64,000 bases of DNA from Methanofollis tationis (GTDB lineage: Archaea; Halobacteriota; Methanomicrobia; Methanomicrobiales; Methanofollaceae), in contig NZ_JABXWR010000001.1 in the NCBI RefSeq assembly GCF_013377755.1, positions 445,104 through 509,103 on the forward strand, read 5' to 3'. Below the pieces are notes generated by a model. It was given only the letters and a program-made list of their open reading frames with translations. It was not told where the DNA came from and ran no database searches. Positions 1 through 64,000 of this stretch are shown piece by piece (the stretch's first letter is position 1; every line of letters starts with the position of its first letter). A program made the position numbers and the translations under genes.

Positions 1-2
1 GC

Positions 3-761
3 CTGATCGAGGGGATGCGCTCCAGCATCGGGGGTATGCAGGCCACCGGAACAGCAGGTTTCGCCGACTTCAGGGAGGGGGGGGCTGACGGCGTTACGGC
101 ACTCCGCGAAGCGGTTCAGGGGGAACCGATCCTCCCGCTGATCTTCGGCAGAGAAGGGGGCGAGACTATCGCCGACGGGATCGGCATCAGCAGTGCACGG
201 GATATCCCTGACACCGAGGAGCAGGTCAGACGGGCCAGGGCCGCCGGCAGGCTGGTGGCATTCCATGCCGGCGAGAAGGACCCGGACGACATCGACGCCG
301 CCCTCTGCTATGACCCCGACCTCCTCGTCCACTGCACCCACGCCACCAGAGGGCAGCTCAGGGCGATCGCCGATGCCGGCGTGCCCATCGCCGTCTGTAT
401 CCGATCCAACTGGACCCTCGGCGTCACCTGCGATGCCGGGAGGCCGCCGGTCAGAGAGATGGCAGCGTGCGGCTGCACCTGGTACATCGGCACCGACAAC
501 GTGATGTTTGTCCAGCCCGATATGCTCAGAGAGATGTCTTTCTGCGAAACCGTCACTCGAATGCCTCCCGAAGAGATCCTGCGCGCTGCTGTCGGCGGTG
601 CTGCGCTCGCCGGCAGGTCTTTCCTGATAAAAAAAGGCAGCCGGGCGAATTTTATCATAATAAACCCTGAAAGGGCGGGTCTTGGGTTCAGCCCGGACCC
701 GGTCGCTTCCATGGTAAAACGAGTTGGAGAGCGATCCATACTGCAAACTGTTATAAATTGA
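3..761 (+). CDS. Amidohydrolase-family protein (5' end outside window)
   Basis: The frame is open from the first bases of the window, so this is the C-terminal part of a larger protein. It resembles the metal-dependent amidohydrolase/cytosine deaminase-type TIM barrel: AFHAGE, LVHCTHA and GTDN carry His, His and Asp in the order expected for metal and catalytic ligands on the later barrel strands. The C-terminal part (GSRANFIIINPE) matches the small beta domain that closes these enzymes. The substrate cannot be told from the fragment. It ends about 45 bp before the next gene on the same strand, which has its own Shine-Dalgarno site. Confidence 0.7.
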   Translation: MIEGMRSSIGGMQATGTAGFADFREGGADGVTALREAVQGEPILPLIFGREGGETIADGIGISSARDIPDTEEQVRRARAAGRLVAFHAGEKDPDDIDAALCYDPDLLVHCTHATRGQLRAIADAGVPIAVCIRSNWTLGVTCDAGRPPVREMAACGCTWYIGTDNVMFVQPDMLREMSFCETVTRMPPEEILRAAVGGAALAGRSFLIKKGSRANFIIINPERAGLGFSPDPVASMVKRVGERSILQTVIN

Positions 762-805
762 TAGATTGAATAAAATAGCAGATTCCGGTTTTGTGAGGTG
801 TAGCC

Positions 806-1231
806 ATGTTTAAAAAAATCGTCGTCGCTATCGACGGGTCAGATATCAGCCTGAAGGCGCTTGAGGTTGCTCTGTCTGAGGCCCGGATCTGGAATGCTGA
901 ACTCCATGTGATCTACGTCGTCGAAACCAGCATGTTCTCCTCCATCCCCATGGACAACACCTGGGAAATTATCTACTCGCTCCTTGAAAGCGAAGGAAAA
1001 GAGGTCTTCCAGAAGAGCAAGGAACGTGCCGCACAGGACGGAGTCTCGCTCATCACGCACCTCAAGGACGGACATGCCGGCAACGAGATCGTCTCCCTTG
1101 CCGAAGATCTGCACGCCGACCTGATCGTGATCGGTTCGCGTGGGAAGACCAATATCGATCGCCTCCTCCTTGGCAGCGTTTCGGAGCATGTTGTTCGGAA
1201 CAGCAGCTGTACGACGATGGTGGTGAGATAA
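806..1231 (+). CDS. Universal stress protein, UspA family
   Basis: A 141-aa single-domain Usp protein. It opens with the usual beta strand KKIVVAIDGS and ends with VIGSRGKTNIDRLLLGS-VSEHVV, which fits the G-2X-G-9X-G(S/T) nucleotide-binding signature, so it is probably of the ATP-binding subtype. GAGGTG lies six bases before the ATG and fixes the start. It is followed after 20 bp by a CBS-domain protein; both families bind adenosine nucleotides, so the pair may sense energy state (inference). A soluble cytoplasmic dimer is expected. Confidence 0.92.
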   Translation: MFKKIVVAIDGSDISLKALEVALSEARIWNAELHVIYVVETSMFSSIPMDNTWEIIYSLLESEGKEVFQKSKERAAQDGVSLITHLKDGHAGNEIVSLAEDLHADLIVIGSRGKTNIDRLLLGSVSEHVVRNSSCTTMVVR

Positions 1232-1251
1232 TTCCCGTTGACGTCACCGAG

Positions 1252-2103
1252 ATGTTCGTCCAGGACTACATGACAAAGGATGTGGTCTCCGTTGAGATCC
1301 CGAGCAACCGCGATGATATCCTCAAGATACTGAAAAGGACCGGTATCTCGGGCATCCCGGTACGAGAACGGGGCAAGGTCGTCGGCGTGGTGACCCGAAA
1401 AGATCTCCTCCGCAAGTCCGAGGAGACGCAGGTGGCGCTCCTGATGTCACAGAATCCCGTTGTGGTAACGCCTGATACCCCGCTCTCTGATGCAGCGGCG
1501 GTGATGGTCAGGCATAACTACCGGAGACTGCCGGTCGTCGACGACAACGGTAGCCTTGTCGGGCTGCTCAGCGTGGCCGACCTCATTGCGGCGATTGCCC
1601 AGCTGCGGATCAAGGATGAGATCAGGGACTACTACCTCAGCAGCACCTTTGCCCTCTGGGAGGAGACGCCGCTCCCCCTTGTCGGTCGGATCATGGAGAT
1701 CTCCGATGTCGAGGCCGTTCCGATCATGGACGAGCGTGGCGTGGTATCGGGGATCATCTCTGAGCGCGACCTGATCAGGAACTCCCACATCGAGGATTCG
1801 GTCGAGGTCTCAGATTTCTCCAACGGGACCGACGACGACGAATGGACCTGGGAGAGCATCAGGGACATGCACACGGTCAGCTATGGGGTCTCCAAGGTCC
1901 AGCTCCCTGAACGGCCGGTCAGGACGGCGATGGTGAAGAATGTCGTCACCGTCCCGAAGAACGCCGGTGTCTCTGAGTGTGCCCTTCTCATGAAGCGTTC
2001 CCGTGTCGACCAGCTGCCGGTGGTCAATGGGGACAAAAGACTCATCGCCATGCTCTTTGACCGCGAGTTGATCCGGGTGCTCTGCAGGGGCCAGGATCAA
2101 TAA
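1252..2103 (+). CDS. Four-CBS-domain protein
   Basis: A 283-aa protein made of four CBS motifs in two Bateman pairs, without an attached enzyme domain. Repeats begin near residues 1 ([12 protein letters not shown]), 65 ([20 protein letters not shown]), 130 and 224 ([18 protein letters not shown]), each with the G-V/I-V-T/S-RKDLL or DRELI type ending. Such proteins bind AMP, ATP or SAM and regulate partners; no partner can be named here. It lies 20 bp after the Usp gene and probably shares its transcript. No clear Shine-Dalgarno precedes this ATG. Confidence 0.88.
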
Positions 2104-2120
2104 CCTTTAAATTTATTGAT
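2104..2120 (+). promoter_or_regulatory. Candidate TATA region before psmB
   Basis: The AT-rich stretch CTTTAAATTTATTG follows the CBS stop codon and resembles an archaeal TATA box. It lies about 75 bp before the psmB ATG, implying a leader of roughly 45 nt, which fits the presence of a GGGGGT ribosome-binding site just before that ATG. Confidence 0.45.
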
Positions 2121-2183
2121 ATCTCTAATACAGATAACGCTTTTACAAAATTTTTAGCGTGTAATTTTAATGGGGGTATTTCA

Positions 2184-2822
2184 ATGCCTGAGATTAATCA
2201 GGAGATTATGAAAGGCACCACGACAGTGGGGCTCGTATTCGATGAGGGTATCGTTCTCGCAACTGAAAAACGTGCGACGATGGGAACTCTTATCGCCAGC
2301 AAAACTGCAAAAAAAGTGTACCAGATAGCGGACCGCATCGGTATGACAACCGCCGGCGGCGTTGGCGACGCCCAGTCGCTCGCCCGCCTCATGCAGGTGG
2401 AGTGCAGCCTGTACAAGGTCCGCCATGGCAAACCGATCTCCGTCGGTGCTGCGGCGACCCTGCTCTCCAACTACCTGCAGCAGAACCGCTATTACCCGTA
2501 TTATGTCCAGCTCCTCGTCGGCGGCGTGGACCGCAATGGACCGAGCGTTTACTCGGTCGATGCGATGGGCGGCGCCTCGAAGGAGACCGACATCGTCTCG
2601 ACCGGCTCGGGCTCTCCGATGGCCTACGGCGTGCTTGAGGACCGGTACCACGCTGATATGAAGGAGACCGAGGCGGTCGACCTTGCCACCCGTTCCCTCA
2701 AGGCCGCGATGCGCCGTGACTCCGCATCTGGCGAGAATATCAGTATCGTTGTGATCACCAGAGATAAATACGAGGAAACGGCCGTTCAGGTCACCCAGAG
2801 GAAACCAGAACTTACCCGCTAA
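2184..2822 (+). CDS. psmB: Proteasome beta subunit
   Basis: A 212-aa beta subunit of the archaeal 20S proteasome. A short propeptide ends at Gly11 and autocleavage would expose Thr12 (KG|TTTVG). Counting from that Thr, Glu17 (in [10 protein letters not shown]) and Lys33 (in KTAKKVYQI) fall exactly where the catalytic residues of archaeal beta subunits lie, so an active threonine protease is predicted. GGGGGT precedes the ATG. The aCPSF1 gene follows after 20 bp, an arrangement known from many archaea. The alpha subunit is not in the window. Confidence 0.97.
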
Positions 2823-2842
2823 CTTTTTTTAGGACGATATTA

Positions 2843-4732
2843 ATGTTGATTGAGGACAGACTCAAGGAACTCAGGGATAAGATCAATACCAAGGTCCCGG
2901 CCGGGATCACCATCTCTGATGTTGAATTTGAAGGCCCCGAGCTGGTCATCTACACCGATGACCCCAAAAAGTTCGCCGACCAGGAGGATCTGATCAGGGT
3001 TCTCGCGCGGGAACTGCGCAAACGCATCGTCGTGAGACCGAACATCCTTGAAGACCCTGAGACGGCTGCAACGAAGATCAAATCGGTCGTCCCTGACAAC
3101 GCCGGCATTTCCGATATCTTTTTTGATCCCGACACCGGCGAGGTGCTGATCGAAGCGGAAAAGCCCGGCATCGTCATCGGAAAAAACGGGGCGACGCTGC
3201 GCGATATCACCAAGAGTACCTGCTGGACCCCCAAAGTCGTCCGCACCCCGCCGATCGAGAGTTCGACCGTCAAACAGGTCCGTCAGTACCTCAGGTCGGT
3301 CAAGGACGAGCGCAAGACTTTCCTGCGCACGATCGGCCGGCGGATCCACCGGGACGTAATTGCAAAGGACCAGTGGGTGCGGGTCACGACCCTCGGCTGC
3401 TGCCGCGAGGTCGGACGGGCGGCGTTCCTCTTAACGACTCCTGAGAGCCGTGTCCTCATCGACTGCGGCGAAAAGCCCGGGAGCACGACGAGCACGCCGT
3501 ACATCTATGTCCCCGAGATCTCGCCCCTCTCGTCGCTCGACGCCGTCGTCCTCACCCATGCTCACCTTGACCACTGCGCACTCGTCCCGCTCCTCTTTAA
3601 ATACGGTTATGACGGCCCGGTGTACTCGACCCCCCCGACACGCGACCTGGCTGCCATGCTCCAGTTAGATTACCTCGACGTCGTCAAAAAAGAGAGCGGG
3701 AGACAGCCGTACACCTCAAACGAGGTGAAAGAGTATATCAAGCACTCGATCACGCTCAACTATGGTTCGGTCACCGACATTGCGCCTGATATCAAACTCA
3801 CCTTCCATAATGCCGGTCATATCCTCGGTTCGGCGATCGCCCACTTCCATCTTGGCGACGGCCTCTACAACATCGCCTTCACCGGGGACTTCAACTACCA
3901 GAAGACCCGTCTCTTCTCCCCGGCAGTCTCGACCTTCCCCCGCCTCGAAGCCCTGTTCATGGAGAGTACCTACGGCGGGGCAAATGCCCTTCAGCCAGAC
4001 CGCGAGGACGCGGAGGCAAAGCTCTACGATATCGTGACAAGGACGATCGAGCGGGGCGGCAAGGTAGTCATTCCCGCATTCGCCGTCGGTCGGTCCCAGG
4101 AGGTCATGCTCGCCCTCGAAGAGGGGATGAGAAAGGAGAAGATCCCGCGGGTGAAGGTCTATCTCGACGGCATGATCAAGGAGGCGACGGCGATCCACAC
4201 CACCTACCCGGAGTATCTCAATGCGGACCTCCGCAACCAGATCTTCAGGGACGGCATGAACCCCTTCCTTGCAGAATGCTTTGTTCAGGTCGACTCGTCA
4301 GACCTGCGCGAGAAGGTGATCGGCGGCGACCCCTGTGTCATCGTCACTACCAGCGGCATGCTCAGCGGCGGTCCGGTGATGGAGTACCTCTACGCCCTCG
4401 CCCCTGACGAGCGCAACACGCTTATCTTCGTCGGCTACCAGGCCGAAGGGACCTTCGGCCGCCGCCTCCAGAAAGGCTGGCGCGAGATCCCGGTCGGCAA
4501 CCGGGAGACGATGGTCGTGAAACTGGAGATTGAAACGGTCGACGGTTTCTCCGGCCACTCAGACCGGAAACAGTTGATGGGCTTTATCCAGCATATCCAG
4601 CCGCGGCCTGAGAAGATCTTTACAATCCACGGGGACGAGAACAGCACCATCGACCTTGCCAGCTCGATCTACAAGCGTTTCCACATCGAGACGCGCTCGC
4701 CCCTGAACCTTGAGACCTACCGTATGGTATAA
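2843..4732 (+). CDS. aCPSF1/FttA, KH-domain beta-CASP ribonuclease and transcription termination factor
   Basis: A 629-aa protein with the architecture of archaeal CPSF1 (FttA): two N-terminal KH-like domains (about residues 1-145, with [13 protein letters not shown] as a KH GXXG loop), a metallo-beta-lactamase core with HAHLDH at residues 239-244, and a beta-CASP insertion plus the C-terminal GFSGHSDR and IHGDEN motifs. The family cleaves nascent RNA and terminates transcription at U-tracts. All visible metal ligands are present. It follows psmB by 20 bp and precedes an MFS gene by 5 bp. Confidence 0.95.
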
Positions 4733-4737
4733 TTCAG

Positions 4738-5802
4738 ATGAAGCAGCGCCTGCCCCTCCTGCTCGGTGTCTTTGTCGTCATGGCGCTTTCAAACGCCGTG
4801 GTGCCGGTCCTGCCCTCGCTGGCCGAGGGCACCGCCCTGCAGGGCGCCATTTATTCGGCGTATTTTTTCGGGGCGATGCTGACGGTTATCCCGGCCGGAA
4901 TCCTTTCTGATCGTATCGGGAGGGTACCGCTGCTCCGGGCCGGGCTTGTTCTCACCCTCCTGAGCGGGGCCCTGATCCTGGCCATATCAGATCCCGTCGC
5001 CCTGCCTGCCATCCGTGCGGTGGAGGGGGTCGCCGCCGGCCTCTTCGTGCCTGCGGCGATGTCCTGGATCAATCTCCAGCCCGATCACGAGCGGATGAGC
5101 GGCAACTTCATCGCCGCCCTGAACCTCGGGCTGGTTTCCGGGCTTGTCCTCTCAGGCTGGCTCACCGTGCCTGTGGGGGTGCTTGGCGGGGTCATCGTCT
5201 TTACCACCTTCACGGCAGTTCCCCTGCTGATGACGGTCTTTGTGGGGGAGACGGCCGGGCCGGGGCGGGGGCGGGCCGACCTGCTCGGCGTTGGCAGAGA
5301 GAATTTCTGGCTGTACATCTCGGCGATCGTGCTGGTCGGGGCGACCGGGGTGGTGACCACCCTGTACCCCGACTTCAGCGGCGAATCGGCGGCGAACCTG
5401 GGGGTGCAGCTCGGACTGATGAACGTGGCGACGATCGTCGCCTCTCTTACGGCGTCCCGGTTTCACCTTGCCCCGATCCCGACGATCAGGGTCTCCGCCG
5501 TTTTGATGGCGGCGGCGGTGGCGCTCTCGTTCTTTACGCCGGCGGCGTTTGTGTTCATCGGGGGGATCGCCGGTGTGGTGATGATCGCCCAGATCAACTA
5601 TCTTGCAGCGAATCCCGGACAGCAGGGAGCGATCATGGGACTCTTCAACGCCTCCAGCTATGCCGGGATGACGCTCTTACCGTTCGCTGCCGGCGTGGTC
5701 GCCGAAGTGGAGAGTTTTTCTGCGGCATTCGCCGTTACCGCGATCCTTGCCGCCCTGATGGCCGTGACGATCGGGCGGTGCCGGTGTTATCTGGAATCAT
5801 AA
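4738..5802 (+). CDS. Major facilitator superfamily transporter
   Basis: A 354-aa hydrophobic protein with about ten to twelve membrane segments. The loop GILSDRIGRVPLLRAG after segment 2 is the MFS motif A (GxxxDRxGRRP type). No substrate-specific motif was recognised. It begins 5 bp after the aCPSF1 stop and so is probably co-transcribed, though no functional link is evident. It is somewhat shorter than the usual 400-residue MFS carrier. Confidence 0.85.
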   Translation: MKQRLPLLLGVFVVMALSNAVVPVLPSLAEGTALQGAIYSAYFFGAMLTVIPAGILSDRIGRVPLLRAGLVLTLLSGALILAISDPVALPAIRAVEGVAAGLFVPAAMSWINLQPDHERMSGNFIAALNLGLVSGLVLSGWLTVPVGVLGGVIVFTTFTAVPLLMTVFVGETAGPGRGRADLLGVGRENFWLYISAIVLVGATGVVTTLYPDFSGESAANLGVQLGLMNVATIVASLTASRFHLAPIPTIRVSAVLMAAAVALSFFTPAAFVFIGGIAGVVMIAQINYLAANPGQQGAIMGLFNASSYAGMTLLPFAAGVVAEVESFSAAFAVTAILAALMAVTIGRCRCYLES

Positions 5803-5814
5803 TGTGGAGAGATT

Positions 5815-6237
5815 ATGTCAGAGAAATGCGCATTTTTGGACCTGAACGGCGAAACCGTCCAGGAGAAGTTTGCCGCCCTCGGCATCGAGCCCGGGGCGAG
5901 TATTGATATCCTTGAACTCCAGCGGCTCTCGCGCTGCTATTCCTTGCGCTCAATCATCTACTTCGAGGATGAGATGGCGCGAAAAGGAGACCTTGAGGGC
6001 GATGAGAAGGAGTATGCGGGCTTTCCCGAGTCTGACCGCCCGTTTGTTTCCGTCGAGGCGTTTCTGAAGTTCGCCCGGGAGTACGACCCGTATGCCTTTG
6101 ATATCAGGCTCAAGGAGCTCCCGATCATGATCGAGATCGTCATGGTGGGCGAGATCGAGGGGACGCCCTACCTCACCGGGCTGATGCCCTTCCTGGACGA
6201 GCTCCAGGACTTTGAAGAGCCCGACGTCCTCGAGTGA
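5815..6237 (+). CDS. Conserved-looking protein of unknown function
   Basis: A 140-aa acidic, soluble protein, not recognised. GTGGAGAGATT just before the ATG is a good ribosome-binding site and the coding composition matches its neighbours. The N-terminus (KCAFLDLNGETVQEKFAALGIEPG) looks globular, and there is no signal peptide or metal motif. It begins 12 bp after the MFS gene, at the 3' end of the psmB-aCPSF1-MFS series, and is convergent with the RNase III gene, whose stop lies 5 bp away. Confidence 0.7.
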   Translation: MSEKCAFLDLNGETVQEKFAALGIEPGASIDILELQRLSRCYSLRSIIYFEDEMARKGDLEGDEKEYAGFPESDRPFVSVEAFLKFAREYDPYAFDIRLKELPIMIEIVMVGEIEGTPYLTGLMPFLDELQDFEEPDVLE

Positions 6238-6242
6238 ACTGC

Positions 6243-6950
6243 TCACGAGGGTGTTTCGAGCACCTCGAGGGCGACCCGTGCAGCCTCTTTTTTTGCGCCG
6301 GCCTTGCTCCCGCCGCTGCCGAAGGCGGAGAAGTGCCCGGCAACGGTGACGGCGCTGACAAATGTCGGGTCGTGGTCAGGGCCGTCCCTGGAGACGATCA
6401 GGTACTCCGGGAGGCCGAGGCGCTCCTGCTGGAGACGCTCCTGAAGGCGGCCGATCGTGTTTCCGCTCGGGTCGAAGTGGAGGATGTCGTCGGCGACAAG
6501 CCCGAGGACGATCGACCGTGTCCTGTCCAGGCCGATATGGAGGTACAGGGCGCAGATGAACGCCTCGAAGACGTCGGCGATGATTGAGGGTATGAGGGGC
6601 TGACCGACGCCGAGGAGGATGAGGTTTTCGAGCCCGATGCCGGTGCCCGGGACGATCGTGCCAAGGTGCTCGTTCTTTGTCGCCTCCATCCTCTTTGAAA
6701 GGGCTCCTTCGGAGCACTGGAAGGTACAGAGGAGGTACTCGGCGACGATAAAATTGAGGATGCGGTCCCCCAGGAATTCGAGGCGCTCGTAGTCCGGGCA
6801 GGGGAGGAGGCCGCAGGGGTTTTCATGGGCATAGGAGCGATGGGTGAACGCCCGGTTATAGCGTTCGAGCACGTCGTCCGGGATATCGGTGACGCCGATC
6901 TGCGGTTGCGCGAGAAATGTTTGGAGTGTTGTTTTTCGTTTCCAGTCCAT
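6243..6950 (-). CDS. rnc: Ribonuclease III
   Basis: A 235-aa protein with complete bacterial-type RNase III architecture. The endonuclease domain carries YERLEFLGD (Glu55, Glu58, Asp62) and ADVFEA (Asp126, Glu129), the five positions equivalent to the E. coli metal and catalytic residues; a double-stranded RNA binding domain follows (about 168-235, ending GGSKAGAKKEAARVAL). Cleavage of double-stranded RNA in rRNA or antisense processing is the family role. RNase III is uncommon in archaea, so horizontal acquisition is likely. It is divergent from the aldehyde dehydrogenase gene across 80 bp. Confidence 0.9.
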   Translation of the reverse strand: MDWKRKTTLQTFLAQPQIGVTDIPDDVLERYNRAFTHRSYAHENPCGLLPCPDYERLEFLGDRILNFIVAEYLLCTFQCSEGALSKRMEATKNEHLGTIVPGTGIGLENLILLGVGQPLIPSIIADVFEAFICALYLHIGLDRTRSIVLGLVADDILHFDPSGNTIGRLQERLQQERLGLPEYLIVSRDGPDHDPTFVSAVTVAGHFSAFGSGGSKAGAKKEAARVALEVLETPS

Positions 6951-7030
6951 CCGGATGCTCCGTGGATGATCGGTTCATGGGACGCCGATCGTGGGAAAAG
7001 TCTATTTCTCTTAAAAGATAGGTTTTTTCC

Positions 7031-8446
7031 ATGATGAAGATGCTGATCGGGGGTGCATGGACTGACGCCTCGTCCGGGCGGACGATGGATGTCGTCAACC
7101 CCGCCACCTGGACTGAGATCGGGAGCGTCCCGCTGGGCGGGCCCGAAGACGCCGGCGCGGCGGTGGAGGCGGCCGAGGGCGCTCTCGCCGGGTGGTCCGA
7201 AGTGCCGGCGCTGGAGCGCGGCAGGGTGCTCGCCCGGACCGCTGCCCTCGTGCGCGGGGAGGCGGAGAGGCTGGCGGCCCTTCTTGTCGCCGAGCAGGGT
7301 AAACCCCTCAGGGAGGCGACCGACGAGGTCAGGGGTTTTGCCTATATCCTGAAGTACTATGCCGGGCTTGCCTCGTCTCTCCACGGCGAGACGATGGCGA
7401 CGAAGGCCTATGGGCGGATCGTCATCGAGAAGAGGCCTCTGGGTGTCTGCGTCGGGATCGTGCCCTGGAACATGCCGGTGATCATCGCCGGGTGGAAGAT
7501 CGGGCCGGCGCTCCTTGCCGGCAACACCATGGTGCTCAAACCGGCGAGCACGACGCCGCTCACCACCCTCGAGATCGGCGAACTCTTTGTCAGGGCCGGG
7601 CTGCCGCCGGGCGTGCTCAATATCGTCACCGGACCCGGGGAGAGCCTCGGGGAGGCGCTGGTCACCCACCCGGCCGTCAGGAAAGTCTCGTTCACCGGCG
7701 AGGCCGGAACCGGGCGGCATGTCGCCGAGGCGGCGGCTCCCACGATGAAGCACCTGACCCTGGAACTCGGCGGGAGCGACCCTGCGATCGTCTGCGACGA
7801 CGCCGATCTCGAAGAGGCCGCCGCCGGCGTGGTCAGGGGGCGGTTCTACAACTGCGGGCAGGTCTGCACCGCCGTCAAACGGGTGTACGTCTTTTCCAGC
7901 GTTGCCGACCGGTTCAGGGCCCTTGTGAAGGAGAAGACGGAGCGGATCGTCGTCGGCGACGGCATGGAGGCCGGTGTCGGGATGGGCCCGCTGAGCAATG
8001 CCGCAGGCTACGAGAGGATGCAGCAGATCGCAGAGGATCTTTCTGGCGAGGCGCGGTTCCTTACCGGCGGTGCGGCGACCGGTACGAAGGGCTGGTTCTT
8101 TGCGCCGACGGTCGTCACCGACCTGCCCGCGGACGCCCTGCCCCTGCGCGAGGAGGTATTCGGCCCGATCCTGCCGGTGGTCGAGGTGGACGGTATCGAC
8201 GAGGCGATCGAGGGGGCGAACTCAACGCATTACGGCCTTGGCGCCTCTATCTGGACGAAAAGCCTGGAGCGGGCAGAACGCGGCTGTCGGGACCTTGAGG
8301 CCGGGATCGTCTGGGTGAACCAGCACCTGAAGATCCCGCCGGAAGCGCCGTTCGGCGGGACGAAGGGGAGCGGCATCGGGAGAGAGAACGGGCCGCGGGC
8401 GCTCGACCGCTATACCGAGGAGCGGTCGATCCTGATCCGGTTATGA
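7031..8446 (+). CDS. NAD(P)-dependent aldehyde dehydrogenase
   Basis: A 471-aa member of the ALDH superfamily of usual length. Motifs in order: VGIVPWNMP, the nucleotide-binding FTGEAGTGRHV, the glutamate general base in LELGGSDPAIV, the catalytic cysteine in NCGQVCTAVKR, and the C-terminal EAPFGGTKGSGIG. It is closest to the succinate-semialdehyde/lactaldehyde subgroup. Oxidation of an aldehyde to its acid is predicted; with the F420-dependent alcohol dehydrogenase and acetyl-CoA synthetase elsewhere in the window it could join alcohol oxidation to acetyl-CoA (inference). TTAAAAGA lies about 22 bp before the ATG, suggesting a near leaderless mRNA. A second ATG at 7034 is equally possible. 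Confidence 0.93.
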   Translation: MMKMLIGGAWTDASSGRTMDVVNPATWTEIGSVPLGGPEDAGAAVEAAEGALAGWSEVPALERGRVLARTAALVRGEAERLAALLVAEQGKPLREATDEVRGFAYILKYYAGLASSLHGETMATKAYGRIVIEKRPLGVCVGIVPWNMPVIIAGWKIGPALLAGNTMVLKPASTTPLTTLEIGELFVRAGLPPGVLNIVTGPGESLGEALVTHPAVRKVSFTGEAGTGRHVAEAAAPTMKHLTLELGGSDPAIVCDDADLEEAAAGVVRGRFYNCGQVCTAVKRVYVFSSVADRFRALVKEKTERIVVGDGMEAGVGMGPLSNAAGYERMQQIAEDLSGEARFLTGGAATGTKGWFFAPTVVTDLPADALPLREEVFGPILPVVEVDGIDEAIEGANSTHYGLGASIWTKSLERAERGCRDLEAGIVWVNQHLKIPPEAPFGGTKGSGIGRENGPRALDRYTEERSILIRL

Positions 8447-8581
8447 CCGTCGCCGTCTATCGCGTGAGGTCGGTCTGCTTCTCCGGAGATCCTCACGCAA
8501 AAAGACGCCCTGCCTGACCGGCGGCGGTGTGAGAAACAGGCCCGAACGGGCAAAGAACAAGAAAGGGAAGGGGTGTGATCT
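8447..8581. other. Intergenic spacer with short inverted repeat
   Basis: Between the convergent aldehyde dehydrogenase and SpeD-like genes. GCGTGAGG and CCTCACGC form an 8-bp inverted repeat around a 21-bp loop (about 8461-8505), followed by CACGCAAAAAGACGC, which resembles part of the hairpin repeat at 19716-19764. It may serve as a two-way 3' end; no T-tract typical of archaeal terminators is present. Confidence 0.35.
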
Positions 8582-9043
8582 TCAGTCTCTGAAGAGCACG
8601 TGGGTGGTCATCGAGCCGGCGCCAAAGAACTTCTTGCAGAACTCGGCCATCTGCTTGGGGCCGTAGGCCTTGCAGGAGAAGATGTCGAGGTAGGCGGCGT
8701 TGGTGTCGTTGGCGAAGTGACCGGAGATCAGGGAGGTCTCGATGAGCTGGGTCATGGAGTAGCCGGCAACCTTGGCGCACGGGCCGAAGTGGACGACGGT
8801 CGGCTCTCCGAAGCGCTTCATGTCGATGAGGTCGCAGAGCTCGACGATGAACCGCTTGATGAGGTCGGCGTCTCTGATCGCTGCCGGGTCGCAGTCCTTG
8901 AGATCGACGCTGGTGTAAAGCCCCCAGGAGCCCTGCTCATTGTATTTCTTGATGATCTCTTCGTCAGAGAGAGAGTCCCAGTAGTTCACGGTCTCGTTCA
9001 CGTTAAGCATGTCAGCCTGATTGCGGATATCGGTCTCAGTCAT
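8582..9043 (-). CDS. S-adenosylmethionine decarboxylase-like (SpeD-fold) protein
   Basis: A 153-aa protein aligning over its length with small SpeD enzymes: CD near the first helix, HFGP, and AAYLDIFSC in place of the usual AAIDLFTC. The self-cleavage site is changed: where SpeD has ESH, with Ser becoming the pyruvoyl group, this protein has ETSLISGHF, so ordinary pyruvoyl formation is doubtful. I recall homologues with the same ETSLISGHF motif, suggesting a distinct subfamily rather than a damaged gene. GGAGGGG at 9055-9062 favours the ATG at 9043 over an in-frame ATG at 9082. Decarboxylase activity is not assured. Confidence 0.75.
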   Translation of the reverse strand: MTETDIRNQADMLNVNETVNYWDSLSDEEIIKKYNEQGSWGLYTSVDLKDCDPAAIRDADLIKRFIVELCDLIDMKRFGEPTVVHFGPCAKVAGYSMTQLIETSLISGHFANDTNAAYLDIFSCKAYGPKQMAEFCKKFFGAGSMTTHVLFRD

Positions 9044-9054
9044 TTTTATCACAA

Positions 9055-9082
9055 CCCCCTCCGGAGAGATCTCTGGAGGCAT
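9055..9082 (-). promoter_or_regulatory. Hairpin that can hide the ribosome-binding site of the SpeD-like gene
   Basis: In the mRNA sense, CCUCC followed by AGAGAUCUCU and CCGGAGG can fold so that CCUCC pairs with the GGAGG part of the GGAGGGGG ribosome-binding site. The pairing lies 11 bases upstream of the chosen ATG. Such a structure could repress translation. This is read directly from sequence; regulatory use is inferred. Confidence 0.4.
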
Positions 9083-9083
9083 T

Positions 9084-9549
9084 GATGTAATTACAACACG
9101 TATTCAGGATTTAAAAATTTCTATCGGGACACCTCTCCTCAATCATAATAGAAACCTCAAATTGTGTCCTGAATCAATTTATCATGTCAATTAATCGTCA
9201 AATTTATACAATATCTTTTAAATTCCGTCCAAATCCAACGAAGCCCGATTTAAACCGATTTTAATCCTCCCAACTGCAGTACGCCCCTCTTATGCCCTCG
9301 ATTAGTTCTGCGCTCTATAATTGGTCAGATTTCAATTTGAATTGATTAAACGCGCAAGAAAAAGGAAAGAGAGAGTTTAATTTGGCCAAAATTGACAGAT
9401 TCTGTTTTAATTGGGCAAAAAGAGATTCATGAATCAATTTTTGGGGATAATACGTTTGTTCCTGTCAGATTCTGTTTAAATTGAAATCGGCCTCGACAGC
9501 ATTGAATTGAGTGTGAAAAATATAATAAAAAATATGTGTGCATCAAAGA
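9084..9549. other. AT-rich intergenic region with 70-bp-spaced repeats
   Basis: About 470 bp with no credible gene, far richer in A+T than the flanks. Three similar 20-bp segments of type CAGATTCTGTTTAAATTGA begin at 9326, 9396 and 9466, exactly 70 bp apart; the last two are close copies and the first is more diverged. Further ATCAATTT words occur at 9172 and 9433. The region lies upstream of the SpeD-like gene and beyond the 3' end of the aminopeptidase gene, so it is probably promoter or operator DNA of the former. Confidence 0.5.
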
Positions 9550-12405
9550 TCACATCTGTTCATCTGTGATGTCCCCGACTGGCCCCGGGTGCGGCAGGTC
9601 GGCGAGTTCAGGGGCCGGGCCGAAGGACCGGGTATACGCCGCCACCGCATGCGGTGCTCCATGGAGGAGACGCCGCGCCGTGTTGTACACGCTCGGTTGT
9701 TCCTGCGGGTCTGCGGCCCGCATGATCCGGAGGAGGACGGCGACGAGGGGGGCCTGATCGTCCTCTCCCATCTGATCGAGGGCGCCGAAGACCTCCAGCG
9801 CCCCGACGGTGTTGTACTCGTTGACCACGGCCAGCCCGGAGAGCACCTCGCCCAGGTACTCCCTCCCCTCCGCGGTCTCCAGGGACAGCACCCGGTTGCG
9901 GGCAAACCGTCCAAAAAGGGCACGCTGGTCGTTGGACTGTTCGATCCTGAAGGAGGGGGATGCCGCCGCCTTCCGTATCAGGGAGAGGGCGTCGGGCGCC
10001 CTGATCCCGGCTACGGCGGCAAGGAAGGTCTCCCATGAGACCAGGTCGCCCTCAGACCGCACCCTGAAGATCTCGAAGACCTCATCCCTGTCAGGTGCCG
10101 AAGAGTTCATATAGGCCGAAAACGCCGCGAGGCGATCGGTGGCATTCGTTGCGGTCTCGAACTGCTCCCTGATCAGGGTGCGGACCGGCGGGGTGTCGAG
10201 GGGGGCGAGCGTCTGGAGGATCAGGTTCTTCACCTGCCGCTCCTTTATCGCCGCAGGGCTCCGCCCCTCAGGAGCGACGGCGTACCTGCGGTAAAGATCG
10301 ACCAGCCCCTCCTGGTGCCGCCCGGCGATCCCCTGCAGGAGGCGCCGACGAGCCGTGTGGAGGAGCGTGTAGCGGTGGGCAAAACGCGGCTCTTCCACCG
10401 ACTCGAAGACCGTCAGGAACTGCCCGCCGGCGGCTGACATCAGGGACCGGTCCGCGATCAGGTCATAGTACAGGTCGCAGAACGCCGGCGACGGGACCGC
10501 ACCCGGATCCTCGAGGAGCCTGAGCATCTCGGCCCCGGCAAGCGACTGGAAGGCGCAGAACCTCCCGACGAGGTCGGTGTCGTGCCGGGCCCGGAGGTGC
10601 CGCTCGTCCGGGGTTGCGTCGTCGATCACCCGACCATAGAACGAGTAGCCCCGGTTTGCCGCGACAAAGGCCGGTGCGTCGACGTCCTCAAAGAGGATCT
10701 CCTCATGCCGCCCGGTGACCAGGTGCGTCGTTTCGGCACGGTCGCGCCCCTCCCTGTCCACGAGTGCCACGACAAACGGGAACGTCCACGGCTCAGCGCC
10801 TGCGGGTGTCTCCTGCTCGAGGGCGATCCTGCAGGTCCGGGCGTCCGGGTCATACTGGTGTGTCATCCTGACGACCGGAAACCCGGTCTGTTTCAGCCAG
10901 ACCCCTGCCATATCGTCGAAACGCCGGCCCGCGACCTCCTCAATCGCGTCGAGCCAGTCCTGCCGCGAGGCATTGCCGTGGGCGAAGCGTCGGTGGTAGC
11001 GATCGAGCGCCCGCGCGAAGGCCTCTTTTCCCATGAGGGTCTCGATCATCCTGACGAACTCCGGGGCCTTCACATAGGTGACGCCGGTGATCAGTTCGTT
11101 CGGGTCGTTGAAGCCGTCAGGCTCGATCGGCATGGCGGCGGCCCCTGCGTCGAGGGCGAACGTCCCGCCCTCAGGCGAGATCAGGTCGATAACCGTCTGG
11201 ATGCGGGCATAGTCCTCCCCGAAGAGGAAGCCGAAGTGGGCGTTCTCGATGTGCACGGTCACCGCCTCGTTGAGCCAGAGCTCGAACGGGCTCTTTCCGG
11301 TCACCTCAGAGCCGTTGAGGTTGTGGTAATACTCGTGGACCTTCACCCGCACCATATACTCGTAGGCATGGTCGGTCATCGCCGGGAAGGGCATGATCCG
11401 GTTGGTGGTGATCGTGGTGTTGCCGACGTTCTCCATCCCGCCGTAGTCCGAGTTCTGCATCCCGATCTCGCGGTAGACCGTCCCGGTGTAGGCGTAGCCC
11501 GGCACAATCGCCCGCACCCCCTCCGCGAGCGTCTCCCTCAGGGCGGCGAGGCGCTCTGCATCCCCGGCGTCTCTCGCCCGATCGCGTTCGTGGCAGAGGT
11601 CCCAGAATTTCTGGCGCAGGGGTGTGTCCTGATAACGTTCAGGCCCGGTGAAGAGGTACACCCAGAGGACGCCGTCTGCCAGCACCTCCAGCGCCTGCCG
11701 TGCGATCCCTTCGTTTGATCCCGGCGGCACGAGGAGTTCGAGGGTGAAGGTGCGGCCGTCCGGGTACTCGAAGGGCCGGGAGAACGTTGCATAGGTACCC
11801 ACGCCCAGGAAAAAGAGGTACGGGGCCATCGGGGTCGTGGTGTTGTCGTAGGTGATGGCGACCCGCCCGTTCCCGCACGGTTTTCTCTTGGAGAGGGCGT
11901 CGCCGTTTGAGATGATATTCGTATAGCGCCCGTCGGCGATGATCGTCGTCGTATAGGTGCATTTTGCCGTCATATCGTCGAAACACGGGACGATCCGCTG
12001 GAACCCCCACTGCTGGCACTGGGTGATCTGGGTCGGCGGCGCACCGGCCGGGGTCTCGTCATAGTAGAGCCCTTCGAGGATATGGCTGGACGGGTGGCAG
12101 CGGGTGCGGGTGGCGAGGTGGAGTTCGGTGCCGGGAAGCAGGGGTGCGTCGAAGGTAAAGGAGAGGCGATGATTTTTTCGGTCATATCTGACCGCCGCCG
12201 GGTAGTCCTCGCACTGTGCGGCAAGCACCTCGAGGCTCCGGGCATTGAGGTCGAGGGAGGAGATGGGTGCGTCCTTCACCCGCACCTGCATCCGCGAGGC
12301 GACCTCGGTATGGTCGTCCCGGACCGAGAAGGTGAGGTCCATATGGATGACGTCGACCGGTAGTTCTCCAAAATCTTCAGGATAATATGTGAAAAGGCGT
12401 GTCAT
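9550..12405 (-). CDS. M1-family zinc aminopeptidase
   Basis: A 951-aa aminopeptidase N-type enzyme. The substrate-recognition exopeptidase motif appears as GGMENVG and the zinc site as HEYYH followed 18 residues later by the third ligand Glu (ELWLNEAV), with the usual N-terminal beta domain before and a long helical C-terminal domain after. It would remove N-terminal residues from peptides, perhaps those released by the proteasome. No signal peptide is visible. A TTG three codons upstream (12414) opens the longer frame; ATG at 12405 is preferred. It is last in the co-directional set that begins with the HAMP protein. Confidence 0.92.
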   Translation of the reverse strand: MTRLFTYYPEDFGELPVDVIHMDLTFSVRDDHTEVASRMQVRVKDAPISSLDLNARSLEVLAAQCEDYPAAVRYDRKNHRLSFTFDAPLLPGTELHLATRTRCHPSSHILEGLYYDETPAGAPPTQITQCQQWGFQRIVPCFDDMTAKCTYTTTIIADGRYTNIISNGDALSKRKPCGNGRVAITYDNTTTPMAPYLFFLGVGTYATFSRPFEYPDGRTFTLELLVPPGSNEGIARQALEVLADGVLWVYLFTGPERYQDTPLRQKFWDLCHERDRARDAGDAERLAALRETLAEGVRAIVPGYAYTGTVYREIGMQNSDYGGMENVGNTTITTNRIMPFPAMTDHAYEYMVRVKVHEYYHNLNGSEVTGKSPFELWLNEAVTVHIENAHFGFLFGEDYARIQTVIDLISPEGGTFALDAGAAAMPIEPDGFNDPNELITGVTYVKAPEFVRMIETLMGKEAFARALDRYHRRFAHGNASRQDWLDAIEEVAGRRFDDMAGVWLKQTGFPVVRMTHQYDPDARTCRIALEQETPAGAEPWTFPFVVALVDREGRDRAETTHLVTGRHEEILFEDVDAPAFVAANRGYSFYGRVIDDATPDERHLRARHDTDLVGRFCAFQSLAGAEMLRLLEDPGAVPSPAFCDLYYDLIADRSLMSAAGGQFLTVFESVEEPRFAHRYTLLHTARRRLLQGIAGRHQEGLVDLYRRYAVAPEGRSPAAIKERQVKNLILQTLAPLDTPPVRTLIREQFETATNATDRLAAFSAYMNSSAPDRDEVFEIFRVRSEGDLVSWETFLAAVAGIRAPDALSLIRKAAASPSFRIEQSNDQRALFGRFARNRVLSLETAEGREYLGEVLSGLAVVNEYNTVGALEVFGALDQMGEDDQAPLVAVLLRIMRAADPQEQPSVYNTARRLLHGAPHAVAAYTRSFGPAPELADLPHPGPVGDITDEQM

Positions 12406-12438
12406 CGGTTTCAAGTCAGAATAGGCCCCGATACCGGA

Positions 12439-13134
12439 TTATCTTTCCGGCATGATGGCGGCGAGCATCGACCTGACCCGGCCGATCGGGATGCCTCCCT
12501 CGGCAAGGACGCAGACCGCCCCTTCCTCAGTCGGGGCGGCGATAAGTACTCCATCTGGTGTTTCGAGGATCACGCCGGAGAACGCCCCGGCGTGCATGGC
12601 CCCGGCAAGGGTCCGGGCTGATTCGATCGCTGCGAGAACCCTGCTGCAGGCAAGGCCGGCAGGGCGGGAGCCCGAGATGACGTGGAGGTCTGTACCCCGG
12701 CACTCCGCCACCATCAAAACGCCTGCTTCTGGCCTGAGGGCCGGCGGGGATGAGACCGGGGGCGCGGCAGGAGGCGCCCTGGTCGGGGGCGGGGGAATGT
12801 CCCGGGTCGGCCTGTCCGGGTCGTGGATCGGGACGCCGTGGTCGCGGCACCATGCCGCCGCCCGGTCAAACTCCTCTTCGGTGTATTTGCAGAGCGAAAA
12901 TTTCACCGCGTCCTGCGAGAGCAGGTATTCCTTTGCTGCGTTGCCGCGAAGGGTGATGCTCCCGTGCCTGAAACAGTACGCCAGCGCCTCGCCCCGCCTG
13001 ATCAGCATGAACCCCTCGCCTTCCTGGACGAAAATCCGCACTTTTCCGAGAAACCGTGCAGTATGCGAGTAGACCCATGAGAGCGGGGCCTCCATCATGC
13101 CAAGGCTGGTCCCTTCGGGGAGTGTGGCTGTCAT
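12439..13134 (-). CDS. Two-domain signalling protein with C-terminal roadblock/LC7-like domain
   Basis: A 231-aa protein in three parts: an N-terminal domain (about 1-105) containing FLGKVRIFVQEGEGFMLIRR, reminiscent of DUF2226/DUF4388-type domains; a Pro-rich linker (about 110-135); and a C-terminal region with the alternating pattern of a roadblock/LC7 fold (GVILETPDGVLIAAP). Its ATG overlaps the stop of the preceding roadblock gene by four bases (ATGA), so the two are translationally coupled. Roadblock proteins act as small-GTPase regulators or scaffolds; no GTPase lies nearby. Domain names are by eye. Confidence 0.6.
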   Translation of the reverse strand: MTATLPEGTSLGMMEAPLSWVYSHTARFLGKVRIFVQEGEGFMLIRRGEALAYCFRHGSITLRGNAAKEYLLSQDAVKFSLCKYTEEEFDRAAAWCRDHGVPIHDPDRPTRDIPPPPTRAPPAAPPVSSPPALRPEAGVLMVAECRGTDLHVISGSRPAGLACSRVLAAIESARTLAGAMHAGAFSGVILETPDGVLIAAPTEEGAVCVLAEGGIPIGRVRSMLAAIMPER

Positions 13135-13469
13135 ATCACCGATGCGATAAGGTCGAGGTTCTTCTTCATCTCGTAGCGGACACGCCCGGGATTGGCGCCG
13201 GGTTCGAGGAGGACGGCGAGGACGTCGTCGCCGGGGAGGGGCATCATGAGCAGGACGCCGCCGCCCGCCTCGATGAGGACGCCAGCAAACCCGTCCGCCC
13301 CGAGGTCTCCTGCAAGGCCGTTCCAGGAGACCGACGCCGCCGGGATGAGGGGGGCCGCCGCTTTCCAGTCGGCGGCGCCCGCCTCCCCGCGCACCCGGCC
13401 GTCGGGTCCAGCGACGCAGGCGCCGATTGCCCCTGCAATCAGAAGTTTGCCAAGTGCGAAGGTGAGCAT
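13131..13469 (-). CDS. Roadblock/LC7-like (MglB-type) protein
   Basis: A 112-aa protein starting at the ATG at 13469; the longer open frame only adds Arg-rich, non-conserved sequence overlapping the gene before it. The pattern GKLLIAGAIGACVAGPDGRV then FAGVLIEAGGGVLLMMPLPGDDVLAVLLEPG is that of a single roadblock domain, which forms dimers. It begins 10 bp after the 75-aa gene and overlaps the next gene by four bases. It probably partners the downstream fused roadblock protein as a heterodimer (inference). Confidence 0.6.
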   Translation of the reverse strand: MLTFALGKLLIAGAIGACVAGPDGRVRGEAGAADWKAAAPLIPAASVSWNGLAGDLGADGFAGVLIEAGGGVLLMMPLPGDDVLAVLLEPGANPGRVRYEMKKNLDLIASVI

Positions 13470-13479
13470 ACCGACCGTC

Positions 13480-13707
13480 CTATGCCTGCAGGGCGAGGAT
13501 GTCCTGCCTGATCCGTGCGGCGACGTTCTCGCCGAGCGCCGGTCCGACCGCCCGATGGCAGGCCTCCGCAAGCGCCGGCAGATCGGCGGGGGTGAGGTCT
13601 GCGGGGCTTTTGCCCAGAGACTTCTTCGTGCACCTGGAGAGCACGATCCCGGCCGAAGGGCCGAGGTCTTCCCTGAGGACCGCAGTCAAACGCTCGTTCA
13701 GCGCCAT
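13480..13707 (-). CDS. Small helical protein of unknown function (75 aa)
   Basis: Not recognised. It starts at ATG 13707, preceded by GAGAGGAGACGGC, a good ribosome-binding site; earlier codons in the frame overlap the HAMP gene and look non-coding. The protein is predicted mostly helical with one Cys (SRCTKK), containing LRKD-type segment LREDLGPSAGIV. It lies 11 bp after the HAMP gene and 10 bp before the roadblock gene, so it is probably a soluble component of that signalling set, possibly an adaptor between the membrane protein and the roadblock proteins (inference). Confidence 0.6.
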   Translation of the reverse strand: MALNERLTAVLREDLGPSAGIVLSRCTKKSLGKSPADLTPADLPALAEACHRAVGPALGENVAARIRQDILALQA

Positions 13708-13718
13708 GCCGTCTCCTC

Positions 13719-14141
13719 TCACTCGCCCTCTTCCCGCGAGAGCGCATCCAGGATCTTGTAGGAGTTGATCATCCTGTTGAACGAGGAGGCAAGATCCCCG
13801 ATCTCGTCGTTGGTCATCACGTGCACCTCGGAGTTCTTCAGGTCGCCCATGGAGACCGAGCGTGCGACTTCTGAGAGCTGGGTGATGGGGCTTGTGATGC
13901 TGCTTGCAAGGAAGAAGCTCCACATCACCACGATGGAGAGCGTCACGAGCGTCAGGAGGAAGATCGTCGCTGGCAGACCGATGCTTGACACGATGCCGCC
14001 TGTGTCGCCGGCCGCCATGAGACCGATCAGGGCGATCGGGATCACCGCTACAAAGAGCATGCTCACGAAGAGCTTGTAGAATATGGGGATCTGGAGTGTC
14101 AGACTCCTCTCCGCCGTACCTGTCCGGGCCATTCCATCCAT
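13719..14141 (-). CDS. Short membrane protein with HAMP domain and no output domain
   Basis: A 140-aa protein with two membrane segments (about 20-43 and 52-78) and a HAMP domain (about 78-130: SSITSPITQLSEVARSVSMGDL, then NDEIGDLASSFNRMI). The loop between the membrane segments is only about ten residues, so there is no extracellular sensor, and nothing follows HAMP that could be a kinase, cyclase or methyl-accepting domain. It heads the set of co-directional genes with two roadblock-like proteins. GAATATTTAAATTC lies about 28 bp before the ATG, suggesting a leaderless transcript. Confidence 0.85.
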   Translation of the reverse strand: MDGMARTGTAERSLTLQIPIFYKLFVSMLFVAVIPIALIGLMAAGDTGGIVSSIGLPATIFLLTLVTLSIVVMWSFFLASSITSPITQLSEVARSVSMGDLKNSEVHVMTNDEIGDLASSFNRMINSYKILDALSREEGE

Positions 14142-14162
14142 GCAGGGTTATTATCGCAGTCA

Positions 14163-14176
14163 GAATTTAAATATTC
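14163..14176 (-). promoter_or_regulatory. TATA box for the HAMP/roadblock operon
   Basis: GAATATTTAAATTC in the sense of the operon is a near-palindromic archaeal TATA box whose centre is about 28 bp from the ATG at 14141. This spacing predicts transcription starting at or beside the start codon. Confidence 0.6.
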
Positions 14177-14455
14177 TCTTTTTTATTTATCCGGTATGGT
14201 CAATTCAAAGTTAAATTAAAAATAATTTTTGGCGATCCACCCCTCGTCGCCGGGCATCATCAGGGAAATTGCGCGGCGGGTGAGTACGGAAATGCAGGAT
14301 CACGGGAAAAAATCGCCAGAGCAGGCGCAATAGGGGGCACAGCCTTTTCTGACGCGCCCCTTCGGTGCCGGGGGTGGATGCGTGGCGACTGAACGGTGCC
14401 GTCATGATGCCCGGGCTGATAGTATCGATCGCAGAAAAACCCTCTGAAGAAGAAG
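14177..14455. other. Intergenic region without recognised gene
   Basis: About 280 bp between the HAMP-operon promoter and tRNA-Leu(CAG). A 64-codon open frame on the minus strand (14211-14405) has no ribosome-binding site and no recognisable product. Nothing else was identified. Confidence 0.4.
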
Positions 14456-14540
14456 TGCGAGGAGCCGGATTCGAACCGGCGAACGCCTGCGCGAATAGGC
14501 CCTGAACCTATCGCCTTTGACCTGGCTCGGCAATCCTCGC
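14456..14540 (-). tRNA. tRNA-Leu (anticodon CAG)
   Basis: An 85-nt type II tRNA. GCGAGGA at the 5' end pairs with the 3' CCTCGC, followed by discriminator A; the anticodon arm is ATAGG-TTCAGGG-CCTAT with CAG in the loop; the T arm contains GGTTCGAATCC. The long variable arm (GCGCAGGCGTTCGC region) is typical of leucine and serine tRNAs. CCA is not encoded. No intron is present. Confidence 0.95.
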
Positions 14541-14834
14541 GTGTAGGTGGTGCGTCTTGAGAGCGGAGCCCTGTGTTTGGGGCACCCTTGCGCCTATAAC
14601 AGTTGGCACTCCTCTGAAATAAAGATATGCCCCCTCCCTGAGAGATCGGCGGTTATCCGCCAGCCATCGGGCACCCGGGTTTCCGGCCGCACAGGACACC
14701 CCCGCGCACGGGATCGGGATGGAGATCCTGTTTTCTCCTGAAAAGCGCCGGGAATATGAGCAATTGGGGAGGATACTTCGTATCATAAAGGCTTCCCGTT
14801 AGTATTATAGTCCGGCGAGATGCACGTATATATA
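14541..14834. other. Intergenic region before tbp
   Basis: No gene is evident. It must hold the promoters of tRNA-Leu(CAG) (minus) and tbp (plus). For tbp, AGTATTATAG at 14801-14810 sits about 28 bp before the ATG at 14835. A second AT-rich word, TATATA, lies directly against that ATG and is too close to be its own TATA box. Confidence 0.4.
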
Positions 14835-15389
14835 ATGGATGATTCAAGGTACGAGTCGCTTAAGGTCGAAAATATCGTTGCATCGGGTGTTATTGCCGAC
14901 TCCATCGACCTTGGTGAGGTTTCCAAAAAGATCCCCAACTGTGAACTGAATACCAAGCGCTTCCCGGGCGCCGTCTACCGGATCGAAAAGCCAAAGATCG
15001 CCTCGCTCATCTTCTCTTCAGGAAAAGTGGTCCTCACCGGGATCCGGAAGAAAGAGGATCTCTACGAAGGCCTCAGTCTCATTGTCCAGTCCTTAAAGGA
15101 GGCCGGCGTCGACACCTTCGACGAACCGAAGGTCGGGATCACCAATATCGTCTGCTCGTACGACATCGGCCGGTACATCAACCTCAATAAGGTCGTCATC
15201 ACCTTGAACCTCGAGAACATCGAGTACGAGCCCGAGCAGTTCCCCGGTCTCGTCTACCGGATCAAAGACCCGAAGATCGTGGCCCTTCTCTTCTCATCCG
15301 GGAAGATCATCCTCACCGGCGGGAAGACCATTGAGGATATCAAGCGCGGGCTTGACTTCCTCGAGCAGAAACTCGAAAGCATTCTGTGA
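14835..15389 (+). CDS. tbp: TATA-box binding protein
   Basis: A 184-aa general transcription factor made of two direct repeats of the saddle-shaped TBP fold: FPGAVYRIEKPKIASLIFSSGK in repeat 1 and FPGLVYRIKDPKIVALLFSSGK in repeat 2, each with the GKxVLTG strand following. It recruits TFB and RNA polymerase to TATA boxes. The ATG at 14835 gives the typical archaeal length; an upstream in-frame ATG at 14820 would add five residues. The acidic C-terminal tail common in halophiles is absent. It is convergent with lhr, with 5 bp between stops. Confidence 0.97.
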   Translation: MDDSRYESLKVENIVASGVIADSIDLGEVSKKIPNCELNTKRFPGAVYRIEKPKIASLIFSSGKVVLTGIRKKEDLYEGLSLIVQSLKEAGVDTFDEPKVGITNIVCSYDIGRYINLNKVVITLNLENIEYEPEQFPGLVYRIKDPKIVALLFSSGKIILTGGKTIEDIKRGLDFLEQKLESIL

Positions 15390-15394
15390 TAGGA

Positions 15395-18139
15395 TCACCA
15401 GAAACGGCGGGTGAGGACGTAGTTCCTCTCCGCTTTCAGGATCTCCCGGTAGAACGCATCCCCATCTTTCGCTTTTGCACAGATCCGTGCCGCCGTATCA
15501 GGGCCGACCCCCCGCGCCGCAAGGGCGGTGACCGCCGTTTTTCCGTAGGATAAGACGAGGTTGGCGTTCTTGAGCATGCGGTCCTCGACGGCGTGCTCCT
15601 CGGCCGTCTTCTCCTTCTTCTTTGCGATAGCGATCTGCTCCTCCTCCCAGGGCTTGAGGGCGGCGACAAGCCGCGCCGAGCAGAGGGGGCACTGCGGCGG
15701 GTCGGGCACCCGCTCCACCTTTGTCCTGCTCTTCCAGTTCTTGCAGTGCATGCAGAAGAGGACCACGCCGTCGCCCGAGAGGCGTCGCTTCAGGGTCGAG
15801 ATCACCGCCTGGTCGGCGGTGGGCGGCGGGATCATGTCGCGGGAGGAGGAGAGGCCGTCGGCCCCGAGGACCGAGAGGGGGCCGAGATGGATCGCCACCT
15901 CGCCGGCCTGCACGGCCCTGAAGACCTCGCCCGCGGCCTCCACGTCCATGTAGTCCCTGAAGAGTTCGCTGTAGGCCTCGTCCTGCACGACCGTCCCGTC
16001 GAAGGTCTGGAGAAGGCGGTGGAGGCTGATGCGCTCGTAGTCGGCGTCGGCATCGATCGCCCCGAACTTCTTTGCCACCTGCACCAGCTTCCACTTGAAG
16101 AGCGCCGTCCGTCTGAGGGCGAGGCGGAGGATCCCGCCGATGTGGGCCGGGTCGGTGGCGAGGAGGAGGTCCCTGATATCGGCCGCCCGGATCTGCCGCG
16201 GCAGGCGCAGCATTGCCCGGTACGCCCCGGTCTCGATCCCGACCGTGGTGCCGTGGCGCGCCGAGATCAGGATGGACAGGACGCGCGCGATCGTCTCGTT
16301 TGCCCGGTGACCGGCGCAGATGTTGCAGACCACGCCGTCGTCGGCGTTCTCGAGGGTGATCAGCCGGTCGGTCGGGACCGGCGTCCTGTTCCTGTCCATC
16401 TCCTGCAGGTAGCCTTCGGCATACCTGACCGCGTCGGCGTTCTCCGTATAGGCGGCGAGGTCTCGGCTCCGCCGCAATGCCCCCACCTCCTGCGCCACCG
16501 CATACGGCACCGGGATCTGCTCGCCCTCCCATGAGGGCAGTTCCCCTTTCGCCTCCTTTGCCGGTTCGACGGTGAGTCGCCCTTCCTCGAAGTCGAGCAC
16601 CCGCCAGAGCTGCCCCTTGGTGACGAAGACCGCCCCGGTCTGGACGAAGCCCAGGACAAAGGACTCGTCCAGGGTGCCGACCGTCCGCCTGGTGACGATA
16701 TCGAAGACCGGCACCTTCCGCTCGTCGTGGATCATCGAGAGGTTCGCCGAGAGATAGACGCGGGCCCGCCCGGTGGTGACGATCCGCAGGGCCTCGCCCT
16801 CCCCCTCCAGCCTGATGAGGCGGTGCTGCACCATCTGCTCGCAGACGGCCCGCAGGAGGTCTTCGGCCCCGGCAAAGCAGCCCGAGCGCTGGACAATCTC
16901 GAGGGTCCGGGCGAACGCGATCTCGCCGTACTCCACGGCGATGGCGGCGACGGCGTTCGCCAGCACATCGGCCGCATTCGTATAGGGCCGCACCGGCTCG
17001 ATCTCGTTTGCACGTGCCCTTCTGATGATCACGAGGGCCTCCAGAAGGTCGTCGAACCCGGTGGCAAGCACGGTGCCCCGCGAGATCGAGAAGAGGTGGT
17101 GACCGGCCCGCCCGACCCGTTGCACGAGGCGTGCGACCTCGCGGGGGCTGCCGAACTGGACCACGTGCCCGATATGCCCGATATCGATACCGAGCTCCAT
17201 CGAGGAGGTGCAGATGAGGGCACGCAACGCCCCGGCCCTGAACCTATCCTCGGCGTCGACCCGCACCTCCTTCGAGAGCGAACCGTGGTGCACCTCGATG
17301 TCCCCCCGCTCGATCAGGGCGTGGCCCAGGGCCTCGGCGGTCACCCGGGTGTTTACGAAGACCAGGGACGAGTCTTCGGCGTCGATCATCTCCTCGACGC
17401 AGCGGGTCTGCTTTGAAAATTCGCTCCCGCAGAACCGCACCGCGAGGTCGAGCCCTTTTGCCACCGGGACCTCGACCAGGGTGAAGGGCCGGTCGCCGCA
17501 GAGGTACCGGCCGATATCCTCCGGGTTGCCGACCGTCGCCGAGAGCCCGATCCGCTGGAACTCCCCGGCGTGCTCGCGCAGCCGTTCGAGGGCGACGGCG
17601 AGCTGCGCCCCGCGTTTGCTCCCGGCGAGTTCGTGGATCTCGTCGACGACGACGTGTCTGACCCCCTCAAGGTGTGCCCTGAGGCGTTTGCCCATGAAGA
17701 GGGCCTGCACCGTCTCCGGGGTCGTGATCAGGAGGTCGGGCGGGGAGAGCGCCTGTTTGCGCCTGACGTTCTGCGGGGTGTCGCCGTGGCGCACCCCGAC
17801 GGTGAGCCCGAGTCTGGCGCACCACCACTCCAGGCGTCCCAGGATGTCGCGGTTGAGGGCGCGCAGGGGGGTGATGTAGAGCGCCCGAAACCCGGTCCCC
17901 CCCTCGGAGAGGAGGGCGTTGAAGACCGGAAACATGGCGCTCTCGGTCTTTCCGGTGCCGGTCGGGGCGATGAGGACGATGTTTTCTCCGGCGAGAAGCG
18001 GCGGGATGGCGCGCTGCTGCGCCTCTGAGAGGTCGGTAAACCCCCGTTCGTCGATGAGCGCCCGCACCCGGGGGTCGAGGAGGTCACGCGCAGCGCTGTT
18101 CCCTGATCTCTTTGAGCCGTCCGATATAGGTCCCGTCAC
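15395..18139 (-). CDS. lhr: Lhr-type superfamily 2 DNA helicase
   Basis: A 914-aa ATP-dependent helicase. N-terminal RecA domain with Q-motif region (FTDLSEAQQRAIPPL), Walker A APTGTGKTES, DEIH in the Walker B motif and SATVGNP (motif III); the second RecA domain holds TSSMELGIDIGHI and VQRVGRAGH (motifs V-VI). The long C-terminal Lhr extension contains a CMHC...CPLC pair that may bind zinc. Such helicases act in DNA repair and replication restart. GTG at 18139 with GAGGTG seven bases upstream is the best start and lies inside the phosphoesterase gene; the longer open frame upstream of it is antisense-like noise. Confidence 0.9.
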   Translation of the reverse strand: MTGPISDGSKRSGNSAARDLLDPRVRALIDERGFTDLSEAQQRAIPPLLAGENIVLIAPTGTGKTESAMFPVFNALLSEGGTGFRALYITPLRALNRDILGRLEWWCARLGLTVGVRHGDTPQNVRRKQALSPPDLLITTPETVQALFMGKRLRAHLEGVRHVVVDEIHELAGSKRGAQLAVALERLREHAGEFQRIGLSATVGNPEDIGRYLCGDRPFTLVEVPVAKGLDLAVRFCGSEFSKQTRCVEEMIDAEDSSLVFVNTRVTAEALGHALIERGDIEVHHGSLSKEVRVDAEDRFRAGALRALICTSSMELGIDIGHIGHVVQFGSPREVARLVQRVGRAGHHLFSISRGTVLATGFDDLLEALVIIRRARANEIEPVRPYTNAADVLANAVAAIAVEYGEIAFARTLEIVQRSGCFAGAEDLLRAVCEQMVQHRLIRLEGEGEALRIVTTGRARVYLSANLSMIHDERKVPVFDIVTRRTVGTLDESFVLGFVQTGAVFVTKGQLWRVLDFEEGRLTVEPAKEAKGELPSWEGEQIPVPYAVAQEVGALRRSRDLAAYTENADAVRYAEGYLQEMDRNRTPVPTDRLITLENADDGVVCNICAGHRANETIARVLSILISARHGTTVGIETGAYRAMLRLPRQIRAADIRDLLLATDPAHIGGILRLALRRTALFKWKLVQVAKKFGAIDADADYERISLHRLLQTFDGTVVQDEAYSELFRDYMDVEAAGEVFRAVQAGEVAIHLGPLSVLGADGLSSSRDMIPPPTADQAVISTLKRRLSGDGVVLFCMHCKNWKSRTKVERVPDPPQCPLCSARLVAALKPWEEEQIAIAKKKEKTAEEHAVEDRMLKNANLVLSYGKTAVTALAARGVGPDTAARICAKAKDGDAFYREILKAERNYVLTRRFW

Positions 18140-18812
18140 GAAGCCACACCTCGGCATTCTCCTGATCGATGCACCGCGAGAGCGGCCCGAGCCCGCTCCG
18201 CCCCAATTCCAGCACGTCCACCCCGCCGGCGAACTCGCATGCCGCCGGGACGGCGAGGAGCCGCGCCCCCTCTCCGTCCACTGCCGGCGAGTAGAGGTAG
18301 GCGGGCTCTGCCCTGAGGGAGCACCCCACCTCGTCGCAGAGGGAGACGGCCGGGTGGAGGTGGCCGATGACCAGCAGGCGCCCTGCGAGGTCTTCGGCCG
18401 GCCAGGTGTGGCCGTGCAGGTAGCCAATGCCGTCGATTTCCGCACCGTTTGCCGGGAGGAGTTCGTCATCCCGGAGAAACCGTCCGATCCCGCCGTCGTG
18501 GTTGCCGGGCGCCACCCTGAGGGGAGCGAGGGCGCGGATCCGGTCCAGGATGCCCGGGAGTTCGTCGTACTCCTGCCGGCTCGTCAGGGGCACCGAGTGT
18601 TTCACGTCGCCGAGGAGGACGACGAGGTCGGGCGCCGTCTCCCTGATGGCGGCGAGCACCCGCCCCTCCCGCTCCCGGCTCCGGCTCCGCACATGCACCC
18701 CGGCCCGCGCCAGCCCCGACTCGATCCCGAAGTGGAGGTCGGCGACGACCAGCACCCGGATCGTGTTCTCCATCAGGAGGGCCGGGCAGTCGGGAAAAAA
18801 CGTCGGGCGCAT
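18084..18812 (-). CDS. Calcineurin-like metallophosphoesterase of archaeal repair type
   Basis: A 242-aa phosphoesterase with complete metal-binding motifs: ADLHFG, GDVKH, GNHDGG, HGHTW and GHLHPA. It matches the archaeal SbcD-related family (COG1407). The ATG at 18812 overlaps the stop of the OB-fold gene in TGATG, which fixes the start. Its 3' end overlaps lhr by about 56 bp. In haloarchaea, relatives are encoded with RPA and RPA-associated proteins, which agrees with the upstream OB-fold neighbour and a DNA repair role. Confidence 0.9.
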   Translation of the reverse strand: MRPTFFPDCPALLMENTIRVLVVADLHFGIESGLARAGVHVRSRSREREGRVLAAIRETAPDLVVLLGDVKHSVPLTSRQEYDELPGILDRIRALAPLRVAPGNHDGGIGRFLRDDELLPANGAEIDGIGYLHGHTWPAEDLAGRLLVIGHLHPAVSLCDEVGCSLRAEPAYLYSPAVDGEGARLLAVPAACEFAGGVDVLELGRSGLGPLSRCIDQENAEVWLRDGTYIGRLKEIREQRCA

Positions 18813-19561
18813 CAGATCAGTTTCACCTGCCCGGTCGAGGGCATATAGCATTCGCCTTCTTCCATCAACGCCGCAAGGGCGGTCTTTGCCGCATCCCGGC
18901 CGATCCCCCGCTCGGCCACCGCCGCAAGGAGCATCTCCTCGGCGGCCCGGCGGCCCGGCGCCTCTTCGAGCAGGGCGACCAGCACGGTGCGTGCGTCGAT
19001 GGGCGCCGCCGGTGTGCCCGCGTCCTGCACCGTGCGCAGGGCGGCCCGGACCATCTGCGCAAGGCCGGCGAGGGTTTCAGGCGTGGTCTTATAGTGGGTG
19101 GCCGCCGCCTGTGTCCCGGGGTCGGCGGGAGCGTCGATCATCCGCTCGATTCTCGAGAGGGTGAGGTCGGCCGTCCGCAAAACCCAGAGGTCCCGGACGC
19201 TCCGCTCCACCCTGACGACCGTCTCCGGGACGATCACCGTCTCACCCCCGGCGGAGGCAAGGGCCCCGCTCACCGCCGCAAAGGCCGGCGCCTCGATCGC
19301 CTGCAGCGCCGAGGCGGCGGCGGCCTCGCGCCACCCGGCAAGAACGGTGATGCTGCCGGTCGGATCGGCGATCCGGGCAAAAACCCTGCCTCCCCCTGAC
19401 GAGACCGAGGTCAGCGCCCCGGCAAAGAAGACCCGCCGGCCCGCGGCGCCGGTCGGGGAGAGAAAGGATCCGCCCCCGATCCGGGTCGTCAGCCCGATCT
19501 CGCCGGCAAACAGGCGGGCGGCGGCCTCAAGCCCGACCAGACCGCCGCTCTGTGTTTCCAT
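18812..19561 (-). CDS. RPA-associated OB-fold protein (COG3390-like)
   Basis: A 249-aa protein. The N-terminal part (about 20-150) reads as an OB fold: RVFFAGALTSVSSGGGRVFARIADPTGSITVLAG. The C-terminal part (about 180-249) is helical and resembles a winged helix (LVALLEEAPGRRAAEEMLLAAV). This fits RPA-associated proteins that accompany single-strand binding proteins in archaea. It leads a three-gene repair operon with phosphoesterase and lhr. TTTAAGAG lies about 25 bp before the ATG at 19561, suggesting a leaderless transcript; the earlier codons of the open frame have no support. Confidence 0.8.
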   Translation of the reverse strand: METQSGGLVGLEAAARLFAGEIGLTTRIGGGSFLSPTGAAGRRVFFAGALTSVSSGGGRVFARIADPTGSITVLAGWREAAAASALQAIEAPAFAAVSGALASAGGETVIVPETVVRVERSVRDLWVLRTADLTLSRIERMIDAPADPGTQAAATHYKTTPETLAGLAQMVRAALRTVQDAGTPAAPIDARTVLVALLEEAPGRRAAEEMLLAAVAERGIGRDAAKTALAALMEEGECYMPSTGQVKLI

Positions 19562-19715
19562 GGGATCACGTGTACCCCGTCCCCTCTTAAAGATCGGGAT
19601 GGGGGTACCGGGAGCTGGCCGGGTGATCGGGTACTCCGTTTGTGGGTCCCTGTTTTGCGAGGGATAGGGGGAAAAGACCGTACACATGTTCCGGGGGCGG
19701 TGGGCGTTTGGTTTC

Positions 19716-19764
19716 TTCGCGACTTCGCGTGATTTTTCAAGAGGATCTCACGCGAAGCCGCGAA
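19716..19764. repeat. 17-bp inverted repeat (hairpin), dispersed-repeat type
   Basis: TTCGCGACTTCGCGTGA (19716-19732) and TCACGCGAAGCCGCGAA (19748-19764) are complementary at 16 of 17 positions around a 15-bp T-rich loop. AAGACGCGAAG continues the pattern to about 19775, and TTCGCGTCT recurs near 19797. Similar CGCGAAG/ACGCGAA tandem words are widespread intergenic repeats in microbial genomes. It lies between the divergent-facing ends of the PDF-like gene and the OB-fold operon promoter; the rest of 19562-19907 has no recognised gene. Confidence 0.6.
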
Positions 19765-19907
19765 AAGACGCGAAGGGGTGGCGAGCGTTTCCGGGTTTCG
19801 CGTCTATAGCGTGCGTGGATCGTCACGTCAGGGGCTGACCTGAGGGATGGGATCCTGGGGGAATTACCCCCATGGAACAGCGAAGGACCCGATAGCATTC
19901 ACCGGGA

Positions 19908-20429
19908 TCAGACGAACCTGAGCTCGCTCAGGTCCCTTCCCGCGATCTCTTTCTTCTCCAGGTGCTCGATTTCGTGGGCGATGCCGTATGCGGGTGAGCC
20001 CTCGAAGCAGATCTCCCTTCTGTCGAGATCCTCGACCCTGATCTCTCCGGCACGGGGGTCGATCGTCATCTTCAGGATCCGGTCTGCCCTGGCCCTGACC
20101 CGGTACGGCCGTTCCACAAGGAGGCGGGTGGGCTGGTCTCCGCATTTTTCGAGCCTGCGGACAGTCCCCTCCCTCTCCGTGATCGCCGGGTTTGCAAGGA
20201 GATAGATCTCCTCCAGGGAGGAGCCCAGTTTCGTCTCCTCGTCGTACACCGACGTCTTCTTCATCACCGACACGGTCCTGAGATCCTCGAGGGCGTAACT
20301 CCAGTCGCCCCCGAACCTGAGCGAGAAGATGAGCGGGAGGAGGGCCTCGGAGGGGAGGCCGAACCGTGCGGCAAGGTCCTTCTCGGCCTTGAGGAAGGCA
20401 AGGTCTCTTAAGAGATCGGCAGGCTCCAT
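19908..20429 (-). CDS. Peptide deformylase-like protein
   Basis: A 173-aa protein whose second half follows the deformylase pattern: LLANPAIT, then LEKC (Cys96) in the position of the EGCLS metal-ligand Cys, RPYRVRARA, and HEIEH at residues 152-156 matching motif 3 HEIDH. The first deformylase motif (GLAAPQ) is not visible, and EGCLS is otherwise lost. Metal binding looks possible, but archaea do not formylate initiator methionine, so the substrate is unknown. The ATG is preceded by GAGGGGGGACCG. Relation to deformylase was judged by eye. Confidence 0.65.
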   Translation of the reverse strand: MEPADLLRDLAFLKAEKDLAARFGLPSEALLPLIFSLRFGGDWSYALEDLRTVSVMKKTSVYDEETKLGSSLEEIYLLANPAITEREGTVRRLEKCGDQPTRLLVERPYRVRARADRILKMTIDPRAGEIRVEDLDRREICFEGSPAYGIAHEIEHLEKKEIAGRDLSELRFV

Positions 20430-20642
20430 CGGTCCCCCCTCTGCTGGAGAGGGGATAATGGTTGGGGCCCGGCGGAATGGGCGGTGCTCTCGGGGGAGCG
20501 CCTCCCTGAGGGCGTTGGTCTGAAGCAGGCTGGACGAGTGAAGGCAATCGCCTGCCGTCGATTGCGGTTATAAGATACGGGTGCAGAGGAAGGAGCCGGT
20601 CATAAATACTGGTGCACCCCGGCGAAAGCATCAAATCTCTCC

Positions 20643-21500
20643 TCACAGGAGCCGCGTGAGGGTGAACACAATCACGAACAGCCCCCAGGTGAGGTACAGC
20701 CGCCTGATCTGGCGTCGTCCCTCTTCTATCGTCGGGCTCATCACCAGGTGCACGGTGCAATAGATCATCCAGAGATCGGTCACGGCAATAAGGAGCAGAT
20801 AATCGTAAACGAGCCAGCCCATCAGGAACGGCACCGGCGTCACCAGAAAAAAGATCGTCAACCATACGGCGGACACCCGCAGCGCGGAGGCCCGGCCCCA
20901 TCGGTGTGCGAGGCTCCGCGAGGACCGCCGCTCGTCGCCCTTTACATCCATGGCATCGGCGGCGACCTCCAGGCCGAGGTCAAAGAAAAATGCCAGCGCC
21001 GCAAAGGTCAGGACCACCCCGTTCACCGTCCCGACCGCTATTGCCCCGAGGATGATGGTCATCCCGATACAGGCCGCCACGACGAGGTTGCCGGCAAAAC
21101 CCGCGTCCTTGAGTCTGATGTTGTAGGCCAGGGCGATACACCAGAAGAGAACGACCAGCGCCAGCACGAGCGGCCCGAGAAGTGCAGCGCCGATCATCCC
21201 GGCCGCAGTGAACAGGGAAAAGAGGATCCAGAGTTCAGTGACGGAGATCCGCCCGGAGGGAAGGGGCCGTGACGGCAGGTTGATCCTATCGACATCCCGG
21301 TCGAAATAATCGTTGGAGATGTTCGCCGACCCGGAGATGAAGAACAGCGTCAGAAACCCGGCGACCACCAGGTGCACCGGCGGCAAACCCCCGACGGCGA
21401 GCACCTCGCCGGCAACGAAGAAAAAACCGGCTCCAAGTGCGAGATCCAGGCGGATGAGTTCGGCGGCGGCGCGGAGTTTCGCGGCGATGGTCGGCGTCAT
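20643..21500 (-). CDS. UbiA-family prenyltransferase, probably digeranylgeranylglyceryl phosphate synthase
   Basis: A 285-aa integral membrane protein with about eight or nine helices. First Asp-rich motif NDYFDRDVDRINLPSRPLPSG; second motif DAMDVKGDERRSSRSL. These bind Mg-diphosphate in UbiA enzymes. The combination resembles the archaeal enzyme that attaches the second geranylgeranyl chain to glycerol phosphate in ether-lipid synthesis, but related chlorophyll- or quinone-type prenyltransferases cannot be excluded. ATG at 21500 gives family length; about 100 earlier residues in the frame are Arg-rich and non-coding in appearance. Confidence 0.85.
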   Translation of the reverse strand: MTPTIAAKLRAAAELIRLDLALGAGFFFVAGEVLAVGGLPPVHLVVAGFLTLFFISGSANISNDYFDRDVDRINLPSRPLPSGRISVTELWILFSLFTAAGMIGAALLGPLVLALVVLFWCIALAYNIRLKDAGFAGNLVVAACIGMTIILGAIAVGTVNGVVLTFAALAFFFDLGLEVAADAMDVKGDERRSSRSLAHRWGRASALRVSAVWLTIFFLVTPVPFLMGWLVYDYLLLIAVTDLWMIYCTVHLVMSPTIEEGRRQIRRLYLTWGLFVIVFTLTRLL

Positions 21501-21721
21501 GGTCCTGAACCGATTGGGTGTGTATCCAGATTGTGTGTTGAAATATTCACCGGTGGTTCGCCATGCGATCTGTCTGCCGTTCTCGAACGCCGCAACCCGG
21601 CAGCCCCTCTGGAACGGCTGCCCCCGCCCCCGCCTTCGCATGCGACCGCCGCGCAGAAGAGACTGCGGTCGGTGGATCGCGACCACAAAGCACTTGGCGC
21701 AGTGTATGCCACCCCTTTTAG

Positions 21722-22817
21722 ATGAACCAGTCCACTTCCTGGTGCGGAGACCCGCATCGCCCTGTGCTCGAAGCCCTCGGCTGGACGGAAGAGCACGACG
21801 CTGCATTCTCAAAGTACACCGGGCCGTATGTGCCTGGCCGGGTGGCCTGCCGGCAGAAGACCGTATGGGAGGTGCTCGTCGACGGCGGGTCGGTCACGGC
21901 CGGGCTCTCCGGGGCGCTGCGGAAACTCGGCCGTTTTCCCGCTGTCGGGGATTTCGTCGTGGTGCTCGACCAGCGTGAGGCCGGCACCTCGACGATCGTT
22001 GATATTCTCCCGCAAAAGACCCGCTTTGCACGGGCGAGTCCCGGACTGGAAGGCGCCGACCAGGTCATCGCGGCGAATATCGATACGGTCTTCATCGTCA
22101 CGGCCGCCGGTCATGACCTCAACGCCCGCCGGATCGAACGCTACCTGGCGATCGCCCACGCATCAGGCGCCTGCCCGGTCGTCGTGATCAACAAATCCGA
22201 TCTGGCTGACGACCCCGCCTCGCTCGCCGACGACCTTGCTTCGGTCGCCCCCGGCATACCGGTCATTCCCATCAGCGCCGTGAGCGGGGAGGGGATCGAC
22301 CGGCTCGGGCCGTACCTCCTGCCGCGGAGCACGGTCGCCCTCATCGGTTCGTCGGGCGTCGGCAAGTCCACCCTGATCAACCGGCTCATGGGCGGTCAGG
22401 TGCAGGAGACCTCGCATACCCGGGCCTCTGACGACCGGGGGCGGCACACCACGACCGTCCGCCAGCTCTTCGTCCTGAACGGCGGGGCCCTGATGATCGA
22501 CAACCCGGGCCTGCGGGAGGACGGCATCGGCCGGCATCGCCGATACCTTCCCGGATATCCTCGAACTGGCCGAAGGGTGCCGGTTCTCGGACTGCCGCCA
22601 CGAACGGGAGCCGGGGTGTGCGGTGCAGGCGGCCGTGCGGGAGGGATCCCTCTCTGCAGCGCGGCTGGAGAGTTTCCACCGGCTCGTCCGGGAACTCGAA
22701 TTCGAACGGGATAAAGCGGAGATCGGGCTGGCGAGGCTGGAGAAGAAGCGCTGGAGGGAGATCGGGAGGGATGCCAGGGATATAGGGAAGATGAAAGAGA
22801 GGATAAGGCACACCTAA
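21722..22817 (+). pseudogene. rsgA: rsgA-type ribosome biogenesis GTPase with a frameshift
   Basis: A circularly permuted GTPase of the bacterial RsgA family: N-terminal OB-like domain, then NKSD (G4), GSSGVGKSTL (G1) and DNPGLRE (G3). After about residue 268 the frame goes out: the expected C-terminus, with a Cys/His zinc site (CRFSDCRHEREPGC) and the helical tail, continues in the +1 frame to 22817. One extra C in GGCCGG near 22535 would explain it. Both parts look undecayed, so this may be a recent mutation, a sequence error, or a recoding site. RsgA is a bacterial-type factor, so transfer is likely. Confidence 0.85.
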
Positions 22818-23285
22818 ATACTCTATTTTTCCTTATGCATCACGCGCTCTCTGCCTTTATGCTCCCTGCTCCCTCCTCTCTCCCTCAGTGCAGCGCCGCC
22901 CGTCCCCCGAACCTTCTTTTGACGCGTAAGCGGCCTGCACAGGAGAACAGAGGCCATGAGAGAGATAGCTCAGGAGACCCCCGACCAGATCCCGGACCCG
23001 CGCGCGAAGACAGGCAGGGAGATGTGGATCGCGGACAGAACGGACAGAGATGAAGGACGGCGAGCGGCACGGCCTGAGTGGGAGCGAGGACCGGGCGCTC
23101 TGTGATGCAGGATGGCGTACAGAACAGGGGGGGGTGCTGGTCTGAAGCGAGCGGAGAGGAGCGGAGCGAGTGAAGACGAACCCCCGTCTTTATTTATGGA
23201 TAAATTATCTCCAGGGTGTAAAAGGGAATAGTCCTGGGCGCAGATCCGGAATACCTTTTTTATCCGCCGCCTGAAATCTGTCCCT
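22818..23285. other. Intergenic region without recognised gene
   Basis: About 470 bp. The purine-rich segment around 23141-23180 (GGTCTGAAGC ... GAGTGAAG) consists of repeated GAGCGGAG words; a related GGTCTGAAGC/GAGTGAAG pair lies at 20518-20545. CTTTTTTATCC about 30 bp before 23286 is a likely TATA box for the thioesterase gene. No open frame has a ribosome-binding site or recognisable product. Confidence 0.4.
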
Positions 23286-23696
23286 ATGGCACCATCCGAT
23301 ATAGAAGAAAAAGGCCGGGAGTTCTTCGCCGCCGATTCATTCGCAAGGGAGAACGGTCTTGAACTTGTCGCGGTTTCCCCCGGGCGGGCCACGGTCTCGA
23401 TGCGGGTCGCTGTTCGTCACAGGAACAGCCACGGGACGGTCCATGGCGGCGCTCTCTTCACTCTTGCCGATGGTGCGTTTGCACTTGCATCCAACTCCCA
23501 CGGGATCGATGCTACGGCGATAAATGCCCATATCACCTATATGACCGCTGCAAAGGACGGGGTTCTTACGGCCGAGGCTGAGGAGTTCGCGCTCAACCCG
23601 AAACTTGCCTCTTATACCGTCACCATCACCGATGAGGAGGGAAGAAAGATCGCCATCTTCCAGGGTATGGTCTACCGGAGGACACCCCGGCCTTAA
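23286..23696 (+). CDS. PaaI-type hotdog-fold acyl-CoA thioesterase
   Basis: A 136-aa hotdog protein. HGGALFTLADGAFALASNSHG is the PaaI/YdiI-type motif (NxxGTVHGG...D region with HRNSHGTVHGGAL), and the last strands IAIFQGMVYR complete the fold. Members hydrolyse aryl- or short acyl-CoA thioesters as tetramers. The substrate is not predictable here. It stands alone between two intergenic spacers. Confidence 0.9.
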   Translation: MAPSDIEEKGREFFAADSFARENGLELVAVSPGRATVSMRVAVRHRNSHGTVHGGALFTLADGAFALASNSHGIDATAINAHITYMTAAKDGVLTAEAEEFALNPKLASYTVTITDEEGRKIAIFQGMVYRRTPRP

Positions 23697-23727
23697 TTTT
23701 CCGAATTGAACAGTATCAATAGAATAG

Positions 23728-23812
23728 TGCGAGGGGTGGGATTCGAACCCACGGACCCCTTCGGGACTGGATCTTAAGTCCAGCGCCGTTGGCCTGGCTT
23801 GGCTACCCTCGC
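23728..23812 (-). tRNA. tRNA-Leu (anticodon UAA)
   Basis: An 85-nt type II tRNA: GCGAGGG pairs with CCCTCGC, discriminator A follows; anticodon arm CTGGA-CTTAAGA-TCCAG with TAA; T arm GGGTTCGAATCCC; long variable arm (GTCCCGAAGGGGTCC region). Acceptor and D-arm sequences closely match the other leucine tRNA at 14456-14540. CCA is not encoded and there is no intron. Confidence 0.95.
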
Positions 23813-23858
23813 TCTCCTACTACATGGCAGCCTGCAGACAAAAAGATGATGGGGGCTT

Positions 23859-25331
23859 TCACCGCAGCGCCCGCTCCACCCGCTCCACGATCGTCTGCAG
23901 GCCTTCCACCCGTGCATACCGCTTGTCGTTCGAGGAGATCACCGTCCAGGGTGCGGCCTTCGTGTCGGTCCGCTCCAGCATCTCCGCGACCAGGGCCGCA
24001 TAGATCTCCCACCGGCTCCGGTTGCGCCAGTCCTCAGGCGTGATCTTCCACTGCCGCTCCCGGTCCTCTTCCCGGTCGATAAACCGCCGCAGCTGCTCCT
24101 TCCGGTCGATATGCAGCCAGAACTTCACCAGGACCGCACCCCAGTCGACGACCGCCTCCTCGAACTCGTTGATCTCGTTGTAGGCCCGCTCCACCTCGGC
24201 CGGGGAGGAGAATCCCTCCACCCGCTCGACCAGCACCCTGCCGTACCAGCTCCGGTCGAAGACGGCGACATGCCCTTTTTTCGGGAGGTCACGCCAGAAC
24301 CGCCAGAGATAATGGTGGCGCGATTCGTCCTCGTTTGGCGGCCCGACCGGCTCGACCTGACATATGCGGGGGTTGAGGCGGCGGGTGAGCCGCATGATCG
24401 CACCCCCCTTCCCGGCGGCGTCCCAGCCTTCATAGACCACGACCAGGGGCACGCGCTCGCGGTAGAGGGAGTACTGCAGGTCGGTGATCCGTTCGCCGTA
24501 GCGTTTGAGCGCCTCCTGGTACTCGTCCTTTGAGAGCGAATGCTTCGCGGGGTCAGGGAGGTTGAGACGTTTCTTTGACGGCGGCTGCAGCGGCGCCGGA
24601 TAGCGCGGCACCACCGTCGTTCGGCGCTCCTCGATCGCATGCTCGAGGGCGTGGACGACCGCGCTCATTCCCCTGACCACCGTGAAATTGCGGTCGTGCG
24701 CCTCGATCACCGTCCAGGGCGCGTTCGGGGTGTCGGTCTTTGCGATCACCTCCTCGAAGATCGGGAGGTAGAGGTCGTAGTGCTCCAGCCTGACATCCTC
24801 GTGCCCGTCGATCAGAAACGCCGCCGACGGCTGCTTTTTTATCCGCTCGATCCGCCGCGCCTGCTCGTCCCTGCTGATGTGGAGAAAGAGTTTCACGACG
24901 ACGGCGCCCGCATCGGTGAGGTGCCGCTCGAACCTGACGATCTCGCGCAGCGAGCGTTCGGGTGCGCCGCCGTCCTCCGGGCGCACCCGCTCGGCCACCA
25001 TCCGCGAGTACCACGAACGGTCGAAGATCGCCATCCTCCCGGCGGTCGGGGTGCGGAGCCAGAACCGCCAGAGAAAAGGCCGCTCCTCCTCCTCGCGGCT
25101 CGGCGACGATGCGGCGTGATAGGCGTACAGGCGCGGGTCGAGGGCGAGGACGAACTGGTGGAGCATCGTCGATATGCCTGAGAGGTTCCAGCCGTCGGCG
25201 ACGATGATCACCGGGAGGTCGAGGTCTCTGGCCTCACGCTGGAGGCGACCGAAGCGTTCTGCAAGGTCCGGCAGGATCTGTTTATAGTCCTCATCGCTCA
25301 CTTTTCTGGTCAGGTCGTACTGCTCGAACAT
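23859..25331 (-). CDS. pap: Polyphosphate:AMP phosphotransferase (two PPK2 domains)
   Basis: A 490-aa tandem PPK2 protein. The C-terminal domain has a good P-loop YEGWDAAGKGGAI and lid/Walker B segments (FDRSWYGRVLVERVEG). The N-terminal domain has a degenerate loop ADGWNLSGIST but keeps FDRSWYSRMVAERV. This duplicated form is known as the class II enzyme that makes ADP from AMP and polyphosphate, with only the C-terminal half catalytic. It is cytoplasmic and indicates polyphosphate use as an energy store. It stands alone, beside tRNA-Leu(UAA). Confidence 0.9.
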   Translation of the reverse strand: MFEQYDLTRKVSDEDYKQILPDLAERFGRLQREARDLDLPVIIVADGWNLSGISTMLHQFVLALDPRLYAYHAASSPSREEEERPFLWRFWLRTPTAGRMAIFDRSWYSRMVAERVRPEDGGAPERSLREIVRFERHLTDAGAVVVKLFLHISRDEQARRIERIKKQPSAAFLIDGHEDVRLEHYDLYLPIFEEVIAKTDTPNAPWTVIEAHDRNFTVVRGMSAVVHALEHAIEERRTTVVPRYPAPLQPPSKKRLNLPDPAKHSLSKDEYQEALKRYGERITDLQYSLYRERVPLVVVYEGWDAAGKGGAIMRLTRRLNPRICQVEPVGPPNEDESRHHYLWRFWRDLPKKGHVAVFDRSWYGRVLVERVEGFSSPAEVERAYNEINEFEEAVVDWGAVLVKFWLHIDRKEQLRRFIDREEDRERQWKITPEDWRNRSRWEIYAALVAEMLERTDTKAAPWTVISSNDKRYARVEGLQTIVERVERALR

Positions 25332-25430
25332 GGGACAGGGAGATCAAGGGGCAGAGAGATGAAAAACGATCCGGCAACCGGGCGAGAGAAAAAAAGGGAA
25401 GGGGAGATCAGGCGGAGGCGACCGTGCCCC

Positions 25431-27074
25431 CTATACCTCCTCCTCTGGCGTTTCTTCAGGGGTCTCCTCTGGTACCTCCTCTGGCAGTTGAAGGACGCCG
25501 TCAATCACATGGATGACCCCGTTGGTGCATCCGACATCAGAGACGGTCACCAGAGCATCGTCGATCATCAGGGTCTCGTTCGCCTCGTCCCAGAGTATCC
25601 TGACGCTCTTTCCGGAGAGCATCTCCAGCGCCTCCAGCCCTATCAGGTCTGCGGCCCAATACTCGCCGCCGGCCGCATGGTGGAGGAGGATGTCATTGAG
25701 CGCCTCCGTGTCGTCCAGCAGGGCGTCGAGCGCACCCTCCGGGAGGGCTGCAAACGCCTCGTCCGTCGGGGCGAAGAGCGTGAAGATCTCCGTACCGTTC
25801 AGCGTCTCGTCCAGCCCGGTCATCTCGAGGGCCGTCACCAGCGTTGAAAGACTCTCGTCTGCCGCCGCCGTCTGGAAGATGCTCATCTCTTCAGGCGCCG
25901 CCTCTTCCACGACGATGAAATCGGGTTTCACCGCGGTGTAGGTCCGGTCTGTTTCATCGGTGACGGTGAGGCTCACGGTGTAGACCCCTGCCTCGTGGTA
26001 GGTGAAGAGCGGGCTCTCCCGCGTGGACATAAACCCGTTGCCGAAGTCCCAGTACCATGAGGTGATGTTCTCGACGGTGCCGTTCACCGCAAACTGCACG
26101 GTGAGCGGCAATTCACCCTGTGTCGGTTCGGCCACAACGTCCACCACCTTCTCCTCGGGCGGGACCAGGACCGCATCGATCACATGGATCAGGCCGTTGC
26201 GGCAGAGGAGGTCGGCGATCGTGATCCGTGCATCGTTTACCATCACCCCCTCGTCGGTCTCGGTAATGATCAGGGTCTTGCCCTGGAGGGTCCACATCTT
26301 GCCCGCATCTACAAGGCCGTTTCTGGTTGTAAAGCCGTCGACGACATGGTAGAGAAGGATCTCGTTCAATGCCGCCGTGTCGTTGAGCAGGGCGTCGAGC
26401 GTGCCTTCAGGGAGGTTATTGAATGCCCCGTCGGTCGGGGCGAAGACGGTGTATACCTCAGTCCCGTTCAGCGTCTCGTTCAGGCCGGTCACATCAAGGG
26501 CCGTCACCAGAGTGGCGAAGTTCCCGGTCCTGTTGAGGGTCTGGTAGATCGTGTATTTCGGTGTGCCTGGCGGTTCGAGGGCGGCATCGATGACATGGAC
26601 CACGCCGTTTGTGCAGGTGATATCGCTCTGGGTGATCAGGGCCTCGTTCACCCTGATCCCCTCTTCGGTCACGGTGATTGCCACGTACATCCCGAGGAGC
26701 GTCTGCAGCGTATCCATCTCTTCGAGGTCTGCGGCAGAATAGGTCCCATCGGCGATATGGTAGTTGAGCAGTATTTTTAGCATATCAGGCTGCCTCAAGA
26801 GGAGGTTCAGGATGTCCCCGGAGTAGGCGTTGATCGCCTCGTCGGTCGGTGCAAAGAATGTGTACGCCGCCCCGGTGCTCAGCGTTTCGTTCAGTCCGGT
26901 CTGGTTGAGGGCGGTCACCATCAGGGTGAAGGTGCCGTTGTTCAGGAGCGTGTCGTAGATCGTGAGGTTGCCTGCCTCTTCGTCAGGCGGGAGGGGTTCG
27001 TCCTCTCCGGCTGCAATGCCTGTCGATGCCAGAATGACAAGAATACACAGGCCCAGGATTTTTAGTGCGCGCAT
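25431..27074 (-). CDS. Secreted protein with three fasciclin (FAS1) domains and a PKD domain
   Basis: A 547-aa protein with a signal peptide (MRALKILGLCILVILASTGIAAG). FAS1 domains lie at about 37-170, 178-310 and 405-535, each with the TFFAPTDEA/TVFAPTDGA type H1 motif and a YHIADG/YHVVDG type H2 motif, ending TNGVVHVID. A PKD domain sits between the second and third (WYWDFGNGFMSTRESPLFTYHEAGVYTVSLTV). The C-terminus is a short acidic PEETPEE repeat. It is probably a cell-surface adhesion protein. The ATG at 27074 has GAGGT eight bases upstream. Confidence 0.92.
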   Translation of the reverse strand: MRALKILGLCILVILASTGIAAGEDEPLPPDEEAGNLTIYDTLLNNGTFTLMVTALNQTGLNETLSTGAAYTFFAPTDEAINAYSGDILNLLLRQPDMLKILLNYHIADGTYSAADLEEMDTLQTLLGMYVAITVTEEGIRVNEALITQSDITCTNGVVHVIDAALEPPGTPKYTIYQTLNRTGNFATLVTALDVTGLNETLNGTEVYTVFAPTDGAFNNLPEGTLDALLNDTAALNEILLYHVVDGFTTRNGLVDAGKMWTLQGKTLIITETDEGVMVNDARITIADLLCRNGLIHVIDAVLVPPEEKVVDVVAEPTQGELPLTVQFAVNGTVENITSWYWDFGNGFMSTRESPLFTYHEAGVYTVSLTVTDETDRTYTAVKPDFIVVEEAAPEEMSIFQTAAADESLSTLVTALEMTGLDETLNGTEIFTLFAPTDEAFAALPEGALDALLDDTEALNDILLHHAAGGEYWAADLIGLEALEMLSGKSVRILWDEANETLMIDDALVTVSDVGCTNGVIHVIDGVLQLPEEVPEETPEETPEEEV

Positions 27075-27417
27075 TTTTTCATACCTCTTTTGTGATTGGT
27101 GTGATCCCAGGACGCGTGCCATCCGGCATGTCTATCGGTCTCCTCCACTCCGGGACGTCGGACACACGTTCATGAACGGATCAGGGACGGACTGGGTCAT
27201 CTGCATTAATATAATTGTCGGGATATTTTTTGTGACAATGGGATCCTCTCCGTCTTCGGTTTTTATGAGGATGGGGCGGAGTTTCACAGAATCATCTTTT
27301 CAAAAATGTGGGGGGGGGGAGGTCTCATCCGTGCCCTCCTGAGAAGAGTTTTGTCCTGGCGTTCTACGGCCTGATGCAAAAGTGGCTGCGAGGGGGACGC
27401 CCTGCAGCAGGGGCCGT
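27075..27417. other. Intergenic region with promoter of the FAS1 gene
   Basis: About 340 bp without recognised gene. It contains AT-rich sequence around 27208-27238 (TTAATATAATTG, ATATTTTTTGTG), probably promoter elements for the FAS1 gene on the minus strand, and a run of nine or ten G at 27310-27319. The transglutaminase-like gene upstream on the same strand ends here. Confidence 0.4.
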
Positions 27418-28947
27418 TCAGCGCTCAACGGCCCTGAGTGTGATGCTGAAGCCCTCCATGCCGGCGAGATTGATCTCGCCGTCTGCCGTATCGGCAACGA
27501 TCGCCGGGTACTGCCTGACGATCCTGAAGACGGCGTCGTCGTCCGGCAGGGGCGGGTCCAGTGGTGCATCGACGTTCTTCTGGATCACCAGCCGCGTGGG
27601 GTCGAGGTTTGCGGCGTAATACTGCTTGAAGATCGAGCGTTTTTCGTCGGAGATGGGGACCCAGTCGGCAGCATCGGCGACCGTCGGATCGACCGGCACC
27701 CACCCGTATCCCGGCAGGTAATACTGGGCCCAGAAGTGCGCGCCCGGCGCATCGGCAAGGATCATCTGGTAGCCCCCGATGGCGCGGGCAGGGATCCCGA
27801 GCGACCGGCAGAAGGCCGAGAAGAGCATGCTCTGCGTGCCGCAGTCGCCGTGCCCGGTCTCGAACATATGGGTGGATTCGGCCACCTTCGGCACCCTGGC
27901 GTCGAGCGACAGGTGCGGGACGTGGCTGTACGGATAGGTCTCGATGATGGAGGCGTAGATCATCTCTGCCTGGAGGTGCGGGTTCGTCTCGTTCCCGACG
28001 ATCTCCCGCGCCTTCGCCCGGACCGCGTCCGTGATCTCGATGTTGCGTTCGGACACCGTGTAGAGGAGGTACTCGGGATCGCTCGTATCATACTCCCCGA
28101 CCTGCTCTGGATCGATCTCGAAGCGCTGCTCATATGAGGTGAAGGTGATATCGGCGGCGATCGTCAGGTCGCCGGTGACCGTCTCGACCGGGATCTCGTA
28201 GTAGACATACCCGATGGGACCGGTTGTCACCGGGCCTTTGACGATGGCGTCGGCATAAGAGAGGTTGGCGACGGTGACGTTCGTCTGCGATTCGGTCTCG
28301 ACCGGGAGGGGGTACCAGATCCTGATCGTGCCGGTTGCCGGGAGGAGGTCCCGCGGGATCTCGAGTCGCTCGGTCCCTGCATAGTGTATCGGGTTCACGT
28401 ACGGCCCTTCGCCCGCGGGCTGGTCCTCTGAGAAGACATAGCGGGCGACGAAATCGAAGTCCAGCGTGGATGCGGTGTGTTTCTGCATCTCCTCAGGGTG
28501 CGCATAGAGGTAGTTCTGTGCGACATCGTAGAAGTAGAGCGTTTCGTTATCCGAGACGATCCGCTGGGCGCGGTGTTCGAGCCAGTCGCTCACCTCGTCG
28601 TCGGTGATGCCGGGGACGCTCTCACGCAGCGCCCCCTCTGCGGCTGTGGCATTGAGGGGATATTCCATGACCGTCCAGCTCGCCCGGAGCATGGCGTCCC
28701 TCGCCTGCCGCGCCGACGCCGCATCGCCGGCTTCGGTGGAGAGGGTATGGGATTTTGCAAAGTGTTCTTCGGCGGTCCGGTAGTATGCGGCGGCGTATGC
28801 GGCCGCTCCTCTGGCATAGGCCTCGTCGGCGGCGGAGAGAGCAGGTGTGACGGCCCCGGTCTGTTCGTCGGGCGCGGCCGTGCACCCGGCCGTGAAGAGG
28901 AGGAGTGCGGATGCGATCAGGAGAAGGGCGGGCAGATGATCGTTCAT
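27418..28947 (-). CDS. Transglutaminase-like lipoprotein
   Basis: A 509-aa exported lipoprotein: signal sequence with lipobox LFTAGC (Cys21). The N-terminal part (about 40-130) is Ala-rich and helical, TPR-like. The central beta part (about 190-290) is followed by a transglutaminase-like cysteine protease fold with triad Cys (GHGDCGTQSMLFSAF), His (GAHFWAQYYL) and Asp (VPVDPTV). Such archaeal proteins act on peptides or cell-surface proteins outside the membrane. The ATG at 28947 is used because the lipobox requires it; the upstream part of the open frame is unsupported. Confidence 0.87.
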   Translation of the reverse strand: MNDHLPALLLIASALLLFTAGCTAAPDEQTGAVTPALSAADEAYARGAAAYAAAYYRTAEEHFAKSHTLSTEAGDAASARQARDAMLRASWTVMEYPLNATAAEGALRESVPGITDDEVSDWLEHRAQRIVSDNETLYFYDVAQNYLYAHPEEMQKHTASTLDFDFVARYVFSEDQPAGEGPYVNPIHYAGTERLEIPRDLLPATGTIRIWYPLPVETESQTNVTVANLSYADAIVKGPVTTGPIGYVYYEIPVETVTGDLTIAADITFTSYEQRFEIDPEQVGEYDTSDPEYLLYTVSERNIEITDAVRAKAREIVGNETNPHLQAEMIYASIIETYPYSHVPHLSLDARVPKVAESTHMFETGHGDCGTQSMLFSAFCRSLGIPARAIGGYQMILADAPGAHFWAQYYLPGYGWVPVDPTVADAADWVPISDEKRSIFKQYYAANLDPTRLVIQKNVDAPLDPPLPDDDAVFRIVRQYPAIVADTADGEINLAGMEGFSITLRAVER

Positions 28948-29083
28948 GGTGGATAATTTCTGCGGATTGCTCAAAAAAGTTCTGATTTGAAAATAGTTCT
29001 GTTTTTTTGCTCTTTTCCGGTGGGGAGTGCACCGCATACGACCGGGCGCCTTATCTGCACCCCGTGCAAACCTTTCCTGTATC

Positions 29084-29758
29084 ATGCAGCGTGCGGATGA
29101 AGAGATGGACACACTCCTGGCCTATGTCGAGACCTTCTTCAGGCAGTCGGGCGCCCACGGCCTCGACCACGTCCTCCGCGTCACCCGCCTCTGCGAGGAG
29201 ATCGGCCTGGTCGAGGGTGCGGATATGCGTGTCCTGATCCCGGCCGCCCTCTTCCACGACATCGCCCGCCCCCTGGAGGAGGAGAGCGGCGTCCCGCACG
29301 AGGAGGAGGGGGCGCGGATCGCTGAAGAATACCTCCGGTCGATCGGCTACGACGCCGGGCGCATCCCGACGATCGCCCATTCGATCCGCACCCACCGCTA
29401 CAGCACCGGCGCAAAACCAGAAACCCTGGAGGCGCGGATCCTCTCTGACGCCGACAAACTCGACGCGATGGGAGCGGTCGGGATCGCCAGGGCGTTTCTC
29501 CAGGCAGGCGAACGCGGCGGCGGGATCGAGGACGCCGACCGGCACATCCATGAAAAACTGCTGAACCTATCGGCCCTGATCTCCACCCCTGCCGCAGCGG
29601 CGATCGCCGAACGGCGGCACGCCCTCCTGCAGCGGTTTGCCGACGCACTCGAGGAGGAGACCGGCCTCACCTCTCCGGCAGGACCTCCCGTGCAATCGAG
29701 CAGAAATACATCCTCTCCCCGAACGCAACAAAGGTCCGGGATACCTCGACCTCGATGA
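29084..29758 (+). CDS. HD-domain phosphohydrolase
   Basis: A 224-aa HD-superfamily protein: HGLDHVLRV (first His), FHDIARP (HD doublet) and DADKLDAMG (last Asp) form the metal site; the order fits the YedJ/YpgQ-type nucleotide phosphohydrolases. The ATG at 29084 is the first in a well-coding stretch; the earlier codons read as non-coding. Its last 30 residues overlap the 3' end of the convergent HTH-PAS gene by about 90 bp and are poorly structured. Confidence 0.82.
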   Translation: MQRADEEMDTLLAYVETFFRQSGAHGLDHVLRVTRLCEEIGLVEGADMRVLIPAALFHDIARPLEEESGVPHEEEGARIAEEYLRSIGYDAGRIPTIAHSIRTHRYSTGAKPETLEARILSDADKLDAMGAVGIARAFLQAGERGGGIEDADRHIHEKLLNLSALISTPAAAAIAERRHALLQRFADALEEETGLTSPAGPPVQSSRNTSSPRTQQRSGIPRPR

Positions 29759-31064
29759 TCCTCCCGTCCTTCCGTTTATGCGTCGAACGCGTCCGCTCTT
29801 TCACGCCGGGTGAGGCCCCGGCCTGCATCCGGTCCCATTGCGCCTTTGAGATCGACGGGTTGATCTCGATGACCGAGATCCCCTGGAACTCTTCTGCGGT
29901 ATAGCCCAGGAGTTCGCCGGCCGTCTTGTTGGCCTTGTACACCCGGCCGGCCTCGTCGAAGAGGATGATCGAGTCCGAGGCGTTGTCGAAGGCGAACTGC
30001 GTGAAGAGCAGTTCCTGTTCGAGTTCTTCCTTCTCCCTGATCACGGTGACCAGCGCCATGTTCGCCTGCTGCATCTCCTGCGTCCGTTCCCTGATCAGGG
30101 CCTCAAGGTTCTCGTGGTAGCGCTTCAGCCGGTCTTTATCGTTTTTCATCTCGGTGATGTCACGGCCGAGGGCGTGGCACTCCAGGAGCGTTCCGTCTTC
30201 GCCGAAGATCCCCCTGAAGGTCCAGCGCTCCCAGCAGACCGATCCGTCCTGGCCGACCGTCCTTACGTCCGTGGTGAAGGCCGGGGCGGCCGGCGAGAGG
30301 GAGGAGATGCCGCGCCTGATCCCCTCCCGGTCGTCAGGCGAGAAGAGCGAGAGAAAACGGAAACCGGCCAGCTGATCGCGGCCCCTGCCGAGATGAGCGC
30401 ACAGCGCCTCGTTGACCGAGGAGAGCGTCATGTCCGGCCTGATGTGGGCAACAAACTCGGTCTGGTCGGCGATGAGCGCCAGATATCGTTTCCGGCAGAG
30501 GTCCCGCTCTTCCGCCGCCTGCCTGCACGCCGTCTCGTCCACCAGCACGAGGGCGCACCCGTCCCTTCCGGTGTCGAAGACGACCGGGAGGTAGTGGACC
30601 GTGAGGTGGAGGCGTTTCCCGCCGACGAACGTCTGCACCTCTGCGCGTGACCGCACACCCTGCACCGCATCGTGGCAGCGTGTCCCGACCTCCGGGTCCT
30701 TGAAGAGGGCGAGGGGGATGTCCTTCACGCCCGCACCGTAGATCACGTCGAGCGGGCAGGCAAGGAGGGAAAGGGCCTCTGCATTCACCATCACCACCTC
30801 AGACCTGCCGTCCAGGACGATCGCCGGGTGGAGGCAGAAATGGAGGAGGGTGGAAACCGGCATCCGGCGGACCAGGGAGTAGTTTTTCGCCGCCCCGATC
30901 TCTTTTCTGTCGATATCGCCCTTCAACTTCAGCATGTCCAGGTACTTCGCGCTGGTGTTGCGGTGAAGGTGCAGTGCACTGGAGATCTCGGTGATGCTCA
31001 GTCCTTTCGGATATTTCTTCAGCAGTTCCTTTATCGCAACGATGTCCTGAAAATTACCATTCAT
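29667..31064 (-). CDS. HTH-PAS sensor regulator
   Basis: A 465-aa protein: an N-terminal helix-turn-helix (about 5-65, with GLSITEISSALHLHRNTSAKYLDML), followed by three PAS-like sensor domains (about 72-185, 190-310, 345-460) and a coiled coil around 312-345. There is no kinase domain, so ligand sensing probably acts directly on DNA binding. The type is common in Methanomicrobiales. It is divergent from the acetyl-CoA synthetase gene, with 157 bp between starts that contain a TATA box and near-identical repeats, so it may control that operon. Confidence 0.87.
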   Translation of the reverse strand: MNGNFQDIVAIKELLKKYPKGLSITEISSALHLHRNTSAKYLDMLKLKGDIDRKEIGAAKNYSLVRRMPVSTLLHFCLHPAIVLDGRSEVVMVNAEALSLLACPLDVIYGAGVKDIPLALFKDPEVGTRCHDAVQGVRSRAEVQTFVGGKRLHLTVHYLPVVFDTGRDGCALVLVDETACRQAAEERDLCRKRYLALIADQTEFVAHIRPDMTLSSVNEALCAHLGRGRDQLAGFRFLSLFSPDDREGIRRGISSLSPAAPAFTTDVRTVGQDGSVCWERWTFRGIFGEDGTLLECHALGRDITEMKNDKDRLKRYHENLEALIRERTQEMQQANMALVTVIREKEELEQELLFTQFAFDNASDSIILFDEAGRVYKANKTAGELLGYTAEEFQGISVIEINPSISKAQWDRMQAGASPGVKERTRSTHKRKDGRIIEVEVSRTFVAFGERMYFCSIAREVLPER

Positions 31065-31086
31065 CTGCCGGTCTCTCCCATGGGAT

Positions 31087-31166
31087 AATGCACTGCATAT
31101 TTGTTGTGCATACCCAGGATTTATACTATTTCACCGGGATTATCATGGGTAAATGCATGGCATATT
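31087..31166. promoter_or_regulatory. Shared regulator/acs promoter with two 15-bp direct repeats
   Basis: AATGCACTGCATATT (31087-31101) and AATGCATGGCATATT (31152-31166) match at 13 of 15 positions. Between them lies a likely TATA element, GGATTTATACTATT (about 31118-31131), about 75 bp or more before the acs ATG. GCATACCCAGGAT and ATCATGGGTAAATGC form an additional imperfect inverted repeat inside. The arrangement suits binding by the divergently encoded HTH-PAS protein. Confidence 0.5.
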
Positions 31167-31221
31167 CTGCGCCGCCCGGGTCAGGTCGGGCTGGCGCCAT
31201 AGGTCATGCAGGAGAGGCCCG

Positions 31222-33114
31222 ATGCCAGAAACATTCGACGTAAAACTGGAGAAAAAGACCTACCGTCCTGATCCGTCCTACCTGGAGGGGTCAAGCATGG
31301 GGGACTGGGAGACTGCATACGGCCGTTTCATGGACGACCCCGAGGGCTTCTGGGCCGGGATCGCCGGGGAACTGGAATGGTTCAGGACATGGGACCGGGT
31401 GAAGGAGTGGAAGCACCCGTATGCCCGCTGGTTTACCGGGGCGAAACTGAACATCACGCACAACTGTCTTGACCGCCACGCCGCCGGGGACCGCCGGAAC
31501 AAGGTCGCCCTGATCTGGCGGGGGGAGGAGGAGGGCACCGAGCGGATGTACACCTACCGCCAGCTCCACCGGCTGGTGATGCGCTTCGCCAACGCCCTCA
31601 AGAAGATGGGGATCAAGAAGGGGGACACCGTCTGCATCTACATGCCCCTGGTGCCCGAGCAGGTCGTTGCCATCCTGGCCTGCGCACGGATCGGCGCCGT
31701 CCACAGCATCGTCTACGGGGGGTTCGGGGCGGCCGCCCTCCATACCAGGATCAGAGACGCAAAGGCAAAGATCGTCATCACCGCCGATGTGGGGTTCAGG
31801 CGGGGCAAACGCGTGCCCTTAAAGACGATCGTCGACGAAGCGGTGATCAACGCCTCCAGCGTCGAGAAGGTCATCGTCCTGCGGCGGACAAAACCGCTGC
31901 TGGAGCTGATCTCTGAGATGGAGGTGGACTTCGACGAGGTGATGGAGGGCATGGCGCCGGCCTGCGAGCCCGAGGTGATGGACGCCGAAGACCCCCTGTT
32001 CATCCTGTACACGAGCGGCACCACCGGGACGCCGAAGGGGATCGTCCATACCTGCGGGGGCTATATGGTGGGGACGTATTACACGAGCAAGTACGTCTTC
32101 GACTTAAAGGAGAACGACATCTACTGGTGCACGGCGGATCCGGGCTGGATCACCGGGCACAGCTACATCGTCTACGGCCCGCTGGCCGCCGGCGCCACCG
32201 TGCTGATCACCGAGACCGTGCCCGATTACCCTGACCCGGGCACCTGGTGGCAGATCGTCGAGGAGTTCGGGGTCACCATCTTCTACACGGCGCCCACCGC
32301 GATCAGGATGTTCATGCGGTTCGGGGAGGAGTGGCCTGGCCGCTACAACCTCACCTCCCTGCGGATCCTGGGGTCGGTGGGCGAGCCCCTCAACCCCGAG
32401 GCCTTCGAGTGGTACTATCATGTCATCGGGAAGTCGGCCTGCCCGGTCCTGGACACCTGGTGGCAGACCGAGACCGGGATGCACATGATCGCCACCCTGG
32501 TGGGCGAGCCGATGAAGCCCGGGTTTGCCGGGCGGCCGATTCCCGGGGTCGTCGTCGACGTGGTGGACCGCGAGGGCAACCCGGTGCCGCCGGGGATCGG
32601 CGGGCTGCTCGTGATCAAGGAGCCGTGGCCCTCGATGATGCGGACGGTCCACGGCAACGACGAGCGCTACCGCACCTACTGGAACACGATCGACGCCTGC
32701 TACACGGCCGGCGACCTGGCGGTCAGGGACGAGGACGGGTATATCATGGTGCTCGGGCGCTCGGACGACATCATCATCGTGGCCGGGCATAACCTGGGGA
32801 CGGCCGAGGTGGAGAGCGCCCTCGTCTCGCACGAGGCGGTAGCCGAGGCAGCCGTCATCGGCAAGCCCGATCCCCTGAAGGGGCAGGCAGTGAAGGCGTT
32901 CGTGATCCTGCGCCTGGGCTTTGAGCCCGGCGAGAAGCTGAAGCAGGACCTGATCTACCATGTCAGGATGGGCCTGGGGCCGATCGCCATGCCCTCGGAG
33001 ATCGAGTTCGTCACCTCGCTCCCCAAGACGCGGAGCGGCAAGATCATGCGCCGCGTCCTGAAGGCGAAGGAGATGGGCATGGACCCCGGCGACATCTCGA
33101 CGCTGGAGGACTGA
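31222..33114 (+). CDS. acs: Acetyl-CoA synthetase, AMP-forming
   Basis: A 630-aa acyl-adenylate synthetase of full Acs length. Motifs in order: YTSGTTGTPKGIVH (P-loop), DTWWQTETG with the acetate-pocket Trp, GRSDDIIIVAGHNL hinge region, and PKTRSGKIMRR with the catalytic, acetylation-prone Lys. It makes acetyl-CoA from acetate, ATP and CoA for biosynthesis. GGAGAGG precedes the ATG at 31222; earlier codons are excluded. The OFA-type transporter follows by 13 bp, so the two probably form an acetate-assimilation operon under the divergent HTH-PAS regulator. Confidence 0.96.
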   Translation: MPETFDVKLEKKTYRPDPSYLEGSSMGDWETAYGRFMDDPEGFWAGIAGELEWFRTWDRVKEWKHPYARWFTGAKLNITHNCLDRHAAGDRRNKVALIWRGEEEGTERMYTYRQLHRLVMRFANALKKMGIKKGDTVCIYMPLVPEQVVAILACARIGAVHSIVYGGFGAAALHTRIRDAKAKIVITADVGFRRGKRVPLKTIVDEAVINASSVEKVIVLRRTKPLLELISEMEVDFDEVMEGMAPACEPEVMDAEDPLFILYTSGTTGTPKGIVHTCGGYMVGTYYTSKYVFDLKENDIYWCTADPGWITGHSYIVYGPLAAGATVLITETVPDYPDPGTWWQIVEEFGVTIFYTAPTAIRMFMRFGEEWPGRYNLTSLRILGSVGEPLNPEAFEWYYHVIGKSACPVLDTWWQTETGMHMIATLVGEPMKPGFAGRPIPGVVVDVVDREGNPVPPGIGGLLVIKEPWPSMMRTVHGNDERYRTYWNTIDACYTAGDLAVRDEDGYIMVLGRSDDIIIVAGHNLGTAEVESALVSHEAVAEAAVIGKPDPLKGQAVKAFVILRLGFEPGEKLKQDLIYHVRMGLGPIAMPSEIEFVTSLPKTRSGKIMRRVLKAKEMGMDPGDISTLED

Positions 33115-33127
33115 AAGGGGAGCGGAG

Positions 33128-34372
33128 ATGGAGGAGGTCAGGCTCTTCGGTATGGAGGCCGAACGGGGGCGGTGGCTGCTGGTGCTCGCCGGCATGCTCA
33201 TCAACCTCTGCCTGGGGAGCATCTACTCGTGGAGCGTCTTTGTGGCCCCGCTCACCGCGTATTTCACCGGGACGCTGGGCAGGACGGTGACGGCGGGCGA
33301 GGTGCTCATGCCGTTCTCCGTCTTTCTGGCATGTTTCGCGGTGACGATGCCCCTTGCAGGCAGGCTGATCGAGGGCTGGGGGCCGAGAAACGCCGCCATC
33401 GCCGGGGGCGTGCTGACCGGGCTTGGCTGGCTGCTGGCCTCGACGGCGGCCTCGGTGGAAATGCTTTACGTCCTCTACGGCGTTGTCGGGGGCGTGGGCG
33501 TCGGGATCGCCTACGGGGTGCCGGTGGCGGTCTCGACCCGGTGGTTTCCCGACCGCCGGGGGATTGCGGTGGGGCTGACCGTGCTCGGCTTCGGGTTCTC
33601 AGCCTTTGTGACCGCGAACCTCGCCGGGATGCTCATCGCCGCCCTCGGGGTGATGGCGACCTTCAGGCTCTTCGGCGTCGCCTTCATCCTCCTGGTCACG
33701 CTCTTCGCCCTCCCGCTCTCGTTCCCGCCCGACGGGTGGCGGCCGGCCGGGATGGCGGCGGGCGGCGGGGCGGCCGGGCCGGCGTGCGAGTGCAACCGGA
33801 GCGCGATGGTCAGGACCCCGACCTTCTACGGGCTGTGGGTCTGCTACTTCGTCGGCTGCCTGGCCGGGCTGATGGCGATCTCCATCGCCCAGCCGGTCGG
33901 GACCGAGGCGGCTGGGATCTCCCCGGCGGTCGCCACCGCCCTGGTCGGCTTCTTCGCCGTCTTCAACGGCGGCGGGCGGCCGCTCTTCGGCGCCCTGACC
34001 GACCGCCTGGACCCGGGCAGGACGGCGATGATCTCGTTCGCCCTGATCGGGGCGGCCTCCCTCCTCATGTGGCAGGCGCCGTCCACGCTGACCTATATCG
34101 CCGCCTTTGCGGTGCTGTGGGGGTGCCTGGGCGGATGGCTCGCCATCGCCCCGACGGCGACCGCCCGGTATTTCGGCACCTGCGATTATCCGCGGTGTTA
34201 CGGGCTGGTCTTTCTCGCATACGGGGCCGGGGCGATCGCCGGGCCGCAGCTGGCCGGCTACATCAGGACGACGACCGGGGACTATCTCGGCGTCTTCCCC
34301 TGGGTGCTCGGGCTGGCGGCGATCGGGTTTGTGGTGGCGTTTGCGATGCTGAGGGCGGGAAAATCGGGCTGA
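33128..34372 (+). CDS. OFA-type major facilitator (oxalate/formate antiporter family)
   Basis: A 414-aa MFS protein with twelve predicted helices. The start LLVLAGMLINLCLGSIYSWSVF and the loop RWFPDRRGIAVGL are typical of the oxalate/formate antiporter (YhjX-like) subfamily, which moves small mono- or dicarboxylates. Position 13 bp after acs suggests import of acetate or a related acid; the substrate is inferred from context only. A central hydrophilic loop (about 205-225) is Gly/Ala rich with two Cys. Confidence 0.88.
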   Translation: MEEVRLFGMEAERGRWLLVLAGMLINLCLGSIYSWSVFVAPLTAYFTGTLGRTVTAGEVLMPFSVFLACFAVTMPLAGRLIEGWGPRNAAIAGGVLTGLGWLLASTAASVEMLYVLYGVVGGVGVGIAYGVPVAVSTRWFPDRRGIAVGLTVLGFGFSAFVTANLAGMLIAALGVMATFRLFGVAFILLVTLFALPLSFPPDGWRPAGMAAGGGAAGPACECNRSAMVRTPTFYGLWVCYFVGCLAGLMAISIAQPVGTEAAGISPAVATALVGFFAVFNGGGRPLFGALTDRLDPGRTAMISFALIGAASLLMWQAPSTLTYIAAFAVLWGCLGGWLAIAPTATARYFGTCDYPRCYGLVFLAYGAGAIAGPQLAGYIRTTTGDYLGVFPWVLGLAAIGFVVAFAMLRAGKSG

Positions 34373-34380
34373 TTTTTGCC

Positions 34381-34471
34381 GGTTTTCCCGGGCCATGCCC
34401 CCCCCTTGCCGGGCGACCCCCTTCTTCGGGTATATCTCCCCTCCGGCCGGGCATGCAGGCCCACGGGAAAC
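34381..34471. repeat. Long imperfect inverted repeat after the OFA gene
   Basis: GGTTTTCCCGGGCCATGCC (34381-34399) and GGCATGCAGGCCCACGGG with AAAC (34450-34471) are complementary with small bulges and would form a stem of about 18 pairs in the 3' untranslated region of acs-OFA mRNA. It may protect the 3' end or be a remnant repeat. The rest up to 34545 holds no gene; AT-rich sequence lies at 34497-34580. Confidence 0.5.
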
Positions 34472-34545
34472 GGTAAGTTTTCTCCTCAAATCCCGGTTTT
34501 GCCCTTGATATGGTTGTTTTCTGAACGGCGCCCATATCGGGTAGA

Positions 34546-34792
34546 TTACAGTCCGGTTTTTCTAAAATAGCGACCTATATGGTATTTTTTTCGCCGGGAG
34601 AGGGGGCGGGATCGCCCCGCCCTCTTCTCCTCTTCCCACGTCCGCACCAGCCGGCCATAACGCCCCTCGCAGAGGCTCGTCCGCCCGCCCCTCCCCGCAC
34701 ACGCAGCACCGCCCGAGATCGGTCTTCACCCGCGAAAACTCGGTGTGGTCCAGCACGCCGGGGAGGGGCAGCACACCGGAGCGTCGTTTCAC
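34546..34792 (-). pseudogene. Frameshifted small Cys-rich (zinc-ribbon-like) protein gene
   Basis: GGGAGGTG sits five bases before a GTG at 34792, and the frame then reads VLDHTEFSRVKTDLGRCCVCGEGRA. A second Cys-containing segment with matching character, SLCEGRYGRLVRTWEEEKR, follows immediately but in another frame, running to a stop at 34546. Together they look like a small two-part zinc-ribbon protein that lost about 20-30 bases in the middle. A strong GC hairpin (GGCGGGATCGCCCCGCC) lies in the 3' part. I did not recognise a named family. Confidence 0.4.
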
Positions 34793-34859
34793 CTTTTCAC
34801 CTCCCTTCGATACCCTTCGACCGGGGTCGGAAACGGATCCGGGCCCATCGCTTGCGCAC

Positions 34860-35216
34860 ATCGACATTTCGCCATTGTTCCTCCGTTTTGAAGACGGCGT
34901 CTTTGATGCGGTCTTCTCGAACGGCTCCCTCTACGAATGGGAACCTGCGGGAATGGTCTTCGACGAGATCGCCCGGGTCCTGAAACCGGGTGGCCGGGTC
35001 TGCATCACCGATCCCCGGCGCGATCTCTCCCCTGAGATCTTCCGGGCGATGTGCGAGTCCTGCGACCCCCCGGAGATCAGGCCCGGTTTTGAGACCTCAG
35101 TGCGGGCGGCCTATACCCGCGAGGAGGTGACGGACCTGCTCGGGCGTTTGCGGCTTTCAGTCTGGCAGGTGATCGCCCACCCCTACGGGCTGATGATCTG
35201 CGGCAGGAAACCGTGA
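34860..35216 (+). pseudogene. Truncated SAM-dependent methyltransferase
   Basis: Only the C-terminal half of a class I methyltransferase is present: FEDGVFDAVFSNGSLYEWE (motif IV region), EIARVLKPGGRVCITD (motif VI) and the final strand. The SAM-binding GxGxG half is absent; upstream sequence in the frame (from 34743) is Arg/Pro-rich and unrelated, overlapping the 5' end of the small Cys-rich remnant. The protein cannot bind SAM as it stands, so this is taken as a gene remnant. Confidence 0.7.
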
Positions 35217-35267
35217 CGGGGGGCGAAGACCGATCCCTTCATCGCCCTCTCTACCCAACAACCGATC

Positions 35268-35696
35268 ATGGACGTGAACTTCTGCCGGCACTATGCCGGC
35301 GACGGCACGCCGCCATCGAACCGCTCCTGCAGGCACTGTCCTGTCACCGCCTGCGACCGGCTGTGGGGGCGGGTGGTCGCCCTTGCCAGGTCTCATGGCG
35401 GCGATGCGGTCCCGCTTCCCGGGACCCGTGCGTTTCTCTCCCCCAACCCGAAAAACCCGAATATCGTCCGGCTGCAGGTGAACTGCCGTTGGGGCCTCCC
35501 AAAAGAGGATTTTCTCTATTATATCGCCACCGGGCATGCGGGGATGGGGCGGAAAGGGCGGCGCACCGACCCCCGTGCCTCCCCGAGCATGACGCGGCAG
35601 GAGCCGTACGTGGGGGCGATCGTCGCCCTCCTCGGCGGGATGGAGTGCCCGGAGATCGCGGCCGTGCGGGCGGTGCAGCGTCAGGCCGTACTCTGA
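35268..35696 (+). CDS. Protein of unknown function with N-terminal Cys cluster
   Basis: A 142-aa soluble protein, not recognised. The N-terminus has NFCRHYAGDG, SCRHCPVTAC, that is four Cys and two His within about 25 residues, which could hold a metal or iron-sulphur centre. The remainder is globular with NCRWGLPKEDFLYYIATGHAG. It stands alone after the methyltransferase remnant and is convergent with the flavodoxin gene, 7 bp away. Confidence 0.65.
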   Translation: MDVNFCRHYAGDGTPPSNRSCRHCPVTACDRLWGRVVALARSHGGDAVPLPGTRAFLSPNPKNPNIVRLQVNCRWGLPKEDFLYYIATGHAGMGRKGRRTDPRASPSMTRQEPYVGAIVALLGGMECPEIAAVRAVQRQAVL

Positions 35697-35703
35697 ATGC
35701 CCC

Positions 35704-36204
35704 CTACCCGTTCCTGACCGGAAGGCTCTTCGCCCAGCGCCTGATCGCGTCCATATCCCGGTAGTCGCCCTCAGGCGTCTTCATCACCTTCAGCATCATG
35801 CGCAGGGGAAAGGAGAGCGCTTTGGCGTCGAGCTTGCCGGCGAAGAGACCGACGGAGACCGGGGTGACGAGGTGCACCGCGGGGTCGAGCGCCGCCTCGA
35901 CCTTCTGCCGGTTTTCAGGGGTGTCCTCGGCGATGAGGATCCCGACCGCAAAGAGGGCGACAGGGACCCGGCCGAGGTTCTTCTGGTGCCGTGTCACCAG
36001 TTTGAGGGCGTCATCAAGCCATTTTCCGGCGTAGACCGGGCTTCCGATGACGACCATCGAATAGGGCGCCGTATCGGTGACTTCGTCTGCCCGCATGAGA
36101 TCCACCGTCGCCCCCTCCTCCTGGAGCGCTGCCGCGATCGCCCCGGCCACCTCGCGGGTGGAACCGTACCGGGTGGCGTAGGCGACGAGTACCTTCTCTT
36201 CCAT
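35704..36204 (-). CDS. Flavodoxin-domain protein (HemG-like)
   Basis: A 166-aa flavodoxin-fold protein. The FMN phosphate loop is YATRYGSTREVA; the flavin-facing loops are GSPVYAGKW and FAVGI. Length and the region near VYAGKWLDDALKLV are like menaquinone-dependent protoporphyrinogen oxidase (HemG) and related flavodoxins. In a methanogen it could serve as an electron carrier or an oxidative-stress enzyme; neither is decided by context. Confidence 0.85.
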   Translation of the reverse strand: MEEKVLVAYATRYGSTREVAGAIAAALQEEGATVDLMRADEVTDTAPYSMVVIGSPVYAGKWLDDALKLVTRHQKNLGRVPVALFAVGILIAEDTPENRQKVEAALDPAVHLVTPVSVGLFAGKLDAKALSFPLRMMLKVMKTPEGDYRDMDAIRRWAKSLPVRNG

Positions 36205-36256
36205 ACCCTCCGGTCTTCCGGGGGCGCAATAAGCGTTCCGGGGGACCGCCGGTTCG

Positions 36257-36445
36257 TCACTCTTTCTGCCAGACCCGGAGGGAGGGGGGCGACCTGAAGG
36301 GCACCGCCCTGTCGGCGACGAAGGCGACGATCCCCGGTTCCGGGAGCGCCGCCTGCAATGTCCGGTAGTCCTCGAAGGCGTAGGCGCCGTAGCCCGGACC
36401 GTCGATCCTCCTGAGTGTCGCTCTCAGGTCTGCCGCCTCTCTCAT
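36257..36445 (-). pseudogene. N-terminal remnant of an ABC-class ATPase (COG3044-like)
   Basis: A 62-codon frame from ATG 36445 contains LRATLRRIDGPGYGAYAFEDY and later VPFRSPPSLRVW, which resemble the first about 70 residues of predicted ABC-class ATPases (LxxxLxRIDGxGYxAYK..., DPFAxPSRLRV). Those proteins exceed 500 residues; here a stop follows, and no ATPase domain is found downstream. It is therefore probably a decayed fragment. Recognition is by eye and weak. Confidence 0.4.
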
Positions 36446-36843
36446 CGGGATCACTGTTCGGCGCCCGGACGAAAAGAGTCGTTCCCGCCCGGCCGGGCCG
36501 GGGCACTCTGACGATCGGGACATCCTCCGGGGCGCCGGCCCACCAGCATGTCTGGTGCGAGGGTGCAAAAGAGACCCTGCCCTTCTGCAACGTTGTGGGC
36601 GTATGCCATGTCCATCAGGTTAACGAGACGGAAAATCTCGCTGAAGCGGCTGGTGCGGGCCCGCACACCCATCCCCTCACCTGACTTTTTTTCGGTGCAG
36701 TCGCCCTGCCCGCGGTAGGTGATCGGCAGGATGAGCAGCGCCCGGACCGCCGTTCGTCTTCACGATGCTCCCGGTGCTTGCCGTGGACTCCCTCTCTGTT
36801 TTTCGTCCCTGTACGAGGGTTTTTTTGGATTGAGCGCGCGGGT
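36446..36843. other. Intergenic region with uncertain minus-strand frame
   Basis: About 400 bp. A minus-strand frame (36451-36672) includes FSEIFRLVNLMDMAYAHN, which looks protein-like but was not recognised and has no ribosome-binding site; it may be part of a decayed gene. The segment 36740-36800 has the CACGGCAAGCACCGGGAGCA type of words seen in dispersed repeats. Confidence 0.35.
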
Positions 36844-37434
36844 ATGCTGATGGATATCCCTGATGCGGCAACCGTTCTGGCCTCGGGAGACGACGAGGCG
36901 GTCCTGACAGCCCTGCACGATATGCTCCTCTTCAAGTCGGTGAATCCCCCTGCACCGGCTGACCTGGACGCCGTCGCCGGGGTGATGGATCGCGGGGGAC
37001 GGGCGGCTGAGACGGCCCTCCAGGTGCTGTACGTCGCCGCCGTGCGGGAAGGGACGCTGCCGGCGGAGAGGGAGGCGGCGGTCGGGCGCGTGCGGGCGTT
37101 CCTCGAGGGCGTCCGCGACGACCCGGAGGGGCGGGCGGCGGTCAGGCACGCCGTCGGCCTCCTCGCCTGCATGGGCGACCCGCTGGCGATCGAGCAGCTC
37201 GCGTATGACGCCCCCTGCTTTGACGGCGAGAGGGTGAAAAAAGAGGACTATATTCAGCCGGCGATGGCGGCGATGCTCAGACGCCACGATGCCGACCTCG
37301 CCGCCCTGCAGGCGTCCATGGGGGAGACGCGGGCGGCCGCGGACATCGGGGAGATCCGGGAGTACGGGCGCGAACCTGCCGCCTACGAGGAGCGGATGCG
37401 CCTGATGCAGGAGGACGAGGTCGAGGTGCTGTAG
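36844..37434 (+). CDS. Helical-repeat-like protein of unknown function
   Basis: A 196-aa acidic protein, predicted almost wholly helical, with Ala/Leu-rich segments spaced about 30-40 residues (AVLTALHDMLLF, AETALQVLYVAA, AVRHAVGLLACMGDP, AMAAMLRRHDADLAAL) that suggest HEAT/ARM-like repeats. No catalytic motif is seen. ATG 36844 is preferred; ATG 36850 is also possible. It is followed 113 bp later by the YkgJ-type gene on the same strand. Confidence 0.6.
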   Translation: MLMDIPDAATVLASGDDEAVLTALHDMLLFKSVNPPAPADLDAVAGVMDRGGRAAETALQVLYVAAVREGTLPAEREAAVGRVRAFLEGVRDDPEGRAAVRHAVGLLACMGDPLAIEQLAYDAPCFDGERVKKEDYIQPAMAAMLRRHDADLAALQASMGETRAAADIGEIREYGREPAAYEERMRLMQEDEVEVL

Positions 37435-37547
37435 GGCCCCTTCCACCACTCAGAGACCACCGGCCTGGCGGCGGGAGTATCTGAACCTTCGTCCCCCTGA
37501 GGGACAGGTATATGCCTCCTGCATGCGACCTCCCTGAAAGGATTCCC

Positions 37548-38030
37548 ATGCCGTTTTTCTGTATCAGGTGCGGCGAGTGCTGCAGCCAGATGGGCGACGT
37601 TCATGTTGTGGAGGAGGACCGCGGCGGCGGGCGGTTCCTGGTGGCGAACCGCTACACCGGCGAGCGCGACGAGGTCGAGATCGACCCGGCGCTCAGCCGC
37701 CTCTCTCCGGACCGGCGCCTCTTCGAGCGGTGGCCCATGGCCTGCCCGTTTCTCCGGGAAGATCCCGAAACCGGCGATATCGTCTGCATCGTCCACCGGA
37801 CACGGCCTGAGATCTGCCGGGAGTACCGGTGCTGGCGCCTCCTCGTCCTGGACGCCGCCGGGGTGCGGGCGGGCCGCGTGATGGAGCGCCGGCACCTGGC
37901 GGCGGACGATCCGGCGCTCAAAGCGTTCTGGGAGGAGAAGATCGCCGGGATCCGAGAGGGCGATATCGACCGCTGGGACGAGCAGGTGATCCTGCTGCTG
38001 AAAGGAGCAGGGTATACGGTGTACCGGTGA
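37548..38030 (+). CDS. YkgJ-family cysteine cluster protein
   Basis: A 160-aa protein with the YkgJ (CxxCxxCC) signature: CIRCGECC at the start, then ACPF, CIVH and CREYRCW, giving eight Cys in the order typical of this zinc/iron chelating family. The function of the family is unclear; metal or iron-sulphur binding is expected. ATG 37548 begins directly before the first Cys motif. GGTATATGC at 37507-37515 could be its TATA box, making the upstream ATG at 37512 unlikely. Confidence 0.85.
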   Translation: MPFFCIRCGECCSQMGDVHVVEEDRGGGRFLVANRYTGERDEVEIDPALSRLSPDRRLFERWPMACPFLREDPETGDIVCIVHRTRPEICREYRCWRLLVLDAAGVRAGRVMERRHLAADDPALKAFWEEKIAGIREGDIDRWDEQVILLLKGAGYTVYR

Positions 38031-38168
38031 GATGTCGGTCGATGGCGCCGGGGTCGGAGAACGTCCAGATGCCCCTGGGGTGAACTGTCCTGCGCCTGTT
38101 GACCGGGGTCTTTCCGCTCCGCCCCGAACGCCCCGCAAGATAAAATATCAAATTATTTATTTTGGTGA

Positions 38169-40376
38169 ATGGATCTATCTTCCTGTGGTGCATTCGTGGA
38201 AGACCCCCCCATCCGTATTCTGATCGTCGACGACGAGCCCTCCCTCGGCGAGATCTGCCAGATATTTCTGGAAGAGATGGGCGGATTCTCGTGCGACACC
38301 GTCACCTCGGGAGCAGCGGCGCTGGAGCAGGTCTCCACCTCCCCCTATGACGCGATCGTCTCCGATTATCAGATGCCCGGGATGAATGGGATAGAACTGC
38401 TCAAGGAGATCCGCGGCAGCGGGATGGATATACCCTTCATCATCTTCACGGGAAAAGGGCGCGAGGCGGTGGTGATCGAGGCCCTGAACAGCGGCGCCGA
38501 CTTCTACCTCCAGAAAGGGGGGGACCCGGAGGCACTCTTCATCGAACTGGCGTCCAAGATCAGGCAGGCCGTGCAGCGGAAGAGAGCCGAAGAGGCGCTC
38601 GTCAGGACGCGGTTCTCGATCGAACACTCTCCTGAGGAGTATTACTGGATCGATCCCGACGGGTATCTCCTCGACGTCAACGAGCAATCCTGCTCCTCCC
38701 TCGGCTACACGCGCGAGGAACTCCCGCGCCTGCGGGTGATGGACGTCGACGCCCTCTATGGAGAGGACGAGTGGCGCGCCCTCTGGCAGCGGCTCAAAGA
38801 GGAACGCCACCTCAGGATCGAATCGGCCCACCGGAAAAAAGACGGGACCGTCTATCCCGTGGAGGTCTCGCTGGCCCATCACAGGATGGGCGATAAGGAG
38901 TTTATGTGCGCCTTTGCCCATGATATCAGCGGGAAAAAGAAAGCACAGGAGGCGGCGCGTCTCTCTGACGTGATGAACCAGGCGATCTTCCAGACATCGG
39001 GGGAGGCGACGGCGGTCTTCAATGAAGATACCATCATTGTGATGGCGAACAGAGAGTTTGAGCGTCTTTCCGGGTATCCTGCCTGCGAGCTGGTGGGGAA
39101 GAGGAGCTGGACGGAGTTTGTCGTGGAGGAGGACCGGGAACGGCTGCTGGAATATCACCGGCTGAGAGGGGTTCCCGGCGGTTCTGTCCCCAGGTGCTAT
39201 GAGTTCAGGGTCGTCGACAGATACGGAACGGTGAGGTCGTACAGCGCCGTGGTCGATATGATCCCCGGGACGACCCTGAGGATCGCCTCATATCTCGATA
39301 TCACCGAGCGCAAACAGGCTGAAGAGGCGATCCGGAAGAGTGAGGAGAACCTCCGCTCTTTCATGAACGCCCTGCCCGAACCGGCCCTCCTGCTGAGCGC
39401 AGACGGGGTTGTCCTCGCTGCAAACGATGCGATGGTCGAGGCCTTCGGTCGGCGGGAAGGGGCGACGGTCGGCGGCCCTCTCCACGATCTCTTTCCGAAA
39501 GCGTTCACTGTTCTGAAATTGCCTCTCGAAAGGGCGATACGGGAAAAGAGATTCGTCGATGAGGAGTGTTCATTTGAGGGCAGGTACGTCAACGTGAAGA
39601 TCTGTCCGGTCACCGATGCGGACGGCGATGTCCAGTCTCTTGCAGTCTACGGGATGGATGTCACCGATCAGAATAACACCCGTGACGCCCTGAAAAAGGC
39701 CAGCAAAAAACTCAACCTCCTCTCCGGGATCACGAGGCACGACATGCTCAACCAGATCACCGTGGCGCTGGGATCGCTCTCCCTGGCCTCACGACAGATC
39801 CCTGATGAGGAGGTCAGGGCACAGATCGAGCGTGCGCATACGGCCGTGGTGAATATCCAGAAGGGGCTTGTATTTGCAAAAGACTATCAGGACATGGGGA
39901 TGAAGGCCCCGGCGTGGCAGCGCCTGGATGAGGTGGTCAAGGCGGCGGCATCGATCCCCCTTGAGGGCGTCCTCCTCGATGTGCAGACGGCAGCGGTGGA
40001 GGTCTTCGCCGATCCGATGCTCCAGAGGGTGTTTGCGAACCTCCTGGACAATGCGGTGCGGCACGGGGAGAGGGTGACGGCGATCAGGATCTCGTTCCAT
40101 GAACAGGACGACAGGAGCGGCGTTATCGTCGTGGAAGACAACGGCATCGGGATCCCGGAGGCGTTGAAGGAGCGGATATTCGAGAGCGGGTATGGGCGGC
40201 ACACCGGCCACGGCCTCTTCCTTGTGCGCGAGATCCTGGATATCACCGGCATATCCATCGCAGAGACCGGAGAGGAGGGGAAAGGGGCGCGGTTCGTGAT
40301 CGCCGCACCTCCGGGAGGATACCGGCCGGCATCTGAGTGCCCGGGCGTTGCGCCTCCGATCGCTCCGCAGACGTGA
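38169..40376 (+). CDS. Hybrid response regulator/PAS/histidine kinase
   Basis: A 735-aa soluble sensor. Receiver domain at about 15-130 (ILIVDDEPS, phosphoacceptor Asp in VSDYQMPGMNG, Lys in LQKGG); PAS domains at about 145-255, 270-375 and 385-500; a kinase core with ITRHDMLNQITVALGSL in place of the usual H-box, then FANLLDNAVRHGE (N box), VVEDNGIGIP and GHGLFLVREI (G boxes). The RHDMLNQ H-box is a methanogen-type variant. It has no membrane segments. AAAATATC lies 28 bp before the ATG. No separate output regulator is adjacent. Confidence 0.93.
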   Translation: MDLSSCGAFVEDPPIRILIVDDEPSLGEICQIFLEEMGGFSCDTVTSGAAALEQVSTSPYDAIVSDYQMPGMNGIELLKEIRGSGMDIPFIIFTGKGREAVVIEALNSGADFYLQKGGDPEALFIELASKIRQAVQRKRAEEALVRTRFSIEHSPEEYYWIDPDGYLLDVNEQSCSSLGYTREELPRLRVMDVDALYGEDEWRALWQRLKEERHLRIESAHRKKDGTVYPVEVSLAHHRMGDKEFMCAFAHDISGKKKAQEAARLSDVMNQAIFQTSGEATAVFNEDTIIVMANREFERLSGYPACELVGKRSWTEFVVEEDRERLLEYHRLRGVPGGSVPRCYEFRVVDRYGTVRSYSAVVDMIPGTTLRIASYLDITERKQAEEAIRKSEENLRSFMNALPEPALLLSADGVVLAANDAMVEAFGRREGATVGGPLHDLFPKAFTVLKLPLERAIREKRFVDEECSFEGRYVNVKICPVTDADGDVQSLAVYGMDVTDQNNTRDALKKASKKLNLLSGITRHDMLNQITVALGSLSLASRQIPDEEVRAQIERAHTAVVNIQKGLVFAKDYQDMGMKAPAWQRLDEVVKAAASIPLEGVLLDVQTAAVEVFADPMLQRVFANLLDNAVRHGERVTAIRISFHEQDDRSGVIVVEDNGIGIPEALKERIFESGYGRHTGHGLFLVREILDITGISIAETGEEGKGARFVIAAPPGGYRPASECPGVAPPIAPQT

Positions 40377-40441
40377 CCTTCCTCAGGTGGAGAGGCGTTT
40401 CTCTGCCGGGCGATGAAAAAAGAGCGTGAGTGGTTTTCCTC

Positions 40442-40745
40442 TCAGTTTTCTGGGGGCAGCACCTTCAGGTCTTCGGCGACGGTGGTGTTCTTCCTGATCC
40501 CGAAGTTCTCGACCAGGACGTCCAGGACGCCCGGCGAGACGAAGGCCGGGAGGCGGGGGCCGGGGGTGATCTTCTTCACGCCGAGGTGCAGGAGGGCGAG
40601 GAGGATGAGCACCGCCTTGTGCTCGTACCAGGCGATGTGTACGAGATGGGCAGGTCGTTGATCCCGACGCCGAAGGCCTCCGCGAGCGCCTGTGCGATCA
40701 CCACGAGGGAGTAGCAGTCGTTGCACTGACCGGCATGGAGATCAT
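40442..40745 (-). pseudogene. C-terminal remnant of a hybrid-cluster (Hcp/prismane-type) protein
   Basis: Two frames join to a C-terminal piece of an Hcp/CO-dehydrogenase-like protein: [22 protein letters not shown] with INDLPISY, then, after a one-base shift near 40640, [22 protein letters not shown] and [23 protein letters not shown] and the WYE(Q/H)KAV segment hold cluster-binding residues in the family. Homology ends at about 40741, exactly where the plus-strand peptide gene starts. The rest of the gene (over 400 codons) is missing, so it is non-functional. Confidence 0.8.
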
Positions 40746-40839
40746 CGGGGTGGTGAGGGAGATCAAGCGCTGGGCGCTGAAGGGGAAGATCGATAACCTC
40801 GCCTGCGGGGCGCAGGACTGCCGGGACTGCGTGCTGTGA
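40735..40839 (+). CDS. 34-aa Cys-rich peptide, probable substrate of the adjacent radical SAM enzyme
   Basis: A short frame ATG to TGA, 63 bp before the radical SAM gene on the same strand. The peptide has a helical, charged leader-like part ([18 protein letters not shown]) and a core ending [14 protein letters not shown], with Cys24, Cys29 and Cys32 close to the C-terminus. This is the layout of radical-SAM-modified RiPP precursors, and I recall a methanogen family of Cys-rich peptides adjacent to Mhun_1560-type radical SAM enzymes (TIGR04083/TIGR04165). It has no clear Shine-Dalgarno. It starts at the break of the hybrid-cluster remnant. Confidence 0.7.
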
Positions 40840-40902
40840 AGCCAGATGACGTCTCGCCCCTTCAGCAACCTTATTCATTGAAGAAAGAGAAACAACGCCG
40901 TA

Positions 40903-42063
40903 ATGAAAACGCCCTTTCACATCATGCTCGTGCCGACGCTCGGGTGCCCGGCCCACTGCGCATACTGCTGGAGTTCTGAGGAAGGATCCCCGGTCATGAG
41001 CATAGAGACCCTCAGGGAAGTGGCCGAATGGCTCAGGGAGTTCAGGGACGACCCCGCCACCGTCACCTTCCACGGCGGCGAACCCCTCCTTGCGGGCGTG
41101 GCGTTCTACCGGCAGGCGCTGCCGATGCTCGCCGAAGCGCTGAGCCGCCAGGGGTGCTATTTCGCGCTGCAGACCAACCTCTGGCGGATGACCCCGGAGA
41201 TGGCCGACGTGCTGGCCGAATACCGCGTCCCCATCGGCTCCAGCATCGACGGCCCGCGGGACCTCAACGACCTCCAGCGGGGGGACGGCTACTTCGATAA
41301 GACGATGCGGGGCTACGAGGTCGCACGGGCCCACGGCCTCGACGTCAGTTTCATCTGCACCTTCACGCGCCACTCCGTGGAGCGCCGGGAGGAGATCTTC
41401 CAGTTCTTCCTGGAAAATGGGTTCACCCTCAAATTGCACCCGGCCCTGCCCTCCCTTCGCGGCTCAGAACCGGAGAAATGGGCGCTCGCCCCGGAAAAAT
41501 ACGGCGAACTGCTCGTCTACCTCCTCGATCAGGCCCTCGAGCATATGGGCGAGATCGACGTGATGAACATCAACGACCTCTGCCGATGCGTGTTCACCCG
41601 CCGCGGCACTGTCTGCACCTTCGCCGACTGCATGGGCAACACCTTTGCCATCGGGCCGGACGGCAGCATCTACCCCTGCTACCGCTTCATCGGGATGCCG
41701 GCCTACGTGATGGGGCATGTGCGCGACCGCCCGACCGCCGAAGAACTCGCCGCCTCGCCGGCCGGGCAGTTGATGCAGGCCTATAAGGAGTTCGTGGACG
41801 GGCACTGCAAGGAGTGTGCGCACATCAGGTACTGCCGGGGCGGGTGCCCGTACAATGCGATCACCCCGACCGGCGGGGAGATCAGGGACGTCGACCCACA
41901 TTGCGTCGCGTATAAACGGATCTTCGACGAGATTAACGACCGGTTGAATGACGAGATGTTCAACGCACCCTCCATGATGGATGCAAACCCCTTCGGGCCG
42001 CGGCGGAGAAAACCTGCGAAGCCCGGCGTCATGACCCTGATGCACCGGATCGTGATGAAGTAG
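40903..42063 (+). CDS. Peptide-modifying radical SAM/SPASM enzyme
   Basis: A 386-aa radical SAM protein. The SAM-cluster motif is CPAHCAYC (CX3CX2C, residues 15-22), followed by TFHGGEPLL. The C-terminal SPASM-type region has CVFTRRGTVC, CMGN, YPCYRF, CKECAHIRYCRGGCPYN and a last Cys (DPHCVAY), enough for two auxiliary clusters as in anaerobic sulfatase-maturing enzymes. It resembles the methanogen peptide-modifying family Mhun_1560. The Cys-rich peptide immediately upstream is its likely substrate, with thioether or similar modification expected. Confidence 0.9.
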   Translation: MKTPFHIMLVPTLGCPAHCAYCWSSEEGSPVMSIETLREVAEWLREFRDDPATVTFHGGEPLLAGVAFYRQALPMLAEALSRQGCYFALQTNLWRMTPEMADVLAEYRVPIGSSIDGPRDLNDLQRGDGYFDKTMRGYEVARAHGLDVSFICTFTRHSVERREEIFQFFLENGFTLKLHPALPSLRGSEPEKWALAPEKYGELLVYLLDQALEHMGEIDVMNINDLCRCVFTRRGTVCTFADCMGNTFAIGPDGSIYPCYRFIGMPAYVMGHVRDRPTAEELAASPAGQLMQAYKEFVDGHCKECAHIRYCRGGCPYNAITPTGGEIRDVDPHCVAYKRIFDEINDRLNDEMFNAPSMMDANPFGPRRRKPAKPGVMTLMHRIVMK

Positions 42064-42334
42064 GGAGGGCGGGGGCACTGGCGGTATTGCCAGAGGGTCG
42101 GCCTTCAGCCGTCTGCGACGTTCGGGATCAGGAGGAGACACCGGCGGAATACGTGATGGTGTGCGAACCGGTGCCAGGGACGTTCGATGGGTCAAAAGAA
42201 AGGTGATGGGATCCAGAGCGGTGCATCAGGGAGAATCCTCCTCTGTGCCGCCTCTCTGGATTGAGGCTCAACGCCGCAGGCAAACAGCACTGCTGCTTCG
42301 CTGCGTCGTGATGGGTCACACGCGGCCTATTGCA
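42064..42334. other. Intergenic region between convergent genes
   Basis: About 270 bp. TGGCGGTATTGCCA at 42079-42092 can form a small hairpin just after the radical SAM stop. A minus-strand frame (42128-42319) ends in PGTGSHTITYSAGVSS, which hints at a fragment of a surface beta-sandwich protein but cannot be confirmed. No other feature seen. Confidence 0.35.
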
Positions 42335-42724
42335 TTAGATGGCGGGGACGAATTTCGCCAATATATAGAGGTCTTTCCCTTCGGCAATGACGGTGTGCTC
42401 CACCCCCGGCGGGGTGACAAAGGAGTACCCGGCGTTGAACCGGATCTCTTTATCCCCGAGAATAAAGACTCCTTTTCCGTCAATGGCCTCATTGAACTCC
42501 CACTGGACGTTATGGGAGTGATTGCCCACTTCGCATCCTTTTTCAATCATCACGATATGGCAGCTGAACTGGCCTCCCGTATCCTTTCCTCTGATGAGGT
42601 CTTTGAGAAATACTCCCTTGAAAGCCGGATGTTCATACCATGCCGTTTCCTTTGCATCAACCTCCTTCTCCGGATAGATGATCTTTGCTTCATCAAACAG
42701 ATCGACGATTCGCGATTCTTTCAT
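42335..42724 (-). CDS. Cupin-domain protein
   Basis: A 129-aa single-domain cupin. Metal-binding motifs: motif 1 GNHSHNVQWEFNEAIDGKG (His, His, Glu/Gln) and motif 2 PPGVEHTVIA (His). GGAGG lies eight bases before the ATG at 42724, which excludes the longer open frame. Function of such stand-alone cupins varies from sensing to isomerase or dioxygenase; context with the alcohol dehydrogenase gene, which ends 54 bp upstream on the same strand, suggests co-transcription with it. Confidence 0.88.
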   Translation of the reverse strand: MKESRIVDLFDEAKIIYPEKEVDAKETAWYEHPAFKGVFLKDLIRGKDTGGQFSCHIVMIEKGCEVGNHSHNVQWEFNEAIDGKGVFILGDKEIRFNAGYSFVTPPGVEHTVIAEGKDLYILAKFVPAI

Positions 42725-42778
42725 GATTTCGTCCTCCAGACGGCGATGTATCAAAAAAAAGAGATTTCACCGCCGATC

Positions 42779-43771
42779 TTAGTCCTTGACGTGCGGAATG
42801 ACGTCCTTGAAGACATCAATGCCCAGGTTCACGTCGGGGCTTGAATTCCCGAGGCAGAAGTGAGTGATGCCGGCGGCCTTGAATCTCTCGATCTCCTTGA
42901 TGAGGTCTTCCGCATCGGTCGCGACCATGTAGTTTTCTTTCATCATGTCATGCCCGACAAGGTTTGCGTGGACCTCGACTTCCTTGGAGTCGTAGACCTT
43001 GTACTTGAACATGGCAGGGACCAGGCACCCGGCCCAGAAGCGGAGGCCTTCGATTGCCTTCTCATAGTCGGGATCGACCGAGTACCAGATGAGCATCGCA
43101 CGCTCCATCTTGCTCGGGTCCTTTCCAGAATCGGCTGCACCCTTGACAAAGTTCGGGATCGTGACGTTCTTCAGCACCGAGGGGTCTGCCGCCACCGTCA
43201 TCAGGTGGTCGCCGTACTTGCCGGCGAGGCGTGCTCCCTTCGGGCCCATGCCGCTGAAGTAGAGGGGTACCTCGTCGTCGGGCTTGGTGTAAAGGAACGC
43301 CTTGTCGAGGGTGTAATACTTCCCCTTGAAGGTGACGGGCTCCTGACCGCCCCAGAGCTGGCGCATCACGCCGATGGCCTCCACCGTCATGTCCTGGCGC
43401 TCGGGCACGCTCGGCCATTCGCCGGTCACCGGCACTTCGTTCATCGCCTCACCGGCGCCGACGGCGATGCCCACTCTGCCGGGGTACATCTGCCTCAGGG
43501 TTGCAAATGTCTGCGCAACGATCGCCGGGTTGTACCTCATGATCGGGCAGGTGATGCAGGTGGAAATAAAGACCTTCTTCGTTGCTTCAAGGGCCGCACC
43601 CATCCAGGCCCAGGCCTGTGCGGACTGAGCATTGGTGTGGTACCAGGGGTGGAAGTGGTCGTCAGCCCAGACCGAGTCGAAGCCGACATTTTCTGCTCTT
43701 ATAGTCTGTTCCAGTGCATCTCTGGGTTTGTATTGCTCCAGAGACGCGAAGTAGCCAACTTTTGTCTCCAT
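42779..43771 (-). CDS. adf: F420-dependent secondary alcohol dehydrogenase
   Basis: A 330-aa luciferase-like TIM barrel of the length of Adf from Methanoculleus thermophilicus. Recognisable segments are KVGYFASLEQY, VWADDHFHPWYH, TCITCPIMRYNPA, VGAGEAMNE and LYFSGMGPKGARLAGKYGD, which form the F420 pocket. It oxidises 2-propanol or similar alcohols, giving F420H2 as electron donor for methanogenesis. The start codon is chosen for family match; the upstream 44 codons (from a TTG) are AT-rich and non-coding in appearance. The cupin gene follows. Confidence 0.93.
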   Translation of the reverse strand: METKVGYFASLEQYKPRDALEQTIRAENVGFDSVWADDHFHPWYHTNAQSAQAWAWMGAALEATKKVFISTCITCPIMRYNPAIVAQTFATLRQMYPGRVGIAVGAGEAMNEVPVTGEWPSVPERQDMTVEAIGVMRQLWGGQEPVTFKGKYYTLDKAFLYTKPDDEVPLYFSGMGPKGARLAGKYGDHLMTVAADPSVLKNVTIPNFVKGAADSGKDPSKMERAMLIWYSVDPDYEKAIEGLRFWAGCLVPAMFKYKVYDSKEVEVHANLVGHDMMKENYMVATDAEDLIKEIERFKAAGITHFCLGNSSPDVNLGIDVFKDVIPHVKD

Positions 43772-44318
43772 GTTCATCGTCTCTCTGACAGAGAGGGGAA
43801 CCGGTGCATGGATCGCTAACCAAAAGTTAAAATACTGCTGGTATTCTAATCTATTTGGATGGGGCCGGACCTGATGTTCACTCAGGAACTCACAACTTTT
43901 CAAGAGTGAATTTCAGATGTTCCCTGTCCATGCGGGCGGTACGCCATCTGCCGTGTTTTGTGCAGGATTCTGACCTACACAGATATGACTTATCTCCTGT
44001 GGTTATAACTCTCTCTTTTATTGGTGGTCAATAGGATCAAATGCGATCTTTTTATATGGTGCTGCGCCGGCCGGACGAGCGATCTGATCGGATCTTCCGG
44101 TGCTTCCTGACCCGGTACATGATTTCCGTCTGATCTTCCCGTCTCCGGGATCGAAAACGCCCCTGTGACCCGACCTTATGATGAGCAATAAACAGAATGT
44201 TTTAATATGATCGTACGCTCGGAGGCGTTATCAGGGGAAGATATCCTGAATCGAGCACCAGGATCTTCCTTTTGTCTGCAGCACCATATTTCGGGGTGCA
44301 CGCCGGGACGACGATCGA
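43772..44318. other. AT-rich regulatory region upstream of adf
   Basis: About 550 bp with no credible gene, bounded by the adf start and the 3' end of the second HTH-PAS gene. It contains several TATA-like elements, including TTTTTATATGG near 44050 and AAAAGTTAAAATACTG near 43824. Alcohol-dependent control of adf may act here. Confidence 0.4.
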
Positions 44319-45686
44319 CTAACAATTTTCGTTGCAGAGCATTTTTCGATACGTCACTTCTTCTCTCACGTCCTCGGAAAGATCCATCATAAACGAGGCG
44401 ATCTCCCCGGTCGGCAGTTTGAAGATAAAATGCGTGAGCCATGGGGATGTTTCGTTCCTGATATACTGGAGGGGCGGGACAACCTCGGGAACCCCGGTGC
44501 TGTCCACCCGGTTCAACGCCTGACGCACGCTCCTGACCGGGAGGTCGGGGAATGTGACGAAGAGTTTCTTCCCGATCACCTCCTCTTTTTTCACCTGCAA
44601 AATAATTTCGAGGGCCTGGTTGACGTCTTTGATGACGAAATCGTCGCCGCCGTCAACAGGCTGGTAGATCAGGACACCGGTGCAGGTGTCGTTAAAGAAT
44701 GAACGATAGCGTGCTTCGTTGAATTTAAGCTCTTTTTTTGCCAGTCTCTCTGCCGTAGCGTCCATAAAGAGGATGGCATACTCCTGAAATCCGGTTTCAC
44801 TGGAGATATGAGTGAATGACGCTTCAAAATATGCAATTCCCGACTTTGAGGTGGGCATAATCCGTTCTCGCTTTAAACGATCAAAATCGCAGATGAATTC
44901 TATTTCCCCGATCTCTCCGTTGATCAGGGCACTTTTTATCCGTTCTTTTCGGCAGAAGAGATCGAAGAGATTCGTCTGCATCAGATCCTGGTAATGGTCC
45001 ACGCCGAGCATCCTGAGGGAGGCGCCGTTTGCATTGGTGATGTTTCCCGATTCGTTGAAGAACAATATGCCGCTCGGGACTTTTTTAAAAATAGTCCGTA
45101 ACTTCTCGTCGCTGATGGAGAGGGCCTCTGCGGTTTGTTTTTGATCGGTAATGTCCCTCAGGGCGATCATGCTGTTCTTGTTTCCGTCCAGAGAAACGGT
45201 CGGAATGAATTTGATCGAATAGATCTGGTTGGTGTTCTCGTCGATATGCTCCATCTCGCGGAGAAATCGTTCTCCCCGGATCATTCGATTGATATTTTTT
45301 TGAATCGAGGGATCGGAAAAAATATCGATCCCCATGTTAAAAATATTGGTTCCTACCAGTTCTCTCTCTTTTAATACGTCGAATTTGGAAAAAAAACTTT
45401 TATTTGCCATCAGGATCCGGGCACCGGCGTCCATGATGACGATGATGTCTGTCGTATAATCGAAGAGGGATGCCGTCGGGATTCGTTCGGAAATGGTGTA
45501 TAATTTTGATTTGCCGTAATGCGCCATTGTCACCTGGCCGTTGATCCTGAGAATGTCCAGGTATTTGGCTACCGTCCCCCGGTTTATCTCAAGATTTCTG
45601 GAAATGGCCGAAATAGACATTTTTTGCGGGCTTTTCTCCCTGAGATACTCCCGAACGGCAATGAGTTTCTCCTGATACTCTTCCAT
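44319..45686 (-). CDS. HTH-PAS sensor regulator (second copy)
   Basis: A 455-aa protein of the same type as the 29667-31064 product: N-terminal helix-turn-helix (MSISAISRNLEINRGTVAKYLDILRI), then three PAS-like domains (about 72-185, 190-310, 325-445). FIFKLPTGEIASFMMD is in the last domain. No kinase domain. GATTATATAC, read on the minus strand as GTATATAATC, is centred about 29 bp before the ATG, so the transcript is probably leaderless. It lies upstream of adf on the same strand and is a candidate regulator of it. Confidence 0.87.
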   Translation of the reverse strand: MEEYQEKLIAVREYLREKSPQKMSISAISRNLEINRGTVAKYLDILRINGQVTMAHYGKSKLYTISERIPTASLFDYTTDIIVIMDAGARILMANKSFFSKFDVLKERELVGTNIFNMGIDIFSDPSIQKNINRMIRGERFLREMEHIDENTNQIYSIKFIPTVSLDGNKNSMIALRDITDQKQTAEALSISDEKLRTIFKKVPSGILFFNESGNITNANGASLRMLGVDHYQDLMQTNLFDLFCRKERIKSALINGEIGEIEFICDFDRLKRERIMPTSKSGIAYFEASFTHISSETGFQEYAILFMDATAERLAKKELKFNEARYRSFFNDTCTGVLIYQPVDGGDDFVIKDVNQALEIILQVKKEEVIGKKLFVTFPDLPVRSVRQALNRVDSTGVPEVVPPLQYIRNETSPWLTHFIFKLPTGEIASFMMDLSEDVREEVTYRKMLCNENC

Positions 45687-45999
45687 CGCTATGCTGTAGT
45701 ATGTAAAATTGATTATATACGCTTTGTTTATTCCGTGCGGGGGGGTCGGGTCTGAGGGGGGCGGTGTAGATCAGGAGCGGCGTCGGCGGCCATGCCTCCG
45801 GGAAGAGGTTCATCAAGTACCCATCACGTAACAAAACCAGGGCATATCTCAGGGAATCTGGAGATTGCCGGCGATCGCACCAGTCTTGATCTTGCCGGGC
45901 CGGCGCTCGGAGGTGTGGTCATCAAGTATTTCTCCGGTCTGGTGCCTCCTGTCGAAGATCATGGGTCAGAGGGAGATGGTCGACCGCCTGGGGTGTCGA
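45687..45999. other. Intergenic region, island boundary
   Basis: About 310 bp. It contains the TATA box of the HTH-PAS gene (45711-45720). A plus-strand open frame (45792-46019) overlaps the end of the DUF4276-like gene; an alternative frame there reads KRFIKYPSRNKTRAYLRES, which is faintly integrase-like but too short to call. Confidence 0.35.
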
Positions 46000-46596
46000 T
46001 TAGAGTCTCTCATCCATGATACGTTTCATGCGCCGAAACGCCGCCAGACGATCCTCCAGGGCCGCGGGGTTGAGTGCACCCAACACCTCAAAAGAGCGCT
46101 GCCCCTTCTGATAGGCATTCGAGCAGCCACGAGTTGCATCTTTCAGGCTCTCCTGAATCTCACGGCGTTCACGCCGCTCGATATTCTTCAGTGGCAGCAA
46201 CGCCGACTCTCTGAAACAACCGCCATAGTGCCGCCTGAGAGTATCGGGATCGCTTGCAATCCAGGTCTCCATGCAGGTGGTCATAAACAACACCTGCCCG
46301 TCATCGCCGCCATCTGGTCGCTCCCACCCGTCGCGCTCCTGGAGATGGTCCCAGGTCTTTTCCGGATCCCTCACTGGATCCTCGCTGTCTACCAGCATGG
46401 CGATGTAATCTGCGTTGCTGTTTGCGTGCGCCGTCAAAAAATCATGATATGTGGAATCCCGACTGCCGCAAGCGACAAGTTGCGGCATCCTCCCCCTGTA
46501 TCCTGTAGACTCCAGCAATTTTCTGAAGCCCTCACGGCAACGGCTATGCAATTCCTTGGAATCACCACCACCCTCCAGGTAAATCTTCGCCTTCAC
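46000..46596 (-). CDS. DUF4276-like partner of an ATPase, probable defence effector
   Basis: A 198-aa protein that matches the DUF4276 pattern: an N-terminal strand with acidic residue (KIYLEGGGDSKE), a middle VACGSRDSTYHDF, and YIAMLVDSEDPV, in which Glu and Asp positions recall a TOPRIM-like metal site. The METWIASDPDTLRRHYG segment is characteristic. The start is the GTG at 46596, which overlaps the ATPase stop as GTGA, so the two are translationally coupled. ATPase/TOPRIM-like pairs are common anti-phage modules; activity is inferred. Confidence 0.7.
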   Translation of the reverse strand: MKAKIYLEGGGDSKELHSRCREGFRKLLESTGYRGRMPQLVACGSRDSTYHDFLTAHANSNADYIAMLVDSEDPVRDPEKTWDHLQERDGWERPDGGDDGQVLFMTTCMETWIASDPDTLRRHYGGCFRESALLPLKNIERRERREIQESLKDATRGCSNAYQKGQRSFEVLGALNPAALEDRLAAFRRMKRIMDERL

Positions 46597-47798
46597 CAGC
46601 GTGTTCCCCCGATTTCTCCCTTGAGCCAGAGTTCGCCAAGGCGGTACCGCTCCAGCCATGCTGCAAGATCATCACGGTTCAGGCGCCGCACCCTGGTTCT
46701 GCCATCACTTTTCTCGCAAACAACAATCGATTCCGGCGTCCCGGTCAGGGCATCCACCAGAATATCCGAGTGCGTCGTCACAATCAACTGGCAGCGCTCC
46801 GATGCCGCTATCAGCAGGTCTGCCAGGTGGGGCAGGACGTCGGGGTGCAGACCCAGTTCGGGCTCCTCGATGCAGACCAGCGGCGGGGGGTTTGGGTGGC
46901 AGAGAATTGCGATCAGGCAGAGGTAGCGCAACGTACCGTCAGAGAGGCGGGTTGCCGGGATGCTGAACGCCCCCTCTTCCAGGTACAGTTGGACCCATCC
47001 GCCCTCGATCTGTATGTTGAAATCGTCGATTTCAGGGAAGAGGTAATTCAGCGCTTCAAGAATTTCCTGTTTTGCGTGAGGGCGCAGTGAATTTAAAACA
47101 AGAGGCAGATTTTCACATGTCTCCAGCAGGTACCCGGTAGGAAGGTCGGCCTTTTGCAGTTGCCTTGGAGGGGTATAGCGGCCGAACGTCCATTCTCGAT
47201 ACAGGCGGAATTGACTATAATGATCTGCCAGATAGGAGAGCACCGGGTAACGCTCTGGATCTTTGATCTGGGACAGAATTGATTTTTCAGGATCGATCCA
47301 GTCCCTCGCCAGGTGCCGCTCTTCGCTCTCCCCTGCATTTGAACAGACACCGGTCTTGAACTCCGGTCTCTCGCTCAACCTGATCCGCCCGTTCTCGTTC
47401 TGGTAATAATAGAGGGGATACTGGTAGCCTGCGTACGGGTCTCGGTTTTCGATCCGCTCTGCAGTGACTTCAAACCGCCTGCCGTGCTCCACAAAGGAAA
47501 AACTGTGCCGTATTGGCATATCGGGGCGATCCGGGTTGTGGATAATCGCCTCGATAGTTGCAGTGGGATTCTGCGCACCTTTCCACAACCAGTCGCGCAC
47601 GCCGCCGGCCTCCTTCACTGGTGCTGAAAGATCTCTGGGTGCCGCACGCAGTACACTGATCGCTTCGAGCAGGTTGGATTTGCCTGAGCCGTTCGGGCCG
47701 ATCAGCACGTTCAGCGGACCGAGCGGAATTGGTTCGGTTTCCGGCCCGAAGGATAGAAAGTTCGTTAGGTGGAGTTCTTTCAATATTGGTTCATTCAT
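46593..47798 (-). CDS. SMC/ABC-like AAA ATPase of predicted defence module
   Basis: A 401-aa AAA_21-type ATPase: Walker A IGPNGSGKSNLLEAI at about 31-45, signature LSDGTLRYL, Walker B VCIEEPELGLHPD and switch His TTHSDI, with a coiled or helical insertion between. The fold resembles RecF and OLD-family nucleases, but lacks a fused TOPRIM domain, which here may be supplied by the following DUF4276-like protein. ATG at 47798 is preceded by AGGAG...GGATG. It is convergent with nothing and lies 240 bp after the DUF262 gene on the same strand. Confidence 0.85.
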   Translation of the reverse strand: MNEPILKELHLTNFLSFGPETEPIPLGPLNVLIGPNGSGKSNLLEAISVLRAAPRDLSAPVKEAGGVRDWLWKGAQNPTATIEAIIHNPDRPDMPIRHSFSFVEHGRRFEVTAERIENRDPYAGYQYPLYYYQNENGRIRLSERPEFKTGVCSNAGESEERHLARDWIDPEKSILSQIKDPERYPVLSYLADHYSQFRLYREWTFGRYTPPRQLQKADLPTGYLLETCENLPLVLNSLRPHAKQEILEALNYLFPEIDDFNIQIEGGWVQLYLEEGAFSIPATRLSDGTLRYLCLIAILCHPNPPPLVCIEEPELGLHPDVLPHLADLLIAASERCQLIVTTHSDILVDALTGTPESIVVCEKSDGRTRVRRLNRDDLAAWLERYRLGELWLKGEIGGTRW

Positions 47799-48081
47799 GA
47801 TCGATGCATCCTTTTCTCCTGAACGGTCATCTCCCAACCGCCGCAAGGCACGTTCTCTAGGTGCTGGCCCTGTCCCATTGTCGAGAGGTTTTTGTCTTCT
47901 CTCCTAAAATATCTTCGATAGATGTATCGGCGGGACGGTGCGCCTCCACCGTCCGGAGAGTGAATTGGTCCTGCCCGCACGGCGGATGGGCGGTCCAGTC
48001 CTGGCTTAAAGGTCAGGAATGCACCCGGATACCTGAGATGCTGCTGGACAATCGCCCTATAACCCTGCGCGATTCACCGCC

Positions 48082-50313
48082 TTATTTCCTCAATACTTGC
48101 CCAAACCAGAGTATGGCGGCCTCACCTTCCTTGCGTGTGATCTCGTCCACGCTACGGCTGTGGCGGATACCATTGCGAAGTTCTGCAAGCTGGTTAAATT
48201 TGCCGATCAGCATATCCTTATTGGTAAAGCGCTGCTCAAAAACCGGCCATAGAGCCTTGCTCACAATGATTCCCTGCACCTCGCGGAGATCACAGTATTC
48301 TAACTTTCCCGCAAGCCTCCCATACTGCTCAATGTCCACCGCCGGGTTCTTTCTGGCAGCGCTCAGGATACGCTCGTCTGCCTTCTGCAGGAACTGAAGC
48401 GGCACCCGTGCCGAATCGTCCTCCAGTGCCGCAGTAATGACGTTGCGCAGACCGAGTTCCACTTGCTCAATATCTTCATCTAGATCGCGCAGGTGAGGAG
48501 GCAGATCCAGCCGTTCCTTAATGAGCAGACTCTCTACAGCCTGCTGGATGGTCCGCTGCCGCTCTGTGATAAACGCTTCGAAATCTTCGGGTGTGAAAGG
48601 ATCGCGCAGGAGGATCGCCATAGCAGCAGGAGAGATAAAATGTGACTCCAGAATGGCGCGCACATTTGACTCGCCGTTCTCTGCGATCATCTCGGGGAGA
48701 TAGGCATTCGGAAGCCGATCTCTGATGACGTTCCTGTTAGTATCTTCTGTGAGCGGCGTACGGTTCAGGATGGTGTGGACCTGATTTTTTTGCAGGTATA
48801 CATCTCCCCACGCTACCGGAACGATATGGTGATCATCGAGATCATCGTGTTGCGGAACATTGCCTGTCGTCAGGTCGCGGGCGCCCTGCAACACCAGCAG
48901 GTTGAAGATCCCGTTATAGACTGAACTGCCCCGTTTCACCCCCCGGCGCAGGTCAAGGGTGGTAAAACGGCTCTTGAACTCCTGGATCAGTGAGGGCGCC
49001 GCGCTATCATCATCAAACCATGTTTTAATATCCAGGAAGTCACGCGCACTGGTTGACTCCACAGAACCCGAATAGCGGTTGGTGAAGACGCTCGCCCAGT
49101 ACCAGTGCCGGATCTTCCGCTGGGCATCAAGACGGCGAGTGGCTGGAAGTGTCTTCACATGCGCCTGTAGTGCAGCAAACGCGGGAAGGATTGAGACGTA
49201 GGGGAGATATCTGGGCGAGATCGCCCCAAATTCCTGGGGGTGGCGCAGGAGTTTTATTGCCGTCTCGATCGCTTCAACTGCGTGATCCCAGTGCGTCTCG
49301 AAATCTGCAGTATCCTGCACGAGCACTTCTCTCCGCCTGGTACCGTCCGGCCCTCGCACTGGCTTGTCCTGACCAGGCATCAGGAAGTAGAGGTACTTGG
49401 GCGAACAGTATGCCTGACGGAGGATTGACATCACCTGGAGGATGTAGACATTCATCTTCTCGGTATCGACAAATGCCAGGCGAGGCTTTGCGTTGCGCCA
49501 CATCTGTTTGAGCTGAAGCCCCTTTGGCTTGAGCAGCGCGTTCATCAGGTCAAAGACGTCCAGACGAACACCGCGGCTGTTGATCTGGGTGAAAATGTCA
49601 CATACTTTATCGATGGCAAGGTCGCGATCAAGTTCGATGTAGGAGATCTGGTACTGCTCTGTGATCTCCTTCAGGTGTTCGCCGAAGGTCCGAGCGTTCG
49701 TGACGTGCTGGGCTGCCTCCCTGGCACCGGCCAGATCGCCTTCTTCTTCCATCTTCCTTGTCCGATCTTTCCAGAACTGCTCGTAGCCCTGAACCCAGTT
49801 CGGCAACTTCCAGCCTCCAGAACCGATGATGGAGAGTGGAAAGATATGTTCCTCGAACTGGATCGCCTGATCGTTCATCAGCCTTGAGGTACGCTGCGAG
49901 AGCCAGTCGTAGTAGAATGCCTCGTCGTATTCCTCAGCCATGAAGAGATCCACGCGCAAAAAATAGTAGGCGCGTTTTGTCCGCCGGGGAAGTGTGACGT
50001 CTGGGGCGAAGAAGGCATAATACATCGCCGTCAACCGCTGCTGCCCGTCCAGTACGATGTATTCTGGCCTGCCACCCAGATTATAGCCATAAATCGGTTC
50101 GCAGGAAAGTGCATCGAAGTTTTCCTCCTTGCCTTTCCACAGCAGCAGGCTACCGATATAGTAATCGAGAAAGATTGAACGCATTAACTCCTTGATGTCC
50201 CGTGGTTCCCACTCGAATTCTCGCTGGAAGTCGGGAATAACAAAGCGACCTTCTTATAACCGGCTGGTGAGGGAGTTCAGGCTGATATGGTCGAGCTTCT
50301 GCGCATCTCTCAT
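48082..50313 (-). pseudogene. DUF262/HNH (GmrSD-like) protein with in-frame stop at codon 20
   Basis: Read from ATG 50313 this is a 743-residue DUF262-family protein. The N-terminus (EGRFVIPDFQREFEW) holds the conserved FQR motif and follows an in-frame TAA at 50254-50256; VLDGQQRLT is the DGQQR motif; a His-Asn-His-type DUF1524 nuclease motif is DDHHIVPVAWG with a later NRTPL. The family cuts modified phage DNA. After the stop, translation could restart at ATG 50184 (AGGAG just before), giving a 700-aa protein without the FQR motif. Otherwise the gene is undamaged. Confidence 0.85.
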
Positions 50314-50444
50314 CGTGCACCCCCTTCGAGGATCTCATCCAGCAGCCCCTTGTAACCTTTCCGTCTCGCAAGCACATCGGTATGGATCTCTTCCAACATT
50401 CGTATCGGCTGCAGTTTGCAGGTGTTCAGGTATGGTCGTCTCAT
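50310..50444 (-). CDS. 44-aa small protein coupled to the DUF262 gene
   Basis: A short frame with GGAG seven bases before ATG 50444. Its stop overlaps the ATG of the DUF262 gene as ATGA, a typical coupled arrangement. The product is basic and helical (MLEEIHTDVLARRKGYKGLLDEI). It was not recognised; it may be an adaptor, antitoxin or leader of the DUF262 system. Confidence 0.5.
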   Translation of the reverse strand: MRRPYLNTCKLQPIRMLEEIHTDVLARRKGYKGLLDEILEGGAR

Positions 50445-50750
50445 GTCCAACTCCAGAGGGGAATGATTGGTCCGGTTATCTCGTGGGAGAGGTGATTGCA
50501 ACCTTCAGCCGGCTCTGTCGGTGAGGCGCAAAGATCGGATTCGTCCTTTATGGGCTCTGTCGAGGAGAGGGGAGCGCCATGCACCTATGCATCAAACAGT
50601 CCTCGCTGTCTCCATGCAGGCACTAACAACACTTTTTTTCCTGAACCATTAATATAGTGGTTTGAATCGGTAGAAAAAACGGCCCGCAGGGGTGCCTGAC
50701 CGATCCCGAGTTGTTCCTCAAAACAAAAAAAGTGTCGGGGAAAGCCCCCC
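50445..50750. other. Intergenic region, island edge
   Basis: About 305 bp holding the promoter of the DUF262 operon (minus strand) and the 3' end of the DUF2070 gene. CATTAATATAGTGG near 50650 is AT-rich. No gene or repeat was recognised. Confidence 0.35.
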
Positions 50751-52499
50751 TCATCCCATCACCAGATACGCGATCACCGACAACAAAAACGCCACCAGCA
50801 GGATCGCAAGCGAAAGGGGCGGGATAAAGACGAGCATCGCGTTCACCGTGCTCGCCAGCTCAGAGATCCGGTTCGAGCCGAAGACCATGATGTCCCGGCA
50901 GCAGGCCGACGCCGCCCCCACCCTGGCCGGGGCGAGGTCGGCGATCGCCGCCTGCACCGCCTCTACCGCATAGGGGACGATCCGCTCCGGCGGGACATGC
51001 ATCCCGACCGGGTTCTTCCCGCTGATCGTGTTCACCACATGGGAGTCTGAGGTCATCGCCTCGCACTCGTCCACCAGGCCGGCGACCGCCGCCAGCACCG
51101 CCGGGCGCAGGCCCTCGACCATATTGTTCCCGTCGAAGAGGACATAGGCCGTCCGCTGCCCGTCCACCTCGATCACGAGCGCCTGCACCCCGATATCCCC
51201 GAACCCCTCCTCGCGGGAGAACGGCACCGGCACATGCGCCACCCCGGCCCTGAAGGGGTGCACGGCGCCGCCCGCCGCCGCGGCGATCCCCCGGGCCGCA
51301 GCCGAGAGATACTCGTTGCCCACCTTCGAGCCCAGGGCGACCGGCGAGGCCACGTCGGCCATGCAGTTGTGGGCGTCGACAAAGGCGCAGTGCGAGAACC
51401 TGCTGTGCCCCTCGGCCATGATTGTCATCCCGATCGAGAAATCGAGGTCCTCGGTCTTCTTTGGCCAGCGCGTCGAGACCATCATCAGGGCGTCCCCCAC
51501 CGGCTGGCAGAGCACGCTCACCGAACCGGTCTGGAGGCGCTGCGATCGCCCGGCCCTGGGGACGAACGAAACGCCGTCGAGGGCGTCCTGCATCGCCGCA
51601 ACGATCTTCTCGGACTCAGACTCCGAGACCAGGTTGAAGTCGTGCGTCGAACACCCGTGGGTGGTGAGCACCTCCTCGGGGAAGGCGTCGTGGATCCGCT
51701 TTGTCAGGTTTCCGCCGCCGATCTCCCCCATCGGGCCCGGGTGGACATTCGGGACGGTGAAGATGATGCCGTCCTTCCCCTCGCGTTCAAACGCCAGGGT
51801 GACCTGCGGCACCGTCACCTCCTCGCCGATCTCCCGGAAAAAGTCCTCCATCCGCTTCGAGCCGTCGGTCATATGCTCGATAAACGTGTTGATGAAGTTC
51901 AGGGCGCTGATGTGGAAGCCCTTGTTCAGCGGGCGCTCGACGAACCAGATGAAGAGCAGGCACCCGAACCCGAAGACCAGGTGCAGCACCGCCCCGAGGG
52001 CGATATAGCCCGGCCCGAAGAAGAGGGACGCCGCGGCGATCCCGAGCACGCTCTGCGGCAGGGCCGGCAGAACGACGCGGGAAAGGTGGTAATCGGCGAT
52101 CGCCGCCAGTACGAGCATCCTGATCCCGAAGACGAGTCCCATCGCGATCGCAAAGCTGAGCGGGAGGTAGGCCGCCAGCCCGAGCGCCACCGGGAATATG
52201 GCGACGATCACCGCAAAGACCGTTCCCGCCGCCGCCAGCAGGGCCGAGCGGTTCCAGGTGATCATCCGTCCCCGGGTGCGGATCAGGGGCCGCGTCAGGA
52301 GGGTCGTCAGGATGCCGGGCACGGAGAAGGCAAGGGTGCCGAAAAAGAGTACGATGCTCTCCGACCGCATGCTTGCGGCGTCGATGAGCATCCCGAGGAT
52401 GATGATGATCGCAAGGGAACGGGGCCATGACGGCGCCGTGAAGATGTACTTCGACAGCCCGGCCATCCTGACGTCGCTGCCATCGCTCTGCTCTGTCAT
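50751..52499 (-). CDS. DUF2070-family membrane protein
   Basis: A 582-aa archaeal protein: seven or so membrane helices in the first about 200 residues, a large soluble domain (about 220-540) with FTVPNVHPGPMGEIGGGNL and CSTHDFNLVSESE, AFVDAHNC, and one or two C-terminal helices. The pattern of His, Asp and Glu residues suggests a metal-dependent hydrolase-like domain on the cytoplasmic side, but the function is unknown. GGAGAG seven bases before ATG 52499 sets the start; it begins 30 bp after the PfkB gene. Confidence 0.8.
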   Translation of the reverse strand: MTEQSDGSDVRMAGLSKYIFTAPSWPRSLAIIIILGMLIDAASMRSESIVLFFGTLAFSVPGILTTLLTRPLIRTRGRMITWNRSALLAAAGTVFAVIVAIFPVALGLAAYLPLSFAIAMGLVFGIRMLVLAAIADYHLSRVVLPALPQSVLGIAAASLFFGPGYIALGAVLHLVFGFGCLLFIWFVERPLNKGFHISALNFINTFIEHMTDGSKRMEDFFREIGEEVTVPQVTLAFEREGKDGIIFTVPNVHPGPMGEIGGGNLTKRIHDAFPEEVLTTHGCSTHDFNLVSESESEKIVAAMQDALDGVSFVPRAGRSQRLQTGSVSVLCQPVGDALMMVSTRWPKKTEDLDFSIGMTIMAEGHSRFSHCAFVDAHNCMADVASPVALGSKVGNEYLSAAARGIAAAAGGAVHPFRAGVAHVPVPFSREEGFGDIGVQALVIEVDGQRTAYVLFDGNNMVEGLRPAVLAAVAGLVDECEAMTSDSHVVNTISGKNPVGMHVPPERIVPYAVEAVQAAIADLAPARVGAASACCRDIMVFGSNRISELASTVNAMLVFIPPLSLAILLVAFLLSVIAYLVMG

Positions 52500-52528
52500 C
52501 GGTTCTCTCTCCATGTACGCTGCCAATC

Positions 52529-53431
52529 TTATCCGAGCCGACCGAAATGCTGCTCGTGCCGCTCTGCCATCCGCTGCCAGGTCGGCAGGTTCGTCTGGCA
52601 GCCCATCTCTTCGACCGCAAACGAGGCGGTCACCGTCCCGATAGTGCAGCAGCGCAAGGGGGCGTAGCCCCGGCGGTAGGCCGTCAAAAATCCGGCCCGG
52701 AAAGCGTCCCCGGCCCCGGTCGGGTCGGCCGCCTTCACGCGCACCGCCGGCACCGTCTGGCGTTCGCCGCGGATACAGAGCATGCATCCCTCTGCGTCCA
52801 TCGTGAAGACGGCGATCTCCACCCGGGCTGCGAGGTCGTGGACCGATATCCCGAGCGTCCTGGCCATCTGCGCCGCCTCGTGCCGGTTCGCAAACAGGAC
52901 GGTGATATTGTCCAGGATCGTCTCGAACTGCTCCTTTGAGTATTTCGAGATGTCCTGCCCGGGATCGAACGAGGCGAAATCGCTCTTCTCCGCAACCCTC
53001 ACGTTGAACGACGGGTCGGCGGTCGCCATGTGGACGAAATCAAGGGCAGGCGCCTCAGCGGTCTCGAAGACCCTGGACGCCCCCCAGTCGAAGAAGGTGA
53101 TCTGGTCCCCGCCCTCGTCGTTGAACATAAAGGCGGTGGCCGTCGGGCGGTCATCGACATAAAAAAACTGCCGGGAAATCCCGAGTTCTTCCATGTGCCG
53201 CTCGTAGGCGCTGCCGGGAAAGTCAGACCCGACGGCGCTCACCAGGGTGCAGGGCTCGCCCAGGGTGGCGATCCCGGCGGCGATGTTCGCCGCCCCGCCG
53301 CCGAAGAAGATCTGGTGGTCTATGGTCGGGACCGAGGTGTGCCGTTCAGGAAAATTCGACACACGGCAAATATGGTCGATTGCCGTGTGCCCGACGACGC
53401 TGATCGGCTCCGCCGCACCGGGGATGTTCAT
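52529..53431 (-). CDS. PfkB-family carbohydrate/nucleoside kinase
   Basis: A 300-aa ribokinase-family enzyme. N-terminal glycine pair [17 protein letters not shown] and C-terminal [13 protein letters not shown], with the catalytic Asp and anion hole, are intact. Archaeal relatives phosphorylate nucleosides such as cytidine or sugars; the specific substrate is not decided. ATG 53431 overlaps the stop of the UPF0212 gene (ATGA), showing translational coupling in the operon with UPF0212 and DUF2070 genes. Confidence 0.9.
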
Positions 53432-53766
53432 AACTCCTGGACGTCCGTGACTTTCAGCGGGACGTTGCCGAGTGCCCGGCCGATGACGGACTTTGCAATC
53501 CTGGAAGCGTGCTCGCCCGACTCGGCGTTGAAGACCTTCATGTCAAGGGACAGCCCGACCAGCGCCGTGTTGGCGACGACAAGAGCGCAGTTCAGGTCGT
53601 TCTCGCAGTACGGGCACTGGATAAACCCGCTTTCAATCTCAACAAACTTCGCCGAGGGATTGAGCCGTTTTCCGGCCTCGCTGATCGCGATCCCGATGGC
53701 GTCGTCAAGGGACTTGACGTCCTTGATGACCCATGCTGATTCAAGTGATACGTTGTAATCGGTCAT
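53428..53766 (-). CDS. UPF0212 (DUF555) family protein
   Basis: A 112-aa protein of the archaeal UPF0212 family. A single CPYC ([13 protein letters not shown]) with a further Cys is the likely metal-binding centre. Function is not known. It overlaps the PfkB gene by four bases and starts about 24 bp after the nitroreductase gene, thus lies within a long minus-strand operon. Confidence 0.85.
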
Positions 53767-53789
53767 GAAATCTCACAGTTCCAGAAAAT

Positions 53790-54320
53790 TTACCAGGTCT
53801 CTCTATGGATATGCTCGCCGACCGGCATACGTCCGGTCCGCGCCGCCGGCACGACCCCCCTCCCGACCGCAAGCAGCGCCACCGGGCGGATGTGCGCGGG
53901 AATACCGAGCACCTCCCTGACGGCGTCCTCGTCAAAGGCGCCGGTCCAGCAGGAGTGGAGACGCAGGGCGTGTGCTGCGAGCATCATATAGGTGCACGCA
54001 ATCGTTGCGTCCTCAAGGGCATAAAGAATACCCCGCTCGCCGTATCTGGACATCGAACGCACGTAGTTCGAGCAGACCGCGAGGATCACCGGCGCGGCGG
54101 CGATGTGCTCCTGGTCGTAGGCGGCCCCGGCCAGCGCCTCGCGCTGGTCCTCCGCCCTCACCAGGACGACGTCCCATGCCTCCAGGTTGCCTGCGCTCGG
54201 CGCCGAGGAGGCGGCCTTCAGGATAGCGGCGACCTCCTCGTCGGTGACGCCCGTGTCGGTGTCGTATTCGCGGACCGACTGCCGGGCTTCGAGAAACGCA
54301 AGGAACTCAGAGGAGTCCAT
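53790..54320 (-). CDS. Nitroreductase-family protein
   Basis: A 176-aa flavin reductase fold: ARQSVREYD with the FMN-binding Arg, then SAPSAGNLEAWD, and GRGVVP near the C-terminus. Short members such as this may act as NADPH or F420-linked reductases or in cofactor metabolism. The ATG at 54320 overlaps the previous gene by 14 bases. No membrane segments; a homodimer with two FMN is usual. Confidence 0.88.
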   Translation of the reverse strand: MDSSEFLAFLEARQSVREYDTDTGVTDEEVAAILKAASSAPSAGNLEAWDVVLVRAEDQREALAGAAYDQEHIAAAPVILAVCSNYVRSMSRYGERGILYALEDATIACTYMMLAAHALRLHSCWTGAFDEDAVREVLGIPAHIRPVALLAVGRGVVPAARTGRMPVGEHIHRETW

Positions 54321-54663
54321 GGCTGCTGAGCGCCTCCCATGCCTCCTGGGCTGCGGTGGTCGCCGCCGAGACCGCACCGGCAACCGCCGGAACCGCCTCG
54401 TCGTAGTTCCCCCCCTCGACCATGGCGATCACGGAACTCAGCGTCTCGATCGCCTTCTTAAACGAGGCATGGCCGGTGCTCCTGTGGGCGAACTCGAGAT
54501 CTGCCCGGACGTCCTCGAGCATGAGAAGAAGCATCTTCTTCCCGCCGGCCTTTTCGGCATCTGAAAAGCCGGTCAGGGCGGCGATCAGTTTTGACGCACG
54601 GATCAGTTCGGATTTTGCTTTTTCACCGTACTGATACTGCAAAACGGCCGTCTTCGGATCCAT
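54307..54663 (-). CDS. Small conserved-looking helical protein of unknown function
   Basis: A 118-aa protein, not recognised. It is strongly helical with a four-helix-bundle pattern (QYGEKAKSELIRASKLIAAL, KMLLLMLEDVRADLEFAHRS, FKKAIETLSSVIAMVE, AAQEAWEALS). ATG 54663 is chosen; the longer frame overlaps the upstream spacer. It begins about 55 bp after the DUF5350-like gene and overlaps the nitroreductase start, so it belongs to the same operon. Confidence 0.6.
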   Translation of the reverse strand: MDPKTAVLQYQYGEKAKSELIRASKLIAALTGFSDAEKAGGKKMLLLMLEDVRADLEFAHRSTGHASFKKAIETLSSVIAMVEGGNYDEAVPAVAGAVSAATTAAQEAWEALSSHGLL

Positions 54664-54717
54664 ACATTGAATGGATGCAGAAGATATAAAAGATGATTTG
54701 GAGGGGGATATCACGCC

Positions 54718-55026
54718 TTATCTGGACTTCTGCTTCACGCCCATCGCAGTGGTCTTGGACCGCGGCATGCGCCTGCGGACCCGCGGGTCGTTGATCTTCG
54801 GGGCGCCGCGTGCACCGCCGCGTCCACCGCTGCGGCGCTGCTGGGGTCTGCCGCCCCGGCCCTGCTGGCGCTCGGCCTGGATTGCGATCTTCCTCAGTGT
54901 CGACGAGGGCTTGAAGCGCTGGTTCGGACCCGGCTTCTTTGTGGTTGACTCCTTTGCTCTAACCAGGCGGATCTTGCCTGCGACATTCTTCACCTGTGCC
55001 CAGGTGGTGGTTCCTGTTTTTCCCAT
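54718..55026 (-). CDS. Small basic protein (DUF5350-like)
   Basis: A 102-aa very basic protein. N-terminal KTGTTTWAQVKNVAGKIRLVRAKESTTKKPGPNQRFK is conserved-looking; the middle is Arg/Gly/Gln rich (RQQGRGGRPQQRRSGGRG), and the tail is KSR. Recalled as the methanogen family DUF5350. Nucleic-acid or ribosome binding is likely from composition. It is the next gene after gatE on the minus strand, with about 50 bp between them. Confidence 0.7.
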   Translation of the reverse strand: MGKTGTTTWAQVKNVAGKIRLVRAKESTTKKPGPNQRFKPSSTLRKIAIQAERQQGRGGRPQQRRSGGRGGARGAPKINDPRVRRRMPRSKTTAMGVKQKSR

Positions 55027-55074
55027 AATCAGACTCCCTATATATTTACTCAGTACCGGGTTTAAAGATGTTGC

Positions 55075-56904
55075 TCAGATCACCCGGGAAATTTCCTGCC
55101 GCAGGGCTTCGCTCACTTTCTTCCCGTCGACCTTGCCGCGGGCCTCCTCCATGACAAGCCCCATTAAGGGGCCGAGGGCGCGCATCCCTTTCTCCCGGAC
55201 GAACTCGATGCGATCGGCGACGATCGTCTGTACAAGAGCGGCGAGATCGGTGTCGCTCATCCCGCCCGCATGCGCACCGATGGCGTCGGCCACCGGCGTG
55301 CCGGCGGCGATCCCGGTGAGGATCTCGGGGACCGCCTCCTTTGCAACCGTTTCGTCTTCGACTGCCTGAAGGACCGCAAGGATCTCGGCGGGGGCGAGCC
55401 GTTCCACGGCGACGCCGTCCCGCCCCAGCTCCTTGAGGGTGGCGAGGACCGTCCGGGCGGCCAGGTTCGGCCTGATCCCGGCGTCGACCGCCGCCCTGAA
55501 GAGGGGGAGGCTCTCAGAGTACGCCACCTGATGTGCAAGGGCGGCGTCGAGGCCGTAATCGGTCTCGAAGCGGGCCGCAAGGTCAGAGAGAAGTTCGGGC
55601 ACCCCGACTGCATCCCAGAGGGTGCCGGTGATCGCCACCGGGAAGACGTCGGTCTCCGGGTACATCCGGGCGGCGCCGGGCAGGGGGCGCATATAGGCGG
55701 TGCTCCCTTCTTCGAGCATCTTCCTGGTCTCCTCGGGGACCCCTTCGAGGGCGAGGCGGGCGCGGTGCCTGACCTGTTTTGCGCCGCACTCGGTCTTCTT
55801 CCGGTCTCCGGCGATCAGGATGACGGCGTCCTCGTCGGCGACGCCGAGGTGGCGGCGGAGGCTCTCGACCTCGTCGGCGGTCACCCCGTAGGCCGGGAGT
55901 TCGTCGGTGTGGAAGATCCCGCCGAGCCCGCACTTCTTCACGTAGTCCGAGATCTCCGAGCCGAGCCTGCGGCCGGGCTGGATCTCGCGGCCGACCATCC
56001 CGGCGTAGCCGTGGAGGACGACCGCGAGGATCGCCTTCGCCTTCTTCAGGATCGAGGACTTCGTCCCCGCGAAGAGGGCGGTGACGTCGTGCGTCTCCTG
56101 GCCGACCGCAGCATGGCGGGCGAGGAGTTCGTCGCGGATGGCGAGCAGGTTCATCTGCCGCTGCGCCTCCCGGCGGACGACCTCGGCGATGAGGTCGAGT
56201 TCCTGCACGCCCTTGATCTCGACCCGCGCCCCCTCCCTGATCGAGACGTTGATGTCCTGCCGGATCGTCCCGAGACCCCGCTTCACCTTGCCGGTGGAGC
56301 GGAGGACCATGCCGATGTATTCGGCCGTCCCCTGGACGTCTTCGGGGGTGAACATGCAGGGGGCGGTGGTGATCTCGACGAGCGGGATGCCCAGGCGGTC
56401 CAGGGAGAAGGTGCTCCCCTCGACCCGCTGCGCCGCCTCTTCTTCAAGGCAGATCGTCTCGATGACCCCGCCGTTCGGGAGGACGCCGCCCATGGCGACG
56501 AGGGCCGTCCGCTGGAACCCGCTGGTGTTCGAGCCGTCGATGACGAGTTTTCGCATCGTGTGCACCTGCTCTACCGGGTGCATCGCAAAGGTCCTGGCGA
56601 TGGTGAGGGCAATCCCCAGGGCCTCCTGGTTCATCGGGGCCGGGGGCTCCTCGTCGTTCTCCACCAGGCAGGTGGTGTCGTAGGTGAGGTAGTGGAACTG
56701 CCGCAGGTCCATCATCTCCTCGGCCGCCGCCCGGTCGATCTCGCCCATCTCCGAGACGGTCGCATGGAGGTAGCGGAAGAACTCGCCGGTGTGCTCCTCG
56801 GTCTTGCGCAAGGCCGTCGGGCAGCGGCAGAAGAGTTTCTCGGCCGTGTCGAGCTGCTGGTGGATCTCGATCCCGGCCTTGAGCCCGAGCGCCTTATAGT
56901 CCAT
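55075..56904 (-). CDS. gatE: Glutamyl-tRNA(Gln) amidotransferase subunit E
   Basis: A 609-aa GatE, the archaea-specific tRNA-binding and kinase subunit. Recognisable parts: KAGIEIHQQLDT at the start, LVIDGSNTSGFQRTALVA and RQDINVSI of the GatB-like core, the AspRS-type GAD insert (about 275-400), and the C-terminal YqeY-like helical tail ending in LMGLVMEEARGKVDGKKV. With GatD it converts Glu-tRNA(Gln) to Gln-tRNA(Gln). It overlaps gatD by 11 bases. Confidence 0.97.
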   Translation of the reverse strand: MDYKALGLKAGIEIHQQLDTAEKLFCRCPTALRKTEEHTGEFFRYLHATVSEMGEIDRAAAEEMMDLRQFHYLTYDTTCLVENDEEPPAPMNQEALGIALTIARTFAMHPVEQVHTMRKLVIDGSNTSGFQRTALVAMGGVLPNGGVIETICLEEEAAQRVEGSTFSLDRLGIPLVEITTAPCMFTPEDVQGTAEYIGMVLRSTGKVKRGLGTIRQDINVSIREGARVEIKGVQELDLIAEVVRREAQRQMNLLAIRDELLARHAAVGQETHDVTALFAGTKSSILKKAKAILAVVLHGYAGMVGREIQPGRRLGSEISDYVKKCGLGGIFHTDELPAYGVTADEVESLRRHLGVADEDAVILIAGDRKKTECGAKQVRHRARLALEGVPEETRKMLEEGSTAYMRPLPGAARMYPETDVFPVAITGTLWDAVGVPELLSDLAARFETDYGLDAALAHQVAYSESLPLFRAAVDAGIRPNLAARTVLATLKELGRDGVAVERLAPAEILAVLQAVEDETVAKEAVPEILTGIAAGTPVADAIGAHAGGMSDTDLAALVQTIVADRIEFVREKGMRALGPLMGLVMEEARGKVDGKKVSEALRQEISRVI

Positions 56905-58135
56905 GTTCAGACCTCCTCCGGATCTCGCCTTTCAGGTCGGTCGCCATCAGCCTCCGCACCTCTTCGGGGTCGGACTCGTTCCCGAGCACCCACATCAGTT
57001 TGGTGAGCGCCGCCTCAGGGAGCATGTCCTCGCCCTCGACCACGCCGGCGGCGAGCAGGTCGCGGCCGGTGTCGTAGACGCGGTCGCAGACGCGGCCGTG
57101 CAGGCACTGCGAGGTCATCACCACGGTGGTGCCGGCGTCGATCAGGTCCCGCACCGCCCCGATGCACCCGGTCGAGACATGGCCGAGGCCGGTGCCGGCG
57201 ATGACCAGGCCGCGGTAGCCCTCGTAGGCCCTGACGATCTCCGCTGCCATGCCGGGGTAGAAGGCGAGCAGGCCGCAGCGCTCTTCGAGGCGGTCGCGGA
57301 GCGCGAGGGCTGAGGCGCCCCGGCGCACCGCGTCATCGGAGAGGGTGACGGCAAGTGAGGGAAAGTCCACCCGCCCGATCGGGGCCATGTCGTGGCTCTG
57401 GAAGGCGTCTCTCCGTGAGGTGTGCATCTTTCGCACCCGCGTCCCCCGGTGAAGGGCACAGTAATCGTCGTTCGTGGTGGCGTGCATCGCCACGGCGACC
57501 TCGCCGAGGTCTGAGCCTGCGGCGGCGGCGGCGCACATGGCGTTCATGATGTTGTCCGAGCTCGGGCGGTCGGCCGAACGCTGCGAGCCGACGAAGACCA
57601 CCGGCACCGGGGTTTCGAGCATGTACGAGACCGCCGAGGCCGAGTAGGCCATCGTGTCGGTGCCGTGGGTGACGATCACGCCGCGGGCGCCGCCCCTGAC
57701 CGCCGCGTGGATGGAGCGGGCAAGATCCTGCCAGATCGCCGGCGTCATGTTCTCAGAGAGGATGGTGGCGAGCACCTCGGCGCGGTAACGGCCGATCGAG
57801 GAGAGGCCCGGGATCGCCCTGAGGATATCGTCGGCGGTGAACTGGCTCGTCACCGCTCCGGTCCGGTAGTCGATCTTCGATGCGATCGTCCCGCCGGTGG
57901 AGATGATCGCAAACCCGGGAAGGCTCTCGTCCTGCTCGACCGCAACGGGTGTGGGCACCGCCGTTCCCCCGTTCTTCCGAACGAGGGTGCAGGTCGCCGG
58001 GTCCACCCCGATGTTGTAGCCGCTGCCCAGTTTGAGGACGGCCATGCCGTCGCGGTCCGTGATATAGATCCCTTCCACCGGGTGGCCCCGGCAGGAGGCG
58101 GCGACGATGTCGCCGGTCGAAAATGCTTCACTCAT
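56894..58135 (-). CDS. gatD: Glutamyl-tRNA(Gln) amidotransferase subunit D
   Basis: A 413-aa GatD with an N-terminal about 75-residue domain and an L-asparaginase-like domain: ISTGGTIASKIDYRTGAV (catalytic Thr), THGTDTMAYSAS (second Thr with Asp) and Lys in VRKMHTSRRDAF. It releases ammonia from glutamine or asparagine for GatE. The ATG at 58135 overlaps the argH stop by eight bases. argH, gatD and gatE are thus closely coupled. Confidence 0.97.
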   Translation of the reverse strand: MSEAFSTGDIVAASCRGHPVEGIYITDRDGMAVLKLGSGYNIGVDPATCTLVRKNGGTAVPTPVAVEQDESLPGFAIISTGGTIASKIDYRTGAVTSQFTADDILRAIPGLSSIGRYRAEVLATILSENMTPAIWQDLARSIHAAVRGGARGVIVTHGTDTMAYSASAVSYMLETPVPVVFVGSQRSADRPSSDNIMNAMCAAAAAGSDLGEVAVAMHATTNDDYCALHRGTRVRKMHTSRRDAFQSHDMAPIGRVDFPSLAVTLSDDAVRRGASALALRDRLEERCGLLAFYPGMAAEIVRAYEGYRGLVIAGTGLGHVSTGCIGAVRDLIDAGTTVVMTSQCLHGRVCDRVYDTGRDLLAAGVVEGEDMLPEAALTKLMWVLGNESDPEEVRRLMATDLKGEIRRRSEHGL

Positions 58136-59612
58136 GCTCTGCAAGCCTCCCGGCTTCCACAATCAGTCCGGCGATCGCCGTTGCGACCGCCTCTTTTCGT
58201 GCGGCCGCCGCCGCCTCGTCCCCGGCGAGCAGGCGCCGCCGCTCCGCGATCGCCCTGGTCGTCTCTGAGGGCGCCGGCCCGCCGATCGCCTTTCTTTCAG
58301 CGACGGAAAACGCGGGATCGAGCGCCGCAGCGACGCGCTCGGCCGTCAGCCCCTGCCCGCAGAGCGAGAGCCCGGCGACCTCCTGTGCCGCCGCTTCCAG
58401 GGTGGCGAGGTCGAGTGCGCCCATCTTCACCGCCCGCCCGACGATCGAGTGCGCCGTCCTGAAGGGGAGGCCGTATTCCCGCACCATCACGTCGGCGAGT
58501 TCGGTCGCCGTCGAGAACCCGCAGCCCGATTCCGCCGCCATCCGGTCGGGGTGGAAGGTCGCCGTCGCCAGCATCCCGCGCAGGACGCCGAGGCTCTGGT
58601 GCGCCGCCTCCACGCCGCGCCAGAGGTGCGGGGTGAGCTCCTGCAGGTCGCGGTTGTAACTCATCGGCAGCCCCTTCGTGATCGTCAGGGCGGCGACGAG
58701 CGAGCCCGCAACGGTCCCGGCCTTCGCCCGCATGATCTCGGCGGTGTCCGGGTTCTTCTTCTGGGGCATGATCGAACTTGTCGAGGAGTAGCCGTCGGCC
58801 AGGGTGACGAACCTGACAAAAGCGGTGCTCCAGACGACCATCTCCTCGCAGAGACGGCTTACCGTCGCCATCTGGACGGCGCAGGCGGAAAGCGCCTCAA
58901 GGGCGAAATCACGCGTCGAGACGGCGTCCATTGAGTTGCCCATCGGCCGCTCGAATCCCAGGAGGGCGGCGGTCATCTCCCGGTCGATCGCAAACCCCGT
59001 CGAGGCGAAGGCGGCCGCACCGAGGGGGCACTCGTTTGCCCGGTCATAGGCGCCAAGAAGCCGCCCACCGTCGCGGCCGAGCGCCGCCTCGTAGGCGAGG
59101 AGGTGGTGGGCGAGCGTGGTGGGCTGGGCATGCTGGAGGTGAGTGAAGCCCGGCATGATCGTCTCCGTATGCTCGCCGGCGAGGTCGAGCAGGAGCCCCC
59201 GAAGGCGGCAGGTCTCCTCGACCAGGGCGATCAGGTCGTCGCGCAGGCGCATCCTGATGCAGGTCGCCACCTCGTCGTTCCTGGACCTGGCCATATGGAG
59301 GCGCCCCCCGAAGGCCTCGCCGACCTGTCCGATCAGCACCGCTTCCTTGCCGGCGTGGATGTCCTCGAAACGCTCGTCGTAGGCTTCTGCCGGGATACCG
59401 TCACGGTAGAAGCCGATGAGGGCCCGCATCAGCGCCTCGGCCGCCGCGCGGTCGATGATCCCCTGACGGGAGAGCATCAGGAGGTGGGCCATATCCACCA
59501 GCACGTCCATATCGGCGATCTCGCGATCGGCCGCCATCGAGGAGAGGAAATGCATCACCTCGCCTGTCCGGTCGTCGCTGAGCCTGCCCCGCCGCACCAG
59601 ATCTCGTTGCAT
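58128..59612 (-). CDS. argH: Argininosuccinate lyase
   Basis: A 494-aa member of the fumarase/aspartase superfamily. Motifs: ARSRNDEV, HLQHAQPTT (catalytic His) and the signature SSIMPQKKNPD. It cleaves argininosuccinate to arginine and fumarate in arginine synthesis. The start at 59612 gives the conserved N-terminus (VRRGRLSDDRTGEVMHFLSSM). CCCTATATACA is directly upstream of the ATG and would be too near for a TATA box, so the real promoter is probably further up. It leads the argH-gatD-gatE unit. Confidence 0.97.
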   Translation of the reverse strand: MQRDLVRRGRLSDDRTGEVMHFLSSMAADREIADMDVLVDMAHLLMLSRQGIIDRAAAEALMRALIGFYRDGIPAEAYDERFEDIHAGKEAVLIGQVGEAFGGRLHMARSRNDEVATCIRMRLRDDLIALVEETCRLRGLLLDLAGEHTETIMPGFTHLQHAQPTTLAHHLLAYEAALGRDGGRLLGAYDRANECPLGAAAFASTGFAIDREMTAALLGFERPMGNSMDAVSTRDFALEALSACAVQMATVSRLCEEMVVWSTAFVRFVTLADGYSSTSSIMPQKKNPDTAEIMRAKAGTVAGSLVAALTITKGLPMSYNRDLQELTPHLWRGVEAAHQSLGVLRGMLATATFHPDRMAAESGCGFSTATELADVMVREYGLPFRTAHSIVGRAVKMGALDLATLEAAAQEVAGLSLCGQGLTAERVAAALDPAFSVAERKAIGGPAPSETTRAIAERRRLLAGDEAAAAARKEAVATAIAGLIVEAGRLAEHE

Positions 59613-59718
59613 TGTATATAGGGTTGAGGTTTCAGACGAAATGAATCTGTGGGGATGAACGGAATGGCGTGAGGGGGCGATGGGGATGGCGTGCTCTCCC
59701 CTCAGGGCCGCCAGCCCC

Positions 59719-60318
59719 TCACAGCCACGCCTTCCGCGCCGCCGCCTCGATGGCGCGCTGCACGCTGTCTTTCGGGATGATCGTCGTCACCGGGATCCTG
59801 ACCACCTGCTCGATGGTGGAGGAGGCGATCGGTGCGCAGACGACGGCGATCGCCCCCTCCCGCTCGGCGCGCACGGCGGCGACGATGGCGTCCTCGAAGG
59901 TGTGGACCGGGTACTCGCGGACCCTGACCTGCTGGCCGTCGATCACCGCCGTCCTCTCCTGGATGGACTCGAGCACGTAGCGGGCGGCGATCAGCCCGAT
60001 GAACGCCTCCTCCGAGGGGCGGGAGAAGGCCCGGACGGCGTTGAGGATCATCCGCAGGGTCGAGAGGGTCGGGGAACGCTTGCCGTTGAGGATCTTATAG
60101 AGGGTGCTCTGTGCGATCCCGCTCTTCTCGGAGAGTTCGCGCACGCTCACCCGCAGGTCGTTTTTGAGGATGTGCTGGAGGGTCTGTATGAACTCTTCAT
60201 CCGACAGGAGGGCGGCGTGGAAGAGGCGGTCAAGGGGGTTTGCCTGGATCATGGATGGGTACAGATGTGACAATTCCTTGAGGATATAGGTTCTCCTGTC
60301 CAGGCCGGGTGACGACAT
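59719..60318 (-). CDS. XRE-type transcriptional regulator
   Basis: A 199-aa regulator: helix-turn-helix at about 58-95 (VSVRELSEKSGIAQSTLYKILNGKRSPTL) and a C-terminal domain of archaeal type (ALAA-IAVVCAPIASSTIEQVVRIPVTTIIP) related to ligand-binding cores of this archaeal family. The ATG at 60318 is a choice between three in-frame ATGs (60339, 60318, 60252). It is divergent from the ABC importer with 113 bp between starts, so it likely controls import. Confidence 0.8.
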   Translation of the reverse strand: MSSPGLDRRTYILKELSHLYPSMIQANPLDRLFHAALLSDEEFIQTLQHILKNDLRVSVRELSEKSGIAQSTLYKILNGKRSPTLSTLRMILNAVRAFSRPSEEAFIGLIAARYVLESIQERTAVIDGQQVRVREYPVHTFEDAIVAAVRAEREGAIAVVCAPIASSTIEQVVRIPVTTIIPKDSVQRAIEAAARKAWL

Positions 60319-60399
60319 CGGGGAAAAGTTCCAGTACATGAGGGCACAAAGTGTCAAAATCGTGCCGCATCGTCCGCAATCGGGATGCCCAATAAGGAT

Positions 60400-60408
60400 T
60401 TTTAAATA
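60400..60408 (+). promoter_or_regulatory. TATA box of the ABC importer operon
   Basis: TTTTTAAATACC at about 60399-60410 is a good archaeal TATA box, 27-30 bp before the ATG at 60432, which implies an almost leaderless transcript. It lies within the spacer shared with the divergent XRE-type regulator gene. Confidence 0.65.
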
Positions 60409-60431
60409 CCAGCAGGGAAGAACGATTCCCC

Positions 60432-61643
60432 ATGACCAGAAAGATTCTTGTCGCCGCCCTGATCTCTGCGATCATCGCGGTGCTCTTTGTCGCCGGATGC
60501 ACCGGCGAGGGGCCCTCGACCGGTGGAGAGACCACGGTGGACGTGATCTACGCCGCCACCGGCCCGATGCCGATGCTCCTCTCGACCGACCAGATCGACG
60601 GCTACATGGCATGGCAGCCCTTCGTCGCCGTCGCCACCGTGAGCGGCATCGGCAAAGTGGTCTCGTACTCGCAGGACATGCCGCCCGCAGGCATGTGGAC
60701 CGACCACACCTGCTGCGCCTTCGCGGCCCGCACCGACATCATGCAGGAGCGCCCTGATCTCGTCAACGCCTTCTCGGCGCTCACGATCGCTGCAAACGAC
60801 TATATCAAGCAGAACCCGGACAAAGCCGCTGAACTCAGCGCCGACTGGCTCTACGGCAAGGACGACATGACCTTTGGCAACGTGACCGTGAACTCGGTGG
60901 ACGTGCTCAAGGCCTCGATCCCGACCCTGAAGTTCACCAGCGACCCCTCGGAGGCCTGGATCCAGAGCAACGACAACTTCGTCGTCTCGCTGCGCGAACT
61001 CGGCTACATCACCGGTTCCTTGAAGGATGCGGACACCGCCACCGTCCACAGCGAACTCTACGACTTCAGCCCCTATGAACAGGCGAAGGCGATGCTTGCA
61101 AACGGCTCGATCACGACCCCGGCCAGCGCCGGCACGATTGCTCTGGGCTACCTGCCCTCTGACCACCACGCCGCCCTCTTCGTTGCCGTCAAGGACTGGC
61201 AGTACTTCAACGACACCTACGGCATCGCCCTCAAGCCCGCATCCGAAGGCTCGGGCGCCGTCGATACCGCCGACCTGATCGTCAACGGCGCGAAGGTCGC
61301 CACCGTCAAACTCGTGAAGGGCGAGGGCGGTTCGCAGCTGATGACCCTGGCCGCCCAGGACACGATCCAGTTCGCCTTCGTCGGCACCCCGCCAGCGATC
61401 ACCGCTATCGACAAAGGAACACCTATAAAGATTCTCCACCCATTACAGACGGAAGGATCGGGCCTTGTTGTTTCAGCCGATGCACCTGCCAACGACTGGC
61501 AGAGTTTCATCGCATGGGCAGAACAGCGTGCGGCTGAAGGTAAGCCTCTGAAGATTGCGTCACCGCCCAAGGGCTCGATCCAGGACGTGCAGCTCCGCGC
61601 CGCACTCGGAGACAGCAATGTGGTGGTGAACGAAGCGCAATGA
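60432..61643 (+). CDS. ABC substrate-binding lipoprotein, apparently circularly permuted
   Basis: A 403-aa NMT1/SsuA-type binding protein. Signal peptide and lipobox FVAGC (Cys23). Halves of the fold are in reverse order: the usual second half (QIDGYMAWQPF, residues 54-64; then FTSDPSEAW, LRELGYI) comes first, and the usual first half (GYLPSDHHAALFVA at 239; FVGTPPAITAIDKGTPIKI at about 316; KGSIQDVQLRAALGD near 380) comes second. The protein ends in VVVNEAQ, the natural joint before the QIDG segment. No half is duplicated. It imports an unidentified small ligand, of nitrate, sulfonate or thiamine-precursor type. Confidence 0.85.
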   Translation: MTRKILVAALISAIIAVLFVAGCTGEGPSTGGETTVDVIYAATGPMPMLLSTDQIDGYMAWQPFVAVATVSGIGKVVSYSQDMPPAGMWTDHTCCAFAARTDIMQERPDLVNAFSALTIAANDYIKQNPDKAAELSADWLYGKDDMTFGNVTVNSVDVLKASIPTLKFTSDPSEAWIQSNDNFVVSLRELGYITGSLKDADTATVHSELYDFSPYEQAKAMLANGSITTPASAGTIALGYLPSDHHAALFVAVKDWQYFNDTYGIALKPASEGSGAVDTADLIVNGAKVATVKLVKGEGGSQLMTLAAQDTIQFAFVGTPPAITAIDKGTPIKILHPLQTEGSGLVVSADAPANDWQSFIAWAEQRAAEGKPLKIASPPKGSIQDVQLRAALGDSNVVVNEAQ

Positions 61644-62401
61644 GAAAGTACCTGAAAATTGTCCTTCCCATCATCCTCATTTTTGGATGGGAAACCGTTG
61701 CGATCCTCCTGAACAACCCGTTTATTCTACCCAGGATCGAGACGGTCGTTGCCGTCCTGCTCGAGCCGACGAAAAACATCCTGGGGAGCGGCAGTCTTCT
61801 CGAAGGCGCCGGGCTCAGTTTGTACCGCGTCCTCCTCGGCTTCCTGACCGCCGCCGCCGTCGCCATACCCCTGGGCATCCTGATGGGCAGGTACCCGATG
61901 GTGCAGGACCTTGCCGATGGGGTGATCCAGGTCTTCAGACCGATCCCCCCGCTCGCCTGGCTCCCGGTCGCCCTCGCGTGGTTCAAGATCGGGCTCACCT
62001 CGATCGTCTTCATCATCTTCATCGGGGCGTTCTTCCCGATCGTGCTCAACACGATCGCCGGGGTCAAGAGCGTGAACCGGACCTGGCTTGAGACGGCGAC
62101 GGTCTACGGGGCAAGCGGACGGCAGATCATGACGAAGGTCGTCCTGCCGGCCGCCGCCCCCACGATCTGGACGGGCTTGCGCGTCAGCCTCGGGATCGCA
62201 TGGCAGTGCGTGGTGGCGGCCGAGATGCTGCCCGGCACCACTTCGGGCCTCGGCTACATGATCATGGCCGCCTACAACCTCGGCCAGATGCAGGTGATCA
62301 TCGCCGGCATGATCGTGATCGGCTTCATCTCCCTCGTCCTCGACGCCCTCTTCAGGGAGGTCGAGGTGCGGATGTTTGCGTGGCAGGGGCGGTACCAGTG
62401 A
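61640..62401 (+). CDS. ABC transporter permease (SsuC/TauC type)
   Basis: A 253-aa permease with about six membrane helices. The EAA loop (ETATVYGASGRQIMTKVVLPAAAP) marks the interface with the ATPase. Its ATG overlaps the binding protein stop (ATGA). Family members move taurine, alkanesulfonate, nitrate or pyrimidine precursors; no clue to which one applies here. Confidence 0.93.
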   Translation: MRKYLKIVLPIILIFGWETVAILLNNPFILPRIETVVAVLLEPTKNILGSGSLLEGAGLSLYRVLLGFLTAAAVAIPLGILMGRYPMVQDLADGVIQVFRPIPPLAWLPVALAWFKIGLTSIVFIIFIGAFFPIVLNTIAGVKSVNRTWLETATVYGASGRQIMTKVVLPAAAPTIWTGLRVSLGIAWQCVVAAEMLPGTTSGLGYMIMAAYNLGQMQVIIAGMIVIGFISLVLDALFREVEVRMFAWQGRYQ

Positions 62402-62414
62402 GGAGGAAGAGCAG

Positions 62415-63176
62415 ATGGAACTGAACGTCGAGCACATCAGCAAATCCTTTGTCACGAGCAAAGGCGAGCGGGTCGACGCCCTCGGCGACGTCACCTTCAC
62501 CATACGGGATAAGGAGTTCGTCTGCATCGTCGGCCCCTCGGGGTGCGGCAAGACGACGCTTCTCCGGATCATCGCGGGCCTGGACACGCCGACCGGCGGA
62601 AAGGCCGAACTCGGTGGGAAAGAGATCGTCGGCCCCTCGCCGAAGATGGCGATGATCTTCCAGGAGTACTCGCTCTATCCCTGGCGGACGGTGCTGGACA
62701 ACATCGCCTTCGGCCTTGAGGTCCAGGGGGTGGAGAAAGATGCGCGCTATGCGGCCGCACGGAAATATCTCCACCTCGTCGGCCTCGACGAGTTCGAGAC
62801 CTCGTACCCGTACGAGCTCTCCGGCGGGATGCGCCAGCGGGTGGCGGTGGCGCGTGCGCTCGCCGTCGAGCCCGCGGTGCTCCTGATGGACGAGCCCTTC
62901 GGGGCGCTGGATGCCCAGACCAGGAACGCGATGCAGACCGAACTCCTCGAGATCTGGGAGAAGACGAAGAAGATCGTGATCTTCGTGACGCATTCGGTGG
63001 ACGAAGCTGTTTTCCTCTCTGACCGCATATTTGTCCTCTCGACCCGTCCGTCGAAGATCAGGGAGATCGTCGACGTCCCCCTCGCGAGGCCGCGAGACCG
63101 GACGAGCGTCGAGTTCGCGCAGGTGAGGAGATATGTCCTCGCTCTGATCCAGAACACGGGAGAATCCTCCCAGTAA
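62415..63176 (+). CDS. ABC transporter ATPase (SsuB/TauB type)
   Basis: A 253-aa ATPase: Walker A GPSGCGKTTLL, signature LSGGMRQRVAVARA, Walker B VLLMDEPFGALD, switch His in VTHSVDEAV. The segment QEYSLYPWRTV is the Q-loop region of this subfamily. GAGGAGGAAGAGCAG precedes ATG 62415 and supports this start rather than the longer frame. It ends the three-gene operon under the divergent regulator. Confidence 0.95.
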   Translation: MELNVEHISKSFVTSKGERVDALGDVTFTIRDKEFVCIVGPSGCGKTTLLRIIAGLDTPTGGKAELGGKEIVGPSPKMAMIFQEYSLYPWRTVLDNIAFGLEVQGVEKDARYAAARKYLHLVGLDEFETSYPYELSGGMRQRVAVARALAVEPAVLLMDEPFGALDAQTRNAMQTELLEIWEKTKKIVIFVTHSVDEAVFLSDRIFVLSTRPSKIREIVDVPLARPRDRTSVEFAQVRRYVLALIQNTGESSQ

Positions 63177-63200
63177 CCTTTATTACGAAAAATCTCCATG

Positions 63201-63209
63201 TTATAAAGC
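63201..63209 (+). promoter_or_regulatory. TATA box of rpl10e
   Basis: TTATAAAGC lies about 32-37 bp before the ATG at 63238. GAGGCGTTGTGAG between them may act as a ribosome-binding site, so a short leader is expected. Confidence 0.6.
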
Positions 63210-63237
63210 ACTAACTTACGGCGAGGCGTTGTGAGAT

Positions 63238-63750
63238 ATGGTACGAAAACCAGGAGTAATGTACAGGAATCTCGCTAAGAAGGCATACACCAGGCGAGAA
63301 TATATGGGCGGTGTGCCCGGCAGCAAGATTGTTCAGTTCGAAATGGGCAACCCCGGGGCGCAGTTCCCGGCCGAAGCGACCCTTCAGGTTGTCGAGGGCT
63401 GTCAGATCCGTCACACCGCTCTCGAAGCGGCGCGTATTAACATCAACAGGCGCCTGATGAAGGATGTGGGGCGTGCGAACTATCACCTCAAGCTCCGCAC
63501 CTACCCTCACCATGTGCTGCGTGAGAACAAACAGGCGACCGGCGCCGGTGCAGACCGTGTCTCAGAAGGGATGCGGCTTGCGTTCGGCAAGGCGGTCGGT
63601 ACGGCCGCCCGGGTGATCCCGGGTCAGAAGGTCTTTACCGTCTACACCAGCCCGCAGTACCTCGAGAAGGCGAAGGACGCCCTCAAGCACGGCGGCTACA
63701 AGCTCCCGACGCCCATCCGCATTGTTATCTCAGAGAAAAATCAGAACTAA
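63238..63750 (+). CDS. rpl10e: 50S ribosomal protein L10e
   Basis: A 170-aa L10e (uL16 equivalent). It starts [12 protein letters not shown] with [12 protein letters not shown] and contains [39 protein letters not shown] and the C-terminal [16 protein letters not shown] segment typical of the family. It sits near the A and P sites of the large subunit. It is monocistronic, with its own TATA box and a T-rich end. Confidence 0.97.
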
Positions 63751-63754
63751 ACGG

Positions 63755-63781
63755 TTTTTCTTTCCCTTCTTTTTTCTCTTT
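63755..63781 (+). terminator. T-rich archaeal terminator after rpl10e
   Basis: The stretch after the stop codon contains three T-runs (GGTTTTTCTTTCCCTTC TTTTTTCTC TTTT), with no stable hairpin. This fits archaeal termination at U-tracts, assisted by aCPSF1/FttA, whose gene is also in the window. Confidence 0.6.
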
Positions 63782-63839
63782 TCGGAGGGAAAAGGGAGAG
63801 GGACAGCATATTTTTTAGCCCTGTCATCCATTATAAGCG

Positions 63840-64000
63840 ATGATGGAGAGAGGGGCATCCAGACTTTTAGAAGCGGTGGCTTCTGCGACCGCATCTGCGC
63901 TTGAGGAAGCAGAGACCACGCTTCCGGCCGACGTGCTGGGGGCGATCGAAGGGGCGCTCGAACGGGAGAGAAACCCGATCGCCCGCACTCAGATCGAGAA
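63840..64000 (+). CDS. Fumarate hydratase, class I, alpha subunit (3' end outside window)
   Basis: The first about 53 residues of a protein beginning MMERGASRLLEAVASATASA, then TTLPADVLGAIEGALERERNP, which is the usual N-terminus of the iron-sulphur type fumarase alpha (TtdA-like) subunit. It would interconvert fumarate and malate in the methanogen's incomplete TCA pathway. ATG 63840 or 63843 may be used; AT-rich GCATATTTTTTAGCC lies about 28 bp upstream, and TTATAAGC is closer to the start. Confidence 0.75.
   Translation, partial: MMERGASRLLEAVASATASALEEAETTLPADVLGAIEGALERERNPIARTQIE

Follow-up and report, generated by a model that had tools for sequence, protein, structure and literature searches.

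In Af1503 of Archaeoglobus fulgidus, which reportedly gave the first HAMP structure, HAMP is the sole cytosolic domain and no output domain follows. To our knowledge, the signalling target of HAMP-terminated receptors has stayed open; STAC has been put forward as their partner, but no mechanism was offered. The companion of the output-less Af1503 is the small STAC protein Af1502, and the genetic coupling of such a protein with its receptor, exactly as seen below, has been described (PMC4834066). In the MglA-MglB-RomR system of Myxococcus, a roadblock protein of the MglB family occurs with the GTPase MglA and a response regulator. In the Streptomyces conservons (CvnA-CvnD), the membrane HAMP protein CvnA, a histidine kinase, is encoded with the roadblock protein CvnB and the GTPase CvnD.

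Here we analyzed a stretch of 64,000 nt from Methanofollis tationis (contig NZ_JABXWR010000001.1, 445,104-509,103), termed the window, which encodes a HAMP membrane protein, a 75-aa protein and two roadblock-containing proteins, RB1 and RB2. Like Af1503-Af1502, this module has HAMP as the sole cytosolic domain, a coupled helical protein of 60-90 aa with an LGPx(x)A motif, and no output domain. Different from Af1503-Af1502, it has no extracellular sensor and contains two roadblock-containing proteins, and its invariant partner is RB2, not STAC. It shares with the Myxococcus system an MglB-family roadblock protein, an MglA-like GTPase in the genome and, in some lineages, a response regulator; however, the GTPase lies outside the operon, a HAMP membrane receptor is added and RB2 carries a DUF4388-like domain. 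This likeness does not imply GAP activity. As in conservons, a membrane HAMP protein is encoded with a roadblock protein, but no histidine kinase was found in the operon, which also lacks a GTPase. The combination of HAMP with STAC is known. A roadblock protein as invariant partner and the loss of the sensor are, as far as we have checked, apparently undescribed: a literature search on roadblock proteins with HAMP or Methanomicrobiales, whose scope left the 2015 STAC research paper outside, found no description of the module.

Layout of the locus

The genes lie on the minus strand in the order TM-HAMP, 75-aa protein, RB1, RB2, M1 aminopeptidase. The features are as follows.

14213..14228, minus strand: inverted repeat AAATTA-TTTT-TAATTT, 5' of the TATA-like box, a possible operator
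14165..14174, minus strand: TATA-like element ATATTTAAAT, about 24 nt 5' of the HAMP start codon, assigned by consensus alone
13719..14141, minus strand: HAMP stub (TM1-short loop-TM2-HAMP), 140 aa; Pfam PF00672, E=2.5e-12
13480..13707, minus strand: 75-aa helical protein, probable stand-alone STAC protein (Af1502-type), motif LGPSA
13131..13469, minus strand: RB1, single-domain roadblock/LC7 protein, 112 aa
12439..13134, minus strand: RB2, DUF4388-like N-domain, linker and roadblock domain, 231 aa
9550..12414, minus strand: M1 aminopeptidase (PepN-like), by Pfam/NCBIfam; start at 12414 (TTG) or 12405 (ATG)

The first-pass annotation had proposed four tightly coupled genes, and all four were found in place. 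The HAMP and 75-aa genes are separated by 11 nt and the 75-aa gene and RB1 by 10 nt, RB1 and RB2 overlap by 4 nt, and the aminopeptidase starts 24-33 nt after the end of RB2. Orthologues of the module genes in the nearest genome are 92-100% identical at the amino-acid level. The HAMP gene differs from that of the nearest relative at 7 nucleotides, all seven silent, and the differences in the remaining module genes fall mainly at third codon positions; therefore these are real genes under protein-level selection. The other loci compared within the genus carry a TATA-like element at the equivalent position; judged from the sequence, HAMP would be the first gene of the operon, and its leader short or absent. 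The AT-rich inverted repeat recurs in several same-genus loci, exactly or with one or two changes.

The receptor stub and its small companion

As the first-pass annotation had claimed, the HAMP protein has neither a sensor loop nor an output domain: its TM helices are joined by about a dozen residues, and it ends 14 residues past HAMP, its sole cytosolic domain. Nearly all relatives are 140-190 aa in length. In a profile search, the HAMP domain of Af1503 and sensory rhodopsin transducers were among its nearest relatives of solved structure. In an alignment of the stub to sensor-HAMP receptors from its own order (~315-324 aa), TM1 and TM2-HAMP aligned with 33-41% identity, whereas the extracellular (Cache-like sensor) domain was wholly absent. 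Because both flanks align while this entire domain is missing, the stub is, by sequence comparison, an Af1503-type receptor with its extracellular domain deleted, and therefore a derived sensor-less variant and not a canonical Af1503-like member. HAMP is the best-conserved member of the module, with 72-100% identity within the genus and 42-58% across most of the order's other families. A scan of genome contigs with the HAMP query returned six Methanomicrobiales loci, all other matches being unrelated HAMP proteins; no HAMP-roadblock fusion was found, which counts against the signalling proposal below.

The 75-aa protein of the window matches no Pfam or NCBIfam family. Its family profile found Af1502 (5A1Q) as the best PDB match (E=0.22), and Foldseek aligned its AF2 model (pLDDT 91, three DSSP helices) to 5a1q_A, a four-helix bundle, with TM-scores of 0.66/0.71 and a probability of 0.77, but with an E-value of 2.4 and at rank 6; neither match is significant by itself. 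The TM-score of 5A1Q is the highest among the Foldseek matches listed for this model. The LGPx(x)A motif is present near the N-terminus as LGPSA (residues 15-19), and in the family alignment its G is invariant and its P nearly so. The 75-aa gene is coupled to the HAMP stub in the manner of STAC genes, and 13 further members of the STAC-like family directly adjoin other output-less sensor-HAMP receptors. Because the profile and model matches combine with the motif and with these 13 neighbours, the 75-aa protein is probably a stand-alone STAC protein, the Af1502-type companion of output-less HAMP receptors. According to the STAC authors, Af1502 has diverged too far to be picked up by searching with sequences; they aligned it with the STAC protein of Methanofollis liminatans (PMC4834066). 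The first-pass annotation had called the module unexplained; this overstates the case, since a partner already described for receptors of this kind, STAC/Af1502 (PMC4834066), is matched by the 75-aa protein.

Elsewhere in the order, STAC-like proteins of ~76 aa trail many output-less sensor-HAMP receptors (loci L183, L185-L192, L194, L196-L198 and L161). One of them appears fused behind a DUF4388-like domain (L189) and another to TPR repeats (L161).

Roadblock proteins and their paralogous operon

Neither RB1 nor RB2 of the window matches Pfam or NCBIfam, and their identity as roadblock proteins rests on relatives and profiles. The Robl_LC7 family (PF03259) is matched by 15 of the 17 RB1-family and 12 of the 22 RB2-family members. 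RB1 had been read as roadblock/LC7-like, and this was borne out: it is 33% identical to its paralogue RB1', which passes the PF03259 cut-off, and its family profile matches the solved roadblocks Rv3364c and CvnB5, archaeal roadblocks and MglB, with E-values down to 4e-11. RB1 is also homologous to the C-domain of RB2 (probability 98.6). The profile of RB2 matches 7yh1 (E=8.7e-9), and the top Foldseek matches of its model are archaeal and Ragulator roadblocks (probability 1.00). The roadblock fold was thus recovered for RB2 by model and profile and for RB1 by profile alone. A scan of genome contigs with RB2 as query returned no relatives.

RB2 had been described as a fused roadblock protein. 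Two fused roadblock domains are ruled out by the AF2 model, in which an N-domain (residues ~1-105) is followed by a disordered linker (108-135) and one C-terminal roadblock domain; a DUF4388-like family is the relative identified for the N-domain (probability 90).

A second two-protein pair of this architecture, RB1'-RB2', occurs throughout most of the order and also in one other family within the phylum. Different from the module, it has neither HAMP nor STAC. The module RB2s form one clade (support 100/100), apart from RB2', and the split fits an old duplication. In the window genome the pair lies at G000:C1:1934000-1948000 (L031), with counterparts at L036, L039 and L044. Operons of the L031 type encode a Vhu-like [NiFe] hydrogenase, the roadblock pair, a DUF4388-like protein, MinD, a FlaI/PilB-type ATPase and TadC-like proteins; the pairing of a hydrogenase with pilus-type machinery is an odd combination. 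MinD ATPases accompany other roadblock/DUF4388-like sets of the window genome as well. At G000:C1:1783000-1794000 (L226), a third roadblock match lies beside a REC-MetOD2 regulator, a tandem DUF4388-like protein and a second MinD.

The operon partners of RB1' and RB2' (MinD, the FlaI/PilB-type ATPase and the TadC-like proteins) bear on one alternative, namely that the module arose from the RB1'-RB2'-DUF4388-like-MinD-pilus ATPase operon by duplication and serves as its sensory arm in controlling the assembly or placement of surface filaments, like MglA/MglB/RomR in Myxococcus. Consistent with it, many archaeal T4P loci reportedly include arCOG02603 roadblock proteins (PMC4858521), and in family f2, where a hydrogenase/pilus cluster and a prepilin peptidase surround the module, it directly adjoins the RB1'-RB2' operon, followed by an A24 prepilin peptidase. 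However, no pilus genes were found near the module in the window's genus or in families f4 and f5, and we regard this alternative as rather unlikely.

Conservation, NTPase candidates and a proposed route

The HAMP stub, counted at E below 1e-30, is present in 63 of 199 Methanomicrobiales genomes. The set is conserved in relatives to the extent that RB2 follows the HAMP stub in all 40 genomes with a readable contig, from four families. Neither result that the first-pass annotation would have taken as a refutation, lack of conservation or lack of the roadblock fold, was obtained. RB1 lies between the two in 30 of the 40 loci and is missing from all ten f4 (Methanoculleus-type) loci; STAC is present in 11 loci and absent from 29. 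A search for a divergent STAC in the HAMP-RB1 gap of the genomes without STAC found none. These absences of RB1 and STAC exclude a fixed four-part complex.

The HAMP-RB2 pair stands in at least four unrelated contexts, and its linkage is therefore more than frozen synteny. Its surroundings are a transporter and the aminopeptidase in family f1, the cluster mentioned above in f2, and, for part of f5, genes of coenzyme A biosynthesis. In two f5 genera, a REC-MetOD2 (PF18548) response regulator overlaps RB2 or begins at its stop codon; this type is restricted to Methanocellales and Methanomicrobiales (PMC5847659). That RB1 and STAC come and go among loci would suit a reading in which adjacency reflects shared regulation alone, the HAMP stub, STAC and the roadblock proteins not forming one complex. 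We consider this very improbable, since HAMP-RB2 adjacency has been kept in every readable genome across relocation to differing neighbourhoods.

The aminopeptidase had been suggested to belong to the same transcript. It is probably co-transcribed with the module in the window species and adjoins it in most same-genus loci read; outside the genus it was never adjacent. A core role is ruled out because the synteny is limited to the window's genus.

An HAE3/MMPL transporter lies directly upstream of the module in six same-genus loci, and an enrichment of transport genes at STAC-receptor loci has been reported (PMC4834066). The module might accordingly act on transport across the membrane or on an envelope process: the HAMP stub would sense the HAE3-type RND transporter, which most same-genus genomes encode upstream, and STAC and the roadblock subunits would gate it. 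But no such transporter occupies this position in the window species, its nearest relative or any other family read, which leaves this reading improbable as well.

The absence of a GTPase, noted by the first-pass annotation, is true of the operon, and no small GTPase was found in the module loci read; the genome, however, encodes two MglA-like GTPases, one stand-alone and one fused to a KaiC-like domain. The stand-alone form is present in 58 of 63 genomes with the module versus 55 of 136 other genomes of the order (Fisher p ~7e-13, phylogeny ignored). It is not an obligatory partner, because genus g31 (three genomes, 96-98% complete) carries the module without it.

We consider it somewhat probable that these genes form a conserved Methanomicrobiales membrane signalling module, in which a stripped HAMP receptor tethers a roadblock platform, whose targets would be an NTPase and/or a response regulator. 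From the gene order we infer that the roadblock pair receives its signal from HAMP. In this proposal, the HAMP dimer would sense its stimulus through its two TM helices, from the membrane itself or from a neighbouring membrane protein, possibly the RND transporter encoded upstream in relatives. In place of a covalent output, the HAMP C-terminus would dock separate subunits: RB2 always, RB1 usually and STAC sometimes. The roadblock domains of RB1 and RB2 may pair as a heterodimer, a platform that would bind and regulate an NTPase in trans, for which the stand-alone MglA-like GTPase is the best candidate and a MinD-type ATPase the other. In some lineages the output might pass through the REC-MetOD2 response regulator.

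A stripped receptor kept beside a roadblock protein in every genome read offers a concrete candidate effector for HAMP-terminated receptors, and the effector question becomes approachable with small soluble proteins. We tentatively propose, at slightly less than even confidence, that output-less HAMP receptors have their missing output in roadblock proteins: through non-covalent contact, the HAMP coiled coil would pass its signal to a roadblock platform in control of an MglA-type GTPase (or a MinD ATPase). If true, this would connect roadblock proteins and small GTPases with a transmembrane receptor in archaea, and the hand-off from HAMP to roadblock would be a route of transmembrane signalling not previously described.

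Two observations concern the GTPases themselves. In Methanoculleus-type genomes (L221, L227, L228 and L229), a homologue of the aminopeptidase lies within ~1.3 kb of the stand-alone MglA-like GTPase, in divergent orientation; this link, noticed post hoc, is suggestive though indirect. At L216 and L225, a KaiC-like domain is fused to an MglA/Arf-like GTPase, beside another KaiC-like protein.
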